Positions 1-64,000 of a DNA stretch of 64,000 nucleotides are shown piece by piece. The notes beneath the pieces were generated by a model that was not told where the DNA came from, did no database searches, and saw nothing but the letters and a program-made list of their open reading frames with translations. The position numbers and the translations under genes are program-made. The stretch's first letter is position 1. The number at the start of each line of letters is the position of its first letter. Origin of the DNA: Fabrea salina (Eukaryota; Ciliophora; Heterotrichea; Heterotrichida; Fabreidae); the NCBI GenBank assembly GCA_022984795.1, contig JALIHJ010000052.1, forward strand, positions 62,001-126,000. Reading direction: 5' to 3'.

Positions 1-2281
1 CTCCGGCCTTTAAAGACACCAAAAACACTCCTCCTTCTCTTTCGAACTTCTGAATCACTTCTTGTCGTTTGGTTTTTCTAAGGCTGCCGTCAAGACGTAA
101 GCAAGGAACTTCTTGGAGGCTAAGGGCGTGCTGTATGATGTCAAGCATTGAAGTCCACTGAGTAAACACTACAGTGGGTTCTTCTTGCTTAAGTAAGTCT
201 AGTAAAGCGTCTAACTTAGAACTACTAGTCCAGTCCTCTGAAAGGTCTAAAGAACTTTCACGTGGAAGTGAGTTTAAGTCAGCGTAAATCAAGTCTGTTT
301 TACAAATAGGACAGTTCCGGTTAATTTGGATTTGGCGGTGAGCACAGGGTCTGCATAGCACATGCCCACACTTGGTGATTACAGGGTCCTCTGCGTTTTC
401 TAAGCACATTGGGCATTCAAATTCCATTCCTTGCTTTACTTGGTCAATAACTACTTGTAGGTACTCAGAGGAGTTGTTGCAGCTTTTAGAAATGATAGAG
501 TCAACTTCTTCAATGGCATTCTGTTTAGAAGTTATTAGAAAGGGGTGGTTGCACAGTTGCCTCAGTCTCAAAATCAACTCAAAAATAGAAGCTATAGAAG
601 TTTTTAACTTGCCTTCCAGCAATATTTCTTGGAAAGTGGCTTTGCTTCTGTTAAATAGTTTATCATACAGTGTCCTTTCACATTCACTCATCTCTACTTG
701 TATAGTTCGGTAGTTGATTTGGGGAAGTTCGACTATGGGCAGTCCTTTGTTGGTGGTGTTTTTGGTTCTTCTAAGCATTATAGGCGAAAGCAGTCTTCTA
801 AGCGTGTTATATACACTTGGATCTCCTTTGTTGAAAGGTTCAGTGATTACTTTGCTCCACCAGTGTTTGTTTGACCAAGCTTCTAGTTCTAAAAACTTCA
901 CTAAAGAATACAAGTCGTCTAAAGAGTTCTGCACAGGCGTTCCTGTTAAAGCCCACTTGTTTTTGGCTTGGAGTTTAAAGCAGGCCTTTGCACAAGTTGT
1001 TTTTGAGTTCTTGATAGTGTGGGCCTCGTCCAGTATAACTCTGTACCAGTTTGCCCTAAACAAGCATCCGTTTTGCGACAACTCAGAATTTAAAGTTCCG
1101 TAAGTAGTAAGAACTACGTTGGCTTTAGTTAAGTCTTTCATAGTTTTGGTTTTGGCTGAGTGCCACTCAACTACTTTGAGTCCAGAGCCGTGGGTTTCCA
1201 GTTCAGAAGCCCACTGAGTAAGCAGAGACAAAGAAACCACTATTAAAGTCCCTGCTTCTTCTGTTTTCTGGGCTTTAGGACCTAGGCTTTGGTAGCCCCT
1301 TTGTGTATGTATGAGTGCAATCATCATAACTGTTTTCCCTAGCCCCATTTCGTCTGCTAAAATTCCGCCTTTGCAAAGAGCTGCAGCCTTAGGAAAAACC
1401 TCAGAAACTCTTCCTGTGAACGGACTGAAGTACAAAGAACTTCCGTCCTCCAGTTGGTACTCGTCCCATAGGTGGTGTAGTTCGTGGGACTGCCCAAAAG
1501 TTTCAGTTTCCTTGTCGACCATCCAAGCAAGTGCTTGTTTCTGGTACCTAAACAAACTTGTCTTAAAGGAGTTAGGAGGATTCATTTCAGGGAACTCCGT
1601 GTTGCTTAGGCCTTCTAGGCATTTGTGTTTTTGGTCTTCTAAGATTTGGGTGCACTCCTGGATTTCTTGGAAAGTTTGAACTTCTTTTCTCAAAGCACTT
1701 TGAACTTTAGGGAGTTCTAGAGCTTTGAACAGCTCCACAAAGGCTTCTCTTTGCTGGAAGCAACTTTCAGTGTCTTCAGAGTTAGGGTCACTCAAAGCAG
1801 AAGGTTTTAAGTAAACTCCTATTGAAACTTTAACTGAGTCAAGTAAGTCTAAGTCTTTAGACTCTAGAACTGACCCTTCTATTTCTATAAAGCCAGCAAC
1901 TAAAAGAGGGTGCAGAAACTCCGAAACCCTTTGGGGAAGCTTCCCCATGCTAATGGAGTTTTGGCTAAGAGCAACTCGTATAGTAGTGTCTGTCTTTTCT
2001 TTTTTCTTTTTAACTACTATTTTAGTAGGCCTGAATATTAGTTGTTGGTTACTTAAGACCTTTGTGCGTGACGAAGACAACACAACTGAGCGCATTGAAC
2101 CTGTGTACTTACTGTGTGTGCTAACCGGGACTTTGCGCTTTAAAATCAAGGCTGGGTTTTCGTCGTAGTACAAAGAAACTGCTTCTTCTAAGTCGTTACT
2201 TGCTTTTGCTAGGTACTTTTTAATAGTAGAGGGGGTTTTTATTCCTGTGATCTTTCTAAAGAGCGTTTGTTTCTTTTCCAT
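1..2281 (-). CDS. Rad5/HLTF-type SNF2 helicase-ubiquitin ligase, C-terminus cut by window edge
   Basis: Nuclear DNA-dependent ATPase and RING E3 ligase of the Rad5/HLTF/SHPRH type, which in other eukaryotes polyubiquitinates PCNA and remodels stalled forks. My minus-strand translation from the ATG at 2279-2281 stays open for 760 codons to the left edge. A HIRAN-like segment lies at about residues 108-160. The motif Q sequence FRYQKQALAWMV is followed by Walker A (ILADEMGLGKT, about 306-316) and DEAH (about 418-421). A C3HC4 RING (CPMC...CGHVLCRPC...CPIC, about 622-662) sits between the helicase lobes, the family hallmark. The second lobe begins (VVFTQWTSMLDII) but its last motifs lie outside the window. 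No intron is needed. The alternative is another RING-bearing SNF2 paralogue, but HIRAN plus an inserted RING favours Rad5/HLTF. Confidence 0.88.
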   Translation of the reverse strand, partial: MEKKQTLFRKITGIKTPSTIKKYLAKASNDLEEAVSLYYDENPALILKRKVPVSTHSKYTGSMRSVVLSSSRTKVLSNQQLIFRPTKIVVKKKKEKTDTTIRVALSQNSISMGKLPQRVSEFLHPLLVAGFIEIEGSVLESKDLDLLDSVKVSIGVYLKPSALSDPNSEDTESCFQQREAFVELFKALELPKVQSALRKEVQTFQEIQECTQILEDQKHKCLEGLSNTEFPEMNPPNSFKTSLFRYQKQALAWMVDKETETFGQSHELHHLWDEYQLEDGSSLYFSPFTGRVSEVFPKAAALCKGGILADEMGLGKTVMMIALIHTQRGYQSLGPKAQKTEEAGTLIVVSLSLLTQWASELETHGSGLKVVEWHSAKTKTMKDLTKANVVLTTYGTLNSELSQNGCLFRANWYRVILDEAHTIKNSKTTCAKACFKLQAKNKWALTGTPVQNSLDDLYSLVKFLELEAWSNKHWWSKVITEPFNKGDPSVYNTLRRLLSPIMLRRTKNTTNKGLPIVELPQINYRTIQVEMSECERTLYDKLFNRSKATFQEILLEGKLKTSIASIFELILRLRQLCNHPFLITSKQNAIEEVDSIISKSCNNSSEYLQVVIDQVKQGMEFECPMCLENAEDPVITKCGHVLCRPCAHRQIQINRNCPICKTDLIYADLNSLPRESSLDLSEDWTSSSKLDALLDLLKQEEPTVVFTQWTSMLDIIQHALSLQEVPCLRLDGSLRKTKRQEVIQKFEREGGVFLVSLKAG

Positions 2282-2301
2282 TTTGAATATTCCGGCTTGA
2301 A

Positions 2302-3378
2302 TTACAAAGACCTTACAACACTCCATAAATTAACAAACCCATCGTACCCCGAAGTAGCAAGACACTCACGGCCCAAACTAACACTTGTCACGCAAAGGCC
2401 GTGTGCTGGCAGCACTTGCAAACTTTGCTGCTCGTTCATTAAGTCCCACACACGCATGTCTCCTTCGGAGTCCCCTGTTACAAGCACTCTTCCACTGTAA
2501 CTCAGGTCAAGCGAAGTAATGCTTGCTGGTGCTTCGTACATTCCAAGTGGCCTCAAAGCCCTTAAGTCTTGGAGCAAACAGCACCCATCACTCCCTGCCG
2601 ACACAAAGCTGTTCTGAGACCCCTCTAAAAACTTAACAGCGTTTACGTCGCCTTTATGCGACTTAAAAGTAGTTATTGAGGATCCAGAGCGAATGTCCCA
2701 CAACTTGACTGAGGAGTCACAAGAGCCTGACAAAAACAGGTATGGAGAACTAGAGCTAGTATCAAGAGTCATCACATCTTCAGTGTGTTCTCCAAACACT
2801 TTAAGGGGTTCTTGTGACTCAGGGAGTCCATAGAGCTTCACTGAGTTGTCGCCTGAGCCAGTTAGTAAGTGAGTAGCTCCTAAAAAGCTCAAACAAGAAA
2901 CATAAGACTCGTGTGCCTTGAATGTAAAAATAGGTTTTTGCTTGATGTCAGGTTTTTTCTTGTGGAACCCTATTTTGAAGATGTACACTGAACCTTCAAA
3001 GCTCGAAGTAGCCAGTAACTCCCCCGAGCACTTTTCAAAGGCAGAAGAGACAAGTGTAGCGTTTTCCTTAATTACCCACTTGCAAACAGGGGTGCCAGTT
3101 TTGCTGTTCCAAAGAATCACACTGGAGTCTGCGCAAGTGCTAGCAAACAAGTACTCAAAAATGGAGTTGGAAGGCCCTTGTGCCCAGCACACCGAGTGAA
3201 CTTTATCACTGTGACCTCCTAATTTTTGGCCTGCTACAAAACTAACTTTGACTTCTTTGGAGTTTCTGAAGTAGTTAGAAATCCTAACAGGAGGGTGGAA
3301 CTCCTCTAACTTCTCTTCAATGGTAGAAATTGAGTGTTCCAAAGCTTCAATTTGGTTGTACAATGAAGAAAGACTCAT
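2302..3378 (-). CDS. Heterotrimeric G-protein beta subunit-like WD40 protein
   Basis: A 358-residue protein shaped like G-beta (usually about 340 aa): an N-terminal helix likely to form a coiled coil (about residues 6-27), then seven WD repeats. Particularly G-beta-like are HTEDVMTLD, the following LFLSGSCDSSVKLWDIRSG and HKGDVNAVKFL, and the end, a final blade closing in FVNLWSVVRSL. In other eukaryotes G-beta pairs with G-gamma and G-alpha at the plasma membrane; that partnership is inference here because no alpha or gamma gene is in the window. The gene lies 5 bp downstream of the JmjC stop codon and 20 bp upstream of the Rad5-like start, all on the same strand. It could be another WD40 scaffold, but the N-terminal helix with exactly one propeller argues for G-beta. 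Confidence 0.75.
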   Translation of the reverse strand: MSLSSLYNQIEALEHSISTIEEKLEEFHPPVRISNYFRNSKEVKVSFVAGQKLGGHSDKVHSVCWAQGPSNSIFEYLFASTCADSSVILWNSKTGTPVCKWVIKENATLVSSAFEKCSGELLATSSFEGSVYIFKIGFHKKKPDIKQKPIFTFKAHESYVSCLSFLGATHLLTGSGDNSVKLYGLPESQEPLKVFGEHTEDVMTLDTSSSSPYLFLSGSCDSSVKLWDIRSGSSITTFKSHKGDVNAVKFLEGSQNSFVSAGSDGCCLLQDLRALRPLGMYEAPASITSLDLSYSGRVLVTGDSEGDMRVWDLMNEQQSLQVLPAHGLCVTSVSLGRECLATSGYDGFVNLWSVVRSL

Positions 3379-3383
3379 TTTTA

Positions 3384-4643
3384 TTAGAAAATATACTTTA
3401 GAAGTTTAGTAAAGGCTCTGTTGAGGAACTCCGACCTGTGAAAAAGCAAGTAGTCAATTATTTGGTTGGGATCCTCTAAAGGGCCCCAGAGTTCTGCGTG
3501 GAACTCCTCTGAGTCTTCTCGTTTGTCTAGTTCTTCTAGTTTTTCTGTGAGCATAAAGCACCCTTCAGGACTTAAGTTTGAAACAAACTCAAACAGTAAG
3601 TTTTCGTGTCTCAGTCTTACGAGTAACCTTTTGAGAGCAACTACGGGTATTTCCTATTTGGCTTTTACGTGCAATATAAGTAAGGAGTGGGTATCCTTGA
3701 CTATTTCAAGGATGAACTCTGTGTCTCCGTCTCTTAAGTTTTTCAAAGCAACTTTTTCTAAACCTGGGAGTTTCTTGGCCTCTTTAGAAACTAAGTGGTG
3801 TGCGTACCTAAGTGTGAGTCGTCTAAGTGTGCCTTTGCAGATGTAAAGGTCTATCAAGCCTCTAGCTTTGTCTGTCAGTTTGTCCTGGTCAACTCCTTTC
3901 CACCAAAAACTAATAGCTACTGTGTTTGGAGCAGATTCTACGTGGTGCCACCAGCCTTCTGGAATAAACAACACTTGCCCTGGAAGCAAACTAACTTGGA
4001 GTTTGCTGGCATGCTTAGGAAGACTTGACTCAAGGTGGTTATAAGACTCTGAAAAAAGAGGGTTGGACTTCACTAAAGTGTTAGGCGGCACTAAGGTAAT
4101 GAGTTTCTTTCCGTGCACACAACACAAAAAGTTGTGGTAGGAGTCGTAGTGGAAAGCAGACTTCACTGGGCTCAGGTTCATCCACATGTTGACTTGCAGG
4201 TGTTTGCCTTTCAAAACTTTAGGAAGTCTGATGTCGCTTAGCAAAGGACGCAAAGCTGTTTCTTCAGCAGACTTGTCCCAAGACATTATAGGGCACTGCG
4301 CCATGTAGAAGTTTATAGGCTCCTCTGCATTTAGCTCGCTAAGCATCAAAAACTCTTTGAACCCTAAACTTTCGTAAGACTGGGACTTAGCAGCTCCTGA
4401 AAACTCTTCTTGACTCACTGCGATGTCCAAAGGCTCTATAGGGTTTATTTTGCGAACAAGGCGGGTCCAAGGAGGGCGCCATTTTGCCAAAGCAGGCCAA
4501 GAGTGGAGTTCTCCTGTGATAACACAGGGGAAGTGGGCTTGCTCGTAGGTGTGCCAGTTCTGCAGGTCCATGGTTTCTTTGGTGTAGAGGTCTACGACCT
4601 TGCTGCTTGAGAGTTGCTTTATCTTTTTGATACGCTTACTCAT
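3384..4643 (-). CDS. JmjC-domain Fe(II)/2-oxoglutarate oxygenase (one 15-nt intron)
   Basis: A 414-residue protein once the intron at 3654-3668 is removed. The JmjC/cupin core has the iron motif HxD in SAFHYDSYHNFLCCVHGKK (about residues 195-215) and the third ligand in FIPEGWWHHVES, followed by AISFWW. This is the small, JmjC-only type (JMJD4/5/7, TYW5, FIH-like), which hydroxylates proteins or modified bases; the substrate cannot be read from sequence. The start is placed at MSKRIKK (4641-4643) because an earlier in-frame ATG at 4700 would lie inside the divergent gene that begins at 4665. Exon 2 adds a hydrophilic helical tail of about 90 residues ending at the TAA at 3384-3386. Function class is secure, exact subfamily is not. 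Confidence 0.85.
3654..3668 (-). other. 15-nt spliceosomal intron in the JmjC gene
   Basis: On the coding strand the sequence is GTAAAAGCCAAATAG, phase 0 after CAC. Its last three bases form an in-frame TAG; removing exactly 15 nt continues the reading frame for about 90 codons to a TAA. It follows the same GT...AAnnAG pattern as the four other introns found in the window. Confidence 0.85.
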
Positions 4644-4664
4644 ATTGCCTAATATTAAGTTATT

Positions 4665-4889
4665 ATGGCAGTGCCAGTTGAAAGACTCGATGCTGAACAT
4701 GAAGGGAGTTACGAAATAGTGATTAGTCGCAACGAGTCTAGCTTTTACGAAGTGGACTTGGAAGACCGGCCTTTACAAGCATGTTTGCAAGCACCTTCAC
4801 AAGAGGCTCCAAAAAGACTAGAATTAAGTACTTCTCAAAAACCTCAGAAAACAAGTAATAAAAAAGCCTGTTGCTGTTCGGTATTTTAA
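4665..4889 (+). CDS. Small acidic protein with C-terminal CaaX prenylation motif
   Basis: A 74-residue protein of unknown family. The first two thirds are acidic and polar; a basic stretch follows, and the chain ends KKACCCSVF. The last four residues, CSVF, fit a CaaX box (prenyl lipid on Cys), and the two preceding cysteines are possible palmitoylation sites. A lysine-rich, multi-Cys CaaX tail resembles the membrane anchors of Ras/Rho-type GTPases, but no GTPase domain is present. The start ATG lies 21 bp from the divergent JmjC start. The next gene on the same strand, 26 bp on, also ends in a CaaX box. Peripheral attachment to a cytoplasmic membrane face is inferred. Confidence 0.7.
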   Translation: MAVPVERLDAEHEGSYEIVISRNESSFYEVDLEDRPLQACLQAPSQEAPKRLELSTSQKPQKTSNKKACCCSVF

Positions 4890-4915
4890 TATATAAGGTA
4901 TTTCATATTTATTGT

Positions 4916-5299
4916 ATGCCCGCAAATAAAACTTCTAAAGGAAAAGCCAAGAAAAGCTCAAAGCAAGCATCAATTGACTCAGACTCACTAGACTTGTCGC
5001 ATTCTTTTAACCAAAACATATACAACCCTGAACCGAACTCCTTTTTTTCGCAAGCGTCTTCTATCTTATGTCCAGACGATCTTCCTTTAGACAAAGCTTT
5101 TGTAGGCTTTGAAAGTGATAAGTCTCTGGATGAAAACATCGAAGGAATCTTTGCTATAAACAAAGAACTCAAAAAAGACGAAGAAACCACTGGCAGTAGT
5201 AGACCTCAACACCCTATACAGTTTGAAAGCGAAAACATACACAACAGACCTTGTTGTATGTGCTTGCAAGACTCACAAAACTCCTGCTCTTTGCTTTAA
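4916..5299 (+). CDS. Small protein with CaaX motif (CSLL end)
   Basis: A 127-residue hypothetical protein starting MPANKTSKGKAKKSS. It has a Lys/Ser-rich N-terminus, an acidic middle with several Phe and Ser-Leu motifs, then a Cys pair-and-spacer (PCCMC) and the end SCSLL. CSLL is a classical geranylgeranyl-type CaaX box (Leu at the last position). I chose the ATG at 4916; an upstream in-frame ATG at 4871 would overlap the previous coding sequence and encode an unrelated hydrophobic leader. It follows the previous CaaX gene by 26 bp. The two proteins share no obvious alignment beyond the lipid tail, so a paralogous relationship is only a possibility. Confidence 0.65.
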   Translation: MPANKTSKGKAKKSSKQASIDSDSLDLSHSFNQNIYNPEPNSFFSQASSILCPDDLPLDKAFVGFESDKSLDENIEGIFAINKELKKDEETTGSSRPQHPIQFESENIHNRPCCMCLQDSQNSCSLL

Positions 5300-5317
5300 T
5301 ACTTGTAATTTATTAAG

Positions 5318-7099
5318 TTATGAATGCTCTTCCATGAACTCTTTGATGGGCTCAGGTGCAAACACTGGCTGGCCTTTGTGCAGAGTGTGGTCCAAAATGT
5401 AGGCTTGGATAATTGTATCTGCAGCCACTTCGTAAATGCTCATAAACATGGAAGCTACTAAGTAACTGGATACTACAAAAATCACTGTAGGCGGAGCTGG
5501 TGAGTTGATTTCTTCACTGTAGTGGTCTGAGTTAGTTATGATCCAGTAACCTAAGTAAGCCGAAACCACCGTTATAAACACTCTTCCTAGCAACTGAAAA
5601 ATGCCTCCTACTCCTGAAAGTGCCAAAAACTTCCCTGCATTCATCACTACCATTCCCATTGCGTTCTGTGCAGCTTCGCAAAAGCCCTCCCCCGTCAAAG
5701 CAATTCTGATGTAGGCATGGGAGTCCAAAAACTTTATAAACCTTTCAAAGCAGTCAACGCAGCACTTGGCGCAGCCACAAAGACACTGTAGTACCCGGTT
5801 TTCTGCTTCTTCTTTGTAGAGCTTCTCTGTAATTATGTGAAGCATCCACTTGACCATCCAAACAGTAGCTAGTAAAAAGGACCCTAAAGCAAGTGAGCCT
5901 AAGTGCTTGAAAAGTGCGTACTTAACTCCTTCACAAACAATGTCGTGCTTTTTCTCTCTGTCTTGGTAGAAGTACCATACACTGCAAGCAAAAGCAATTA
6001 TAAATTGCACAAGTGCTATTTTGATAGCAATGATCCAAATGATTCCCAACAACTCAAAGTAAAAAGAGTTCCTCATAGTGTTGTCCCAGTCAATAGAGTT
6101 AATTGGCTCGTACTTGTCTTCTTGGGGAATAGTTCCTGAGGTGTATATGTATACCAAAGCTAACACCCAAAACACCAAGAAAATCGCACTGATGAAGAAG
6201 AAAATAACAGGCACAAACACTATTTCCCAAACATCCTTGAAGAAAATAGCTGCGCTTTTCATAATGGCAACAGCCAACCTAATGCGGTTACACATCAACA
6301 AAGTAACTAGTAAGGCTATTCCTGCCAAAATGAAAAGAGTGATTCCCATGCCTTTCATGAAGTCTTTAGAGTTGTCGTCTTTCGACCCGTTGTAGTCGTT
6401 TTCTCCTTTTTCGTAAAACAAGTACCCGCCTAGAGCTAGTAGTCCTATTATTGAGAAAATGCTTCCCCAGAGCACCACTCCTACACAGTACCTCAGCAGA
6501 ACTAGGTATATAACTGACACTCCTACTGCTATTGCAAACACTCCCAGCACCATTGTCCAGCAAACAGTTATGTCCCTTGCCCACTGCTGGAGTTTGTCAT
6601 AGTTGATTTGCCCTGTAATCTCGTCTTCGTAATCTTTAGGGATACAGAAGTGCTTCAGGAAGCTGCTGGAGGCGATTGTTATATTGCTATATGTTTTATT
6701 GCTATCTAAATCCTCTTTGAAAGTCAAATTGTAATTCCCATCTTCTAAAATGCGAGAAATCACATAAGGAGTTCGGTAGAATGTTACATTATCTCCATAA
6801 CCACTAGGGCAAGACTTAACACAAACAGTGGTTTTGTCATCTGAGTCGGGATTTACGTAATACAAGTAATTGAAGTCCTTAGTATGCGTGCTGGGACGCC
6901 CGCACTGGAACCCAGCGGAGTCATAAGGGTAAATCAACAAATCAGGGTCTCCTTTGGAAAATCCCACAAACCCTATCACAACCATTGAAGTGAAAAACGC
7001 CAGAAACACCAACAAGAAAAGCACATCAGTGCACTTGCGGTCTTTAAGGGGTCCGTCTCTTAATTCTTCCAGTTTAAGGTTTTGGTACTCACCTTCCAT
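5318..7099 (-). CDS. Choline transporter-like protein (CTL/SLC44 family)
   Basis: A 593-residue multi-pass membrane protein with the CTL layout: a short cytoplasmic N-terminus containing RKCTDVLFLLVFLAFF, a first membrane span, a large extracellular loop with paired Cys and several N-x-S/T sites (about residues 60-170), then about nine further spans. Conserved family landmarks include RDITVCWTMVLGVFAIAVGV, a cytoplasmic CLCGCAKCCVDCFERFIKFL segment, and HAYIRIALTGEGFCEAAQNA followed by a late pair of spans. SLC44 proteins move choline or ethanolamine at plasma or mitochondrial membranes; the substrate is inferred from the family. Length is close to the usual 600-700. Its start is 14 bp from the stop of PMS2 on the same strand. 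Confidence 0.92.
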   Translation of the reverse strand: MEGEYQNLKLEELRDGPLKDRKCTDVLFLLVFLAFFTSMVVIGFVGFSKGDPDLLIYPYDSAGFQCGRPSTHTKDFNYLYYVNPDSDDKTTVCVKSCPSGYGDNVTFYRTPYVISRILEDGNYNLTFKEDLDSNKTYSNITIASSSFLKHFCIPKDYEDEITGQINYDKLQQWARDITVCWTMVLGVFAIAVGVSVIYLVLLRYCVGVVLWGSIFSIIGLLALGGYLFYEKGENDYNGSKDDNSKDFMKGMGITLFILAGIALLVTLLMCNRIRLAVAIMKSAAIFFKDVWEIVFVPVIFFFISAIFLVFWVLALVYIYTSGTIPQEDKYEPINSIDWDNTMRNSFYFELLGIIWIIAIKIALVQFIIAFACSVWYFYQDREKKHDIVCEGVKYALFKHLGSLALGSFLLATVWMVKWMLHIITEKLYKEEAENRVLQCLCGCAKCCVDCFERFIKFLDSHAYIRIALTGEGFCEAAQNAMGMVVMNAGKFLALSGVGGIFQLLGRVFITVVSAYLGYWIITNSDHYSEEINSPAPPTVIFVVSSYLVASMFMSIYEVAADTIIQAYILDHTLHKGQPVFAPEPIKEFMEEHS

Positions 7100-7113
7100 A
7101 ATTATCTCTACAC

Positions 7114-9213
7114 TTAAATTATGAACTTTTTAATCCCTTCAAAGCTAATAGTGCTTTGAGGGACACAAGGAGAAACATTCCTGAGGAACCTCAGAGTAGG
7201 TCTTCCATGGGGACAATTCCAAGGCTGTTCAAGGTCCTCAAGACTTCTGACTATAGAAGTCATGGTTTTAAAGTCAAGCACGTCACCGATCATAACTGCT
7301 TTTCTGCAAGCTCTACTAGCAAACAAGCTTCTGAACTTAAAAGGCCTTATGAGTTTTGCCAGGCTTTCTAAGTCTTGCATCCAGCCTATTTCTCTTGCTT
7401 TGTTGATCATTTCGTACAAGTCATCTAGTTTGAAAACTGAGTTTTTAGAGTAAGGCAAAGCTGTTACCCATATGCCTTGAGTGCGATCTTCTAAACAGAA
7501 CCCGTTGTGCTCAAAGGCAGGCATAAACTTTTTGACGAGGATTTGGTCAGGAAGGTCTAAGTTCAGCTTTATGGGTTTGAGGAGGTTTTGTTTGTGGATA
7601 GTAGTTGTTTTTTGAAGGGTTTCAAAAAGGTACTTTTCGTTGGCTGCGTGTTGGTCAATTATAAATAAGTCTTGAGTGGAAGGCAGTAGAGTCAGAATAA
7701 AACCTCTGTTGAACTGACCTATTATTTTTAGTTCTGAAAAGTAACACTTTTTGAACTGCGAAGCAAGAGCTGCCAAGTCTGTGTCAGGGGACTCGTTGCT
7801 GACTGAGCACCCAGAAGGCAGGTTCAGTGGAACTGGTTGTGTGTTTGGTTTTTGAGGTAAGGCGTCTTTTATGTCCCATTTTAGTTGTTTGGTAGTGGGT
7901 TCTTGGAAAGTTAGTTTAGCAACTTCTGAAGTGCTTAGTTGGGGAGTGGCCTTTGGAGTATAGACTGGCTGAGGGCCTATCTTAACTCCACCTTCTAAAC
8001 TAAGCACTGGCTGAGGGCCTATCTTAACTCCACTTTCTAAAGCAAGTACTGACTGAGGATTGGCTTTAAAGTCACTGCTTTCTAAAATGCAGCTGTTCGA
8101 GGCCCTAGGAGTTTTTTTTATTATATCGAACTTTTTAGTTGGAGCAGTGTCTAACTTAGCTTTTTTAGGTGTTTCTTGGACAGAGGACTTTTTTCTTTTA
8201 AGTTGACTTGTGTCGTTGAACTCACTCTGCGAGCACAGCTTTAGAATCTGTTCTTTGATTTTTAAAACAATTTCCTCTTCTCTGTCCAAGTAAACCTCCA
8301 TTTTGTCAGGAGTTAAGTTAAAGTCACAGGAGTTGCCTTCTATTTTGATAAGATAATTAGGAGTTTTGTTGGTGAATTCCTTAACTATAGCTGAAATTGC
8401 TTTCTTCAGGTTGGGTGGAGCAGACACGTACCTAGAGTTTACAAACAAAAACTGGAACTGACCTGCAAGGCTCGTCTGGGAGTCAATTCTTAAAAACAAC
8501 CCAGTTACTTGAGTGCTTCCACAAGTCAAATTAAACTCTTCCAGGTGCTTAGCAAACTCCCTTCCAAACAGCATAGAAACCTTGTCCTTTGTAGCTTTGC
8601 AAGGCACTGAGTCTATAAGCACATCCTTTTTCTTGTCGAGTAAGTGCAACAACTTAATCTTTTTGTCAGTGTGAACTAAACAGTAAGCTTCTATGAGTTT
8701 CTGCACTTTCTTTAAGTAAAAAGTTTTGCGTTTAGTGAGGTTTTCTTTACGTACAGGCATCCAGTTGAATAAGTTAGTGACTTTGACAGAAGTGCCCACT
8801 TCTCTGCTCAGTGAGCACTTATCAAGGACTTCGCCTTGGTGGTCGAACTGGAGAGTGTGCCCTACTTCAGCTGAGAAATGGCGCGTAGTTATTTGCACAG
8901 AAGCCATTTTAGCTAAAGACCCCAAGGCTTGGCCTCGGAACCCCAAAGTGCTGACTTGAGTTATGTTTTCGAAACTACTCATTTTAGAAGTGCAGTTGTC
9001 TTTGCAAAGCAGTGGGAAGTCGCTGGAAGGGATGCCTGAACCGTTGTCAGTGACTTCTAGTCCCTGGAGCCCAAAGTTAAGTAAGGACACTGTAACGTGA
9101 GTAGCTTTAGCGTCAACAGCATTTTCAAAAAGCTCTTTGACCACACTGACTACATCTGTGATTACTTGTTCAGCAGTTATTTTAGAACTGAGGCCCTGGG
9201 AAAGTTGGTTCAT
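7114..9213 (-). CDS. PMS2: MutL homologue of the PMS2/PMS1 type (mismatch repair endonuclease)
   Basis: A 699-residue nuclear mismatch-repair protein. The N-terminal GHKL ATPase shows motif I (VVKELFENAVDA, about 24-35), motif II (VTDNGSGI, about 54-61) and motif III (TLGFRGQAL, about 88-96). The C-terminal domain keeps the metal-binding endonuclease motif DQHAANEKYLFE (about 518-529), FASRACRKAVMIGD and NCPHGRPT, which together mark the PMS2 (yeast PMS1) branch rather than MLH1. It would act as a heterodimer with MLH1. The linker carries about two and a half copies of a 14-residue repeat ending GVKIGPQP. The ATG at 9211-9213 overlaps by one base the stop of the upstream small ORF. It is shorter than human PMS2 (862) because of a short linker. 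Confidence 0.95.
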   Translation of the reverse strand: MNQLSQGLSSKITAEQVITDVVSVVKELFENAVDAKATHVTVSLLNFGLQGLEVTDNGSGIPSSDFPLLCKDNCTSKMSSFENITQVSTLGFRGQALGSLAKMASVQITTRHFSAEVGHTLQFDHQGEVLDKCSLSREVGTSVKVTNLFNWMPVRKENLTKRKTFYLKKVQKLIEAYCLVHTDKKIKLLHLLDKKKDVLIDSVPCKATKDKVSMLFGREFAKHLEEFNLTCGSTQVTGLFLRIDSQTSLAGQFQFLFVNSRYVSAPPNLKKAISAIVKEFTNKTPNYLIKIEGNSCDFNLTPDKMEVYLDREEEIVLKIKEQILKLCSQSEFNDTSQLKRKKSSVQETPKKAKLDTAPTKKFDIIKKTPRASNSCILESSDFKANPQSVLALESGVKIGPQPVLSLEGGVKIGPQPVYTPKATPQLSTSEVAKLTFQEPTTKQLKWDIKDALPQKPNTQPVPLNLPSGCSVSNESPDTDLAALASQFKKCYFSELKIIGQFNRGFILTLLPSTQDLFIIDQHAANEKYLFETLQKTTTIHKQNLLKPIKLNLDLPDQILVKKFMPAFEHNGFCLEDRTQGIWVTALPYSKNSVFKLDDLYEMINKAREIGWMQDLESLAKLIRPFKFRSLFASRACRKAVMIGDVLDFKTMTSIVRSLEDLEQPWNCPHGRPTLRFLRNVSPCVPQSTISFEGIKKFII
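7964..8056 (-). repeat. Coding 42-bp (14-aa) tandem repeat in the PMS2 linker
   Basis: Two adjacent 42-bp units, nearly identical, encode (S/P)VL(A/S)LE(S/G)GVKIGPQ, with a third partial unit. They lie in the disordered linker between the ATPase and endonuclease domains, roughly residues 386-416. Confidence 0.7.
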
Positions 9214-9506
9214 TATTTATTTAAGTAAATTCTTAGGGTTTTATTCAGAGCTTCGTTCCTCCTTCTGGGAGCAGACAGATAAATTCTGTTTCTGACCTTA
9301 CGAGCAGTTTCAAACTCAAACTTTTTTATTTGTGGAAGTTTTGGAGTCTTAGCAGGGGAACTGCTTACACTTTTTTGTGGGTTCTTTTTTTGGTTCCAAT
9401 TGAAGTGACTCTTGGCAGTGTAGTTGTCGACTATAGAGTTGGCATTCTGGTCAATAATTTTGAATATGACAGCTTTTGGAGGAAGTTGGTACATCTTTTG
9501 TTCCAT
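9213..9506 (-). CDS. Small basic hypothetical protein overlapping the PMS2 start by one base
   Basis: A 97-residue ORF of no recognised family. It begins MEQKMYQLPPKAVIFKIIDQ and becomes strongly basic, ending with Arg/Lys-rich helices (about residues 68-97). Its TAA stop shares one base with the PMS2 ATG (TAATG on the minus strand). No GT...AG of 15-16 nt spans the junction, so I see no splice that would fuse the two. It starts 29 bp from the divergent EF-hand gene. It could be a genuine small nuclear protein, or an upstream cistron on the same transcript as PMS2; sequence alone cannot decide. Confidence 0.55.
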   Translation of the reverse strand: MEQKMYQLPPKAVIFKIIDQNANSIVDNYTAKSHFNWNQKKNPQKSVSSSPAKTPKLPQIKKFEFETARKVRNRIYLSAPRRRNEALNKTLRIYLNK

Positions 9507-9535
9507 AGGAATTTTTAACGAGTTGCTGCTTTATA

Positions 9536-10783
9536 ATGGAACGTTTTAAGACAACTAAACAAACTAGGTTCTCAGCAACTTTTCCTTCGGACCAAGAGAT
9601 CAGTGAGTTCTTGAAACAAAGTAAGCTTTAACTAGTTTCGAACCTTGATAAGATTCTAGCAATCTGGAGGGTTTTCCGCGAAGGATCCAACTCAAAAAAC
9701 GGGAAAATCAAAAAAGAAAAGTTCATCAGCATCATCATGAACCACTTTGAGCTAGAGAGTGAAAACATTCCTGTTCAGCTTTTCAAAAGTAAAACTTAAA
9801 AAGGATTTGGCATGGTTAAGTACTCAGACAGAGGACAAACTGAAATTCTAGACGACAAAATAGACTTGCACGATATTATAATAGCACTCACTCTGTTGTC
9901 GAGGGCTTCTTACGAGGAAAAACTCCGTCTGGTGTTTAAACTCACTGACGTAGATGAAGACGGGTGTTTAAGTCCTGAAGAGATTTACAAGATGATTGAA
10001 GTCATTGAAAGGATTTTTATTAGCGAAACTACCAACATCAGCATAGGAAGCAAAGTGCTTCTGGAACAACTCAGTCGCGAAAGAGCTATGAGGAGGTACG
10101 AGTGGGCAATGCGCAGCGTAGGCAACTTAGAAAGCAAGTGCATGAAAGAAGACGGTCTCATTACTTTTGACGAGTTCAACGAAGTACTACTGAAGATGCC
10201 TCAGTTAAGAAGCCAACTACTGCCTAAGTACATCAACATGAAAGCTGTTCTCAAAAACATTATCCAAGAACCTGTTTACGAAATAAGCGAAGGCATGAGA
10301 GACGAGTTCTTAATGTTCCGCTACGAAATGCAAGCCTTGCTTTCACAGAACCCGCAACAGCCCAAAAAAGAAACCCGCGAAGAACTAGACATGGGCAAGT
10401 CGAAAATGAAACCTCCAGAGTACTTCCACAAAGAGTCACCTGGTCTTGTCAAAACTAAAGACAACTCTGAAAGCGTTTTGCCTCCAGGTGTTTGGGAGTA
10501 CAACAGCTCTAGTTCTAAAGTCTACGTAAGGGATTCTACAGCCAAAGACAAACTTTCAGTTAAACAAGAAGAAAGGTCCAAAGCTGCCGAACGCATTATT
10601 CCAGAACGCCCTGTAGAAAAAGCTTTGAAGGCTTTGAAAGAAAAACACCAGCAAGAACAGTATGTCGACGAAGACGAAACTGCTAGTTTTGAAGCACTAA
10701 TTGCTAAAGTTGACAACTACGTTAAAGAAGTCAATGAAAAGCGCAAAACTTTCAAGGACATTTCTGTGCTAAGGTACAAGTAA
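9536..10783 (+). CDS. EF-hand calcium-binding protein (two 15-nt introns)
   Basis: A 405-residue protein after removal of introns 9621-9635 and 9789-9803. A calcineurin-B/calaxin-like helical region leads into one canonical EF-hand, DVDEDGCLSPEEI (about residues 140-152). A weaker second one follows (KEDGLITFDEF). The C-terminal half is charged and low in hydrophobics, with a predicted coiled coil near the end (VEKALKALKEKHQQEQ, then FEALIAKVDNYVKEVNEKRK). The start ATG at 9536 is the only one that places both introns in frame. It lies 4 bp upstream of the SEL1L-like gene, same strand. A calcium sensor role is supported; a ciliary or basal-body location is only suggested by overall resemblance to axonemal EF-hand proteins. 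Confidence 0.85.
9621..9635 (+). other. 15-nt intron 1 of the EF-hand gene
   Basis: GTAAGCTTTAACTAG, phase 1, with an in-frame TAA in the unspliced read. Removing it joins the exon beginning at the ATG at 9536 to the following open frame. Confidence 0.88.
9789..9803 (+). other. 15-nt intron 2 of the EF-hand gene
   Basis: GTAAAACTTAAAAAG, phase 1, in-frame TAA when unspliced. Splicing joins to the long frame that carries the EF-hand. Confidence 0.88.
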
Positions 10784-10787
10784 TATA

Positions 10788-12548
10788 ATGATATTAATTA
10801 GCTGGGTTATAGTTGCTGTTTGGAGCTTAGATAGTTTTGAAGAAGTTTCTGAACTGCTGGAAAACTACTCTTCTGAGTCTTCCAACTACACTGAAATCAG
10901 ATCACTTTTAGAAAAAACATCAGACAACCCACAAGTTTTGTCCAAGTTAGCAGAGTTCTGGTTGTTCGGAGTCCCAGTAGCACCTTCAAACCCCAACAAA
11001 GACCCTTTGCTGCTTAACTCACAAGGAACTTTCAAGCGTGACTTCCAAAAAGCATTTAACTTGTTTGAAGAGGCTTACAAAGCTGGAAGCAAAGACGCTG
11101 CTTTCTTTTTAGGGTTTATTTTGCAGCACTCACAGCTAGTTGAAGACTTTGAGTTTGGTAAAGATGACTTCCAAAGGTACTACCTAGAAAGCCTAGCAAA
11201 GGGGTCTTCTTTAGGAAGAGCTGCTGTGGTTTCAGCTTACACTCATTGCGTTAACTCTCATACTATCAAAAGTCCTTTTTTTCTGAAAACAGCTCTTTTT
11301 CCAAAGGTGGACGACTGTGGACACTGCGAAAACTTAGCTAGCCATTCAGCAGTGCTGGCGAACGAAGCAATCGAGTACATTACAAGCAGAGGAACTTCTT
11401 TTGTAGGGGTAGGCAAGTTGTTTGAAGAAGAAATGACTATTAACTCTGGAGAAAACACTCTTAAACTTTACGAAAGGTTTATAGAAGAAGACCCTGAAGG
11501 CTTCGTAAACATTGCTGAAAACCACTTACTTGGGAATCCTCACTTCGGGTTAGAAAGGAACGTAGACCAAGCCTTGAACTACTACCAAGTAGCTGGGCAA
11601 CAAAACAACCTCCAAGCTCTTGAAAACCTTGCTGTGTTTTACCTAAACGGAATTGGAGTTCCCCAAAACACAACCAAAGCCTTCGATTACTTTGAAAAGG
11701 CCAAAGAAATGGGGTCTGCTCACGCTTTAAACGGCCTAGGCTACATGTACTTAAACGGACTAGGAGTGCCTGTTGACAAACAAAAAGCTTTTGAGTACAT
11801 AAAACAAGCTGCTGACTTGGGCGACCCTGAAAGCAATAGTAACTTAGGAGTATTTTACTTAAACGGCGAAACTGTAGAGAAAAACTACCAAGAAGCCATA
11901 AAGTACTTTTTAAGTGCTGCGGAGGCTGGGCACTTTGCTGCCAAGTACAACTTAGGACTTATGTACCTGAACGGAATGGGAGTGGAAAAGTCCTGTAGAG
12001 AAGCTATGGAGCTCTTCAGACAAGTTTGGCAAAAAGGAGAGTTAGCCCATAAGCTTTCGAGGGCTTACAGTTTTTATAAGTACCAAGACTACCAGGGAAC
12101 TTACTTAACTTATGCGCTGGGAGCAACTTTAGGCTTTGAAAACGCCCAGTTAAGTGCTGGTTACATGTGGGAACAAAAGTTGCCTTTTTTCAAGTGCAGA
12201 CTTGCAATTGAGGAGTGTGCAGGGAGTTTTTACTTAGTTGCAGCTCAAATGTTTAAGTCGGACTGGCCTTTTTTGAAGCTAGGCAACATACTGTATAGCC
12301 GTTTAGAGTTTGAAGAGGCTTACGAGTACTACTTGCAGGCAAAAACTTACCCAGAAGCTGTGTTTTCAATGGGTTACATGAAAGAAAGGGGTTTAGGAGT
12401 GGACCAAAACACTACTGAAGCTTATGAGTTATACAGGTCCATAGTTGCTGGGGTGCACAAAGCAAAGTTTGAGTACTTTGTGTACTTTCCTGCCAGAATT
12501 GCAATGATTAAATTAGACTTTATCCAAAAACTCAAAAGTCTCTGGTAA
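10788..12548 (+). CDS. SEL1L/HRD3-like Sel1-repeat protein of the ER
   Basis: A 586-residue protein with an N-terminal signal peptide (ILISWVIVAVWSLDSF) and at least eight Sel1-like repeats, most clearly from about residue 255 to 420 (for example ALNGLGYMYLNGLGVPVDKQ) and again near the C-terminus (AVFSMGYMKERGLGVDQN). SEL1L/HRD3 is the lumenal adaptor of the HRD1 ubiquitin ligase in ER-associated degradation and delivers glycoprotein substrates. Unlike HRD3 and SEL1L I see no clear C-terminal membrane span, so it may be a soluble lumenal form. It begins 4 bp after the EF-hand stop and ends 7 bp before the next start. The alternative is a generic Sel1-repeat secretory protein. Confidence 0.82.
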   Translation: MILISWVIVAVWSLDSFEEVSELLENYSSESSNYTEIRSLLEKTSDNPQVLSKLAEFWLFGVPVAPSNPNKDPLLLNSQGTFKRDFQKAFNLFEEAYKAGSKDAAFFLGFILQHSQLVEDFEFGKDDFQRYYLESLAKGSSLGRAAVVSAYTHCVNSHTIKSPFFLKTALFPKVDDCGHCENLASHSAVLANEAIEYITSRGTSFVGVGKLFEEEMTINSGENTLKLYERFIEEDPEGFVNIAENHLLGNPHFGLERNVDQALNYYQVAGQQNNLQALENLAVFYLNGIGVPQNTTKAFDYFEKAKEMGSAHALNGLGYMYLNGLGVPVDKQKAFEYIKQAADLGDPESNSNLGVFYLNGETVEKNYQEAIKYFLSAAEAGHFAAKYNLGLMYLNGMGVEKSCREAMELFRQVWQKGELAHKLSRAYSFYKYQDYQGTYLTYALGATLGFENAQLSAGYMWEQKLPFFKCRLAIEECAGSFYLVAAQMFKSDWPFLKLGNILYSRLEFEEAYEYYLQAKTYPEAVFSMGYMKERGLGVDQNTTEAYELYRSIVAGVHKAKFEYFVYFPARIAMIKLDFIQKLKSLW

Positions 12549-12555
12549 TTTAAAA

Positions 12556-13167
12556 ATGGGTTTAAAATCAGAGTCGTGCTACTTAGCCATTACAGGGCTC
12601 TTTAGAGTTTTGGAGTTCTCAACTACTATTTGGTATTTACTAACTCAAGAGTTCGACAGTGACCTTGTGTACTACTTTACTTTGGGCTTTTTGTTTTTTC
12701 CTGCACTAGTTGTTTTGCTTTGCTCTTTTGCAAGCCCTTTAATTCACTTTTACAGTGAAAAACAAGTGAACCCTTTACTGAAGTTAGGGTTTAATTTTTT
12801 GCACGCAATACTTGACCCACCAGGAGTGTTTTTGATACTGCTAAGTGTTTATACAGTTAAGTCAAAACCTTCCAGAGAAAGGTTTGAAGCCATAGACTCT
12901 TTAAGCAAAACTACTGGGAACTTAGTTATATTTGGAGAGTCTATTCCTCAGATAGTTCTTCAGTGCTACAACAGCTCTAAAGTGAATGACTTTACTCTGC
13001 CATTTGCTTTTTCAGTAGTTTGTAGTTTTTTAAACATCATATACACCTGTTTGAGACTGATCTACAAGATCAGTGTACTTAACCGCGAAGGCAACCAACA
13101 CGTTGTTACAGCAGTAACTCCTCAAAGCGATCCAAACTCTAATAACACTAAATCGGCTTTTAGTTAA
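12556..13167 (+). CDS. XK-related-like membrane protein, short
   Basis: A 203-residue integral membrane protein with four to five hydrophobic spans (about residues 10-28, 38-62, 75-100, 120-140, 148-172). The motif GESIPQIVLQCYN matches the ESxPQLxLQxY signature of the XK/XKR family, some members of which are phospholipid scramblases. It is about half the usual XKR length and ends in a polar tail, so scramblase activity is uncertain. Neighbours are head-to-tail at 7 and 22 bp. It could be a distinct ciliate branch of the family. Confidence 0.6.
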   Translation: MGLKSESCYLAITGLFRVLEFSTTIWYLLTQEFDSDLVYYFTLGFLFFPALVVLLCSFASPLIHFYSEKQVNPLLKLGFNFLHAILDPPGVFLILLSVYTVKSKPSRERFEAIDSLSKTTGNLVIFGESIPQIVLQCYNSSKVNDFTLPFAFSVVCSFLNIIYTCLRLIYKISVLNREGNQHVVTAVTPQSDPNSNNTKSAFS

Positions 13168-13189
13168 AGAACTTCATAATAATTTAAAT

Positions 13190-14881
13190 ATGCAGCGGTA
13201 CTCATCGAGCAGCTCGCTCCATCGAACGCATTCAATATCTGAAATGAGGGTTTACGACACTTTTGAACCAGCAACAGTAGAAGTTCCTGTGCGAATTAAA
13301 AGTCAAGACCGTGAGGAGCGTGCAGCAATCCTCAACATTTCGATTTCTATGACTCAAGTAGGAGGCACTCACCATCAAACACTTAACATTGAAGTAACTG
13401 ATGAAGCTGACCCTTTTTTCTTGTTCGCACTGCAGTGCGGCGAGTCTGAATTCCACACTCTCAAGCAAGAACAAGCTATTCTAGTTGACTTCCTGACCTT
13501 TCCGCACAAACTGGTTGAACTACTTGAAATGTGTGCACGCAAAGACGAAGCTCCTAAGTTTATATGTACTATGGACAGAGGCACAGGGTTCGAAGCTAAC
13601 TTAAACATCATCGAAACCAACATGTTCAAACAACTGACTCACCTTTCACTCAGACTCAGGAGTGCCAATGACGAAATTGTGAAAAAACACCTTGCTGAGA
13701 AGCTCAGAGAGTACAAAGCAAGCAACGAAGACCTTGACGAAAAACTCAGACACTGTGAAGAGTCTTTGCAGTCCAAAACAGCTGAGTACTACGAAGTTTC
13801 CCGCCAGTTTGAAAACTTAAAAAGCGAACTAGACAGGAAACTAGAAGACAGAAGACTCCAAGAACAAGAAAAACTAACTGCTCTCAAAGAGCAAATGCTC
13901 GAAAACCAGTCTAAAATGCAAAACAGCTACGAACAAGAAAAAAAGTCTTTAGAAGAAAAGTATGACAAACAACTTAACGACTTGTTTAGGAAAGTCGACA
14001 CCCAAGCTGCCCAACTAAGCGAACTAACAAGTGTTAAATATAACCTAGAAAGCCAAGAAAGAGAAAACAAAGCTAAAATTAACCAACTGCAACACGAGTT
14101 AGACTTAGCTAACAACGAACTAGACCACTTAAGAGGCACGGCTAAGAACCTTGACTCCACTAAGTTCGAACAAGAAAAAACCCTAACCGAACTGCGTCTT
14201 ACAGTTCAGAACTTAGAAAGACAACTCAAAGACAAAGAAGAAATCAACCAAAGACTCCAAGCCCAATTAGACAGCAATGCTGAGTACAAAGGCCACCAAG
14301 AAGAAACAGTGTCCATGCTCAAGTCCACAATTGCTAAGTACGAAGACAAGTTAACTCAGTCAACCACTGAAATCAACAAAGGCAACTCTATAATCAACAA
14401 GCTCCAAAGCGAACTGAAGTCTTACAAGCAAAAACTTAAGCTTAAAAACACAGTGGTCCTTCAACAAGAACATGTTATCCAACAGAAGCAAGAACAAATC
14501 GACTCTACTGAAAAAAAGACTTACTCATCTCAACGCGAACTTGACAAAAAGAACGACGAAATCAGCGAACTAAACCGGACCATCAACGAACTCAAAACCA
14601 AACTAGAAGAAGCCCAGAAAAGCTTGCAAAGCAACAGTTCAACTATTCAGTGGCTCAACAACAGACTCAACGAAGTAGAAAAAACCAAAGGAGCTTACAT
14701 GTCAAGTTACAAACCCTCCACAACCACCAACACTCCTTTAGCCTTCAAACCCTCTTCTTACGCAGTAGACAACTACAAAACCACTCCTAGGTCCCCTTTC
14801 ATTAATACAACTAACAGTCAGTCCGAAGACCAAGAACTCAATAGGTTTTTAGAGCCAATCAAATACAGGGAGCCCGTATAA
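13190..14881 (+). CDS. SAS6: SAS-6 centriolar cartwheel protein
   Basis: A 563-residue protein: a short Ser-rich head, a SAS-6 globular head domain (about residues 20-160, with DPFFLFALQCGESEFHTLK), the PISA motif (FKQLTHLSLRLRSANDEIVK, about 143-162), then a long coiled-coil rod to about residue 490 and a Ser/Thr/Pro-rich tail. SAS-6 homodimers self-assemble through the head into the nine-fold cartwheel that templates new basal bodies, essential for the thousands of cilia of a heterotrich. Length is close to other SAS-6 proteins (about 600). It ends 20 bp from a convergent gene. Confidence 0.93.
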   Translation: MQRYSSSSSLHRTHSISEMRVYDTFEPATVEVPVRIKSQDREERAAILNISISMTQVGGTHHQTLNIEVTDEADPFFLFALQCGESEFHTLKQEQAILVDFLTFPHKLVELLEMCARKDEAPKFICTMDRGTGFEANLNIIETNMFKQLTHLSLRLRSANDEIVKKHLAEKLREYKASNEDLDEKLRHCEESLQSKTAEYYEVSRQFENLKSELDRKLEDRRLQEQEKLTALKEQMLENQSKMQNSYEQEKKSLEEKYDKQLNDLFRKVDTQAAQLSELTSVKYNLESQERENKAKINQLQHELDLANNELDHLRGTAKNLDSTKFEQEKTLTELRLTVQNLERQLKDKEEINQRLQAQLDSNAEYKGHQEETVSMLKSTIAKYEDKLTQSTTEINKGNSIINKLQSELKSYKQKLKLKNTVVLQQEHVIQQKQEQIDSTEKKTYSSQRELDKKNDEISELNRTINELKTKLEEAQKSLQSNSSTIQWLNNRLNEVEKTKGAYMSSYKPSTTTNTPLAFKPSSYAVDNYKTTPRSPFINTTNSQSEDQELNRFLEPIKYREPV

Positions 14882-14901
14882 TAACTAATGCGTTTTTACA
14901 T

Positions 14902-15909
14902 CTAAAGCGATAACACCAAGTGCAGGTGGACTGCTGAAGCTAAGTGCTCTGCTGTGCCTTCTTCTGGAAACAAAAACACCTTTCCTGCCTTTAAAGCTTG
15001 TTGAAAAGACTGCGGCAAAGAAGACTGTTGTCCTTTAAGCAAACCTGCAATATCCCTTCCTATCGGAGAAGTTTCTAGCACCAACAAAGTCCACCCTACT
15101 TTCAAAACCTTCTCCACTTCCCACAAGTGAGCACTTGAGTCGCCTACGAGTACACACAGTCCTTTGCAGGTGTAGGACTCCCCACCCCTTCCTTTGCGGA
15201 TGCGCTCCATCAAGTCTAGTTTAAAAAGCACTCCTGAGTCCCAGCGCATCTTGTCTCCTTTGGACCCCAGCATGAAAAAGTGCGAATGCCCTGCTGACAC
15301 TTCTCCTAGTCTGTCTCCTCCTGAAGCTTTGGTTGGGTACACTATCTGCTCTTCAGGGCACACTCCTAAAAGTTTGACTTTCTTGCGCCAACAAGCCACT
15401 TCAATTCCGCTTTTGAGCCCATTGTCAACTATTACAGCGTCTGTGCTGAAAGCTGCACGAGCTACGCCTACAAGTAACCGACTCCTAATGTCACCTTCAA
15501 AGCCTGAAAGTAGTATGACTGGTGTGGGTTGGGTGATTCCGCACTTCTTAAGTAGTTCAGTGAAGTTAAGGTCTCTGGACTTGGGGTTGGGCAGTTTGAT
15601 AAGCTTAGCTACTTTGCCTCCAGGGAACAAAAGCTCATTGACGGTGTGAGAGGACTCAGAGTTTTTCTCAACTACTTGGTTTTGGGTCATAAAGGTGCTT
15701 TGTTTTTCGTCTTGCTTTCGGTCTTCTTTTTGGTGTGACTGGTTAGACACAAACGACTTGTTGGGAGCAGAAACTTTGTTGGATTTTTGGGAGTTAAAAG
15801 AAGCGTCTTGGAGTTTGGGCGAAGACCTTCCCTGGGACTTAGGTGCAGCTCCTTTAGAAGACCCACTTGGAGCTTTCGAGATAGGTGAAGGAGATCTGTT
15901 GGAATCCAT
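14902..15909 (-). CDS. Free-standing TRPM-type SLOG (LSDAT) domain protein
   Basis: A 335-residue protein with a Ser/Pro/Lys-rich disordered head (1-90) and a Rossmann-like SLOG domain (about 95-335) of the type found at the N-terminus of TRPM channels. Matching landmarks are VILLSGFEGDIRSRLLVGVA, AVIVDNGLKSGIEVA, the GHSHFFML loop (compare NHSHFLLVD in TRPM) and CVLVGDSSAHLWEVEKVL, then VLETSPIGRDIAGLL. TRPM SLOG domains are proposed or shown to bind nucleotide-derived ligands such as ADP-ribose. Here there is no channel, membrane span or NUDIX part, so a soluble ligand sensor is inferred. The gene ends in TAG, unlike most neighbours. Confidence 0.75.
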   Translation of the reverse strand: MDSNRSPSPISKAPSGSSKGAAPKSQGRSSPKLQDASFNSQKSNKVSAPNKSFVSNQSHQKEDRKQDEKQSTFMTQNQVVEKNSESSHTVNELLFPGGKVAKLIKLPNPKSRDLNFTELLKKCGITQPTPVILLSGFEGDIRSRLLVGVARAAFSTDAVIVDNGLKSGIEVACWRKKVKLLGVCPEEQIVYPTKASGGDRLGEVSAGHSHFFMLGSKGDKMRWDSGVLFKLDLMERIRKGRGGESYTCKGLCVLVGDSSAHLWEVEKVLKVGWTLLVLETSPIGRDIAGLLKGQQSSLPQSFQQALKAGKVFLFPEEGTAEHLASAVHLHLVLSL

Positions 15910-15921
15910 TTGAAGTTATTA

Positions 15922-16506
15922 TTAAGTAATGCTTTGGAAAATAAAGTTTTTGAGAAGTTTGGGTGCTTTGGTCTTTAAGTAGTCTTGTCTGACAACAAAA
16001 GGCTTAAGTGTCTTTTGGGCCTTAGACCGAAAAACCACTGCGTACTGGATTCCGTTGGTAGACTCTTTGCAGCCTAGTATTTTGACAGGAGTGTCTTTCT
16101 CTAGGTTGGGAGTGGTTGTTTTTACTGTGGATAATAATTTTTTGGCGTTTTTTCTGAAACTGTTGATATCCTTTTTGGGGGGGTCTCTTTTTTGGGGCAT
16201 TTTAGGGGCATCTTTTTGGGAATCCTTTTGAGGGGCTTTTTGGAGGGTTTCTGAATACTTTTGAGTTTGGTTTTTGATTTCTTGTAGAAGTTGGTGGTCG
16301 AAGTTACTTAACCTTGTGCTCCAGTGTTTGAGAGATCTTTTATCTTCCCAGTCACACTGGGTGCTTCCTGCCCATTTCACAAGGTACTGTGCTTCGCCTC
16401 TCACGAATCTTTTGCGGTAGATTTCTAAAAGTTCTTTCTCAGGCGTTTCGGAACTCTCGGACTCTGACGAAAGTCCAGAAAGGTTTGTTTGGGATTTAGA
16501 GTTCAT
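15922..16506 (-). CDS. HP1-like chromodomain protein with chromoshadow-like C-terminus
   Basis: A 194-residue nuclear protein. The chromodomain covers about residues 24-72 (IYRKRFVRGEAQYLVKWAGS, then CDWEDKRSLKH). A basic Lys/Pro hinge (about 80-135) leads to a C-terminal block (PVKILGCKESTNGIQYAVVF... LKTKAPKLLKNFIFQSI, about 140-192) that fits a chromoshadow domain. Together they give HP1 architecture: binding methylated histone H3 and dimerising on heterochromatin. In ciliates related proteins also mark DNA for elimination (Pdd1-type). The shadow domain is divergent, so its call is weaker than the chromodomain. The start is 35 bp from the divergent SPAG1 start. Confidence 0.75.
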   Translation of the reverse strand: MNSKSQTNLSGLSSESESSETPEKELLEIYRKRFVRGEAQYLVKWAGSTQCDWEDKRSLKHWSTRLSNFDHQLLQEIKNQTQKYSETLQKAPQKDSQKDAPKMPQKRDPPKKDINSFRKNAKKLLSTVKTTTPNLEKDTPVKILGCKESTNGIQYAVVFRSKAQKTLKPFVVRQDYLKTKAPKLLKNFIFQSIT

Positions 16507-16541
16507 TTAATCTATGCTCAGAGTTCCTAATTATAATAGTT

Positions 16542-18764
16542 ATGGATCCTAGAGCTAGGCACTCAGACTTCGATATAACCAAAGTAGACTTTGACTGGGT
16601 AAAGTCCACCAGTAAACTTTCAGAGCTCAGAAAAGCCCTTAAAGCCTTACAACAAGAAGGCGGGTTTGAAGCTCTAGAAAAAGCAATCACGGAAAAAATC
16701 GCAGAGTTGCACCCTTCAGCGTAAGAACTAAGCAGGATATTGCCTTCAAACCAAATTTCTGAAGAAGAAAAACAAGCTGTGCAAAAAGAACTAGAAGACT
16801 GGGAAGCTGAAATACTCAGCATAGAAAAAGACAAGTCCTCAATGGAAGCCTGGAAAAAGTCTGAAGAAGAAAAGCAAAAAGGAAACGACTTTATGAAGGC
16901 TAAAGAGTACCAAGACGCTGTAGAAGCCTACACCAAAGCTCTTTCTTTTGACTCCAAAAACTCAGCTGTGTACTCCAACCGAGCTCTAGCTTACTTAAAC
17001 CAAAAAAGGTACCAACTTGTAATTGAAGACTGCAACAAAGCTCTAGAACTCGATCCTAACTACATTAAAGCCAGGAACCGAAGAGGCAAGGCTTACCTAG
17101 CAACTCAAGAGTACAGAAAGGCACTTGAAGACTTCGAGTACGTAATCGAGCAGTTTCCCGACAACGCTGAAGTAAACGCTGACCTCAAAAAGTGCCGAGA
17201 CGAAGTAAGAAAAACCGGGGGGTTCAAAAAAATAAGCATTGTTGAAGAAGAAGACGAAGAAGAGTTCCAAAAAATCCAAATTGAAGAAGAAAGCGACCAA
17301 GAAGAAAGCAGTCAAGAAGAGGACCAGTTCGACAGCTCAGAAGTAGTCAGTGACGTGCTTAAAAGTGCTGAAACCATCAAAGCCCAAGCCATAAAACTCT
17401 ACCAAAACGGAAAGTACCACGAAGCCATTAACTCTTACTCAGAAGCCTTAAAGCAACTAGTCAACTTAACTCCTAAAGACACTGACTTGCTTAACAACAC
17501 TAAAGCTGCCCTGTACAGTAACATTGCTCTTTGTTACTATCAGCTTTCTGAAGACCACAAAGTAATCGAGTTCTCCAGTTCTGCTTTGAATCTGAAACCC
17601 AGCAACACCAACATCCTTATCAAAGCACACTTAAGACGTGCTTTATCTAGTGAAAACTTAGAAAGGATCCAAGCAGCCAAAGCTGACATGATAAAGGTAA
17701 AAGAACTAGACCCTAGCAACATGCAAGCTTCACAAGCACTCCAACGCTATGCACAACACTTAAACCACGAAGGAGAAAAACAAGCAGTTTCTAAAGCCAC
17801 CAACACCCAAAGCATCGTTGCTAGAGCAGAGCAAATGAAGAACATAGGCAATAACTTGTTTAAAAAAGGCGACCTTGACAAAGCTATTTTGGAGTTCACA
17901 GCTGCTATTAAGATCCTTACAGAAGAGTTCCACAACTTACTGGAAAATCCAGGTGCAGTTGCTTTGCTTGTTAACCTATACAACAACAGGGCTTTGGCTA
18001 ACTCTAAGTTAGACTGCAATACTTTAGTAGTCCAGGACTGCCAAGAAGCCCTTAAGTTTGATCCTGACAACTTAAAGTCTCACTACAGACTAGGAATTGC
18101 TCACAAAAACTGCGGAGACTTAGAAAAAGCTGTTGAGTCCCTTAAAAAGGTAACAGAACTCGACCCTAAGAACTATGCAGCTCAGCAAGAATACCAACAA
18201 GTAGTTAAGTTACTTAGTGAGCAAATTTCTAAGCAGACACAACACTTAACAGCCCCCAAACACCACGGAAGAAGGGTTAGCTTTTCTTCTCAGCAAGAAA
18301 CAGTGGCAGAAACTCCTACAGAACCACCTAAAAAACCCCAAAAAGCAGTTCCTTTCGACTCTGAAAAGATTGCTAAGGCTAAACAGTCAGCTTCTAAGTC
18401 AGAAGTCAAAAAGCTGCCTAAGTCATCACTAGAGTTCGAGCAGGCAATCAAAACCTACAAAGAACTTTATGAGTACTTAGTGTCCCAAGACCCAGAAGCC
18501 TTGCTGCAGCTCTACAAAAGTACCCAACTGCCTGTAGAAGTTTTAAGTGCCTGTGTAGAGTGCTTTTTGTCAAGAGAAGAACTCAATGCTGAATGGGCCT
18601 TAAAGTTCTTATCAGGAGTCCCCTCAACTCAGAGGTTCAACACCCTAGCAATGATGCTTTCGAAATCAGAGAAGCAAAGAATCCAGCAACTCCTGGACAA
18701 GATTACAGAGGATAGTGCCCTACATACCTCCTTGCTTAAAGCTTTCCGAATATTAAAGGGCTAA
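16542..18764 (+). CDS. SPAG1: SPAG1 homologue, dynein-arm preassembly TPR co-chaperone (one intron)
   Basis: A 735-residue protein after removing the intron at 16721-16735. The exon-1 segment (FDITKVDFDWVKSTSKLSEL... LEKAITEKIAELHPSA) matches the SPAG1 N-terminal domain. Three TPR clusters follow (about residues 105-215, 280-415 and 430-560). The C-terminal RPAP3_C domain (about 610-730, EFEQAIKTYKELYEYLVSQD... WALKFLSGV) binds RUVBL-type partners in the family. SPAG1 (DNAAF13) works with HSP90 and R2TP in the cytoplasm to assemble axonemal dynein arms. RPAP3 is the nearest alternative, but three TPR blocks and the N-terminal domain favour SPAG1. Confidence 0.88.
16721..16735 (+). other. 15-nt intron in SPAG1
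   Basis: GTAAGAACTAAGCAG, phase 2; the unspliced read meets TAA at once. Splicing restores a Ser-Ala-Ile-Leu junction between the SPAG1 N-terminal domain and the TPR region. Confidence 0.9.
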
Positions 18765-18787
18765 AATGGAGTGGCTAATATTAAAAA

Positions 18788-19303
18788 ATGAGAGTGTATT
18801 ACGACGTGTTCAGCAATGACGAACTCCTTTCTGACTCTTACCCTATGAACACAACTTATGACGGAGTGGTCATAGAAGTTCCTTCAAGAATGAAAGTTAA
18901 GGGTGCCGAGGAAATAGATATCGGGCGTGGAAACGAATTCGGAGGAGGTGACGAGGAAGAAGCAGTTGACCCCACAGCTGAACGCGTCAATGAAATCGAG
19001 GATGCTTTCCAACTTCAAGAAACTCCTTTTACGAAGAAGGAATACTCCACCTATATCAAAGGCTACATGCAAAGACTCAAGAAGCACTTGGAAGAAAGCG
19101 ACCCCGACAGAGTAAAAGACTTCATGGCAGGAGCTAGTCAGCTTGTGAAATTCGTTCTAGGAAACTTCAACGAGTTCCAGTTTTACGTGGGACCTAGTTT
19201 TGACCAGTCTGCAATGGTCATTCTTGCTTACTACAAGAACGAAAGCGACGAAGCACCCCACTTCCTTTTCATCAAGGACGGATTGAGGGAAGAAAAATTC
19301 TAA
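18788..19303 (+). CDS. TPT1: Translationally controlled tumour protein (TCTP)
   Basis: A 171-residue protein with the whole TCTP fold and usual length (about 172). It starts MRVYYDVFSNDELLSDSYPM, has an acidic flexible loop (about residues 40-65), the helical hairpin YSTYIKGYMQRLKKHLEE, and closes with FYVGPSFDQSAMVILAYYKN and a terminal EAPHFLFIKDGLREEKF. TCTP is an abundant cytosolic protein linked to growth control, calcium and microtubule binding. It lies 23 bp after SPAG1 on the same strand and 29 bp from the convergent RPA12. Confidence 0.96.
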   Translation: MRVYYDVFSNDELLSDSYPMNTTYDGVVIEVPSRMKVKGAEEIDIGRGNEFGGGDEEEAVDPTAERVNEIEDAFQLQETPFTKKEYSTYIKGYMQRLKKHLEESDPDRVKDFMAGASQLVKFVLGNFNEFQFYVGPSFDQSAMVILAYYKNESDEAPHFLFIKDGLREEKF

Positions 19304-19332
19304 ACACACTTAATAACACTCTTAACAACACT

Positions 19333-19632
19333 CTAAGTGACACTTTTGAAGCCACACTTTTTGCATTCCAAAAACACTGTTTCTCCTTCGTCAGCACTTC
19401 TGGTTTGTCTGGAGGAGTAATAGAGTTCTTTAGCGTTGCACTTAGGACAAGGCATCTGCACTGTGGCTCTTTCTACCTGTATAGTTTGTTTGTCCCAGCA
19501 TTTTTTGCCTGGGAATTTTTTCTGGATAACTATTTGTTTCTGTTGGAGTTCGTTGTGTTCGCCACAGAAACCACACTCAGGGTGGTCTGTTAGTAAACTT
19601 CCACAGCTACAGAACTGCACTGGTGCTTCCAT
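19333..19632 (-). CDS. POLR1H: RNA polymerase I subunit RPA12 (A12.2)
   Basis: A 99-residue protein with two zinc ribbons: N-terminal FCSCGSLL... CGFCG and C-terminal CPKC... CKKC. The C-terminal ribbon carries the TFIIS-like hairpin QTRSADEGETVFLECKKCGF; RSADEG is the acidic tip that stimulates RNA cleavage in Pol I. This motif with 'DEG' rather than 'DEP' fits the Pol I subunit better than TFIIS, and the short length excludes TFIIS. It is slightly shorter than human POLR1H (126), by trimming the linker. It ends in TAG. Confidence 0.88.
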   Translation of the reverse strand: MEAPVQFCSCGSLLTDHPECGFCGEHNELQQKQIVIQKKFPGKKCWDKQTIQVERATVQMPCPKCNAKELYYSSRQTRSADEGETVFLECKKCGFKSVT

Positions 19633-19771
19633 GTTTATAAAAATAATGGCGTCTAGGTGATGCTGGCTTAGCTAGCATAGTTATTGACGCCTACAGCAAT
19701 AAAAGAAGCATAGCAGGTTGCCTTTGCAAGCTGTAACGAACTTAGTAACATTCACATAAGTAATAATAAGT
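19633..19771. promoter_or_regulatory. 139-bp divergent spacer, the longest between two opposed starts
   Basis: Between RPA12 and the next gene. It contains a perfect 6-bp inverted repeat (GGCGTC at 19648, GACGCC at 19686) enclosing a nested ATGCT/AGCAT pair. Whether this is a small RNA, a 5'-UTR hairpin or a protein-binding site cannot be told. Confidence 0.35.
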
Positions 19772-21244
19772 ATGTCAAGCAACGACTCTGAGTTCTCTGA
19801 AGTGAATCTGAGCGAAATTGACGAGCGAGACGAAGCTTCAGAAAAAAGCACCTCCAAAAAACCTGACACCTTCATAGACAAGTCCAAAAAGCCTTTAAAA
19901 GTCAGTTTACCAAAACCGCCCAAAAAGCCGCTTTCCCTCAATGAAATCGAACAAAGGTTCTACACGCACTTAAAAAAAGTTAGCCAAAAAATCGATGAAA
20001 TGGCTAAGTCCAAAAGCCAACAAGAACTTAGCCAGTGCAGTTTCAAACCCAAAACTAACTACAATGGCCAGAAAAGAACCTTTAAAGAATTCTTACAAGA
20101 CCAAAGCACCTACCAAGCCCAAAAACAGTCCAAACTCAAAGAAATGCAACTAAGAACTCAGGACTCAGAGAACCACTCCTACAAACCTTCTATATGCAAA
20201 AGGTCGCTTAACATTCCTAAGTCTCCAGAAGGAGTCCACACTAAGCTCTACAACATGTTCAGACAACAAAAAAGAACCAAAATGACCAAACTAATCCAGC
20301 AAATGGACCAAAACTCCTTTTCACCCCAAATCAACCAAAGAAGCAAATCCATACACCGCGGAGCTCCTATAGAAGTTATCCTTTACAAAGATGCCCAAAG
20401 AAGACTAAATCCCCCAGAAAACCAAACTTCACAAGAACCCCAAAAAGCTAAAAAGAAACTCACCCTTAAAATCGAAAGCATATTAACAGTTGACCAGAAA
20501 AACAACATCCAGAGTATTGGTTTCGAGAAGTTTTCTGGAGTTTTGAGTGAAATGAAGTTTATAGAAAACAACTCTCAAGCAAAGGACGCTTGGGAGTATT
20601 TAGTCAAGCCTAGCAAAGATTCTATTCCCAAAAAAAGACTCATAAACTTTGTGTACAAGGTCATTAATGAACCTACTAACGATACTATGAAGAAGTTTTG
20701 CTCCAACAGAAAAGAAGCTTTAACACCTAAAGTTGAAGAAGTTAAACACCCCTATGTAAGCATGACTCAAATGACCAAAAGGCTCAAAAGTCCACCTAAA
20801 ACTTTTCATTTAAAGTCCAAAAAAAGCCCCAAAACTAGTGAAGACTTAAGTAACTGGATTAAAGACTTCCCTCACCTAGAACAACTAACTTCTCAGTTGG
20901 TAAAAGCCAACCCAGCAACTCAACCCCTGCCACCTCAAGAACCCATTTCTAAACACATCAAAAAAATTAAGCACAGAAAAACTAAACAAACCACCACTCA
21001 AAAGAAAATCATCCACCTAGAAAAACCTGACTGGTGCCCACTTGACTTGAGCGACGCCGAAACTGTTGACTCAGAGTACTTAGTAGTGAGTGTGACTCTT
21101 CCGAACCAACAAAAACATAAGTTCAGAGTGTATGAAGGAACTGAAGCACAAAACATTTATGAGTTCGGAATGAAGCACCAACTAAGCGAGGACTGCATGA
21201 AACTCATAGCAGCTGAAGTGCTTAAAGCTCCAAAATATAGTTAA
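19772..21244 (+). CDS. Hypothetical cytoskeleton-like protein with F-x-P motifs
   Basis: A 490-residue, very basic and mostly disordered protein. Three spaced motifs of the type (S)FxPxIN occur: CSFKPKTNYNG (about residue 90), HSYKPSICKRS (about 132) and NSFSPQINQRS (about 177). Such motifs are frequent in protist flagellar and basal-body proteins. A compact C-terminal domain begins at about residue 425 (SEYLVVSVTLPNQQKHKFRV) and resembles a small ubiquitin-like beta-grasp, ending in a helix. No enzyme signature. A microtubule or basal-body role is a guess from motif type and neighbourhood. Confidence 0.6.
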   Translation: MSSNDSEFSEVNLSEIDERDEASEKSTSKKPDTFIDKSKKPLKVSLPKPPKKPLSLNEIEQRFYTHLKKVSQKIDEMAKSKSQQELSQCSFKPKTNYNGQKRTFKEFLQDQSTYQAQKQSKLKEMQLRTQDSENHSYKPSICKRSLNIPKSPEGVHTKLYNMFRQQKRTKMTKLIQQMDQNSFSPQINQRSKSIHRGAPIEVILYKDAQRRLNPPENQTSQEPQKAKKKLTLKIESILTVDQKNNIQSIGFEKFSGVLSEMKFIENNSQAKDAWEYLVKPSKDSIPKKRLINFVYKVINEPTNDTMKKFCSNRKEALTPKVEEVKHPYVSMTQMTKRLKSPPKTFHLKSKKSPKTSEDLSNWIKDFPHLEQLTSQLVKANPATQPLPPQEPISKHIKKIKHRKTKQTTTQKKIIHLEKPDWCPLDLSDAETVDSEYLVVSVTLPNQQKHKFRVYEGTEAQNIYEFGMKHQLSEDCMKLIAAEVLKAPKYS

Positions 21245-21246
21245 TA

Positions 21247-22962
21247 TTACTTGTTTAATTTGCTTAGGTACTTCTGAAGTCTTTCGTTGTCCTTGATGAT
21301 TTGGCCTTTCATCTTTTGAAGCTGCAAAGGCGTAGTTTTATCTTGGATTCTTTTTTCAAGTAAGATTTTAGTTCTTCTAACCATCATTGCAAACTCAGCT
21401 TGGGCTAAGTTTTCGAAGTAGTTATTCAGAACCTCTCTAAAAGTAGTTAGTTCAATAGTTCCACAAGAACTATGCAAACTCTCCATGTCCTGAGTCTTCA
21501 AGAACTCCTCTACAACCTTTTCTTTAGTGAAGTTAGTTTTTCTTTCAGCTTTAACTTTGTTTTTGACGAAGTTTTGGAAAGAATTCTGGATTTCTTTGTG
21601 AGCTTTGAACTTAAGCAGTTCTCCTTTTTTCTTGTTTTCGAGTTGAAGTAGTTTGTTTTTTTTGTAGGTGTTCCACTCTTTTACTTTTCTGGCACTAGAG
21701 CACCTTCTGGGTGGGTCTTCTTTTTTTTCGTTGCGTTTCACGGAGGGCGTGCTGCCTTTAGGTCTGCTGGTGTCTGTTCTGCGAGAAGACATTATTTTTT
21801 CGATTTCTCGGTTAGACTCTCTTTCGTCGTAAGTCAGGCATAGTTTTTCTTGGTTGGTTTCTGAAATTAGTTTTTGTGGCGACTCAAAAACTTGGGGTTG
21901 GGCTGAGTTCTGAGAACTTTGAGGAACAGTGGAGTGCACTCGCACTGGAAGGGCTTCTGGAGTTTCTAGTGGAGTCTGAAAGTCTTTAAAGATGAAAGGA
22001 GCTAAAATAGGCACTCTAAGAATTTGGAAATGAAGCACAGACTTGCGTTCAGTTTCAAGTTCAAAGGGTTCCTCAGGTATTTTCATCGACTCAAGAGTTC
22101 CAAACCTAGGAGTGGCTTGAGCTTTAGTTGGCGAAGGTGAAATGAGTGAGTCTATTTGGGGGTAAAGACTTTCATAGTAGTCAATAGAAGCAGCAACTAA
22201 GTTATAAAGCTCAGAAAAGCCTTCACAGTAAGCTTTTTTCTTAATGACTTTTCCAAAGGCTTCTTTGACTTTAAACATAGTTTCTTTTGAAGTTGTTTTA
22301 AGTTTGGTTTCTAAAGACTTAAGGTCTTGAACTGCTTGGTTAGCGTTTTTCGTAAACTTAACGAAGGCACGGACTGGTTTAAAGCCTTCAAAGTCAGTCA
22401 CTAAAAACAAAACAGCACAGTACAACTCCAAAGTGTTTTTAGAAGGCTCAAGCTTTTTTAGCTCTTCTAGTTTTTGTTTTTTGATGCTTTTAACTGCTAT
22501 TCTAAGTACGTGCAATTCAGACTTTTCGTCATAGATTTCACTTGACTTATTTTCAACTAACTCTTCAACAAAGAGGTACAAGTTAGGAGGGACAACTTTG
22601 TTGTCCTCAGTTTTCATGTCTTTGAGTTCACTTAGAATGAACCTAAGGTCTTCTTTGACGTTTTCACTTAAGTCCTTTTTTAGAACTTGCTCCATCTCCT
22701 CTATCTTTCCAAACACAGTCTCAATCTCGTTTCCAGTGGTGCACACTTCCCAGAGTTCTTTGAAAAAAGCTTGGATTTGAAGTTTAGTTTGGTCTTCGTT
22801 AGGTTTTTTCTTCCGCAAAACAGGTTTGATCCTGTTTCTAGAGTTACTTTCAGCCAGCGGGTACAGGGAAAAGGGGATTTGTGGCATCTGCTTAGAACTG
22901 TCCTTTGCTAGTGCTGCTGCTAGTAGCTTACGCTTTACGAACCCATTAACCTTATCTGCCAT
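21247..22962 (-). CDS. Hypothetical coiled-coil protein with dynein-stalk-like segment
   Basis: A 571-residue basic protein. Residues about 155-270 read like the microtubule-binding stalk tip of dynein heavy chains. There is a helix ending LEELKKLEPSKNTLELYCAV (compare the dynein pattern EVKSLKxPPxxVKLVMEAVC), then FEGFKP, and later an (F)GKV(x)KKKAYCEG... SIDYYESLYPQ block resembling the conserved helix after the stalk base. No AAA+ ATPase module is present. The C-terminal part (about 400-571) is Lys/Glu-rich coiled coil. The resemblance is by eye and low. The stop lies 2 bp from the convergent gene's stop. Confidence 0.5.
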   Translation of the reverse strand: MADKVNGFVKRKLLAAALAKDSSKQMPQIPFSLYPLAESNSRNRIKPVLRKKKPNEDQTKLQIQAFFKELWEVCTTGNEIETVFGKIEEMEQVLKKDLSENVKEDLRFILSELKDMKTEDNKVVPPNLYLFVEELVENKSSEIYDEKSELHVLRIAVKSIKKQKLEELKKLEPSKNTLELYCAVLFLVTDFEGFKPVRAFVKFTKNANQAVQDLKSLETKLKTTSKETMFKVKEAFGKVIKKKAYCEGFSELYNLVAASIDYYESLYPQIDSLISPSPTKAQATPRFGTLESMKIPEEPFELETERKSVLHFQILRVPILAPFIFKDFQTPLETPEALPVRVHSTVPQSSQNSAQPQVFESPQKLISETNQEKLCLTYDERESNREIEKIMSSRRTDTSRPKGSTPSVKRNEKKEDPPRRCSSARKVKEWNTYKKNKLLQLENKKKGELLKFKAHKEIQNSFQNFVKNKVKAERKTNFTKEKVVEEFLKTQDMESLHSSCGTIELTTFREVLNNYFENLAQAEFAMMVRRTKILLEKRIQDKTTPLQLQKMKGQIIKDNERLQKYLSKLNK

Positions 22963-22980
22963 TATTTAAATTCCAACGAA

Positions 22981-23406
22981 TTATTTTTGTTGCATAATCT
23001 GTTCAGCAAATTTGATTTCCTTGAGACGGTCCCCTACGTGTCTGGGCACATAAAGACGTCCTGGGTTCATGTTCCAGGGGTGCTTGGAGTCTCTGATGTT
23101 CACAGGGTGTTCTGGGCCGTGCATGGGTCTTTGGTGTGGGTAATGGTTTTCTTCAAAAAGCATTTGGATCTTGGTTTTCTTTTTGTTGAACCTTCTAGAA
23201 GTGTAGGGGTTCTGTGCTACGTAGTTCTTCAGGAGTTCAAAAATAGAGTCTTTTGAATCAGCTTCTTCAAGGGCACTTTCTCTAGCTTTTCTGTACTTTA
23301 CAATGTAGTTCAGTAACTCTGGGCCTTCGTTTCCGTTGTAGATGTCACCTATGTCGACTACGTTTCTTTTAGTGGGGACGTCTGGGCACTCCACTTTTTT
23401 GTCCAT
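22981..23406 (-). CDS. Hypothetical 141-aa protein
   Basis: I do not recognise a family. The sequence is hydrophilic, with a helical middle (ELLNYIVKYRKARESALEEA) and a conserved-looking proline/histidine-rich segment, NHYPHQRPMHGPEHPVN then HPWNMNPGRLYVPRHV (about residues 88-130). The style resembles small ciliary microtubule inner proteins, but this is only an impression. Its start lies 9 bp from the divergent MYG1 start and its stop 18 bp from the previous gene. Confidence 0.5.
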   Translation of the reverse strand: MDKKVECPDVPTKRNVVDIGDIYNGNEGPELLNYIVKYRKARESALEEADSKDSIFELLKNYVAQNPYTSRRFNKKKTKIQMLFEENHYPHQRPMHGPEHPVNIRDSKHPWNMNPGRLYVPRHVGDRLKEIKFAEQIMQQK

Positions 23407-23415
23407 TTTATTAAA
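23407..23415. promoter_or_regulatory. 9-bp divergent spacer between two start codons
   Basis: All A/T (TTTATTAAA). It must contain, or lie next to, both transcription starts of the 141-aa gene and MYG1; any promoter element must extend into coding DNA. Confidence 0.5.
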
Positions 23416-24480
23416 ATGAGTACTGTTTCTTTTGAACTAGAGTACCCCTTCCTCAGTAGTTTCAGCTCTGAGTTTGTGAACCCTGACTTGAGTTTGCAGG
23501 GAAAAAACCAAAAAACCATAGGAACCCACTCAGGAACTTTCCACTGTGATGAAGTCATGGCTTGCTACCTGCTTAGAATGACTCAAGAATACAAAGCAGC
23601 AAGGATCATCAGGACAAGGGATTACTCCGTGCTAGAGAAACTTGACTGTGTAGTTGACGTGGGGGATGTGTACGACCCCTCCACTAACCGCTTTGACCAC
23701 CACCAAAGGTCCTTTAGTGACACTTTCGGAGGAAAGTACAGCACTATACGTTTGAGCAGTGCAGGACTAATTTGGAAGCACTTTGGACTAGAAGTACTTG
23801 AAAACTTAACAGGGATAGCCGATCCAAACACTCTTGACTTACTCCACACAAGCATTTACGGAAGCTTATTTTTGGCCTTAGACGCTATTGACAACGGAGT
23901 AACTCCTTACAACATAAAAGAACCTGCAAAGTACTCTGACACCACAACTCTTGCACAAAGAGTCTCCAGAATAAACCCCCCTTGGAGCTCTTCTGACAAA
24001 GATGCTGACTCTCGCTTCGAAAAAGCAATGCAGCTCTGCAAGTTAGAGTTTCTAGTAGTCCTAGACTACTACTTGTCCCAGTGGCTGCCAGCACGCCAAA
24101 TAGTTAAAGACAGCCTTGAAGCCCGGCTAGAAGTTCACCCTTCAGGTGGGATAGTAAGGCTTAGTACATTCTGCCCCTGGAAAAGCCACATTCAGCAGTT
24201 AGAGGAAGAAAAAGGAGTTACAGTTTACTATGTTTTATACCAAGACTCTAGTTCTAACTGGAGAGTGCAGTGCGCAGAAGTACCTGGACAGGAATTTTGC
24301 TCAAGGCTTCCTTTGCCAGAAGAATGGCGGGGCAAAAGAGACCAGATCTTAGCTGAAGTTTCTGGCGTTCAAGACGCTGGGTTTGTGCACCACAGTGGAT
24401 TTATTGGAGGAGCTAAGTCTTACGAAGGAGTTCTGGCCATGGCCAACATTAGTTTGGGGCAACTAAATAACTCACCTTAA
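23416..24480 (+). CDS. MYG1: MYG1 exonuclease (UPF0160, DHH-related)
   Basis: A 354-residue member of the MYG1 family. The metal-site motifs are GTHSGTFHCDEVMA (about residues 37-50), VVDVGDVYDPSTNRFDHHQR (about 77-96, DHH-type) and later GFVHHSGFIGGAKS near the C-terminus. MYG1 is a 3'-5' RNA exonuclease of nucleus and mitochondria in animals. Length agrees with the family (about 340-380). The first about 30 residues before GTHSG are family-atypical and may contain a targeting signal. Confidence 0.94.
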   Translation: MSTVSFELEYPFLSSFSSEFVNPDLSLQGKNQKTIGTHSGTFHCDEVMACYLLRMTQEYKAARIIRTRDYSVLEKLDCVVDVGDVYDPSTNRFDHHQRSFSDTFGGKYSTIRLSSAGLIWKHFGLEVLENLTGIADPNTLDLLHTSIYGSLFLALDAIDNGVTPYNIKEPAKYSDTTTLAQRVSRINPPWSSSDKDADSRFEKAMQLCKLEFLVVLDYYLSQWLPARQIVKDSLEARLEVHPSGGIVRLSTFCPWKSHIQQLEEEKGVTVYYVLYQDSSSNWRVQCAEVPGQEFCSRLPLPEEWRGKRDQILAEVSGVQDAGFVHHSGFIGGAKSYEGVLAMANISLGQLNNSP

Positions 24481-24510
24481 TTTTATTGAAAGTTAATAAA
24501 AAATAGTTAA

Positions 24511-24822
24511 ATGGGGTGCTGTGAGTTCAAAGGATTCGAAAACAAAGAAATAATACTAACTGGGAACTTGAACCTCGAAGATGACTTTAAAGATATAAGT
24601 TTAGGTTCCCAAGATGACAAAAACTTAGACAAAAATTGTTTCGTTAGGACTGATTATACCCTACATCAAAGATATATTTCGATCTCTACTTTACTGGACG
24701 AAGTGGACAACTGTTTTTTGGCCCCGAGTGGTAGTTTTTGTGGGGGCAGTCTAATTGAAACTTTAAACTCTGGCAAGTTCGCCAAATCCGACAAAAAACA
24801 CTTTAACTACTCCATGCAATAG
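24511..24822 (+). CDS. Small putatively myristoylated and palmitoylated protein (MGCC start)
   Basis: A 103-residue protein starting MGCCEFKGFENKE. Gly2 followed by two Cys fits N-myristoylation plus palmitoylation, the dual membrane anchor used by many signalling proteins. The rest is acidic then Ser/Phe-rich with no known domain (one patch FLAPSGSFCGGSLIETLNSG). It follows MYG1 by 30 bp and ends 46 bp from a convergent gene. Membrane attachment is inferred from the N-terminal pattern only. Confidence 0.55.
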   Translation: MGCCEFKGFENKEIILTGNLNLEDDFKDISLGSQDDKNLDKNCFVRTDYTLHQRYISISTLLDEVDNCFLAPSGSFCGGSLIETLNSGKFAKSDKKHFNYSMQ

Positions 24823-24868
24823 TTAATTAATAGTCTCAATGAATTAGCTTTAATCATTTATAAATTAC

Positions 24869-26086
24869 CTAACTGAAATTAATTGGGAGCGCGGGGACTA
24901 AGTTTTTCTTCAATTGAAGTAGCTTTTGGGTAGTAGTTCTTTCTTGTTCCAGTAAGTACTCAATTTCTCTGTCTAGTTCGCAGAGTCTTATTTTGCACTT
25001 GCTCAAATGTTCACTAGACATCTCTGAGTAAGTTTGCTCAGTTTGCACAACTTGGTAAAAAACCTCAGGTTGTTCTGAAGAAGGCTTTTTGCGTTTCTTG
25101 TACTTTTTTTTAGGGATGCTGGGATCCTCAAATGAACTAAACACACAAAACTCACTAAACTGCTTTTCTTGTTCACTAAGAACTGCTGTTTTTATTTGAA
25201 GCCACTTCCAAGACTCAAACTTAACTTCGTCGAAGTTAGAGTAACCGTGACTCATTTCTACTTGGCCTTGCATCGAACACCCTTCGTGTGTCTCTCCTCT
25301 AAACACCCACTTACAGTCCAAGAAGCCTATGTTTATTATAACTAAAGGCTCTAAACACTCCCTGCAAACACACACTGAAGCTTCAGTGGTGTAGTCAAAG
25401 GTCTGGTTGATCCCTACGTATACATAGTCTTTGGATCTGTAAATAGTGCACTTGCTGTTTCTACACTTAGACTCAAAGTAAAAGCCAGGCTTAACTGGTT
25501 GACTTTGTGAAGTCTTTTTAAACTTAGACTCCTGAACCTCCCCGAAACTCATGTCCATGGGGTAAGTGTCTAAGTAACTTCTAATCTTGTTTTGTATGGT
25601 TTCTTTAACTCTCATTACGTTCCTAATAAAGTTAAGAAAGATCCTGCTTTTCTGTTCCTCATCAGAGTCTCCCAGTTCGGGTTCATAGGACTCCATCCAC
25701 ACTAAAAAAGTGTCTCTGAAAACCTTTTTACCCATTAATTTGTCAAGGAACTCGTAAGACATCGACTTGAAGCGTTCTTCTGACTTCACATTGTCAGGGT
25801 TGAGCTTGCGCATCCAGTTCCAGAACTTCTGCTCGTAAGGCAGTGCTACTTGTTTGCTGCGCCAAGTAAAGAAAATCCGAAGAAGTTTTTTACGTTGGTG
25901 TTCTTTTTCTTTAGGCTCTAACTTGTGGAGAAGGTCTTTCTCCAATAACCTCTTTTCGTGGGCTTGGGTTCTATTGCGTGGGCATGACCGGTAGTAGTGT
26001 CCCAGTCCTCCTTTGCCCTTCCCTTTAACTTGTGAGTACATTTCTAGGTCCATCGATAAGTTGCTTTGTGAACTTTGTTTTTCCAT
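24869..26086 (-). CDS. Hypothetical protein with Cys-rich fold and C-terminal coiled coil
   Basis: A 405-residue protein of unknown function. The first half is Lys/Arg/Trp-rich and helical (RKKLLRIFFTWRSKQV). Residues about 205-275 form a compact Cys-containing domain: ESKCRNSKCTIYRSKDYVYV, TFDYTTEASVCVCRECLEPL and GFLDCKWVFRGETHEGC. Four to six Cys could chelate zinc. Similar short domains, with a paired CxxC and an aromatic 'DCxW' strand, are common in protist genomes beside ubiquitin-like or RING proteins, but I cannot name the family. A Lys-rich linker leads to a C-terminal coiled coil (about 360-400). Confidence 0.55.
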   Translation of the reverse strand: MEKQSSQSNLSMDLEMYSQVKGKGKGGLGHYYRSCPRNRTQAHEKRLLEKDLLHKLEPKEKEHQRKKLLRIFFTWRSKQVALPYEQKFWNWMRKLNPDNVKSEERFKSMSYEFLDKLMGKKVFRDTFLVWMESYEPELGDSDEEQKSRIFLNFIRNVMRVKETIQNKIRSYLDTYPMDMSFGEVQESKFKKTSQSQPVKPGFYFESKCRNSKCTIYRSKDYVYVGINQTFDYTTEASVCVCRECLEPLVIINIGFLDCKWVFRGETHEGCSMQGQVEMSHGYSNFDEVKFESWKWLQIKTAVLSEQEKQFSEFCVFSSFEDPSIPKKKYKKRKKPSSEQPEVFYQVVQTEQTYSEMSSEHLSKCKIRLCELDREIEYLLEQERTTTQKLLQLKKNLVPALPINFS

Positions 26087-26108
26087 TTGAGTTTTTAAGT
26101 TTTAAACA

Positions 26109-26906
26109 TTAAGTTAACTTTACGCCTGAGTGAATTGCTACGACTCCGAAAGTCAAGTTTCTATGGTTAACGTATTCAAAACCCGCTTTGTGTATTAAGT
26201 CAGCAAACTCGTCTTGACTAGGAAACTTCTCAATGCTTTCTACTAGGTACTGGTAGCTGTCCTTGTCTCCGGCAACTAGTTGTCCTAGAGTTGGAATGTA
26301 GTAGTGTGAGTAAAGACTGTAAGCATTGTCAAGCCCTGGGTACTCAACTTTGCTGAACTCCAAGCACATAAACCTTCCGCCTTTCTTGAGCACTCGGTAA
26401 GCTTCTTTCAGAGCTTTCAGTCTGTCAGGCACATTTCTGATTCCAAAAGCAATAGTGTAGTAGTCGAAAGTAGCGTCTTCAAAAGGAAGTTCTTCAGCGT
26501 TGGCTTCCACCCAGTCCATTTCGTAGCCTTTTTCTAAAGCTCTTTGTTTGCCCACTTCAAGCATTTCAGAGTTGATGTCTGACACCGTGATTTTAAGTGA
26601 ATTGCGCAGTGTGGAGTAAGAAGGAACTTCTTTGCGGTACTTTTCAAGAACCCGGAAAGCAATATCCCCAGTGCCTCCAGCCACGTCTAGGAAGGCCAAA
26701 GGAGTGCTTGAGTCAAAAGTGCCCATGTCTGTTAAGAACTCGTCTTTCCACCACCTGTGGACTCCCATACTCATAAGGTCGTTCATCAAGTCATAGTTAT
26801 TAGCTACACTGCTGAACACTTGATTCACTAAGTTCTGTTTTTCAGCTATAGGAACTTCTTTGTTTCCAAAATCTGTTGTGCTGAACCTTCTGATAAGTCT
26901 CCGCAT
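26109..26906 (-). CDS. COQ5: COQ5 ubiquinone C-methyltransferase (UbiE family)
   Basis: A 265-residue class I SAM methyltransferase of ubiquinone synthesis (C-methylation of the demethoxy-benzoquinol ring). The SAM motif I is [16 protein letters not shown] (about residues 68-83). UbiE-specific blocks are [20 protein letters not shown], then [20 protein letters not shown] and [20 protein letters not shown]. The N-terminus [13 protein letters not shown] is a typical mitochondrial presequence. Start codon 10 bp from the divergent transporter gene. Confidence 0.96.
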
Positions 26907-26916
26907 TTTATTGTAA
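26907..26916. promoter_or_regulatory. 10-bp divergent spacer (COQ5 / folate transporter)
   Basis: The sequence is TTATTGTAA, with one G, between the two ATG codons. Same situation as at 23407. Confidence 0.5.
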
Positions 26917-28263
26917 ATGGGTCCAAGGCACTTTAAGAACCTAAAAAACTGGTGGAATTACATGACCGCCACTTTTGGACTCAATACTCTTTTGGTGCTG
27001 TTTTTAGTGTACTGGGCACAAGGATTCAAACAGTTCGGAATACTTGCTGTGACCTTTTATTACAAAGAAACACTTAAATTATCAGCTTCCACCACACAAT
27101 TCATAAGGACTGTCACTTACATAGCTTGGTTCGTTAAGCCTTTCTATGGAATTCTAAGTGACAACATTCCAGTGTTTGGGTTCCATAGAAAGAGTTACTT
27201 GACCCTTTCTGGGATTGCAGGAGTGGTTTCCTCTTTTAGTTTGTTCTTCATTGAAGACCCAGTGTACTCGTGCTTAGCACTACTGGTCTCTGAGTTCTCT
27301 GGAGCAGTGTCAGACGTAGTAGCTGATGCAATCATGGTCCAGGAATCCCGCAAGGACCCTAAAGAGGGCTCAGAAAACCTACAAAGTTTTTGCTGGATGG
27401 TGCTAAGCTTAGGAGGACTCATTGGTGCACCTTTAGGAGGAGTAGCTTTGGACCACATTGCTCCTAAGTACATCTTGGGTTCTTTGTTTGTGTGTCCTTT
27501 GCTTCTGTTGTTTGCAGCTAATAGCTTGCGCGAAGAACCCTCTACTCCAAGCTTTTCAACTGTGCAAACGAAACTCAAAGACTTGTTTGGGGCTTTTAAA
27601 GAGCCCAGCATAGTCAAACCAATGAGTTTTATGTTTTTTGCCAGAGCGTGTTCGCCCTCGTACCCCGAACTCACAATATACTTTATGAAAGACGAACTTG
27701 GGTTTTCAGCTACCTTCATGTCTCTAATGGGACTTGTAGGGTATCTTTCTCTAGGAATAGGCAGCTTTATGTACAAAAAGTTCTTGAAAGGCTGGAGTTT
27801 TCCTAAGATACTAGGATGGGGTCAGGCACTTTTGGCGTTTGTAGGAGTGCTAGACTTGCTGCTTGTGACTAAAGCTTTTGAGCTCCTGAAGATTCCAGCT
27901 ACTTTGTTTGCTCTAGGAGGAGACTCTGTGTCTTCAGTGGTGAACTTTACCTTTAGCTCTATGCCATTCATGGTGTTGTCTGCAAAGCTCTGTCCAGAGG
28001 GGTGCGAAGCTACTTTGTTTGCTTTATTTTCTTCAGTGATAAACTTAAGTTTTGCTACTTCTATACTGTTAGGAGGAGTGTTAACTGAGTTGTTCCAAGT
28101 AGACACAAACAACTACGAGTACATATGGTTGCTTATGACTATAAGGATAGTAACAAGGTTTCTGCCCTTCTTCATGCTGGGCCTTTTGCCCAAACCTGAC
28201 AAAAAAGAAGAATACTTCATAGAATTCGAAGTCTTAGACGAGCCATTTAACAGTGTTACTTAA
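26917..28263 (+). CDS. Folate-biopterin transporter (FBT/BT1 family, MFS)
   Basis: A 448-residue protein with 11-12 predicted membrane spans and BT1 family signatures: [20 protein letters not shown] in the first span, [20 protein letters not shown], then KSYLTLSGI. Family members in protozoa, plants and cyanobacteria import folates, pterins or related compounds. The stop codon at 28261-28263 lies inside the last codons of the convergent giant gene. Confidence 0.9.
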
Positions 28264-31200
28264 GTTTTAAGCTTCTTTCAAGTTCGGAAATCCTTTTCTC
28301 GTACTTTCTGCGTTGCTGTGAAACTTCTTGTTTGAGTTGCTTAATGTAGTTTTCGTACTTTTGAGCAACGTCTGCAGTGCTTTTTTCTAACTCGCACCTT
28401 TCTTCAAGGAGCCTGTTGAAAACGTCCAGTACGTCTGTAGGGTCAACATCCTTGTTTTCAAGTATTCTTTCAATATACTCTAAAGTGCCTTCTGGATTCT
28501 CTTTTGCAGACACGAACTCGTTAAGTTCGTCCATGTCTAGGTTTAAAATGTCCATGCAGTCGGTGTAGTATTCCTTGTCCATTTGCCCTGAACTTCCTAA
28601 TTGGGACTTGAGTGACTCTACTTGGGAGGCCAGCTCTCTAAATATCCTTCTTGTGATTTGGTAGAGTGCTTGTAACTGGGACTCGCTTTTTTTAAGTTGT
28701 AGTTGGAGTCTTTCGTTCTTCTTGATTTCTTTTTCAAGCGAAGTGTAGGTTTCTGCTGAGTTGGTTTGGTTTTCTGCTTGTAGAGACTCAAGTTCCATCT
28801 CTGTGGTTTCTAGTTTAGCTTTAACTGCTTTGATTTGGGAGTCTTTTCTTTCAAGGTCAGTTTTAAGTTTTTTAACTTGTTCTTTTAGTTTTTCGTTTTG
28901 TTCAGTTTTGGTTTTTTGGTTTTCGAACTCAAAACTTAAGTTGTCTAGTTTGTTTTTGGTTTCTTTGATAATAGTGTCTTTTCTGACTAAGTCGTTTTTC
29001 ATAGTTTTAATGCGTTCAGCCATAAAGGTGTTATCCTCAGTAAGTTTTTTTTCGATGTCTTTGTACTGTTCAATAGAGTTTTTCATTTCAAAAATAGTTT
29101 TGTCTTTCCTAGTCATTTCGCTTTTCATCTTTTTCATTTTTTCAGAAATGTCTTTGGCTTGCTCGATCTCGTCTTGTAAAGCGTTGGCTTCAGTTTCTTG
29201 TTGGTCTTTAAGGGCTTTGTAGTTCTCTAAAAGTTCTCTTTTTCGGTTGAGTTCTTCGTTGGCTCTTTTAAGCGAGATTTCAAGTTCTTTGTTGGAGTTA
29301 AGTAAGTTGTTCCACTCGTCAGGAGAGTGCCACTTAGTTTTGACTCTGTTGACTTCTTCTGAGAGTTTCTGGATTTCGTAGCGGTGTCTTTTTTCGAGTT
29401 CTTGTATTTCTTTGCGGTTTGAAGTGCCTTTTTCTTTGATTTCTTCTTGAATGTTCATGTTGGTGTACAGTTCATCTCTGAACTTTTCAGCTTCTTCTTT
29501 AACAGTGTTGAGTTGGAACTCTAGGTTTTTAATGATTGCTTTGAGTTTGTAAACTTGGCTTTGGAGGATAACTACGTCTTCAGGTGCTTCAGTTTCAGCT
29601 GAGGGTTTAGACTTGGTTTTGGGCTTTTTGGTTCTGAGTTCGTTTTTAAGCGAGCGAATCAAAGCGTCTTTTTTGGAGATTTGGAGCATGTAATCAAAGC
29701 TTTCAGCAGACTTCTTAGGCCCTTTTCTAGTGCGCAGTTCTTGTAAGTACTGTTCTTTTAAGCTTGAAAGTTGGGTTTCGTATTTGTCAGTAGTTTTTTG
29801 GAACTGTTGGTAACTGTTGTGGACTTCTTTTTTCATCTCGTCAAGTTTCTCACAGTGTTTAGTTTCTAGTTCGGTTTTTTCGTCTTGGAGTTCTTTTACT
29901 CTAGTTTCGAGTTCTTTAATGGCGGCTTTGTTTTGTTTCTTGGCTTTTTCGAGGCCGTCTAGTTTAGGTTCGGCTTGTTCCCAGGCGTTTTCTAGTTCTT
30001 TGATTTGTCTGTAGAGTTCTTCTTTTTCGTTTTCTTTGTTTTCGAGTTCTTTTTTGAGTTCTTTTTCTCTGTTTTTGAGGGACTTTGCTTTGGCTAGTTC
30101 TTGGGTAAGTTTTTCTTTGAGTTGTGAGATTTGGGTTAAGTAGTAGGTTTCTAGTTCTTTTTTGTCTTTTTCAGCTTGTTTGACATACTCAGCGTAGTTC
30201 TCTGCGTTGTCAACTTTTTCTTGGAGTCTGTTGAGTAGGTTGTCTTTTTCTTGTTTTAAAGTCTCGTTTTGTTGCTGGACAGTGTAGGTTTTGTGTTCTT
30301 GTTTTTGAATTTGTTCTTTTAACTCAGTTTCTGCTTTTTTGAGTTCTTGGTACTTAGTTCCTTGTTGTTTTTGGAGTTTTATGAGTTCTTCTTCTGCTTT
30401 AAGGCGTTTTCTGACTTCTTCGTCTAGGGATACTATTTTTTGTCTGAGTTGTTCTTGGAGTTCGTAGATCTTTTTTTGTTTTTCTTGAATTTGAGTTTCT
30501 AAGTTTTGCTTTGCTAAGTTGAAGTCTTGGGTTTGTTCTGGAATCATTCTTTGAGGCGATCTTTCGTATTTTCTAGTATGGTGTTTGTGCTTGTGGGTTT
30601 TCTTTGAGGGTTCTTTTTGGGGTTCTTTTTGGAGTTCTTTTTGGAGTTCTTTGAGTTGCGATTGCAAGTGGGCTTTTTCTTTGTTGTGTTTTTGGGTTTC
30701 ATAGTCTAAGTCATCTTTCAAGGCAGTAACTCTGCGTTTGAGGTCTTGGTTTTCTTCATCGTAGCTTCCTTTTTTTCTGAGTTTTTCAAGTTCGTTTTTG
30801 AGTTCTTTGTTTTGGCGTTTTAAGTTGCTTACTTCAGAAACTTGTTTGGTTTTTTCCTCCTGCATGAGTGACACTTGTTTCTGTAACTCAGAAACGTGTT
30901 TATCCTTGGACACAAGGGTTTGTTCGTGTTGGTTTTTCCAGTCTTTCATTTTTTGTCCAGATTCTTTTTTGGAGTTGTAGAAGTAATTAAGTTCTTCTTG
31001 GAGTTCTTGGCACCTTTGGTCTAGGCTGTCGCATTCTTTCTGGACTTCTGAGTACTTGTAGTAGTTTTCTTCCAGCTGTTCTTCTAGTTTTTGTTTTTGC
31101 TTGATGTAGTGTTCTTTTTCTTGGATTTCTCTGTTAAGGTGTCTGTTGACTGACTCCAGTTCTTCTTGGAGTTCCTGTACTTGGTACCCATAGTCCATTT

Positions 31201-34200
31201 TGAGTTTTAGCATTTCTTCTTCAGTTTTGTTTTTCATTGTTTCTGCCAGTAAGGCCCTTTCCCTGTAGTTCTGTTCACTAGTGTCGCACCCCCTCATGTC
31301 TTGGAGGTCGCTTTTGATCAGTCCGCAGGTTTGCCGCAGCACTTCGATTTCGTCAGCTGTTTGCTTAGTGCGGTTGGCAAGTTCAATAGCAGCTCCTTTG
31401 TACTGCGCCGAAGAGGCCATGTTCCCTGAAACTTCTACTGATATTTGGTTAGTGAAGTCAACTAAGTTTTTAATAGTGTTGTGACTTAGAGAAAGTTGGG
31501 TTTCTAGGAGTTCTACGTACCAAAGTTGCCTGTCCTCTTCCCTAGAAGGTTTGTATGTGATCAAGTTCTGCATAGGCTCGCCTTTAGTAGCTTTGTAGAG
31601 TGACTGGGTCAAAGCCCTTATAACTATTCTTTGGGCGTTTTCTATGTTAGGGTAGTCTCCTTGCATCACACTTGAGCCCTTTTCTAAGTCTGTGAGTTGC
31701 TGAGTCAGGTAAATGATCCCTTCTACTAGTACAGGCAAGTCTTCTTCACTAGCTATTTCTTCTTCTTGCTGCCACAAACTAGACAAAGGCACGTACTGCC
31801 CCCAAGAGTTAGCTTCGCTTAGTCTAAGTTCAGCTACTTGCGCTTCGAGTTCTCTGACTCTTTTTTTCAAGAAGTACTCAGGTTCTTTGCTTTCGTCCAG
31901 GTAAAACTCTTCTGGGGGTTCTGGCAGGTTTTGGGACTCCATGTACCTTCTGAGGTTAACTAGCTTAGCTTCAAATAGCCTGGCTGTTTCGTCCTTTTTA
32001 ATGAGTTGTTCTCTGAGTTCTCCTTGGTTCTTGGCAGAAGCTCTGAGTTTCCTAGAGGCGTCTGACTCACCTAGTTTGGCAGCAATAAGTGCCCTTACTA
32101 GTCTTTGGGGTCCAATAGCTTGGGGTCTTTGAGGCTTTTCAAGGGTCAGTTTTGACTTAGTTTGTTTTTTGGGTTGTGGGGGTTCTAGTCCAAGGCCCGA
32201 CTTAAGTTCCATCACTACTTGTTTTTGGGCTTCGAGTTCTTCTTTGACTTTGTAGTGTTGTTGTGATAAGTTTTCGTACTTAGTTGAGTAGTCCACATTT
32301 GAGTCTCTCAAGTGCTGAAGTTCCTTGTTGAGTTCTTCAATGTGAAGTTTCAAGTTGTAGTTTTGGTTTTTAAAGTCTCCAGGGAACTCTCCGTCTTGGA
32401 ACTTTTCGTTCATTTGGTTGTACTCGTCTTGTAATTTTTCTTTGTGTTGTTTAAGTTCTAGTTGGCTTTGAGTTTTTAAGTTTTGGATTTCAACTCGGTG
32501 TTTTTCTTTCAACTCAGTGATTTGTTTTCTAAGTTCAACTTCTCTTTGGGTTTCTGGAGTAGGTTGTTCGTTTTTGAGTTTTTTCAAGCTGTTAAGTTCT
32601 CTTTTGAGTTCAGCTATTTTTAGTTGCAAAAAGTTGTTTTCTTCTTTTCTGACTTGGTTTGACTCTTTGAGTTTGAATATTTGGGCTTGTTTTTCGTCAA
32701 GTTCTTCTTTCATCTGGGAAGTTTCTACTACTTGTATGCTAACTTCAAGTTCTTTTTTTTCTAAGTCGTTTACTATTTGAGATAAGTTTTCGTTAGCCAT
32801 TTCTAGTGAGTTCTTGTCTTGAATTGCTCTGTTTAGTTGTGCTTGTAAGTAGTCAACTTGGATTTTGAGTGCGCAAATTTCTCTACTGAGTTCTAAGAAC
32901 TTGTTAGGGTCAGCTGTTTCTACTCCTATTTTCACAATAGTTGAGTCTACGTAAGCTTTAATTTCTTCGTCGCGTATTTTCATTTGACTAGACACTTCTT
33001 CTTCAGCTTTACTTTGTAAGAGTCTTTGGAGGCTTCTTGAGTTAGAATTGAGCATGGCAACTTTGCTTTCTAAAGCTTCTGCTTTGTTTTTGTACCTTTC
33101 GATGTCACACAGCAACTTTTGGTTTTGCTTTTCAGACTGCTGCAGTTGAGTGTTTCTGTCTTGGAGGTCTTGTTGGATTTGCTTGAGTTTGGAGTGGTAA
33201 ATTTCAGGGTTAGGCATGCTTAAGAATTGGTGTTTAGTTTGAAGTTCTCCTGAAAGCATTTGGACTTCGTCAAACAACCTTTCACAAACTTCTATAGTGC
33301 CTTCGTCTAAGTATCTAAAGTAAACCTCGCTTCTAATTAGGAACTCTAGTTCTTTGTTGCGGCTTTCGTACTTAAGTAGCGTTTGATCGCACTCACTTAT
33401 GATGCTCTGCATCTGGCCAATGACCTTTTTAAAGTACTCAGGGTCCTGAACTTTGTGTGAGATGTTAGAAAGTCCTATAGCTAGTTTGTTCACTGCCAAT
33501 ATTAAAGGCCTGTCACTTTCGGACTCCTGCAAAAGGTTTTCTTGTTCTTCGCGGACCTTAATAAGACTGTCTCGGAAGTCCTGGCGTTCTTTAGCAAGTA
33601 CTTGGGAGTGTCTTTTTTGGGATTGGTGGAGTTGTTCCATGTACGAGTGGATTTTTTCTTTGCTAGCCTTTTCTTCTTCTTTGAGTCTCGAAAGCTGAGC
33701 TTTGAGAGTAAATATGTCGTGGTTCTTGACTGAAACCTCTGCTTCAAGCTCTTTAGTGGACTTTTTGAGTTCTTCGATTTGCTGAGTTAAGTTGGCTTTT
33801 TCTTGTTTGTCTTGTTCAAACTTTTCTTTGAGTTTTTCGTTTTCGTTGCACTTGGACTCCTTGTCTTTCATAAGAGCTGAGATTTCATTATTTAGTTGGG
33901 AGATTTGTCTGTTTAGGTTCTGCTGGATAGTTTTGCTGTGACAAACCTTAGCTGACAGGTCCACAAGTCTTTGGTCTAGGTCAGGAGTGCCTTCAATAGT
34001 TTCCATAAGTATAGCTATTTGAGAAGTTCTTTCTTGTATAGAAGCTTCTTTTTCATTAAGTTCTGTTTTAAGTCTCTGGAGTTGTTTTTGGAGTTCAGCT
34101 TTTTCGTTGGCTTGTATGCTGTTATTTTGTTCTAGGTTGTTCATGAGCTCGGAGTTCTTGTGTTGCAAAGTAGTTACTTGGAAACTTAAAGAGTCTACTT

Positions 34201-36475
34201 TTTTTCTGGAGTTACTTAGTTCTTCTTCTAAGTTTTCGTTTCTTTTTTCTAAAAACAAAGCTTCTCTTTGCATTTTGCTGATTTCGTCAAGGTGTTCAGA
34301 GCACTTTAAACTGTACTTTTCTTTGAGTTGGTGGGTTTCTTTAAGGGCTTCGTAGTGTTTGTTCTGGTATAAAGTGGATTCTTTGTTGAGTTCAGCTATT
34401 CTTTTTTCGTAACGACGCATTTCGAACTGCTCCCAGTCAAGTTCAAGGCCTTCTTTGGGTTGTTCTTCAGTTTGACTAGAACTGCTTTGTTTTAGTGACT
34501 GAGAAGCAGCTCTAGACAAGGACTCTTTTTCGACTTCCCAGTTTTTCCTTTCTTCTTCAAGTTGTGTTTTGAGGCGCTTAGTGGTTTCTTCAGCTTTGGC
34601 TGCTGCAGTTAAAGCTTCTTCTTCTCTGGACTTGAGGTTTGAAATTCTGGCGTTGAGTCTAGTGACTAGTTGGGTTTGGGCTTGGATGTTTTGGGTGAAG
34701 TTTTCAGAGGAGTCTATTTTTTGGAGGATGCCTGCCATTTCACTGTGGAGTTCTTTGTTGGCGTTTTCTAAAGACTCCACTAGTTTGCCCAGTTCTGACT
34801 TTTCTCTGTCAAGTTCAGAAACTTTGTGCTTTTCTTCGTGCAAAGAGTTCCTTAGTTGTTGTATTTCTTCTTCAGGAGAAGGAGCAGCTTTCACCATAGC
34901 TTCAGCTTCTGCGTGGGCTTTTTGGACTTCTATGATTCTGTTTTGCATTTCGATGAGTTCTTTGTTTTTCTTAGCCAGTGACTCTTCTAGTTCTTGCCAG
35001 TGCACTTTGGACTCTTTTAGGCTTTCAGAAAGTTTTAAGTTTTCAGCTTCTAAGTTTTGGATCCTTTGAACCTTTTCGTCACTGTCTGAGTCAAGTTCAG
35101 ACTGTTTGAAGGTGTTGGAGCTCTGCTGGCTTTCAGCAAGTTGTTTGAAGAGGTTCTTGTTTTCTTCTTCCAGTTGAAGTACTTTTGAAAGCACTTCATG
35201 GTAACTGGCTTGTGAAAACTTTCCTAAAAGTGACTCGATGTGCTCTGACTGGGTAGACACCTTAGTGCGCAGTTCAGTGATGACTTGGTCTTTTTCTTTA
35301 AGGACTTTGTCGTGTTCTTGGCGAATGGACTCGTGGCGGTTGCTTAGTTCCAAGACGTAGTTTTCTCTTTTTTTGAGTTTGTTGACGTCTTCGTCAGCCT
35401 TTTTGAGTTTTTCAGTGAGTTCCTGGATCCTTTTGATGTTTGACTCAGCTTCTTGCTTGTAAGACTGTATTTCTTGTTGCATGTTTTCAATTGTGACTTC
35501 CATGTCATAGCTTCCACTCATTTCTAAACTGTCTACTTTTCTTTTTAACTCAGAAACTTGTTTTTCTTTGTCGTAGTTAACTTGTTTGAGTTCTTCAATG
35601 GTAGAATTGGCTGACTTCAAAGACTCCTCAGCGTTAGTAAGGAGCACTTTGGTGTCAGTCACTTTATGCTGCAGCTGAGTGATGATTCCTTGTTGTTGCA
35701 CAACTCTGCCTTCTAAGTCTTCGATAAGTGAGTCTTTGATTTGGAGGATTTCTAAGACCTTAGCGTTTTTCCTTTCGTTCCTTTCTCTTTCTTGTTGCAA
35801 AGTGAGGTCCACAAGGTTTTCTAAGCTAGGAGCTTTGTCTCGGAGTGCGTTTTTTACCTGCTCTAAGTACACGTCGTTCTTTCTGTACTCTTCGAGGGAA
35901 GCGTTGAGTTCGGTGTTGGTTTCTTGGAGTTTAGCTAGTTCTTGTTCGACTCTGGACTTCTCCTCTATAGTGGCCTGTGCTTGGTTCATAGCAATGTTTA
36001 TCTCTTGGAGTTCTTCTTCGAGTCTTTCTATTTTTTGGTAGGCTTGTTCGAGTTCGAGTTCTTTGTCGTCTAGTTGTTGCTTGATTCTGAACTTGGACCG
36101 CGAGATTTCTTCTAGTTGTTTTTGTTCAGATGTCTTCAGTGGCTTGTCCCACTGGGGCTTGAGACTCACGTAGAACTTTTCTTCGAAGTACTCTGAGTAG
36201 ATGTGAATTACGTCACGAATTGTCCATCCAGCTTTGTGCTTTCTCAGCAAGCTAGCGGTTATTTGGATTACTATGCTTTCGTTAGGAGAGAGTGAAAGGT
36301 GCGCGGGTTTTATTTCGTAGGACCTGTCAATGGTAGGGCCGGGTTTTATACTGAAACTTAAAGGGTCTTTTGAAATGTTAGTTAAAGTAACTTCTGCTGT
36401 TTCTGGGTTTTCCACTTCAATGCCCTCAATTACTACCTCTTCTGGGTCAACTAAGATTCTGCCGCTCTGGTGCAT
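28256..36475 (-). CDS. Giant MSP-domain plus coiled-coil protein (2,739 aa)
   Basis: An uninterrupted 8.2-kb reading frame. The N-terminal domain (about residues 1-115; ILVDPEEVVIEGIEVENPET, then TLTNISKDPLSFSIKP) has the immunoglobulin-like pattern of MSP/PapD or ASH domains. Such domains target proteins to membranes via VAP-like contacts, or to centrosomes and cilia. Everything after is heptad coiled coil rich in Glu, Lys, Gln and Leu, with a less repetitive island at about 1490-1740 (including SWGQYVPLSSLWQQEEE). A non-coiled C-terminal block follows at about 2600-2690 (DKEYYTDCMDILNLDMDELN). The layout suggests a basal-body or fibre scaffold such as CEP290, CROCC/rootletin or golgin types, but no orthology can be claimed. 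Its stop overlaps the convergent gene by 8 bp. Confidence 0.85.
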   Translation of the reverse strand: MHQSGRILVDPEEVVIEGIEVENPETAEVTLTNISKDPLSFSIKPGPTIDRSYEIKPAHLSLSPNESIVIQITASLLRKHKAGWTIRDVIHIYSEYFEEKFYVSLKPQWDKPLKTSEQKQLEEISRSKFRIKQQLDDKELELEQAYQKIERLEEELQEINIAMNQAQATIEEKSRVEQELAKLQETNTELNASLEEYRKNDVYLEQVKNALRDKAPSLENLVDLTLQQERERNERKNAKVLEILQIKDSLIEDLEGRVVQQQGIITQLQHKVTDTKVLLTNAEESLKSANSTIEELKQVNYDKEKQVSELKRKVDSLEMSGSYDMEVTIENMQQEIQSYKQEAESNIKRIQELTEKLKKADEDVNKLKKRENYVLELSNRHESIRQEHDKVLKEKDQVITELRTKVSTQSEHIESLLGKFSQASYHEVLSKVLQLEEENKNLFKQLAESQQSSNTFKQSELDSDSDEKVQRIQNLEAENLKLSESLKESKVHWQELEESLAKKNKELIEMQNRIIEVQKAHAEAEAMVKAAPSPEEEIQQLRNSLHEEKHKVSELDREKSELGKLVESLENANKELHSEMAGILQKIDSSENFTQNIQAQTQLVTRLNARISNLKSREEEALTAAAKAEETTKRLKTQLEEERKNWEVEKESLSRAASQSLKQSSSSQTEEQPKEGLELDWEQFEMRRYEKRIAELNKESTLYQNKHYEALKETHQLKEKYSLKCSEHLDEISKMQREALFLEKRNENLEEELSNSRKKVDSLSFQVTTLQHKNSELMNNLEQNNSIQANEKAELQKQLQRLKTELNEKEASIQERTSQIAILMETIEGTPDLDQRLVDLSAKVCHSKTIQQNLNRQISQLNNEISALMKDKESKCNENEKLKEKFEQDKQEKANLTQQIEELKKSTKELEAEVSVKNHDIFTLKAQLSRLKEEEKASKEKIHSYMEQLHQSQKRHSQVLAKERQDFRDSLIKVREEQENLLQESESDRPLILAVNKLAIGLSNISHKVQDPEYFKKVIGQMQSIISECDQTLLKYESRNKELEFLIRSEVYFRYLDEGTIEVCERLFDEVQMLSGELQTKHQFLSMPNPEIYHSKLKQIQQDLQDRNTQLQQSEKQNQKLLCDIERYKNKAEALESKVAMLNSNSRSLQRLLQSKAEEEVSSQMKIRDEEIKAYVDSTIVKIGVETADPNKFLELSREICALKIQVDYLQAQLNRAIQDKNSLEMANENLSQIVNDLEKKELEVSIQVVETSQMKEELDEKQAQIFKLKESNQVRKEENNFLQLKIAELKRELNSLKKLKNEQPTPETQREVELRKQITELKEKHRVEIQNLKTQSQLELKQHKEKLQDEYNQMNEKFQDGEFPGDFKNQNYNLKLHIEELNKELQHLRDSNVDYSTKYENLSQQHYKVKEELEAQKQVVMELKSGLGLEPPQPKKQTKSKLTLEKPQRPQAIGPQRLVRALIAAKLGESDASRKLRASAKNQGELREQLIKKDETARLFEAKLVNLRRYMESQNLPEPPEEFYLDESKEPEYFLKKRVRELEAQVAELRLSEANSWGQYVPLSSLWQQEEEIASEEDLPVLVEGIIYLTQQLTDLEKGSSVMQGDYPNIENAQRIVIRALTQSLYKATKGEPMQNLITYKPSREEDRQLWYVELLETQLSLSHNTIKNLVDFTNQISVEVSGNMASSAQYKGAAIELANRTKQTADEIEVLRQTCGLIKSDLQDMRGCDTSEQNYRERALLAETMKNKTEEEMLKLKMDYGYQVQELQEELESVNRHLNREIQEKEHYIKQKQKLEEQLEENYYKYSEVQKECDSLDQRCQELQEELNYFYNSKKESGQKMKDWKNQHEQTLVSKDKHVSELQKQVSLMQEEKTKQVSEVSNLKRQNKELKNELEKLRKKGSYDEENQDLKRRVTALKDDLDYETQKHNKEKAHLQSQLKELQKELQKEPQKEPSKKTHKHKHHTRKYERSPQRMIPEQTQDFNLAKQNLETQIQEKQKKIYELQEQLRQKIVSLDEEVRKRLKAEEELIKLQKQQGTKYQELKKAETELKEQIQKQEHKTYTVQQQNETLKQEKDNLLNRLQEKVDNAENYAEYVKQAEKDKKELETYYLTQISQLKEKLTQELAKAKSLKNREKELKKELENKENEKEELYRQIKELENAWEQAEPKLDGLEKAKKQNKAAIKELETRVKELQDEKTELETKHCEKLDEMKKEVHNSYQQFQKTTDKYETQLSSLKEQYLQELRTRKGPKKSAESFDYMLQISKKDALIRSLKNELRTKKPKTKSKPSAETEAPEDVVILQSQVYKLKAIIKNLEFQLNTVKEEAEKFRDELYTNMNIQEEIKEKGTSNRKEIQELEKRHRYEIQKLSEEVNRVKTKWHSPDEWNNLLNSNKELEISLKRANEELNRKRELLENYKALKDQQETEANALQDEIEQAKDISEKMKKMKSEMTRKDKTIFEMKNSIEQYKDIEKKLTEDNTFMAERIKTMKNDLVRKDTIIKETKNKLDNLSFEFENQKTKTEQNEKLKEQVKKLKTDLERKDSQIKAVKAKLETTEMELESLQAENQTNSAETYTSLEKEIKKNERLQLQLKKSESQLQALYQITRRIFRELASQVESLKSQLGSSGQMDKEYYTDCMDILNLDMDELNEFVSAKENPEGTLEYIERILENKDVDPTDVLDVFNRLLEERCELEKSTADVAQKYENYIKQLKQEVSQQRRKYEKRISELERSLKLK

Positions 36476-36496
36476 ATTTTTAAATTATGAAAACCT

Positions 36497-39400
36497 TTAT
36501 GCTTTATTATTAAGTAGTTTTGCAAACAGTGCCCCTATTGCGCCTGTGCAGCCTAAAACAATAGCGTACTTGCTAGCAAGAGTTGACTGAGAAATCCTAG
36601 CTATGTCTTGGCAGCTCGCTAGGGTGTACTCTAGGTTTTTGTTTTTGGCTTGTGCGTTTTTGAGGTCTTCTTTGAGTTTTTCAACAGCGTTTTCTAGTTT
36701 CCGGAGTTCTTCAGAGCGCTCTGCGTTGGTTCTGGACTCAGACAGCATTCTTGAGTAGTGGTGGGAGTCAAGTGGGTTTCTTCTGTTTGGAGAATTAGAA
36801 CGGTTCCTTAGGGGGCTTGACCTGCGTTCTCTGTACTCCCTAGTTCTGTTTTCTAAGTTGGAGAGTTGGCTTTGGAGTTCCTTTAGGGTGATTTCTTGTT
36901 CCCTGTCGAATTCTTGTTCTTCTTGGTCTAGTTTTCTGAGTTCCACTTCTTGGAAGTCCACTTGCTTTCTTAGTGATTCTTTTTGGTGAATGAGTTTGTT
37001 TTTGAGTTCGTTTTTGAGTTTTTTGAAGTTTTCAGTTTGTTGGTAAACGACTTTTTGGTCTTGTTCAGATTGAAAAATCCTTTTTTGTAGGTCTTCAACT
37101 TCGTTTTTCGAACGGATGATTTTGTTTTTGGTCTGTTCAAATTGAGTTTCTAGTCTTCTTAAGGAGTTTTTGAGGGCTAGGATTTCTGAGTCGGTGTTTT
37201 CTAGAGATAGTTTGAGTTGCTGGTTGCTTATTGTCCTTTCAGAAACTTCTGAGGTAACCTGTTGCAGGACTTGTTGGGTGTGAAATACATTGTAGTTGGA
37301 GTCTTCCAGGAGTTTATGATGCTCTTCGTTTTTCGCTTTGATTTCTTCTAGTCTTTTAGTTTTGGTTTCTATGTGCTTATGGATTTTTTGTATTTTCACA
37401 GAAGTTTTGTCTTTGATTTCTTCTTCTATCTGTGAAACTTCTAAGTCATACTTTCTTTTTTCTTCCTTTTTGTATTCTAGGTCCCTTCTGATGTTTTGGT
37501 AGTCGTATTCAGCATCGTTTTTATTCTTAATGAGTCTTTCAAGTTCTCTTTTTTGGGCTTGTTTTAGATGAACAATTGGTCTTAAAGCTGGAGTTTTTTC
37601 AAGGTACATGTCAACGAGCTTTCTAATTCGGGCACCTTCTTCTGAACCAGCTCTAGCTAATTCTTGGTTTCTTCTTCTGGCTGCTTCTGCGGCTCTTTGG
37701 CGTCTTTCCAGGGCTAGTTGCTGAGTTTGTTCTTCGATGAGTCTAGGAATAATACCTGTGTGGTACAGTTCGTAGTTCATCCTGAGTTGGTTAAGCAGGG
37801 CAATTAGTCTTTGGTTTGTAGACCCGTTAGCTTGTGGCTGTGCTATAGGAGTGAACTGCGAAATTCTAAAAGCCCAAAGTGCTTCTTCGTCTCTGAGGTT
37901 GAAGTGGCTAGGTAAAAACCCTCCAGGTCTCTCTGAGTAACCTGAATGGAAGCGAGTGAAGTCATCTGATTCTGGGGCTATGAAACCCCAAAGTGCTTCT
38001 TCGTCTCTGAGGTTGAAGTGGCTAGGTAAAAACCCTCCAGGCCTTTCTGAGTAACCTTCATGGAAGCAAGTGAAGTCATCTGATTCTGGAGCTATGAAAC
38101 CCCAAAATGCTTCTTCTGCTTCAGGATTGAAGTGGCTAGGTAAAAATCCTCCAGGCCTTTCTGAGTAACCTTCATGAAATTGAAGAAATTGATCTGATTC
38201 TGGAGCTATGAAATTCCAAAGTCTTTCCTCTGCTTCAGCATTGAAGTGACTAGGTAAAAACCCTCCAGGCCTTTCTGAGTAACCTTCATGAAATTGAAGA
38301 AAGTAGTCTGATTCTGGAGCTATGAAACCCCAAAGTCTTTCCTCTGCTTCAGCATTGAAGTGGTTAGGTACGAACCCTCCAGGCCTTTCTGAGTAACCTT
38401 CATGAAATTGAAGAAATTGATCTGATTCTGGCGCTATGAAACCCCAAAGTCTTTCCTCTGCTTCAGCATTGAAGTGACTAGGTAAAAACCCTCCAGGTCT
38501 CTCTGAGTAACCTGAATGGAAGCAAGTGAAGTCATCTGATTCTGGAGCCACAAAACCCCAAAGTGCTTCTTCGTCTCTGAGGTTGAAGTGGCTAGGTAGA
38601 AACCCTCCAGGCCTTTCTGAGTAACCTTCATGAAATTGAAGAAATTGATCTGATTCTGGTGCGATTAAAACCCAAAGTCTTTCCTCTGCTTCAGCATTGA
38701 ATTGAGTAGGTACGAATCCTCCAGGCCTTTCTGAGTAACCTTCATGAAATTGAAGAAAGTAGTCTGATTCTGGGGCTATGAAACTCCAGAGTGTTTCTTC
38801 TGCTTCAGCATTGAAGTAGTTAGGTACGAATCCTCCAGGCCTTTCTGAGTAACCTTCATGGAAGCGAAAAAGTCATTGGTTTCTGGAGCTATGAAACCCC
38901 AAAGTCTTTCCTCTGCTTCAGCATTGAAGTAGTTAGGTACGAATCCTGCAGGCCTTTTTGAGTAACCTTCATGAAATTGAAGAAATTGATCTGATTCTGG
39001 GGCTATGAAACCCCAAAGTGCTTCTTCGTCTCCGAGGTTGAAGTGGCTAGGTAAAAACCCTCCAGGTCTCTCTGAGTAGCCTTCATGGAAGCAAGTGAAG
39101 TCATCTGATTCTGGGGCTATGAAACCCCAAAGTGCTTCTTCATCTGTGAGATTGAAGTGACTAGGTACGAACCCTCCAGGCCTTTCTGAGTAACCTTCAT
39201 GAAATTGAAGAAATTGATCTGATTCTGGTGCGATTAAAACCCAAAGTCTTTCCTCTGCTTCAGCATTGAAGTGACTAGGTAAAAACCCTCCAGGCCTTTC
39301 TGAGTAACCTTCATGAAATTGAAGAAAGTAGTCTGATTCTGGAGCTATGAAACCCCAAAGTCTTTCCTCTGCTTCAGCATTGAAGTGGTTAGGTACGAAC

Positions 39401-41724
39401 CCTCCAGGCCTTTCTGAGTAACCTTCATGAAATTGAAGAAATTGATCTGATTCTGGCGCTATGAAACCCCAAAGTCTTTCCTCTGCTTCAGCATTGAAGT
39501 GACTAGGTAAAAACCCTCCAGGTCTCTCTGAGTAACCTGAATGGAAGCAAGTGAAGTCATCTGATTCTGGAGCCACAAAACCCCAAAGTGCTTCTTCGTC
39601 TCTGAGGTTGAAGTGGCTAGGTAGAAACCCTCCAGGCCTTTCTGAGTAACCTTCATGAAATTGAAGAAATTGATCTGATTCTGGTGCGATTAAAACCCAA
39701 AGTCTTTCCTCTGCTTCAGCATTGAATTGAGTAGGTACGAATCCTCCAGGCCTTTCTGAGTAACCTTCATGAAATTGAAGAAAGTAGTCTGATTCTGGGG
39801 CTATGAAACTCCAGAGTGTTTCTTCTGCTTCAGCATTGAAGTAGTTAGGTACGAATCCTCCAGGCCTTTCTGAGTAACCTTCATGGAAGCGAAAAAAGTC
39901 ATTGGTTTCTGGAGCTATGAAACCCCAAAGTCTTTCCTCTGCTTCAGCATTGAAGTAGTTAGGTACGAATCCTGCAGGCCTTTTTGAGTAACCTTCATGA
40001 AATTGAAGAAATTGATCTGATTCTGGGGCTATGAAACCCCAAAGTGCTTCTTCGTCTCCGAGGTTGAAGTGGCTAGGTAAAAACCCTCCAGGTCTCTCTG
40101 AGTAGCCTTCATGGAAGCAAGTGAAGTCATCTGATTCTGGGGCTATGAAACCCCAAAGTGCTTCTTCATCTGTGAGATTGAAGTGACTAGGTACGAACCC
40201 TCCAGGCCTTTCTGAGTAACCTTCATGAAATTGAAGAAATTGATCTGATTCTGGTGCGATTAAAACCCAAAGTCTTTCCTCTGCTTCAGCATTGAAGTGA
40301 CTAGGTAAAAACCCTCCAGGCCTTTCTGAGTAACCTTCATGAAATTGAAGAAAGTAGTCTGATTCTGGAGCTATGAAACCCCAAAGTCTTTCCTCTGCTT
40401 CAGCATTGAAGTGACTAGGTAAGAACCCTCCAGGTCTCTCTGAGTAACCTGAATGGAAGCAAGTGAAGTCATCTGATTCTGGCGCTATGAAACCCCAAAG
40501 TCTTTCCTCTGCTTCAGCATTGAAGTGACTAGGTAAGAACCCTCCAGGTCTCTCTGAGTAACCTTCATGAAATCCAACATAGTCGTCAGTCTCAGTGACC
40601 ACAAAGCCCCATATCCTCTGCTCAAACTCTAGATCATACTTACTTCGTATAAAACCCTTGCATTCTTCTGCATTCTGGTTTTTTCCAACTTCCGCGCTTT
40701 CAGGTTTAAGCTCTTTTTTTTTAGCTGCTTTTTGCTTCTTCTTATCTTTCTTAGTTATAGCTGATCCACCTTCTTTTCCCTCTTCCTGATTACCAGATCC
40801 ATCCCCTAAATCAACTTCTTGGAATTCCTCATCAAGGTTCTTTTTGACTTCTTCTTTAACGGATTCCTTTGTTTCTTCAGTGCTTTCACAAACTTCAGAT
40901 CTTGAGATTCCTGATTCGTTGTCTTTTATGTCTTCGTTTGCAAAATCCGAGTGATTAGATGCTAGCACTCTGGGTCTTTCTGAGTAACCTTCATGCAATC
41001 GAACAAAGTTATCCGGTTCTTGTGCGACAAAAGCCCAAAGTCTTTCTTCGTCTCTGAGATTGAAGTGACTAGGTATGAAGCCTCCAGGTCTTTCTGAGTA
41101 ACCTGAATGAAAGCGAGTGAAGTCATCTGGTTCTAGGACCATGAACTTCCAGAGTGTTTGTTCATTTCTTATGTCGGAAGGTTTAAAGCCTTGACCTGAG
41201 GGACCTTTGTTCTGGTTTTTTTTAGGGCTTTTAGAGTTGGCTTTTTTACGCTGCTTTTGCTTCTTCTTGTTTTTCCCACCCATTTTATTATCAGAGCTTG
41301 AAGTAAACTGTGGGGGACCCTTTAGTCCTTCAAGTTGAATAAAATGCTTAGTTCTTTCTGACTTAGGAGTGTGGAATACCTTAAAAGACTCTTCACTGAC
41401 TCTTGGTCTTCTAGGCGAAGGAGTTACAGACACTCCAGGTATGGATTCAAAGTTTAGCTTTTTCTTGAGTCCTCTGAGGGCTTTAGTAGATAGAGACTTA
41501 GACTTTTCAACCTTATACCTTGAAATGGGGGGCTCAGTTTTAGAAAAAACATTCTTAACAGCCTTTACAGACTCCCTAGTAGCTAGTTTGCTTACTGAGC
41601 TAGTTTCAGAACATTCTGGTGAATGCAAACTAAGTTCAGAATTATTAGGATCGGGTGTAAACTTAGTGCGTTGGAGGCTTTTAGGTTCCTCTGAACTCTC
41701 AAAAGATTCTTGCGATCTTAGCAT
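36497..41724 (-). CDS. Tail-anchored protein with 26 copies of a 38-residue aromatic repeat, reading frame split by one base
   Basis: Family unknown to me. Two abutting frames (38776-41724 and the frame downstream to 36497) form one gene of about 1,742 residues if a single base is restored at 38867-38871. That run has five A where the duplicate at 39892-39897 has six. Order: Ser-rich head (1-145), Lys-rich stretch, two divergent repeats, acidic/Lys spacer (about 265-355), 24 repeats, coiled coil, Ser/Arg patch, and a hydrophobic tail (YAIVLGCTGAIGALFAKLL) four residues from the end. The repeat core is FHEGYSERPGGFLPSHFN, then an acidic EEx(L/F)W and GFIAPESDxFxxF. It lies 21 bp upstream of the giant coiled-coil gene on the same strand. 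A structural or membrane-scaffold role is inferred. Confidence 0.75.
37865..40590 (-). repeat. Array of 24 coding 114-bp tandem repeats
   Basis: Each unit is 114 bp (38 codons), fixed in length without a single indel except the one A-run difference. Two further diverged units lie upstream at about 40975-41150. Unit types differ in the acidic linker (NAEAEERLW, NLRDEEALW, NLTDEEALW, NLGDEEALW, NPEAEEAFW) and in the Phe segment (DDFTCF, QFLQF, YFLQF, NDFFRF). Confidence 0.9.
38215..40405 (-). repeat. Higher-order tandem duplication, 1,026-bp (nine-unit) period
   Basis: The block of repeats 5-13 is followed by repeats 14-22 in the same order with the same variants, offset by nine units. The stretches I compared by eye are identical except one A in a homopolymer. 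Copy boundaries lie near 38215/39240 and 39380/40405, where the units diverge again. Confidence 0.82.
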
Positions 41725-41781
41725 TAATTATACACTTAAGGTTGGTCGAGTTATTGCTTAAACACTCCAAAGTAAAACAAT

Positions 41782-43317
41782 ATGGCTTTTAATATAAAAG
41801 CACTCATAGGTGCAATATTAGGGTTCAATGTTTTGGTGTGCCTTATACTTTATACAAGCACCAAAACTACCACTAGCGAGTTCTTAGGCACTCAACAATC
41901 ATTTTTGGGCTTTGAAAACAGAATTATCCCCAATTACTACTATTCGGAGCCCTGGAAAGAGTACTTGAGGAATTCTCAGTTCCACATTAAGTACCAAAGG
42001 ATCAAAGACAACGATAACTACTGCTCTGAAGTAGCAAAGTACCAGAAAAAAAACCCAGTGCAATTAGACGAAAACAACCTTCCACTCAGTAGTTACAGAG
42101 TTTTCTGTTCAGATTACTTAAACGCAAACCTAGTCAAAGACGTTATGAGGGAAACTGGCCAAATAGTGCTTAAAAAACACACCATAGAAACAAGCCCTGA
42201 AACTCCTTTAGAGCAACTGCCTCCCAACATCAACATGTTTTTCCACAAGAGTCCTTCTTGGCACCGCAAGCACAAAATAGACGTTCACTTTTTGTGTGAA
42301 GGCCAACGCTACAACCACATAGAAGGCCACCAGCAAATGGTATACAAAGACGGAGCTGCCAGGGCCTGCCGGGACTATGGAAAGTACTACTCCGACAGAA
42401 AAGACTGCTTCAACCCCTGGGAGTTCATGCCTGAAACCTTTGACTTGTCTGACAGAGAAGACTGTCTTAAGATCACTAAGTACTTACTTTCAGACCCCAA
42501 CCCTGACAACGTCAAGTGGATCAAAAAGAAGTCCAGAAACAGCCACAACGCCAAAGGAGTTACAGTGTTGACTCGTGAAAACTCAAAAGCACTTTTGGAA
42601 GAGTACGAGTACGGGTCTAAGTGTGGAGCGATTGAAGACAAGTACATAGTGCAGAGGTACATTCAAAACCCACTTTTGCTGGAAGGAAAGAAATTTGACT
42701 TTAGAGTGTACTTGCTAGTAGCCAACACTGACCCACTGATACTGCTTTATCATGACGGGTTTTTAAGGTTTTCTTACTCTGAGTACAACGGGACCTCCAC
42801 AGAAATGACTTCACACATCACAAACACAGCCATAGTAAAAGACTTAATGAAGCACCAGCCCTCCACAAAACCCAGTGCTATGGAAGACCAAATGTGGACT
42901 TTTGAAAGGTTCGAAGATTTCATCGTCAAAAAGATGAACCTAACAGAAAACTGGCTAGAAAGTTATGTGCGCCCTGCTATGAAGAAAAACATGCTGCACT
43001 TAATTAGAATGCACATCCACAACTTTCTACTGCACCCTAGGACCTTTGAGCTTTTTGGAGTTGACTTTATATTTGACGAAAACTTGCACTTGTGGTTTTT
43101 AGAAGTTAACAGGAGTCCAGCAATGCAAGCAACTACTTTTGAAAAGGGAAGAATTCAGTCTAAACTTATAAAGGACCTTTTGGAATTGGAGTTTGCTCTG
43201 ATGTACAACGCTGACTTTGACAAGGTGCTTTCACAAACTAACTGGGAAAAAGTATACGACGGAAGACTGAGTGGCTTTGAAAGGTATCAAGGACTGCTTG
43301 AAGAACATTGCGTTTAA
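41782..43317 (+). CDS. Tubulin-tyrosine-ligase-like (TTLL) enzyme with N-terminal membrane anchor
   Basis: A 511-residue ATP-grasp ligase of the TTL family, which adds Tyr, Glu or Gly to tubulin or other proteins. Family motifs are WIKKKSRNSHNAKGV (about 242-256), DKYIVQRYIQNPLLLEGKKF and DFRVYLLVA (about 285-315), SHITNTAI, AMEDQMWTF, and the metal-binding end FELFGVDFIFDENLHLWFLE then VNRSPAMQ. Unusually, residues 8-25 (IGAILGFNVLVCLILYTS) form a hydrophobic segment with a short positive head. This fits a signal anchor and would place the enzyme in the secretory lumen or on a membrane. Which amino acid is added cannot be read. Confidence 0.88.
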   Translation: MAFNIKALIGAILGFNVLVCLILYTSTKTTTSEFLGTQQSFLGFENRIIPNYYYSEPWKEYLRNSQFHIKYQRIKDNDNYCSEVAKYQKKNPVQLDENNLPLSSYRVFCSDYLNANLVKDVMRETGQIVLKKHTIETSPETPLEQLPPNINMFFHKSPSWHRKHKIDVHFLCEGQRYNHIEGHQQMVYKDGAARACRDYGKYYSDRKDCFNPWEFMPETFDLSDREDCLKITKYLLSDPNPDNVKWIKKKSRNSHNAKGVTVLTRENSKALLEEYEYGSKCGAIEDKYIVQRYIQNPLLLEGKKFDFRVYLLVANTDPLILLYHDGFLRFSYSEYNGTSTEMTSHITNTAIVKDLMKHQPSTKPSAMEDQMWTFERFEDFIVKKMNLTENWLESYVRPAMKKNMLHLIRMHIHNFLLHPRTFELFGVDFIFDENLHLWFLEVNRSPAMQATTFEKGRIQSKLIKDLLELEFALMYNADFDKVLSQTNWEKVYDGRLSGFERYQGLLEEHCV

Positions 43318-43322
43318 TAGAA

Positions 43323-44891
43323 TTACATTGGTTCGTGAGGGTAGTGCTCTAGTGGACTTAAAACATGCAAAGCAGGCCGTTGGGCTTCTTTGAACCGGTT
43401 GAACCTGAACTTGCTTATGTCCTTTTTGTTGGAGCTTTGTTTTCGAAAGCCCCGTGCACTAATGAATCGTTTTTTAGGAGGGTCTGAAGGAGGCCTGCTG
43501 GGAGGAAGTGGATGTTTTTTGGAACTTTTTTCTTCGCAGTAACTGTTGAGTGGAGGGAATATAGAGTTGGACTCTTCTTTTTCAGAGTAGTTGCGCCTTT
43601 TGGGAAGACTGCAGTCTTCTTTTTTGTGTTTAGAACGACCCCTTTCTGAGTCCTTAAAAGAATTAGCAAAGCTAGAAACTAAGTCTGGAAAGTTCGAGAG
43701 ACTCGAAATGTTTGAAATTGAAGACTCGTGAATCTTGGGGAAAAAAGGAGACTTTGAAGAGTTAAGTGAGTGTTGGGGTTTTCCAGGTTCTTTGATGTTT
43801 TCTTTGTCTTTAAGTAGTTCTTCTGTAAGGTCTTTAAGGCACTTAAAGGTTTCTTCGGTGTGTTGGGAGTAGTACTCGTGCAAGAAGTTAGCAAGTGAAG
43901 AGCAAGACAAACTAGTGTCTTCTTTTTTCTGAATAGCTTCAAAGGAAGGGTCTGTTTGGCCGTTAGAGCCTGTAATGTTGAGTAGGTCGTCTAGACATAC
44001 GTCCTTTCCTCGGAAGTCTTCTTGGTCCATGATGGTCATAATTAGTTCCTCTTTTTGCTGCCAAGACATTTCTTTTGAGCTGTCAAAAACTATCCCCACC
44101 AAAGAACTTCTGTCGGGGTAGGAACTTTTAGAGTCTTCAGGTTCCAAAGACTTTGAAAGCAGTGAGGAGTCCCTTGACTTAAGTCCTTTAAGTAAGTTGT
44201 TTACCTTTTCTGAAGAGTTGTAAGACACTGACTTCATACTGATAGGCAGTGAGCCTAGAAAAGCTTTGTCCAAACTACTTTGGTGGGGCTGGGAAGAGTC
44301 TAGGTCTAGTTGTTTGTACTGGTGGATTTTGGTTCTTAAGTCGTGAAGTTTGTGGTACAGGGCCAAAGCACTGCCTTCCAAAGAAGAGGGGGGACCTGAA
44401 CTTTCTTCACTGTCGTTCTGAATTTCCCATTCTCCTGACTTGGCTTCTTCTACTTCTTCGTCTATGTTGTCTAAGATGTTTCCTAGTTCTGCCTGTTTCT
44501 TGTACTTGTTTTTGATTTCGAAAATGATTTCGTCTAGTTCTTGGTCTATTTCTTTAAGGCGTGTTTGGTAAGCTGCATGCATCTTTTGCTTTTGGAGGTC
44601 ACTTAAGTCTACTTTTTCTTGGAGTTCTATCAGTTTGGGGTTGCAGAGTGAGTTTTCTTTACTTAAACCCTTTTTTGCACCTGCAGCCTGGGCTTCCAAA
44701 GCGTTTTGGCAATTACTCACTAAATTCAAAATTCCTTTTTTGACTTCTTGAAGAACTTCGCTTTCTGGGAGCTCCTCAATGGCTGACACGATATTATTTG
44801 CTTGGAAATTGATGTGTTCCAAAGTGTCAAAAGCTGAAAAGTTATCTACTTCTTGTGTTAAGGTATTTGACTGGGATAATACCTCTTTCAT
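43323..44891 (-). CDS. Hypothetical Ser-rich coiled-coil protein
   Basis: A 522-residue protein with no recognised domain. Two coiled-coil stretches occupy about residues 30-70 and 90-150 (DLQKQKMHAAYQTRLKEIDQ). The remainder is Ser/Lys/Pro-rich with phosphosite-like runs, a helix-rich acidic island (SWQQKEELIMTIMDQEDFRG, about 275-295) and an Arg/Lys-rich C-terminus ending SPLEHYPHEPM. It is 5 bp from the convergent TTLL stop. A scaffold or centrosomal role is possible but unsupported. Confidence 0.55.
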   Translation of the reverse strand: MKEVLSQSNTLTQEVDNFSAFDTLEHINFQANNIVSAIEELPESEVLQEVKKGILNLVSNCQNALEAQAAGAKKGLSKENSLCNPKLIELQEKVDLSDLQKQKMHAAYQTRLKEIDQELDEIIFEIKNKYKKQAELGNILDNIDEEVEEAKSGEWEIQNDSEESSGPPSSLEGSALALYHKLHDLRTKIHQYKQLDLDSSQPHQSSLDKAFLGSLPISMKSVSYNSSEKVNNLLKGLKSRDSSLLSKSLEPEDSKSSYPDRSSLVGIVFDSSKEMSWQQKEELIMTIMDQEDFRGKDVCLDDLLNITGSNGQTDPSFEAIQKKEDTSLSCSSLANFLHEYYSQHTEETFKCLKDLTEELLKDKENIKEPGKPQHSLNSSKSPFFPKIHESSISNISSLSNFPDLVSSFANSFKDSERGRSKHKKEDCSLPKRRNYSEKEESNSIFPPLNSYCEEKSSKKHPLPPSRPPSDPPKKRFISARGFRKQSSNKKDISKFRFNRFKEAQRPALHVLSPLEHYPHEPM

Positions 44892-44942
44892 ATATAAGTC
44901 AAATGTAATGATGAAATTAACTTAACAGAAGAATTAGCTGCA

Positions 44943-45611
44943 GTGATATTGCTCAGTTTCAGTAACTCAGTAATAAATATGCCTTGGAGACAGAACTTTC
45001 GAAAATTCAGGTGGAAGATCGACTCTTACTTCAGAAGGAACTCATACGATGGTATGACCAAACTCTTGATTTCCACAAACATCGGTGTGTTTTTGGCCTG
45101 GCAAGTCTTAGACCCTAGGTTCATGTACAAGCACTTCATAATGAACGAAATCAACACCATACGCCAAAAGAAATACTACACTATCTTTACGTCTTCTTTT
45201 TCGCATACCAGCCCAATGCACCTGTTCTTCAACATGGTAGGACTTTGGTTCTTTGGAAGACACATTGAGATGATACTGGGACCTCTAGGACTGCTGAACC
45301 TTTATTTAACAGGCTCGCTGTTTGGGTACTTGGGAGTTTGGTGGGAGTACAAAAGGAAGTACTGGGGCAGACCTATCCCTAACCACTTAGGTGCTAGTGG
45401 AGCCACTAGTGCTATTTTCTCCTACTTCATTTGTGGGAACCCCTGGGAACCTGTTTTGTTCTTTTTTGTGCCAATGCCTGCAGTGGTTGCTGGACTCATA
45501 ATATTCTTTTTAGGAAGTGGAGGCTACGAAGGCCATGTGTCCCACGTAGGCCATCTTGGAGGAGCTTTGGGAGGAGCTATTTTTTACTTTTTGAGAAGAG
45601 GCCTTTTTTAA
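44943..45611 (+). CDS. Rhomboid-family intramembrane serine protease
   Basis: A 222-residue membrane protein with about six spans. The catalytic Ser lies in HLGASGATSAIFSY (GxSG motif) and the His in HVSHVGHLGGALGGAIFYFL. A conserved loop-1 Trp/Arg region (GLWFFGRHIEMILG) and HLFFNMVG complete the fold. Rhomboids cleave within membranes; the size and single catalytic core suggest either a PARL-type mitochondrial or secretory form. The start may be 44943 or the second ATG at 44979 (MPWRQNFRKFRWKIDSYF), whose basic helix would suit a mitochondrial presequence. The stop overlaps the convergent gene's stop on TTAA. Confidence 0.92.
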   Translation: MILLSFSNSVINMPWRQNFRKFRWKIDSYFRRNSYDGMTKLLISTNIGVFLAWQVLDPRFMYKHFIMNEINTIRQKKYYTIFTSSFSHTSPMHLFFNMVGLWFFGRHIEMILGPLGLLNLYLTGSLFGYLGVWWEYKRKYWGRPIPNHLGASGATSAIFSYFICGNPWEPVLFFFVPMPAVVAGLIIFFLGSGGYEGHVSHVGHLGGALGGAIFYFLRRGLF

Positions 45612-45961
45612 CTAGTTAAGAAGTAGTTAGGGTTAGCAAAGAATTCTTCTTCGTCAACATAAAAAGCGTTGTCTTGGACTATTACAGCAACTGAGTTTTT
45701 TTCTTCGAGGTTTTGTTGCATTTGGGACAGGTTTTCTATTTTGGTTTCTAGGTTTGTTTCGTAAGTTTCTTCTTCAGGCAGGTCTTCTAAGTCTTCTAGT
45801 TCCTGAATAGCAACACTTAAGTCGTCTGAAGAGATGTAGAAGTCTTCTTGTTCTTCGTACTCACTCACCAAGTAAGTGAAGTCAAGGACTTGGTCTTGTT
45901 GCAAAAAACTTTGTTTGGAATAAGTCAGACTTAGAATTACACACACAAAGTACCCTTTCAT
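45608..45961 (-). CDS. Small secreted acidic protein
   Basis: A 117-residue protein with a signal peptide (MKGYFVCVILSLTYS) followed by a very acidic, Glu-rich mature chain (QELEDLEDLPEEETYE) with a short coiled-coil-like stretch and an aromatic C-terminus (NPNYFLTS). No family recognised. I prefer the ATG at 45961; an in-frame ATG at 45967 would share a base with the stop of the upstream CDPK. Calcium or cation buffering in the secretory lumen would fit the composition but is a guess. Confidence 0.55.
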   Translation of the reverse strand: MKGYFVCVILSLTYSKQSFLQQDQVLDFTYLVSEYEEQEDFYISSDDLSVAIQELEDLEDLPEEETYETNLETKIENLSQMQQNLEEKNSVAVIVQDNAFYVDEEEFFANPNYFLTS

Positions 45962-45966
45962 TAACA

Positions 45967-47352
45967 TTAAAGTTTATGGGTCATCATTTCTAAGAACTCG
46001 TTGTAGTCTATTTTTCCGTCTTGATTTTTGTCTACTTCGTTAATTATAACGTTCACTTCTGACTCAGGCAGAGTTATATTCACGTCTCCTCCTGTCAGTG
46101 CCTTTTTGATTTCGTCCCTGGTTATGTAACCATTGTTGTCAGAGTCAAAGTACTGAAAAGCAGTTATCAGCAAACCCTGGTTAGAAAAGTCCCGGTTGTA
46201 AAGACAAGCAGCTAAGAACTCAGTGTAGTCAACATAGCCGTTTTTATTTGTATCCAGAACACAACACAGGTTCAAAAAGGTGAGTTCGTCTATCTGCCTC
46301 CCTACTCGTTTCATGCCCAGTGCCAGTTCTTCTCTGGACAAAAGCCCGTTTCCGTCTTTGTCCATGTTCCTAAAAGACCGCCTCATGCTTTCAATGTCCT
46401 TTACAGTGAGTCTGTTTGCGATGTAAATAAGAGTTGCTTGTTTTAGTTTTTGGGACCTCACAAAGGATTCTATGCTTTGGAACACTTCAAGGCTGATTTG
46501 GGACAGGGGCGTTAAGCCCTGAATCCAGGGATGCTGGTAAGCTTCAGCTGCACTTAGCCTTAAGTTGGGGTCTTTAACTAGAAGCTTAGATATAAGGTCT
46601 TTTGCAAGGTCACTCACAGTCTTGAAGGTCGGTGGTCTAAAAGTAAAGCATCCGTTGTACACACTAAGAAGGATTTCTTGGTTATTTTTCCCGTTGAAAG
46701 GAGGAGTTCCACTTAAAATAATGTACATGATGACTCCTAAACTCCAGCAATCGACCTTTTTATTATAAGCGCCTTGGAGGACTTCAGGCGCAATGTAATA
46801 AGGAGTGCCGTTTACAGAATGCATTACTTGCTCCTCTGTCATGATTTTAGAAAGTCCGAAGTCTATTAACTTAATGTCGCTTCCTTCGTTTGGACTTAAA
46901 TACATACAGTTTTCAGGCTTAAGGTCCCTGTGGCAAACTCCATGATTATGGCAGTAGGAAATAGCAGAAAAAAGCGCTTTCATAATCGAAGCTGCTTGGG
47001 CCTCGTTCAAGTGCTTTTTAGCTGTGATTCTTTCAAAGAGTTCCCCACCTTCGCAGTACTCCAGCACTAGAAAGCAGAGTCTGTCTGTTTCGAAGGTTTC
47101 AATTATGTTCACAATGTTAGGGTGGTCTAAATTACTCAGGATTTCTATTTCATTCTTAAAGGTCTGGTAGTCTTGCACTCGGACTTTCTGAACGACCTTT
47201 ACAGCCCTTACAATCCCGGTTTTTACGTCCTGGGCTTGATAAACTTTTCCATAAGTTCCACTACCTATTTCTTTAGTGAACTGGTAACTTAGGGTTATGT
47301 CGTCTGTTCTAGACGAAATAAACCACTGCTTTCTTATTATCATTTGACTCAT
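45967..47352 (-). CDS. Calcium-dependent protein kinase (CDPK)
   Basis: A 461-residue Ser/Thr kinase with the CDPK layout. The kinase domain (about residues 24-280) shows GSGTYGKVYQ, the catalytic Lys in RAVKVVQK, HRDLKPEN, DFGLSK and APEVLQG. A junction region (about 290-325) is followed by four EF-hands: DKDGNGLLSREEL, DTNKNGYVDYTEF, DSDNNGYITRDEI and DKNQDGKIDYNEF. All four loops keep Asp/Asn at 1, 3, 5 and Glu at 12. No N-terminal Gly for myristoylation. CDPKs transduce calcium in ciliates, plants and apicomplexans, for example in contraction and ciliary control. Confidence 0.96.
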   Translation of the reverse strand: MSQMIIRKQWFISSRTDDITLSYQFTKEIGSGTYGKVYQAQDVKTGIVRAVKVVQKVRVQDYQTFKNEIEILSNLDHPNIVNIIETFETDRLCFLVLEYCEGGELFERITAKKHLNEAQAASIMKALFSAISYCHNHGVCHRDLKPENCMYLSPNEGSDIKLIDFGLSKIMTEEQVMHSVNGTPYYIAPEVLQGAYNKKVDCWSLGVIMYIILSGTPPFNGKNNQEILLSVYNGCFTFRPPTFKTVSDLAKDLISKLLVKDPNLRLSAAEAYQHPWIQGLTPLSQISLEVFQSIESFVRSQKLKQATLIYIANRLTVKDIESMRRSFRNMDKDGNGLLSREELALGMKRVGRQIDELTFLNLCCVLDTNKNGYVDYTEFLAACLYNRDFSNQGLLITAFQYFDSDNNGYITRDEIKKALTGGDVNITLPESEVNVIINEVDKNQDGKIDYNEFLEMMTHKL

Positions 47353-47422
47353 AATTATTATAGCATTTTTAATTGGTTTATTGTCAATTAGTTAAAATCA
47401 AGTTTATTTAAGCATTCAATAA

Positions 47423-47959
47423 ATGTCTGAACAAGACGCCTGGAAAGAAGCAAGGTCCCTTATAAAATCAGCCACTCCTCCACAAAATGAAGCAGGTTAC
47501 AAACTTACCAAAAACAGACTCATGGGAGCAAGTCTGTACACACTGGGCTTTTTCGCTATCCCAATCTTGATTTACGCGAACCAAAGACTTTTCAAGCGGT
47601 TTTGTGAGTTCCATGTGCGACTTCTAAAGCTAGACAAAAAAGGACCAGGAGGACTGGCGGCTTCAGCAGCTTTGATGTCAATAGTGTACTCAGGAGTGAC
47701 TATTCCTATTTACTACAGCGGGCTTCTCAAAATAATGGGGCTCAAAAGCTTAGGCGACTTAAGAGGGTGTATGACTGACTCAATAGTTAACAGATTCCAA
47801 CTAGACCAAGAGTCTGAGCCTGGCGATGTAGAGAAGAACAGAGCTGAACTTCTAGGGTTCGACCAAAGAGTTGTAGTTGCTCTTGACAAGTCTATTGGAA
47901 TCCCTGAGGAGATGACTGAACAAGTACTGAAAAGCAGCAATAAGTCTCCTAAAGAGTAA
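47423..47959 (+). CDS. Hypothetical two-span membrane protein
   Basis: A 178-residue protein with two hydrophobic segments, about residues 34-53 (MGASLYTLGFFAIPILIYAN) and 77-105 (GGLAASAALMSIVYSGVTIP), flanked by basic residues, and a soluble acidic C-terminal half. No family recognised. It lies 16 bp before TOM7 on the same strand; a mitochondrial location is possible only by neighbourhood and size. Confidence 0.5.
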   Translation: MSEQDAWKEARSLIKSATPPQNEAGYKLTKNRLMGASLYTLGFFAIPILIYANQRLFKRFCEFHVRLLKLDKKGPGGLAASAALMSIVYSGVTIPIYYSGLLKIMGLKSLGDLRGCMTDSIVNRFQLDQESEPGDVEKNRAELLGFDQRVVVALDKSIGIPEEMTEQVLKSSNKSPKE

Positions 47960-47975
47960 TTCTAAGAAATAAAAG

Positions 47976-48143
47976 ATGGCAAGAAGCTTCAAGGCCCTTA
48001 AAAAAAACACACTCAAGCTAGTTGAAGACGGAAGCTTGTACGTGAAGAAAGCTATTTACTACGGGTTTGTGCCAGCACTGCTTTACTTAGGATTCACAAG
48101 AGAGCCCAAACCTAACATCCGTGCGCTTCTTGGGTTTGCTTAG
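47976..48143 (+). CDS. TOMM7: TOM7, small subunit of the mitochondrial outer-membrane translocase
   Basis: A 55-residue ORF. It reads as a soluble helix (KALKKNTLKLVEDGSLYVKK), then one membrane span with the Tom7 core AIYYGFVPALLYLGFTREPK (compare WGFIPLVIYLGFKRG in animals) and a short tail. Tom7 modulates assembly of the TOM complex in the outer membrane. The match in the membrane span and the length (54-60 aa in other eukaryotes) makes this call good despite the small size. Ends in TAG. Confidence 0.85.
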   Translation: MARSFKALKKNTLKLVEDGSLYVKKAIYYGFVPALLYLGFTREPKPNIRALLGFA

Positions 48144-48153
48144 TAATAAATAA

Positions 48154-48726
48154 ATGCGAAAAAGTTCCCCCTGCTGTCAAAGAAGTTGTTTTTGCGAACC
48201 GCCTAAGCCAGAAGACTTTTCAAACATGAAGTTCAGCAACTTCAGAGACCTAGTTCATTCTGTTTCTCCTAAAAAGAAGCTTTGCTTGCCCGAAGTGGAA
48301 ACTTTTAACTCCAGAGATAACAAAGACTTAGAGTACTGGAAGAAATGCAGGGACTTTGAAATCCCCCAAAATTCCAAACCACTCATAACTGAGGAGTACC
48401 TGGAGTCTTGGGTCATCAAAAGCATAACTAAAGGCTTGAAAGGCCCTAAAGCTAGGCTTTTCTTAAAGTCGCCCTCAGTTTCTAACTTGTTAAGACGCAT
48501 ATCTAACAACCGCAGCTCACGTAACTTAACTCCAGTCAAAAGCTTTTATAAAAAGCCACTTAAATCAGATCCCAGAACTAACTTTTCCACTCCTAAGATC
48601 AAGAGAAGTATCACTGAAAAGAACCAAACCCCCTCCCCTTCTAAGCCTTTCCGGAAAGCAATTAGACCTCTTAACCTAGTCAAGCCTCTGTACAGAAGCT
48701 CTAAGTCGTGCCAAAGGCTATACTAA
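48154..48726 (+). CDS. Hypothetical basic protein with N-terminal Cys cluster
   Basis: A 190-residue protein, unknown family. The N-terminus has a Cys cluster (CCQRSCFCEPP) that could bind metal or carry lipid. The C-terminal half is very basic and Ser/Pro/Lys-rich (TPKIKRSITEKNQTPSPSKP), with possible SP/TP phosphorylation sites. It lies 10 bp after TOM7 and 6 bp before TRM1. Confidence 0.5.
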   Translation: MRKSSPCCQRSCFCEPPKPEDFSNMKFSNFRDLVHSVSPKKKLCLPEVETFNSRDNKDLEYWKKCRDFEIPQNSKPLITEEYLESWVIKSITKGLKGPKARLFLKSPSVSNLLRRISNNRSSRNLTPVKSFYKKPLKSDPRTNFSTPKIKRSITEKNQTPSPSKPFRKAIRPLNLVKPLYRSSKSCQRLY

Positions 48727-48732
48727 CTAATA

Positions 48733-49980
48733 ATGGAAACCCACACAGAAGGAGAAGCCAGCATAACTCTTAAAGGAAGGGTTTTCTTAAACCCAGCCCA
48801 AGTCTTTAACAGGGACATTTCAGTTTTAGTAGCTTCAGAGTACGCTAAGTCCACACAAAAACAACTTTTAAAGGTTTTGGAGCCTTTAGCAGCGTCAGGA
48901 ATCCGCAGCATAAGGTACTCTAAAGAACTTCCTGCTGCAAAGGTGCAAGTCCACGCCAACGACATTAGTTCTTCGGCTTTTGAAGAAATTACTCACAACT
49001 TTAAAGCGAATTCAGTCGCAGGCACAGTTAGTCAGATGGAAGCCAAAGCCCTTATGCAGACTTGTGAGTCGCAAGACATAATAGACATTGACCCTTACGG
49101 CTCGTGCGCAGAGTTCTTAGACAGCTGTGTGCAAGCTGTGTGCAATGGAGGGTTGCTTTGCATCACTAGCACAGACATGGGTACCTTATGCGGAAATTCC
49201 CCTGACACCTGCTTTTACAAGTATCAGTCAATACCCTCGAAAAACAAGTACTGCCACGAATTTGCGCTAAGAATTCTGCTTTACCAACTCAATGCTACAG
49301 CCAACAAGTACCAAAAAGCAATACAGCCTTTGTTAAGCTTATCAGTGGACTTTTACGTAAGGGTGTTTGTGGTGGTTTCTAAGTCTGCCAAAGAAGCTAA
49401 GAAGTCAGTGGAAAAGTCTGGGTTTGTTTTGGAGTGCAATAGTTGTCCAGCTTTTTATATTCAGAAGTTAGGCAAGTCTGCCACTCTAGAGTTTGGAAAA
49501 AACTGCCAAGAATGCGGAGGTGCTTTAAGTATTCATGGACCTATTTACTTAGGCCCTCTTCACTGCAAACCTTTTGTAAAGAACTGCTTAGACTCACTAG
49601 AAACTTGCAACCTTAAAACTTCCAAAAAGGTAAGAGGAGTGCTTACAGCAGTCCACTTAGAAACAGAAACTCCACTTTACTGGAACTTTAACAGTTTGGC
49701 AAAGTTCTTCAAAACTCCAAATATTCCACAGAAAAAAATAAGATCAGCCTTTAAGTCTTTGGAGCTAGAAATCTCACAGTCACACACTAAACCTTACAAC
49801 TTTAAAACCAATGCAAGCGTAGAACAAGTATTCCAAGTAATGAAGGCTTGGAAAGACAGTTCTGAAAGTTCTATAAACTTCAGTATGGACTTGGAAGACC
49901 ACGAAAGGCAAGTACTTAAAGTTGGAAGGTACACTCCCAATCCTCGAAACTGGGGACCTAAGTCTAGACCTAAACCTTAA
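48733..49980 (+). CDS. TRMT1: TRM1 tRNA (guanine-26) N2,N2-dimethyltransferase
   Basis: A 415-residue SAM-dependent enzyme that dimethylates G26 of tRNAs. The typical start GRVFLNPAQVFNRDISVLVA is followed by the SAM motif LEPLAASGIRSIRYSKEL, the catalytic motif DIDPYGS (about residues 117-123) and CITSTDMGTLCG. A zinc site is formed by CNSCPAFY and CQECGG (about 236-265), and the conserved end-domain WNFNSLAKFFK is present. Length fits the archaeal/lower-eukaryote form. It ends 1 bp from the convergent CKS1 gene. Confidence 0.94.
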   Translation: METHTEGEASITLKGRVFLNPAQVFNRDISVLVASEYAKSTQKQLLKVLEPLAASGIRSIRYSKELPAAKVQVHANDISSSAFEEITHNFKANSVAGTVSQMEAKALMQTCESQDIIDIDPYGSCAEFLDSCVQAVCNGGLLCITSTDMGTLCGNSPDTCFYKYQSIPSKNKYCHEFALRILLYQLNATANKYQKAIQPLLSLSVDFYVRVFVVVSKSAKEAKKSVEKSGFVLECNSCPAFYIQKLGKSATLEFGKNCQECGGALSIHGPIYLGPLHCKPFVKNCLDSLETCNLKTSKKVRGVLTAVHLETETPLYWNFNSLAKFFKTPNIPQKKIRSAFKSLELEISQSHTKPYNFKTNASVEQVFQVMKAWKDSSESSINFSMDLEDHERQVLKVGRYTPNPRNWGPKSRPKP

Positions 49981-49981
49981 A

Positions 49982-50260
49982 TTAATTAAAACTGAAAACT
50001 GTTTGAGGCAATTTTCCGGTGTAGGGGTCAGTTCCAATAAAGCGTCTAAACAGCAAAATATGAGGCTCTGGCAAATGAATGTCGTAGTGAACCCAACCTT
50101 TGCTTTGTTGAACTCCTAAACTTCTCCACTCTTGCTCGCTCAACAACCTATCTTTAGGCAGTTTTTTATACAAACTTTTAGTCAGATGCACATGTCTATA
50201 CTCATACTTGTCGTCGTAGTACTTTTCAGAGTAAACAATCTGCAAAGGAAATTGCGGCAT
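49982..50260 (-). CDS. CKS1: CKS1 cyclin-dependent kinase regulatory subunit
   Basis: A 92-residue protein with the CKS fold throughout: [37 protein letters not shown] and [12 protein letters not shown] (the [12 protein letters not shown] hinge that binds phosphate and CDK). CKS proteins bind CDK and bring multiply phosphorylated substrates. Usual length is 79-113, so it is complete. The ATG is 48 bp from the divergent aldo-keto reductase. Confidence 0.97.
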
Positions 50261-50308
50261 ATATTTATTACTAGTTTATGTTCAGCCAACGCCATATGAA
50301 ACCCCGCC

Positions 50309-51181
50309 ATGTTTAAGAATAAGCCGGTAATAATGCTTTCTTCAACATACAACTTAAATTCTGGAGGAAAAATTCCAGCACTAGGTTTGGGAACTTGGAC
50401 GCTCCAAGGAAGCACCTGCACTCAGATTGTAGAAAGAGCTTTTCAAGTAGGCTACAAACACTTCGACACTGCTCAGATGTACTGCAATGAAGCTGATGTA
50501 GGAGCTGCTTTAAAACACCACGACAGGGAAAAAATCTTTATTACAACTAAAGTAGCACCTTGGAACCAAGGCTACGAAAAGGCTTACCAAAGCACAATAG
50601 AGTCTTTGAAAAACTTTGATATGGACTATATAGACCTGGTTCTTATCCATTGGCCTGGAGTAAATGAACTCCCTCCTAACTCTCCCAGTCAGCCAGAAGT
50701 GCGCAATAATTCTTGGCGTGCTTTAGAAAAGCTTGTTGAAAAAGGCTATGTAAAGAACATTGGAGTGTCTAACTTTGTGATAAGGCACTTAGAAAGCCTT
50801 TATGAAGTGTGCTCTATACAACCCTGTGTCAACCAAATCGAATTCCACCCAATGTGCCACGACGAAGAAGTTCTTGAGTATTGCAAGGACTTAGGAGTAG
50901 TAGTGGGTGCTTACTGCCCTTTGGCTCAAAGAGACTCCTATCTGTGGAACAACTCTGCAGTTAATGAGTTATCTTTAAAGTACCAAAAGGAAAAAGCACA
51001 AGTCATACTTAAGTGGTGCATCCAAAAAGGAGTTTACGCTATTCCTAAAACAAAAACCTTCCACAGACTCCTAACCAATTCAGAATTAGACTTTTCACTT
51101 ATCCAAAGCGATATGGAAAGGCTAGACTCCTTAAATTGTTTCAGACGCAAAGACTGGGACCCTAATTTAATACTTTACTAA
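50309..51181 (+). CDS. Aldo-keto reductase
   Basis: A 290-residue NADPH-dependent oxidoreductase with the AKR TIM barrel. The catalytic tetrad is visible: Asp in YKHFDTAQMY, Tyr in the same motif, Lys in ITTKVAPW and His in LVLIHWPG. The cofactor end KGVYAIPKTKTFHRLL (KxxAIPK(S/T)) is present. Substrate (a sugar, aldehyde or ketone) cannot be specified. Start could be the ATG at 50309 or 50333; the later ATG still leaves the whole barrel. Confidence 0.94.
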   Translation: MFKNKPVIMLSSTYNLNSGGKIPALGLGTWTLQGSTCTQIVERAFQVGYKHFDTAQMYCNEADVGAALKHHDREKIFITTKVAPWNQGYEKAYQSTIESLKNFDMDYIDLVLIHWPGVNELPPNSPSQPEVRNNSWRALEKLVEKGYVKNIGVSNFVIRHLESLYEVCSIQPCVNQIEFHPMCHDEEVLEYCKDLGVVVGAYCPLAQRDSYLWNNSAVNELSLKYQKEKAQVILKWCIQKGVYAIPKTKTFHRLLTNSELDFSLIQSDMERLDSLNCFRRKDWDPNLILY

Positions 51182-51228
51182 TTAATAAGTTCTCGATTGC
51201 ATGAATTAGAGCAAGTGTGTTTAATTAA

Positions 51229-51495
51229 ATGGATTTTGCACAAGAAGTAGAAGAGTACAAAGAACTTGTGAAAACTCTAAGTATTCAAGAAAACATTCTA
51301 AGCATAACAACTCTAGAAAGCATTCAAATAAGGGCTGAACTTACTTCCCAAGGAGTATTTGTACTTTCAAGTTCTTCAGACTGCAAAAACAACTACGACG
51401 ACGTAGGCCAAATGCTTAATGAGATTTCGCCAGCTTACAGAAAAGCTTTTTCTGAGCAACTACTGAAGAAACTAAGTGCTCAGTCAACTAGTTAA
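51229..51495 (+). CDS. GSKIP-domain (DUF727) small protein
   Basis: An 88-residue protein. It matches the GSK3-interacting protein (GSKIP) domain: a strand pair (TLESIQIRAELTSQGVFVLS) and the C-terminal helix motif ISPAYRKAFSEQLLKKL (compare LSPAYREAFGNALLQRLE). In animals GSKIP anchors GSK3 and PKA; the same domain occurs at the N-terminus of CLU proteins, but here it stands alone. It lies 47 bp after the aldo-keto reductase and 19 bp before CAP-D2. Confidence 0.78.
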   Translation: MDFAQEVEEYKELVKTLSIQENILSITTLESIQIRAELTSQGVFVLSSSSDCKNNYDDVGQMLNEISPAYRKAFSEQLLKKLSAQSTS

Positions 51496-51514
51496 GTTTC
51501 CCGCGCTTTTATAA

Positions 51515-54500
51515 ATGGAATTGATTTTACCTTCAAAACTCGAACATTTCTTAGACGAGCCTTCAGACTCCAGAGTTTGGGTGCAAACAAGGTACCCAGT
51601 CACTGCTTGGAGCTCTGAAGTGCAGAGCCAAAAACTCGACGAAATTACAGATGGACTGTTTGAAACAGATACAAGCTGTTTAGAAGTTTTGAATTACTTA
51701 GACCTACTTGTATCCTACATCCTTGAAGCACCTGAACTCAACAAAAAGACCCAAGTGCTCTTACTGGACTTACTCACCGCCGCAATGAAGGCTTCTCTGA
51801 AACTAGCAGAGTCCCGCTCAGGCAATACTGAGCAAATTCAAACTGTAATCAAACTTTACCTTTTGCTGATTTCTGAAATGCTAAACAGAGGTTTGAACCT
51901 CAACAGCAGCAAAGCTGTCAAAGCAGTGAGTTTGAGTCTGAACTCAGAAGCTAAGTGGATTTGGAGCGGAAAAAGCGAAGAAAGAGTAGTGGAGATCCTT
52001 ATGGAAATAGTGTTTTCTCAGGTTGAAAGGGGACTTAAAGAAGAAATCTGTGAAATAATAGCTTGGGTAGAAGAAAAGGCAAAGGAAGAACTTTGGGAAG
52101 GCTGGCAAGCCCGAATAATCAACATTTTGTTTCAGGAAAAAGACTCAGTTATTTCTCCCATTGTAAGTATTTTAAGGTGCGTGCCTGCTCTTGCGTGTGA
52201 GTTACTTAGGAACTTGTCTAAGTTGGCTTTGGAAGAAGTTCAAGTCAACGACACTCAAGGAATCAAAAACATAGCTGCTTTCATTGAGAAGTTAGCTGTG
52301 GGACTTCCTAAAGAGCTTTTGAAAAACATTTCAGTGCTGGTGTCCTTACTAGACTGCGAAAACTACTCTTTGAGGAACTCAGTGGTTATTTCCATAGGGG
52401 AGATTGTTTGCTACCTGATTAAAACTGACCAAAGTGAGAACGCAGAAAAGGACACTACTACCAACTACAGGGAGCAACTAATAGACATCCTTGAGTCCAG
52501 AGTGCTTGACAAGTCTAGTTACTGCCGAAGCAAAGTCCTAGATGTACTTACTAAACTTAACAACCAAGACTTCCTTCCCAGACACAGGTTCATGCCTACT
52601 CTAGCAGTTGCTGTGTCACGTCTCCACGACAATGCTGTTTTAGTGCGCAAAAAAGCCACTCACTTACTAGAGTCCCTGATTTACCAAAACAAACTTATAG
52701 AGCCTGGAATGAAAATTGAAACCAAAGTCTCAATTGAAGAACAAATTGAAAACCGCAAAGAAAAGGAAAACACTCTCAGAAAAGCAGTTAACGGAGAAGT
52801 AACTGAAGGCTTAGAAACCCTTGAACCCGAAGAACTCAAACAAGCCCACGTGAAAGAACAACTTGTAGTTAACTTTTTAGAAGAGTACAGAGACATGATT
52901 GTCTTGCTAGAACAAGGCTCAGACTCACTCAAAACTCTTTTGAAAAGCAAAAGTTCGTCTGACGTAACTGGAGCCATAGACGCACTAGTTGCTTGCAGTC
53001 TGAGAGGAGTAACTTCTACCTTTGATTCAATAGTTGCAATGCTAGGACTCATTTGGAACAGAGAACCTGTTGTGCGCAAAGCAGTTTCTCAGGCCTTCAG
53101 CAACTTGTACCTCAACTTAAAACTCCACACTGAAGAAGAGATTATTCAAAACCTTGTTCAGTTGGTTTCCTGGTTGAAACCAGGTCAGTTAACTTCTTTA
53201 GAGGATTTGTTTTGCGAACTGCTAGTTGAACAAGCAGTGCCTCCCCAGATAATTAAAAAGATCTGGAGCCTTTTCAAAACAAAGCAGTCTTACGAAGCAG
53301 CATGTGTTTTAAGGTTTGTGTCCTTAGCTGACCCTACTTTTTTGCAGAGGAGGTATGACAACTTCGCAGGTTCTGCTTTGAACTGCAGTAACTGGAAAGT
53401 AGTTACAGAAGTGTTGCTTGCATTCGAAAGACTCGGAAACCAAGGCGAAAAAACTGAACACTTACTTGCACAAGCTACTCAGAAACTATTTGAACTCGAA
53501 GGACAAGGCTGGTTTGGAGTGGCTGAACAACTAGTTAGAACTATTTCTAGCATTTGCAGTCAGCCTTTAACACTGCTTAAAGTTGTAGCTATCAAAGCAC
53601 TCCAGCCACTTCTTGGAAACTCAGCTTCAGAGACTCAGATTGCTAAGTCTATTTTTGTGATCTCTGAAATTGCACTTAAAGTAGTTATTTACGGAGACAA
53701 AGTTGCAAGTGCTTTTAAAAAGCAAATGAGCGACCTTCAAAAAGAAGACGAAATGGAAGAAATAGTAGGGGGAAAACAAGCCCAAGTAGAAATAGAACTT
53801 AAACAAATCTCCTACGCCCAAGAAAAAGTAGTTGTTAACGGAATAGTTGGGCAAGTAACACCTTTAGTTACAACTTTAGCTCAGAACTTAGACACACTTA
53901 AGTCTGACCTGCTTAAGAAAAGCGTAGTCGTGAGTTTATCCAAAATTATGTGCCTCAACCAAGCCATTTGTGAAAGGAACCTAGACACCCTACTTCAAAT
54001 TGCTCAAAATGGCAGCACAGAAGCCATTAGGTGTACAGGAGTGATTGCCTTAGGCGACCTTATAATGCGTCACCCCAACTTACTTGACTCTTACTCGCAA
54101 CACTTGTTTTCTAAGTTAGCAGACCAAAGTTTAAAGGTCCGCAAAAAGGCCCTTTTGGTTATTTCCCACTTAGTGCTGAACGACATGCTGAAGATGAAAG
54201 GGCTAATGGCAAACGTGCTGCAGTGCTACTTAGACAAAGACTTGAAGTCAGTAGTAGCTATTTTCTTACAAGAACTCTACCAAAAAGACTCCCAAGCCTT
54301 GTTCAACATGATACCTGACTCCCTAAGTAACTTGCAAAAAGCCAGTTTGCAGCACTCCCAGTTCAAAAGAATTGCTGACTTACTGCTAAACTACGTTGAA
54401 AAAGAAAGACACATTGAAAACTTAATAGAAAAACTCAGCAAAAAGTTCATAGGCTGTGAAGAACCTGAAGCCCTGAACTACGGATACTGCATCTCAGTGC

Positions 54501-54718
54501 TGCCTGTGAACGAAAAAGGTCTTAGGAAGATGCTTGACACAGTAGCTTACTGGCAACCCAAAGTAAGTTGTGACTCGCAACTAGAAACTTACTTCAACAA
54601 CATACTTTTAAAGTGCAAGAAAAACTGGAAACCTGAGTCGAAAATCCTACTTGAAGAGTTCGAAGCTGGCATGAAGGGAGAAGAAGACGTTGTGCGCAGA
54701 AGAAAAGTTAGAGCTTAA
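51515..54718 (+). CDS. NCAPD2: Condensin subunit CAP-D2 (CND1), HEAT-repeat protein
   Basis: A 1,067-residue HEAT-repeat protein. Family segments include LRNSVVISIGEIV, the mid-region ATHLLESLIYQNKLI, SDVTGAIDALVACSLRGVTS and MLGLIWNREPVVRKAVSQAF followed by YLN (compare LIWSKE... AYRxLYLN). The Cnd1 block is GVIALGDLIMRHPNLLDSYS with LADQSLKVRKKALLVISHLV (about 840-930). CAP-D2 helps condensin I compact chromosomes. It is about 300 residues shorter than animal CAP-D2, lacking the long C-terminal phospho-tail. It ends 4 bp from the convergent gene. Confidence 0.87.
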   Translation: MELILPSKLEHFLDEPSDSRVWVQTRYPVTAWSSEVQSQKLDEITDGLFETDTSCLEVLNYLDLLVSYILEAPELNKKTQVLLLDLLTAAMKASLKLAESRSGNTEQIQTVIKLYLLLISEMLNRGLNLNSSKAVKAVSLSLNSEAKWIWSGKSEERVVEILMEIVFSQVERGLKEEICEIIAWVEEKAKEELWEGWQARIINILFQEKDSVISPIVSILRCVPALACELLRNLSKLALEEVQVNDTQGIKNIAAFIEKLAVGLPKELLKNISVLVSLLDCENYSLRNSVVISIGEIVCYLIKTDQSENAEKDTTTNYREQLIDILESRVLDKSSYCRSKVLDVLTKLNNQDFLPRHRFMPTLAVAVSRLHDNAVLVRKKATHLLESLIYQNKLIEPGMKIETKVSIEEQIENRKEKENTLRKAVNGEVTEGLETLEPEELKQAHVKEQLVVNFLEEYRDMIVLLEQGSDSLKTLLKSKSSSDVTGAIDALVACSLRGVTSTFDSIVAMLGLIWNREPVVRKAVSQAFSNLYLNLKLHTEEEIIQNLVQLVSWLKPGQLTSLEDLFCELLVEQAVPPQIIKKIWSLFKTKQSYEAACVLRFVSLADPTFLQRRYDNFAGSALNCSNWKVVTEVLLAFERLGNQGEKTEHLLAQATQKLFELEGQGWFGVAEQLVRTISSICSQPLTLLKVVAIKALQPLLGNSASETQIAKSIFVISEIALKVVIYGDKVASAFKKQMSDLQKEDEMEEIVGGKQAQVEIELKQISYAQEKVVVNGIVGQVTPLVTTLAQNLDTLKSDLLKKSVVVSLSKIMCLNQAICERNLDTLLQIAQNGSTEAIRCTGVIALGDLIMRHPNLLDSYSQHLFSKLADQSLKVRKKALLVISHLVLNDMLKMKGLMANVLQCYLDKDLKSVVAIFLQELYQKDSQALFNMIPDSLSNLQKASLQHSQFKRIADLLLNYVEKERHIENLIEKLSKKFIGCEEPEALNYGYCISVLPVNEKGLRKMLDTVAYWQPKVSCDSQLETYFNNILLKCKKNWKPESKILLEEFEAGMKGEEDVVRRRKVRA

Positions 54719-54722
54719 TCAA

Positions 54723-55727
54723 TTAAACGTTTAGTCTAGTGTGCAGTCTTTGGAGTTTTTTCCTTGCGTCCATCACAAGCTGATTTTGGTTTCCGAGAGT
54801 TTGGAACATCTTAATAAGGACTGAGTGGCCCTGTCCTTTAAAAGTGCCTTCGAGTTCTATGATTTCTAAGGCTTTTGACAAAGCTTCTTCGTGGAAGCCG
54901 TACTCAAACTTAACGTTGGCCAGTTCAATGTGTCTTGGAATGTCGAAGGGGTCCTCACTTATGTGCTTTTCAGCCATTTCGACTACATTTCTGTATTCTG
55001 ACAAGTTGACTCCTGAGTAAACTTCTTCTATTTCTTTTTGGATTTCTAAAAGTTCGTTTTTGAGTTCTTCGTTTTGGTCAATAGTCATTTTGAACCTAGA
55101 AAATATTTGTTTCATGTACTCATCTGCTGTTGCATGCTCTTCCATACCCATGTAGGACTTAAGTAGTCCCAGCAGACAAGTAAGTTCGTATTTGTCTCTG
55201 AACTTTTGCTGGGACAAAGCTTCTCTGTAAGCTTCTGCTGCGTTTTTGTAGTCACTTTCTTTTAAAAAGTCGTAAGCTGCGTTCAGTAACTGCTTTAAAA
55301 CATCTTCTTCAGTTGAGAGTCCTGAAAGGATCTTGATGTCTGTCAGCATTTGGTTGAGTTGCTTTTCGTCAGGCATACCTTCTTGTCTGTGAATGGCGTT
55401 TCCTTTGTTAATTAAGTACAGTGTAGGCACTTTCAGAACTTGCAGGGCTGAACTGAGTTCAGTCTGCTCTTCTATGTTAAGGCCTCCTAAAGCCCACTGT
55501 CCTTGAGCTTCGGCAGCGTGCTTTTGTAAGACTTGTTGGAGTTTTGCACAGTGCACTGACCAATCTGTATAGCAGTGAAGCAAAACTGGTACTTCAGATT
55601 GCATAACTTTGCTGTACCAGTCTGCTACTGAGTCCACACTGAAGATGCTTTTTGAGTAAGTTTCTAGAACCTTTTTAGCTTGATCTTTTGCGTCTTCTGA
55701 GAATTTCCTCACGAGTGTTTTAAGCAT
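54723..55727 (-). CDS. Thioredoxin-fold plus TPR protein (CnoX/YbbN-like), active-site Cys incomplete
   Basis: A 334-residue protein with a probable mitochondrial presequence (MLKTLVRKFSEDA), a thioredoxin-like domain (about 30-135; VPVLLHCYTDWSVHCAKLQQ, then LKVPTLYLINKG) and a TPR-rich C-terminal half (about 140-330). The order matches bacterial CnoX/YbbN, a co-chaperone handing clients to chaperonin. The active site reads S-V-H-C instead of CxxC, so disulfide exchange of the classic kind is unlikely. Its ATG is only 3 bp from the divergent channel gene. Confidence 0.8.
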   Translation of the reverse strand: MLKTLVRKFSEDAKDQAKKVLETYSKSIFSVDSVADWYSKVMQSEVPVLLHCYTDWSVHCAKLQQVLQKHAAEAQGQWALGGLNIEEQTELSSALQVLKVPTLYLINKGNAIHRQEGMPDEKQLNQMLTDIKILSGLSTEEDVLKQLLNAAYDFLKESDYKNAAEAYREALSQQKFRDKYELTCLLGLLKSYMGMEEHATADEYMKQIFSRFKMTIDQNEELKNELLEIQKEIEEVYSGVNLSEYRNVVEMAEKHISEDPFDIPRHIELANVKFEYGFHEEALSKALEIIELEGTFKGQGHSVLIKMFQTLGNQNQLVMDARKKLQRLHTRLNV

Positions 55728-55730
55728 AAT
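55728..55730. promoter_or_regulatory. 3-bp divergent spacer between two start codons
   Basis: CAT-AAT-ATG: the shortest divergent spacing in the window, between the thioredoxin/TPR gene and the channel gene. Both 5' UTRs, if any, overlap the opposite coding region. Confidence 0.5.
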
Positions 55731-58286
55731 ATGGAAAAACTTGCAACACCCCTAAGTGCCCGCAGTATTCAAACTAACTTAGAAGAGTCAAACGACTCTT
55801 GCTGGGGATTTGAGTCAGTTAAAAGACTCAGGAAAGCTGAAAGCAAGTATGAAAAAGAAATTCCCAGGTTTATTTTCCGTTTAAGTGCTAAATGGAGAGT
55901 TTATTGGGACATCATGATTGTGCTGACTACAATATACAACTGCTTGGCTTTGCCCTTCTTCTTGGCCTTTAATTCAAGTCTGCTGGAGAGCCTTTATATT
56001 CTTCTATCAGACACTACGATAGATCTACTTTTTATCGCTGATATTTTAGTCAATTTCAGAACAACTTACATTAAAGACACTACTAAAGAAGAGATCTACG
56101 ACGCTAAGCTGATAGCAAAGCACTACATCACTAGCGGAAACTTCTTTATAGACTTGGTTCCTTCCGTTCCGTATGATTTGATAGCTTACCTGATTGGCGC
56201 GGGCCCCACTGGATTATCTTTGCTCAGAGTGGTGAAGTTTGTGAGGGTTTTAAGGATAACTAAGTTCATCAACTTTATGAGGATCCACGAAACTATGAAG
56301 TTGAGTCTCAGACTTCTGCAAAGAATCGTTTTTATAATCCTGTACTTGCACATTATAGGGTGCATTTGGTTCTTGATTGTTTCGAGGGACGAAGAATGGG
56401 TCCCCATAACTGACTCTATTTTGTCAGAAACTGATATTTACGACACTGGAGTTACTAAGCAGTACTGGATGAGTTTCTATCACTCTTTGTTTTACTTAGT
56501 GGGCATTGAAATGGGGGTTTCAAATAAGACCCAGTATATAGTATCAGCTGTAGCTTACTTGGTAGGGGCTATGGTCACAGCTGTGATATTTGGTGACTTA
56601 GTAGTGATTGTGGACAGCCTGAACAGAAAGTCCACAAAGTTCAACGAAACCAAAAACAACATACTAACCACTATGAAGAACATGCGACTCAAAGAAGATT
56701 TGCAGATGAGAATCATAGACTTTTTCAACTCGACTTACCACATAAGGGAGGAAAGGGACGAGTACGAGCAGTTCATTGAGTGTTTGCCTCCTTCTTTGCT
56801 AATACAGGTGTACCGGTTCATCTTTAAACCTACCGTTAGCAAAAACCCTTTTTTCAAACTAGATGATGGTTTGTTCGACTTTTTGTTTCTTAGAATGGAA
56901 AACAAGTTTTTTCAGCCAGAGTTTGCAGTGGTTGACCAGTTTGAAGAAGGAAAGGAGTTCTATTTCATAGCTAGTAGTTCGTGTGCAGTTGAAGTGCTTG
57001 ATGAAAATGGAAGCCTGCACCACTCAAGAGTGCTTAAGCCAGGAAGTTATTTTGGAGAAGTAAGTTTGCTGTACAAAACCGAAAGAACAGCCACTGTAAG
57101 GACTCTCAACTACACTAACTTGATAGTTCTGAGTGCTGATGACTTCCAGGAAATGATTACTAAGTTTTCAGGAGTTAAAAGGTTCTTGCTGAAGTATGCC
57201 TCAACTTACAGAGACAAACGAAAAGTTTTTTTAAGAAAAACACTTTTGAAGGTTGCGTACTTAAACGCTTTGAACAACCAGTACCTAGACGAACTTCTTT
57301 ACTCCATGAAAAAAGTCAACTTTAACAAAAAAACTTATTTGTTTGAAGAAGGGGAAGTGATTGACAAGGTGTTTTTTATACTAGAAGGAAAGGTTTCTGT
57401 AGGGATTGAAGTGAGGGAAAGTTCTCTGAAAAGAATCATTGAAACTGAAAAAATAAAAACACCTTCTAGACAGCCAATGACTATGCTAACTCCTTTAGTA
57501 AGGACTTCTAAAGTTAGGCTGCCTCTGGACACTGTAGAGAAAGGAGGAGTTCTTTGTTCTAAAATAGCTCTCATTAACTCTGCGTCTATGGTTTCTTGCA
57601 GAGCTAAAACTGACGTAGAAGCTTTAGTGCTTAGCACTGAAACCTTAACAGCTCTAGCTGAAAAGTTGCCTAGACTGAAGCACCACATTGAAAAGACTAA
57701 AAGCAGTTTGAAGTTCTACGACAACTTTAGGGATGAAGTCTTATACAGAAACATTCCCATTGACATCTACAAAGACCATGCAAACTCCTTTGGACTCCCT
57801 AAAGAAACCTGGAAAATCTACACTAAGATGAAAAACAACATCATTACACTAGTTCACCGAAGAAGAAACAGACTTAAAAAAGGCATTTTTACAGTTAAAG
57901 GACTTGTCGAAAGACTCACAACAGTATTCGAACTGGAGAAAATGGGCAAAGAAGAAGTTGCTAAGAAAATCTCTGAAGGAAAGGTGAAGTTAGAGTCCTT
58001 GAAAGCTGTTGATTTACTTCACTTGCAGGACTTTGAAAACCCTGTCCTCTCGCAGTTCGCAGCAAGGGCTAAAGAAGCAGAACTAGCACGTGACTTTTTA
58101 TTTGAAAAGTTTATGAAGTCTATGGTCAGATGTGACAACTTCAGTATTAAGTCTGAAAGAGCCCAAAACCTTATGTTGGACATTGAAAGGTTACTTAACG
58201 AACTGATTGAATTGTCGCAGAAGCAAAAAGCTCCCCCGCCTCTTTTCAAAAGGACCTTTATTCCAGGCAAGTTTAAACTTCGTTAA
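55731..58286 (+). CDS. Cyclic-nucleotide-binding voltage-gated channel (CNG/HCN/EAG superfamily) with unusual pore
   Basis: An 851-residue channel. S1-S3 follow a short head (S2-S3: LLFIADILVNFRTTY). S4 keeps a voltage-sensor pattern (SLLRVVKFVRVLRITKF, a basic residue at every third position). The pore has FYHSLFYLVGIEMG in place of the K+ filter GYG. S6 continues as VAYLVGAMVTAVIFGDLVV, with a C-linker (about 305-360). A first cNMP-binding domain has the phosphate cassette SYFGEVSLLYKTERTATVRT (about 442-461). A second, degenerate one (FEEGEVIDKVFFILEGKVSV) carries an insertion. The C-terminal about 150 residues are helical. Channel family is sure; ion selectivity is not. Confidence 0.88.
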   Translation: MEKLATPLSARSIQTNLEESNDSCWGFESVKRLRKAESKYEKEIPRFIFRLSAKWRVYWDIMIVLTTIYNCLALPFFLAFNSSLLESLYILLSDTTIDLLFIADILVNFRTTYIKDTTKEEIYDAKLIAKHYITSGNFFIDLVPSVPYDLIAYLIGAGPTGLSLLRVVKFVRVLRITKFINFMRIHETMKLSLRLLQRIVFIILYLHIIGCIWFLIVSRDEEWVPITDSILSETDIYDTGVTKQYWMSFYHSLFYLVGIEMGVSNKTQYIVSAVAYLVGAMVTAVIFGDLVVIVDSLNRKSTKFNETKNNILTTMKNMRLKEDLQMRIIDFFNSTYHIREERDEYEQFIECLPPSLLIQVYRFIFKPTVSKNPFFKLDDGLFDFLFLRMENKFFQPEFAVVDQFEEGKEFYFIASSSCAVEVLDENGSLHHSRVLKPGSYFGEVSLLYKTERTATVRTLNYTNLIVLSADDFQEMITKFSGVKRFLLKYASTYRDKRKVFLRKTLLKVAYLNALNNQYLDELLYSMKKVNFNKKTYLFEEGEVIDKVFFILEGKVSVGIEVRESSLKRIIETEKIKTPSRQPMTMLTPLVRTSKVRLPLDTVEKGGVLCSKIALINSASMVSCRAKTDVEALVLSTETLTALAEKLPRLKHHIEKTKSSLKFYDNFRDEVLYRNIPIDIYKDHANSFGLPKETWKIYTKMKNNIITLVHRRRNRLKKGIFTVKGLVERLTTVFELEKMGKEEVAKKISEGKVKLESLKAVDLLHLQDFENPVLSQFAARAKEAELARDFLFEKFMKSMVRCDNFSIKSERAQNLMLDIERLLNELIELSQKQKAPPPLFKRTFIPGKFKLR

Positions 58287-58302
58287 GATTAATTACAATA
58301 AG

Positions 58303-59541
58303 TCAGTAGTTACTGCGCATAAATATCTTTGCTTCTGGAGGGTAAGGGTGGCTTTCGGGGGTAGCTTCTTCAGACTCTTTCCAAACTTTTATGGTTTTGT
58401 CGCAGTGTCCTGTGATCAGCCTCAGTCCTGATTTATCGAAACTAGCAGAGTAAACTGCACTTTCACAGCTTAGCGTTCCTGGCTGCAACTTTGGGTATTC
58501 TTCCTGGAACTTGTAGCCACTTTCATAGTCCCAAAAGCACAGCGATCCGTTGTCTCCTGCAGAAGCCATTACATTGTCCTCGTTTATGCTGACTTCGTGA
58601 ACTATGCCTTCGTGCCCTGTGAAGTTCCTTAAGAACTCGCCTTCAGGACACTTCCAAAGCTTGATGTTGTCTGCTCCAGCTGAAACAAAAGTGTATTCGT
58701 ACTGGTGGAACTTAAGGTCCCTTATTGCCTTTTTGTGTCTTGTAAGAGTGTTGATGCACTTCCCAGTGCCTAAGTCCCATAGTTTTACTGTGGCATCTGC
58801 TGAGCCTGTGGCTACTTGTGGTTCTGCGTTTTGAGTAACGCATGAAAACACTGTGTCCATGTGGCCTTCTAACACCCTTACTTGGGAGTTAGTTCTGATG
58901 TCCCAGACTCTAGCTACGCAGTCTCTACTCCCGGTCACCAAAACGTCCAAACTAGGGTGCAGACTTAAGGTGTACACTCCACTTAAGTGCCCGTGGAAGT
59001 GCCTGATGATTTTGTTTTGTTCTAAATCCCAACACATCACTGACTTGTCTTCTCCGCAAGAAAATAAGTAAGAGTGGCGGTCACTTACTTTCACAGACCT
59101 CACTGAATGAATGTGTCCCACTAAAGTTAACTTGAGAGTTCCACTTGCTAAGTCCCAAATCTTGATAGTTCTGTCTGTAGACCCAGTTGCAAACCAAGCA
59201 TTTGAAGGGTCCACGGAAACAGAACGCACCCAGCCATTGTGGCCACTTATAACTCGCATGAGTTCCCAAGGAGCATGCCACCTAGGTTCTAAACTCCTTA
59301 CCCTTGCATTAAGGTACTTGTTGTCGTAAACCTGAAGTTGATCTGAGGATTCTTTTTTCTCAGCAAGCAGTTCTTCCAAGCTGTTTAGTTTTCTTTTCTT
59401 GTTTAGAGGTTCATTAAACATCCTCCTAGCTTTGAAGTTTTGGACTTCTTCTGTTAGTTCTGGGTCTTTGTAGCACTTCCCCAGTTCAGAGGTAAACACT
59501 TTTGCTGTTTTATTGAGATTAAGTAATATTTTTTGTTCCAT
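58303..59541 (-). CDS. PLRG1: PRP46/PLRG1 spliceosomal WD40 protein
   Basis: A 412-residue component of the Prp19/NTC complex of the spliceosome. After a hydrophilic head (1-85) comes the family hallmark [20 protein letters not shown], then seven WD repeats with PRP46-specific text: [60 protein letters not shown] and [16 protein letters not shown]. It is needed for activating splicing, fitting a genome with 15-nt introns. Its ATG is 4 bp from the divergent SNAP gene. Confidence 0.94.
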
Positions 59542-59545
59542 TATT
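59542..59545. promoter_or_regulatory. 4-bp divergent spacer (PRP46 / alpha-SNAP)
   Basis: CAT-TATT-ATG. Start of the SNAP gene is supported by the in-frame intron, so the short spacing is not due to a wrong start for that gene. Confidence 0.5.
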
Positions 59546-60352
59546 ATGCTGAGTCAGAACACTCCTGAGTCTCTCTTCAAGAAAGCCCAAAAAAAACTCA
59601 ACAGCAGAGTCCATAAAGTCTTTTCTTCAAAGAACCAAAGACTCAAGTCTGCTCGGGACCTTTTCTTGCAAGCAGCTTCTATGTACTTGTCTTCGGAGAA
59701 CTGTGAGTTATAAACAGACCAAAAAAGCGCCGAGTGCTACATAAAAGCTGCAGACTGCTTTGCAAGCAGCAATCACGAATTCTACCACAGAGCTGGTCAG
59801 CTTTTGCACAAAACTCAAAGCCCAGACTTTGCTAGGTACTACATCAAAGCTATAGAAGAGTTCCAAACAGAGTCTAAGTACGAGTGCTCAGCAGAAGTTT
59901 GTTTCGAACTAGCTAAGATTTATGAAGGCCAAAACAGTTCTTTTTCAGCTAATTACTACTTGCAAGCAGCTGAGTTTTACAGGCTAATCAAACTAGACAA
60001 AGGCTTAGCTGAGTCTAATGCAAAAGCTGCTGAGCAAATGGTGCTGAGCAGAATGGACACAGTTAACATCAACTATGCAATTAAACTACTAGAGAACTCT
60101 GGCTTGACTTTTTCAAACCACCCCCTTACAAAAAGCTTTTCCAAAAACTGCTTCTTGAAATCAATCCTACTTTGCCTGCTAAACGGCAATATTGACAGAG
60201 CAAAAGAAACTCTTTGGAAGTACCTTTCTGTGGACTTTAAAAACTACGGCCAAAAAAGGTTTATTTCTGAGTTCATCAAACTGGCTAGAGAAAACTGCCC
60301 TGACAACTGGACTGTTCAAATTGTAAATAACATTAAACACTTTTACCTTTAA
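59546..60352 (+). CDS. Alpha-SNAP-like vesicle fusion adaptor (one 15-nt intron)
   Basis: A 263-residue protein after removal of the intron at 59703-59717. It is all-helical with SNAP family landmarks: [18 protein letters not shown] then [30 protein letters not shown], and [20 protein letters not shown] (compare SAKDYFFKAALCHF). SNAP proteins recruit NSF to disassemble SNARE complexes. It is shorter than usual (about 290) but the ending [14 protein letters not shown] aligns with the family end. ATG at 59546 is the first in the exon that splices in frame. Confidence 0.82.
59703..59717 (+). other. 15-nt intron in the alpha-SNAP gene
   Basis: GTGAGTTATAAACAG, phase 1; unspliced reading hits TAA. 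Splicing yields [17 protein letters not shown], a normal SNAP helix pair. It is the only one of the five with GTG rather than GTA. Confidence 0.85.
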
Positions 60353-60353
60353 A

Positions 60354-60992
60354 ATGGATTTAGTAGTGCATTATGAGTGCCCTTATGCAGAAAGGGTGCT
60401 TCTGGTCAAGTCATTCAAAGAAATCGAGTGTAACGAAATTGAAGTAGACTTGTTCCACAAACCAGACTGGTACTTAACAGAAGTTCCTAGTGGAAAAGTT
60501 CCTGGACTCAGAGTCAGAGGTCCCAAGAAGTACGAGTGGCTGCATGAATCTTGGCAGATTTGTGAGTACTTGGATTCTTTTCCAGGGCCTTCTTTGTACC
60601 CTAGAAACCCTTCTTCAACCCCTGACCCACTCATCAAAGCCTTAATAGACCTGCAGATTAAAACTCAAATAGAACCCTTTTGCGACTCTGTGTATAAGTT
60701 TTTAAACACAGGAAAGGGATTGAAAAGCACCAAAACTTTTCTGCAGAGCCTAAACAACTATTACTTCAAAGGAGGCAAGTTCTACATGAACCAAATCTTG
60801 AAGTCAAATGAGCTTACTATAGCTGACATCATGCTTTTCCCGTTTATTGAAAGAGTTTGGGCTCTGAAAAGTACAGTGTTTTCTAGTCTGGAGTTGGACA
60901 ACGTTTGGAGTTGGTTTTTGAATTTAAGCAAACAAAACTGGACTAAAGTTTGCAGGGCCAACCCTGGAGCTTTGCGTGTATATAACCCTTAA
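60354..60992 (+). CDS. Glutathione S-transferase family protein
   Basis: A 212-residue cytosolic GST. The N-terminal thioredoxin-like domain holds the active-site pattern YECPYAERVLLV (Cys9, as in omega and related classes) and the glutathione-binding GKVPGLRV and ESWQICEYL. The helical C-terminal domain has the N-capping ELTIADIMLFPFIERV. It begins just 1 bp after the SNAP stop and ends 6 bp from a convergent stop. Class assignment (omega-like or tau-like) is tentative. Confidence 0.87.
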   Translation: MDLVVHYECPYAERVLLVKSFKEIECNEIEVDLFHKPDWYLTEVPSGKVPGLRVRGPKKYEWLHESWQICEYLDSFPGPSLYPRNPSSTPDPLIKALIDLQIKTQIEPFCDSVYKFLNTGKGLKSTKTFLQSLNNYYFKGGKFYMNQILKSNELTIADIMLFPFIERVWALKSTVFSSLELDNVWSWFLNLSKQNWTKVCRANPGALRVYNP

Positions 60993-60998
60993 ACTTAA

Positions 60999-62123
60999 TT
61001 AAAGAATGTTAAGTAGAATTAAGGATCCTAATGCCAAAGCTAGGCTCGAGTCATGACTGTAGTCTGAATAGCCTTTAAAAGCATAAATGGTTACAAAGTA
61101 CTCATCAATGAAGTAAGGGTCCCAGTTGTAGATGAGGTACTTTTTCAACTCTTCTTTAGATTCAAAAGTGTTGTTGTTCCTTCTAGCTTCACTCACTAGA
61201 AAGTTAGACAAGAAAGTGGACATAGCTACTGCATCTTCATCATGAGGGATGATTGCAGTGTTCCACTCATAAAGGTTCTTTTCAGGGTGGAACTGGGATC
61301 CGTAAATAGGGTAGTTTTTAGCCTCTATCATAGCTATGAATTGTTTACCCTTCTTATCCTCCATGGTGCTCAGGACTGTGTAGGTGTCAGATAAGTTTTT
61401 GTAGTCTTTGTAAGACTCTGGAGCTACTCCATGGCTGTGAGACAACAAAGACAACTTGAAATTTTCCATCTTTTTCATAACCATCCAGCCTATTTCTGAG
61501 TTATAAGATGTAAACACCCAAGAACTGTTAGCAGCATCTGTAAAGTTGTTTCTTCTTACGTAAGGAGGCTCTCCATCGAAGTCGCCGATTGTTTTGTAAT
61601 CATTGTTGGCACACACGTTAATCACTTCAAACCCAAGGCAGGTGGCCCAGAGTGGGTAGTAAGTTCCGTTGTCGTTGATTTTTTTCACAAGATCGTACAA
61701 GTAGCAAGCCTTTGCTCCGTAGTCATCTGAAAGTGGAGGGGGTGTTTGAGTTGAGTTCTTAGTTTTCCAAAAGTTAGCAGCTCCTCCTGTGAAGAGAATT
61801 CCATTAAGTTGCTTGGCTATTTTTTCAAGGTCATCAAATGACTGGTCTATAAGTAAAGGAACCACCCTAGCTCCAGCCATTTCTACGTACTTAACGTAAG
61901 AAGCAGCAATGTACGTAGTTAGGTCCTGGGGCACAGGAAAATCCTCATAAGGATGAAGAGGCAAAGACAAAATGCCAATAACTGGTCTGTCGTTGTTTTG
62001 ATAAGGAGGTGCTTTAGAAAGAGTTTGTTCCTCCAAAACAGAGTAGTACTTAGTAAGTTGTTCTTCAACTACTGAAGCATTCACAGCTAAGGCTAAAAGC
62101 AGGAAGTAGAATTTGTTCACCAT
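60999..62123 (-). CDS. GGH: Gamma-glutamyl hydrolase (folate polyglutamate hydrolase), possibly GPI-anchored
   Basis: A 374-residue secreted/lysosomal cysteine peptidase that trims folate polyglutamates. A signal peptide (NKFYFLLLALAVNAS) precedes RPVIGILSLPLHP; the nucleophile Cys is in LWATCLGFEVI and the catalytic His in PIYGSQFHPEKN. Several N-glycosylation sites occur. The C-terminus ends in a hydrophobic run, SSLALALGSLILLNIL, right at the end with small residues before it. That fits a GPI-anchor signal, unusual for this enzyme. Length is about 50 more than human GGH. Confidence 0.93.
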   Translation of the reverse strand: MVNKFYFLLLALAVNASVVEEQLTKYYSVLEEQTLSKAPPYQNNDRPVIGILSLPLHPYEDFPVPQDLTTYIAASYVKYVEMAGARVVPLLIDQSFDDLEKIAKQLNGILFTGGAANFWKTKNSTQTPPPLSDDYGAKACYLYDLVKKINDNGTYYPLWATCLGFEVINVCANNDYKTIGDFDGEPPYVRRNNFTDAANSSWVFTSYNSEIGWMVMKKMENFKLSLLSHSHGVAPESYKDYKNLSDTYTVLSTMEDKKGKQFIAMIEAKNYPIYGSQFHPEKNLYEWNTAIIPHDEDAVAMSTFLSNFLVSEARRNNNTFESKEELKKYLIYNWDPYFIDEYFVTIYAFKGYSDYSHDSSLALALGSLILLNIL

Positions 62124-62132
62124 TTAATTACT

Positions 62133-62546
62133 TTAAACAAACTTCTTACCTTTCAAGTGGGAGAGATAGATAGTAGTAGGTACGAACTTAGAACTTTTAT
62201 ACCTTTTAAGGTTGAGTGATTTACCTCTTCTCCCTGCTTTCTGTAAACCAGCATTTTGGTTATTTTTGAGATTAGAAAACCTAAGTACAGGAGTTTCGAT
62301 TCTTTTGATATGAGCGTTTTCCTTGGGAATCATAATCTTGGGTCTTTTGCGTTGGATTTTAGTTTCATAAGCTAAGTGAAGCACATTGCGTCTGGATTTC
62401 AAAAAGGGAAGTCTGTTGCTGCTTGGGGACAAAGAAGCTCTTGCTGCTTGGATTATTGAAGACTGGCGTCCAGAGTAGCCTTCTTTAGAAGAGACTGACT
62501 CACTTTCCTTCGTTGGCAGATTTTTACGGGAAATCTCTTCCATCAT
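62133..62546 (-). CDS. Hypothetical very basic protein
   Basis: A 137-residue Lys/Arg/Ser-rich protein with no recognised domain. Possible phosphosites lie in the first 35 residues, and basic patches (KIQRKRPKIMIPKEN; KAGRRGKSLNLKRYKSSK) follow. It could bind nucleic acid or microtubules. It starts ATGATG (62546/62543) and ends 9 bp upstream of the gamma-glutamyl hydrolase ATG on the same strand. Confidence 0.45.
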   Translation of the reverse strand: MMEEISRKNLPTKESESVSSKEGYSGRQSSIIQAARASLSPSSNRLPFLKSRRNVLHLAYETKIQRKRPKIMIPKENAHIKRIETPVLRFSNLKNNQNAGLQKAGRRGKSLNLKRYKSSKFVPTTIYLSHLKGKKFV

Positions 62547-62607
62547 TTAAAAAATACAATTAATCACAACTCTTCTACCACTCTAACTAGTAGATTACTA
62601 AGGCTAG

Positions 62608-62856
62608 TTATAAAGTCTGTAATTTGCGTTTTGCATAGTTTACCTCAGGCATACCTAAAGCTTCAGCTTGATTTACAGCTTCTTGAAGTAGTTTCTTGTT
62701 GTTTTGTGAGCAAGCAAGTCTGAGTCTGTTTTTAACTTCTTCTCTAGAAAAGGCTGAAGGCCCTGAGTTGTGTTGGGACTTAGCTACTTCTTCAAAGTAC
62801 TTGTTCTTCCAGAACTCAACTTCTTTCTGTAGTTCTTCAATGGCTTGGCTTTCCAT
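62608..62856 (-). CDS. Hypothetical 82-aa helical protein
   Basis: An N-terminal heptad helix (AIEELQKEVEFWKNKYFEEV) and a C-terminal helical repeat-like unit (LLQEAVNQAEALGMPEVNYA). The second resembles a pattern often found in ciliary coiled-coil proteins, but no family is certain. It lies 9 bp after the next gene upstream (minus strand), in a series of small genes. Confidence 0.5.
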   Translation of the reverse strand: MESQAIEELQKEVEFWKNKYFEEVAKSQHNSGPSAFSREEVKNRLRLACSQNNKKLLQEAVNQAEALGMPEVNYAKRKLQTL

Positions 62857-62865
62857 TTATACGAG

Positions 62866-63066
62866 TTAGTCCATTTTGTTAGTTAGATTTTGGTCAGAGG
62901 GTTGCTGGGTCTGGTATTCTTCTCTGGCTTTTTCAATCTTTTCTTCGTTGTCTTTGAAAATGTTTATAGCTCTTTGTATTCTTTCGTTTGTAGGGAAGTG
63001 GTATTCTTCTCTTAGAAGTGTTCCTGCGTATACTCCTAGCGCAAAGCCCATTAAAGCACTTGCCAT
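62866..63066 (-). CDS. STMP1-like (DUF4535) mitochondrial microprotein
   Basis: A 66-residue protein whose first 30 residues (MASALMGFALGVYAGTLLRE then EYHFPTNERIQRAI) resemble STMP1/DUF4535 micropeptides (compare [20 protein letters not shown] PN). In animals STMP1 is a small mitochondrial inner-membrane protein. A charged helix follows (about 37-52). The frame stays open upstream to about 63160 but has no earlier ATG, so the ATG at 63066 is used. The match is short, so moderate confidence. Confidence 0.6.
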   Translation of the reverse strand: MASALMGFALGVYAGTLLREEYHFPTNERIQRAINIFKDNEEKIEKAREEYQTQQPSDQNLTNKMD

Positions 63067-63370
63067 TTTATTTTTATGTAAATTAAGTTCTAGCTTTCGG
63101 ATTTGCTGATTCTGAGTTTTGAGTACAAAAAGCTTAGTGGTTAAACAAGCAAAGAGTTATGGGATAGCAATAGCTGGAACTTCTTTTAGTGACCAAGATG
63201 GATTAGGGTTGTAAGACACGTAATCGAATAATGCCCAGCATACCAAGTAAAAATCGAAAATTTGAACATTAGACAACTAGGAAAGATTTTAAGCGCAACA
63301 AAAGACACGCTTGGAAGCATCCGCTAGTTATAATTCAAAAAGTCCCAAGACTCACTAAAGTAAATTAAGG
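63067..63370. other. Stretch of about 300 bp without a recognised gene
   Basis: One of the longest non-coding stretches of the window. Neither strand holds an ORF of note. I looked for tRNA, 5S rRNA, spliceosomal snRNA and SRP motifs and saw none. On the minus strand the STMP1-like frame remains open for about 95 bp beyond its ATG without a start. It could hold a small RNA gene or regulatory DNA. Confidence 0.4.
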
Positions 63371-63713
63371 TTAGTTACGTTTAAAGTAGAAGTCCCTTGC
63401 TTGTTCCACTCTGACTTCGTACATCATATGTTCTATCCGGCTGAGTCCTTCTCCTAGTTTCGTATTGAATTCTTCCCTCGAAGTCTGTTGATCCGCCCTT
63501 GCCTCTTGTCGGTAAATTTCGATCTGCTGCTTCAGTTCAGTCAGATCTCAACTCCCGCCTCAAATTGCTTTGGAGTTGGTACAGTAGACCTGCTACTGTA
63601 GCAACTGAGGCTGCCTTCCCCAGAGTTTGATAGCTCAAGCTTCCTTCCTTCAGAAACTCTTGAGCAGTTTTGAAGCTCCTCGTAACCTTTCTGAATATTA
63701 AAGATTTATCCAT
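63371..63713 (-). CDS. Small coiled-coil gene read in two frames (probable frameshift)
   Basis: Frame 1 starts at MDKSLIFRKVTRSFKTAQEF (63713) and stops at 63537. Frame 2 is open from 63547 to a TAA at 63371 and reads DLTELKQQIEIYRQEARADQ then TSREEFNTKLGEGLSRIEHM. The two meet in 11 bp of overlap with continuous heptad character (LQSNLRREL into DLTELKQQIE), giving a protein of about 113 residues with a basic helical head, a hydrophobic patch (ASVATVAGLLY) and a coiled coil. A GT...AG intron of 16 nt that would join the frames is not present. A sequencing or assembly indel, or a decayed gene, is likely. Family unknown. Confidence 0.45.
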
Positions 63714-63931
63714 CACAGAATTCCTAAAATGGAGGTGACACCAGTGCCTAGAGTGCTTTACCTTGTCAAGGACTGGGAGACAGACCCACGCAAGTAGCAT
63801 ATGCAAAACCTAGAGAAACTACACTTCATAAAGGTAAACACATGAATAAACATCTCATTTGAATGAAGGATAGCATTTGGAAAGACCAGACCAACTGAAA
63901 AGACTTTGAGTTATGCATTAAATTAATTACA

Positions 63932-64000
63932 TCAAGATTTGGAGCGAATCTTCTTTGTAATTTCTTTTTGCTCTGCTAAGATTTCTTTAGCTATTGCTTC
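63932..64000 (-). CDS. C-terminal end of a gene leaving the window
   Basis: On the minus strand the final 22 codons read EAIAKEILAEQKEITKKIRS then KS and TGA (63932-63934). The composition matches other coiled-coil genes here. Too short to identify. It would be the only gene in the window ending clearly in TGA. Confidence 0.45.
   Translation of the reverse strand, partial: EAIAKEILAEQKEITKKIRSKS

Follow-up and report, generated by a model that had tools for sequence, protein, structure and literature searches.

A tandem-repeat protein with 38-residue units and a scaffold-like layout, unmatched to a named family, in a ciliate genome

In the 64,000-nucleotide stretch of ciliate DNA analyzed here (the window), a minus-strand gene at 36497..41724 encodes a real tandem-repeat protein that we could not match to a named family and that has a scaffold-like layout. 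Based on its open reading frames and first ATG, the gene runs from the ATG at 41724 to a TAA at 36497, which agrees with the coordinates and strand given by an earlier sequence-only reading. It is spread over two minus-strand ORFs, 41727-38776 (983 codons) and 38872-36497 (791 codons), and the product would comprise about 1,742 residues if the frame break between them is not real. The protein starts with an N-terminal region of 379 residues (40588..41724), followed by 15 intact units of 38 residues (38878..40587), a 113-nt unit carrying the frame break (38765..38877) and eight further in-frame 38-residue units (37853..38764), the last of which diverges at its end. A region of about 417 residues predicted to form long helices or a coiled coil (36569..37819) and a hydrophobic 19-mer near the C-terminus (36512..36568) complete the layout, all parts being read from the minus strand. 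We tentatively propose, as a reading that comes close to an even call but stays short of it, that this is a lineage-restricted scaffold of a heterotrich-like ciliate, in which a multivalent array is joined to a coiled coil and, perhaps, to a tail anchor.

The 114-nt period of the array, corresponding to 38 residues, and its core motif were both confirmed. Tandem Repeats Finder reports 23.5 copies of 114 nt at 37899-40573 (score 3392), and the comparison of units confirms the motif. The 26 copies originally claimed correspond to 26 GYSxRP cores counted in the translation: intact 38-residue units account for 23, the N-terminal region contributes two and the unit with the frame break supplies the last. 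The statement that every unit measures exactly 38 residues holds throughout the two in-frame runs (23 of 23 units), but not for the unit of 113 nt; among the N-terminal copies it holds for one full unit (41127-41014), the others being partial or degenerate. FH, G-Y-S, RP, GF, P, FN, EE and W are invariant across the intact units. The consensus unit has a net charge of -6 and nine F/W/Y/H residues, and the array as a whole is rich in E, F, G, P, A and S with a net charge of -0.14 per residue. The 15-unit run reads as coding, since frame 0 is free of stops while the other five frames contain 14 to 55 stops.

The N-terminal region is S/K/E-rich in composition, with lysine-rich stretches (13% lysine) and an overall charge near neutral, and holds several degenerate repeat units besides the full one, which has diverged from the array (41014..41127). 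The array and this N-terminal unit are each preceded by a degenerate half-unit, similar to the GF-x-P...LW-x-F half. The half-unit leading into the main array (GFIR...WGFVVTET, 40588..40656) was delimited by local alignment and scores 68 when the surrounding 130 residues are aligned to the consensus, the other scores 45, and none of 500 shuffles scored as high in either case, the stretches having been chosen by eye. The N-terminal sequence around SEESFKVFHTPKSERT is possibly a copy of the unit that is older still (score 41, reached in 9 of 500 shuffles). Heterotrich introns are 15-16 nt long, and a 15-nt intron candidate in the repeat gene (minus strand, 40643) was rejected, as its residues align gap-free to the unit. 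Across the window, GTA...AG-type candidates number 23 at 15 nt and 18 at 16 nt, which is no enrichment compared to the other lengths from 12 to 25 nt (10 to 23).

The perfect regularity of the array mostly reflects recent copying at the DNA level. A nine-unit block of 1,026 bp occurs twice. In eight units its two copies have the same DNA sequence, and in the ninth they differ solely in the length of a T run, by a single base. The 23 intact units thus represent 15 distinct DNA sequences, with eight exact pairs spaced nine units apart. At the nine-unit lag, mean unit identity is 0.944 and 8 of the 14 comparisons reach 1.00; for the remaining lags up to 15 the values are 0.80-0.87. This shows the array caught soon after the block duplication. 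Because of the eight exact pairs, the equal unit lengths are not independent observations; the strict length constraint that had been likened to a solenoid is not supported, since recent in-frame duplication explains the constant length and no confident fold was predicted. The amino acids of the unit are under selection and have been conserved, given a pN/pS of 0.40 among the 15 distinct units (codon-bootstrap 95% interval 0.20-0.77, with 0.1% of resamples reaching 1 or above). Variation among these units is greatest at third codon positions, and 15 positions, W and H included, are invariant. Between the N-terminal unit and the array, pS is 0.43 and pN 0.18.

The searches for relatives uphold the view that the repeat is unrecognized, as no Pfam family was reached at its cut-off: all matches to parts of the repeat gene lie at 10-16 bits against cut-offs of 24-34. 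The Sfi1 family is absent from the Pfam matches of the three scanned stretches at E <= 10, a threshold at which the HMMER filters drop most matches above 0.1. Among PDB sequences, the best E-value was 0.37 for eight units and 0.081 for a two-unit profile, and the C-terminus had no match at E <= 0.01. Searches of the same genome (18,328,466 bases in 103 contigs, 18.3 Mb) with the array, the N-terminal and the C-terminal parts returned this locus only, among the matches listed. Protein homologues at E <= 0.001 were found neither for the array region, among 7,994 scored candidates of about 541-1,720 residues, nor for the C-terminal region, among 7,994 scored candidates of about 435-1,384 residues. 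These length limits exclude an orthologue of the same size (~1,742 residues), and lineage restriction of the repeat is not proven since full-length proteins were thus left out of the searches. As a control, the neighbouring SAS-6 ORF retrieved 36 of 7,993 candidate proteins, one of them at 99%; the identity is 55% with Stentor coeruleus and 50% with Blepharisma stoltei, so heterotrich proteins are present in the database searched, and the ciliate itself is a heterotrich or a near relative of that group. In viral contigs, 43 stretches matched a search pattern and none encoded a relative. In prokaryote genomes, 43 stretches gave one reported relative, 26 residues at 50% identity on a Clostridiaceae contig, which we read as a chance match because stops occur just upstream in the same frame. 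No paper on the repeat was recognized by title or abstract start among the literature matches listed.

The C-terminal coiled coil and the hydrophobic tail that had been proposed are both retained, the former as a prediction and the latter as a possible tail anchor. In a 527-residue single-sequence AlphaFold2 model, helices span residues 88-107, 110-162, 164-272, 281-419 and 439-526, with block pLDDT values up to 91 from residue 88 on. The long helices of a coiled-coil scaffold are thus predicted, interrupted by two gaps of which one is rich in S/R/P/N, and a crude heptad scan finds heptad-like patches in parts of the region only. The 19-mer (residues 769-787 of the 791-residue ORF) ends four residues before the stop and is the most hydrophobic segment of the gene, with a mean hydropathy of 1.78 compared to 0.37 for the next-best segment in either ORF. 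A plain hydropathy scan, rather than a dedicated predictor, thus gives one hydrophobic segment near the C-terminus and nothing comparable elsewhere, the N-terminus included; the tail is of moderate hydrophobicity and includes glycines.

Whether this C-terminus is part of the protein depends on the frame break at about 38869, where a run of six T in the first copy of the nine-unit block reads as five T (at about 38867-38871) in the second. The broken unit joins the two ORFs, and the duplicates are otherwise identical, a pattern that suits a consensus error in a repeat or a very young mutation; assembly error or fresh mutation is the likeliest explanation. Programmed frameshifting was rejected, because this stretch keeps its frame in the duplicate. 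If the break is real and the gene is decaying, the protein would end within the array and lose its coiled coil and tail. The break itself speaks for such decay, yet hundreds of codons are open on either side, a homopolymer length difference within a near-identical duplication lies where consensus errors would be expected, and selection on amino acids is seen among the units, though it may be older than any recent decay. We regard decay as quite improbable.

The form of the array itself is harder to model. AlphaFold2 gives no confident fold for the repeat units but a low-confidence prediction of two helices per unit, and Foldseek with the unit model returned no match at E <= 0.001, a second look giving generic helical-repeat rows only. 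The array might be a rigid alpha-helical solenoid with two short helices per unit, forming a rod or a peptide-binding groove, which seems rather unlikely. We rate as similarly doubtful a mostly disordered sticker-and-spacer array that would condense via aromatic, arginine and acidic residues. Its composition and the distribution of aromatics along the unit would suit such an array, as would the pLDDT of 25-35 for the last two units, modelled without an alignment, although a novel repeat is often modelled poorly from a single sequence. By the same values, the model does not demonstrate a defined binding surface. The 15 invariant positions, W and H included, are tighter than a simple sticker pattern requires, but the recent common origin of the units also reduces variation. 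In addition, Atg8-binding motifs carry W-x-x-I/V following acidic residues, and W31 and E27-E28 are present in 23 of 23 intact units, and position 34 is occupied by I or V in 22 of them. An array of such short docking motifs in a membrane-anchored receptor for membrane turnover is nonetheless highly unlikely, as the motif is short and common and its stricter forms misfit the residues beside W. A further reading, likewise unlikely but less so, takes the unit for a new kind of folded repeat found in this ciliate lineage alone; it would polymerize or form crosslinks to build a filament or elastic layer attached to the membrane, and blocks of units gained or lost would tune the reach of that structure.

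The sequence-only reading had further suggested a partner in the adjacent giant gene (28256-36475), a 2,742-codon frame with an apparent very long coiled coil after an MSP/ASH-like start (Cep192_D6, weak at 20.8 bits against a cut-off of 35). A gap of 21 nt separates the repeat-gene stop from the first ATG of this frame, but such proximity means little, because 16 of 29 adjacent ORF pairs in the window (7 of 11 on the same strand) are 25 nt or less apart, and the proposed partnership is unsupported. The suggested cortical fibre likewise finds no support in these data. Spacing was calculated for 30 ORFs of 200 residues or more, with the first ATG as start (34 listed minus three, the two ORFs of the repeat gene being merged). 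Gene packing is very tight, with one convergent pair overlapping by 8 nt. The standard code fits, as long ORFs are obtained under it, and the 30 examined end at TAA (26), TAG (3) or TGA (1). The genes of the window are eukaryotic and ciliate-like and include a tubulin-tyrosine ligase family protein, SAS-6, a kinase with EF-hands and an ion channel with a cyclic-nucleotide-binding domain. The ORF at 14902-15915 has a match to the SLOG-in-TRPM family of prokaryote type (LSDAT_prok, 57.5 bits) in this ciliate genome, and a short 42-nt tandem repeat occurs at 7964-8058 within a MutL-like ORF.

Similar to armadillo, HEAT and PUF scaffolds, the array consists of tandem units of similar length with two helices predicted per unit at low confidence, whereas neither a Pfam family nor a confident model or Foldseek match connects it to them, and its unit carries a conserved G/P-rich turn with FH and W. 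Golgins are tail-anchored coiled-coil tethers in layout, a likeness found here in the long predicted coiled coil, the C-terminal hydrophobic stretch that follows it and the lack of an N-terminal hydrophobic segment in the hydropathy scan; here, however, a large repeat array is present and no solved protein is similar in sequence at E <= 0.01. Sfi1-type and giant spasmin-binding repeat proteins form long arrays in contractile ciliates and resemble this protein in array length and size, but the acidic aromatic unit is unlike the Sfi1 motif.

Returning to the proposed scaffold, we infer multivalent binding, membrane tethering, a scaffold role and lineage restriction. The acidic, aromatic array would offer many copies of one putative binding surface, the coiled coil would bring about a dimer or oligomer, and partners or sister molecules would be gathered via multivalent weak contacts, while the hydrophobic C-terminus may tether the protein to a membrane with the remainder in the cytosol. 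The array grew through tandem duplication, of units as well as of the nine-unit block. The repeat sequence is unmatched in the libraries searched, and as it stands this is one more tandem-repeat, scaffold-like protein; if the repeat proves to fold or self-assemble, it would be a new building block of ciliate cell architecture.
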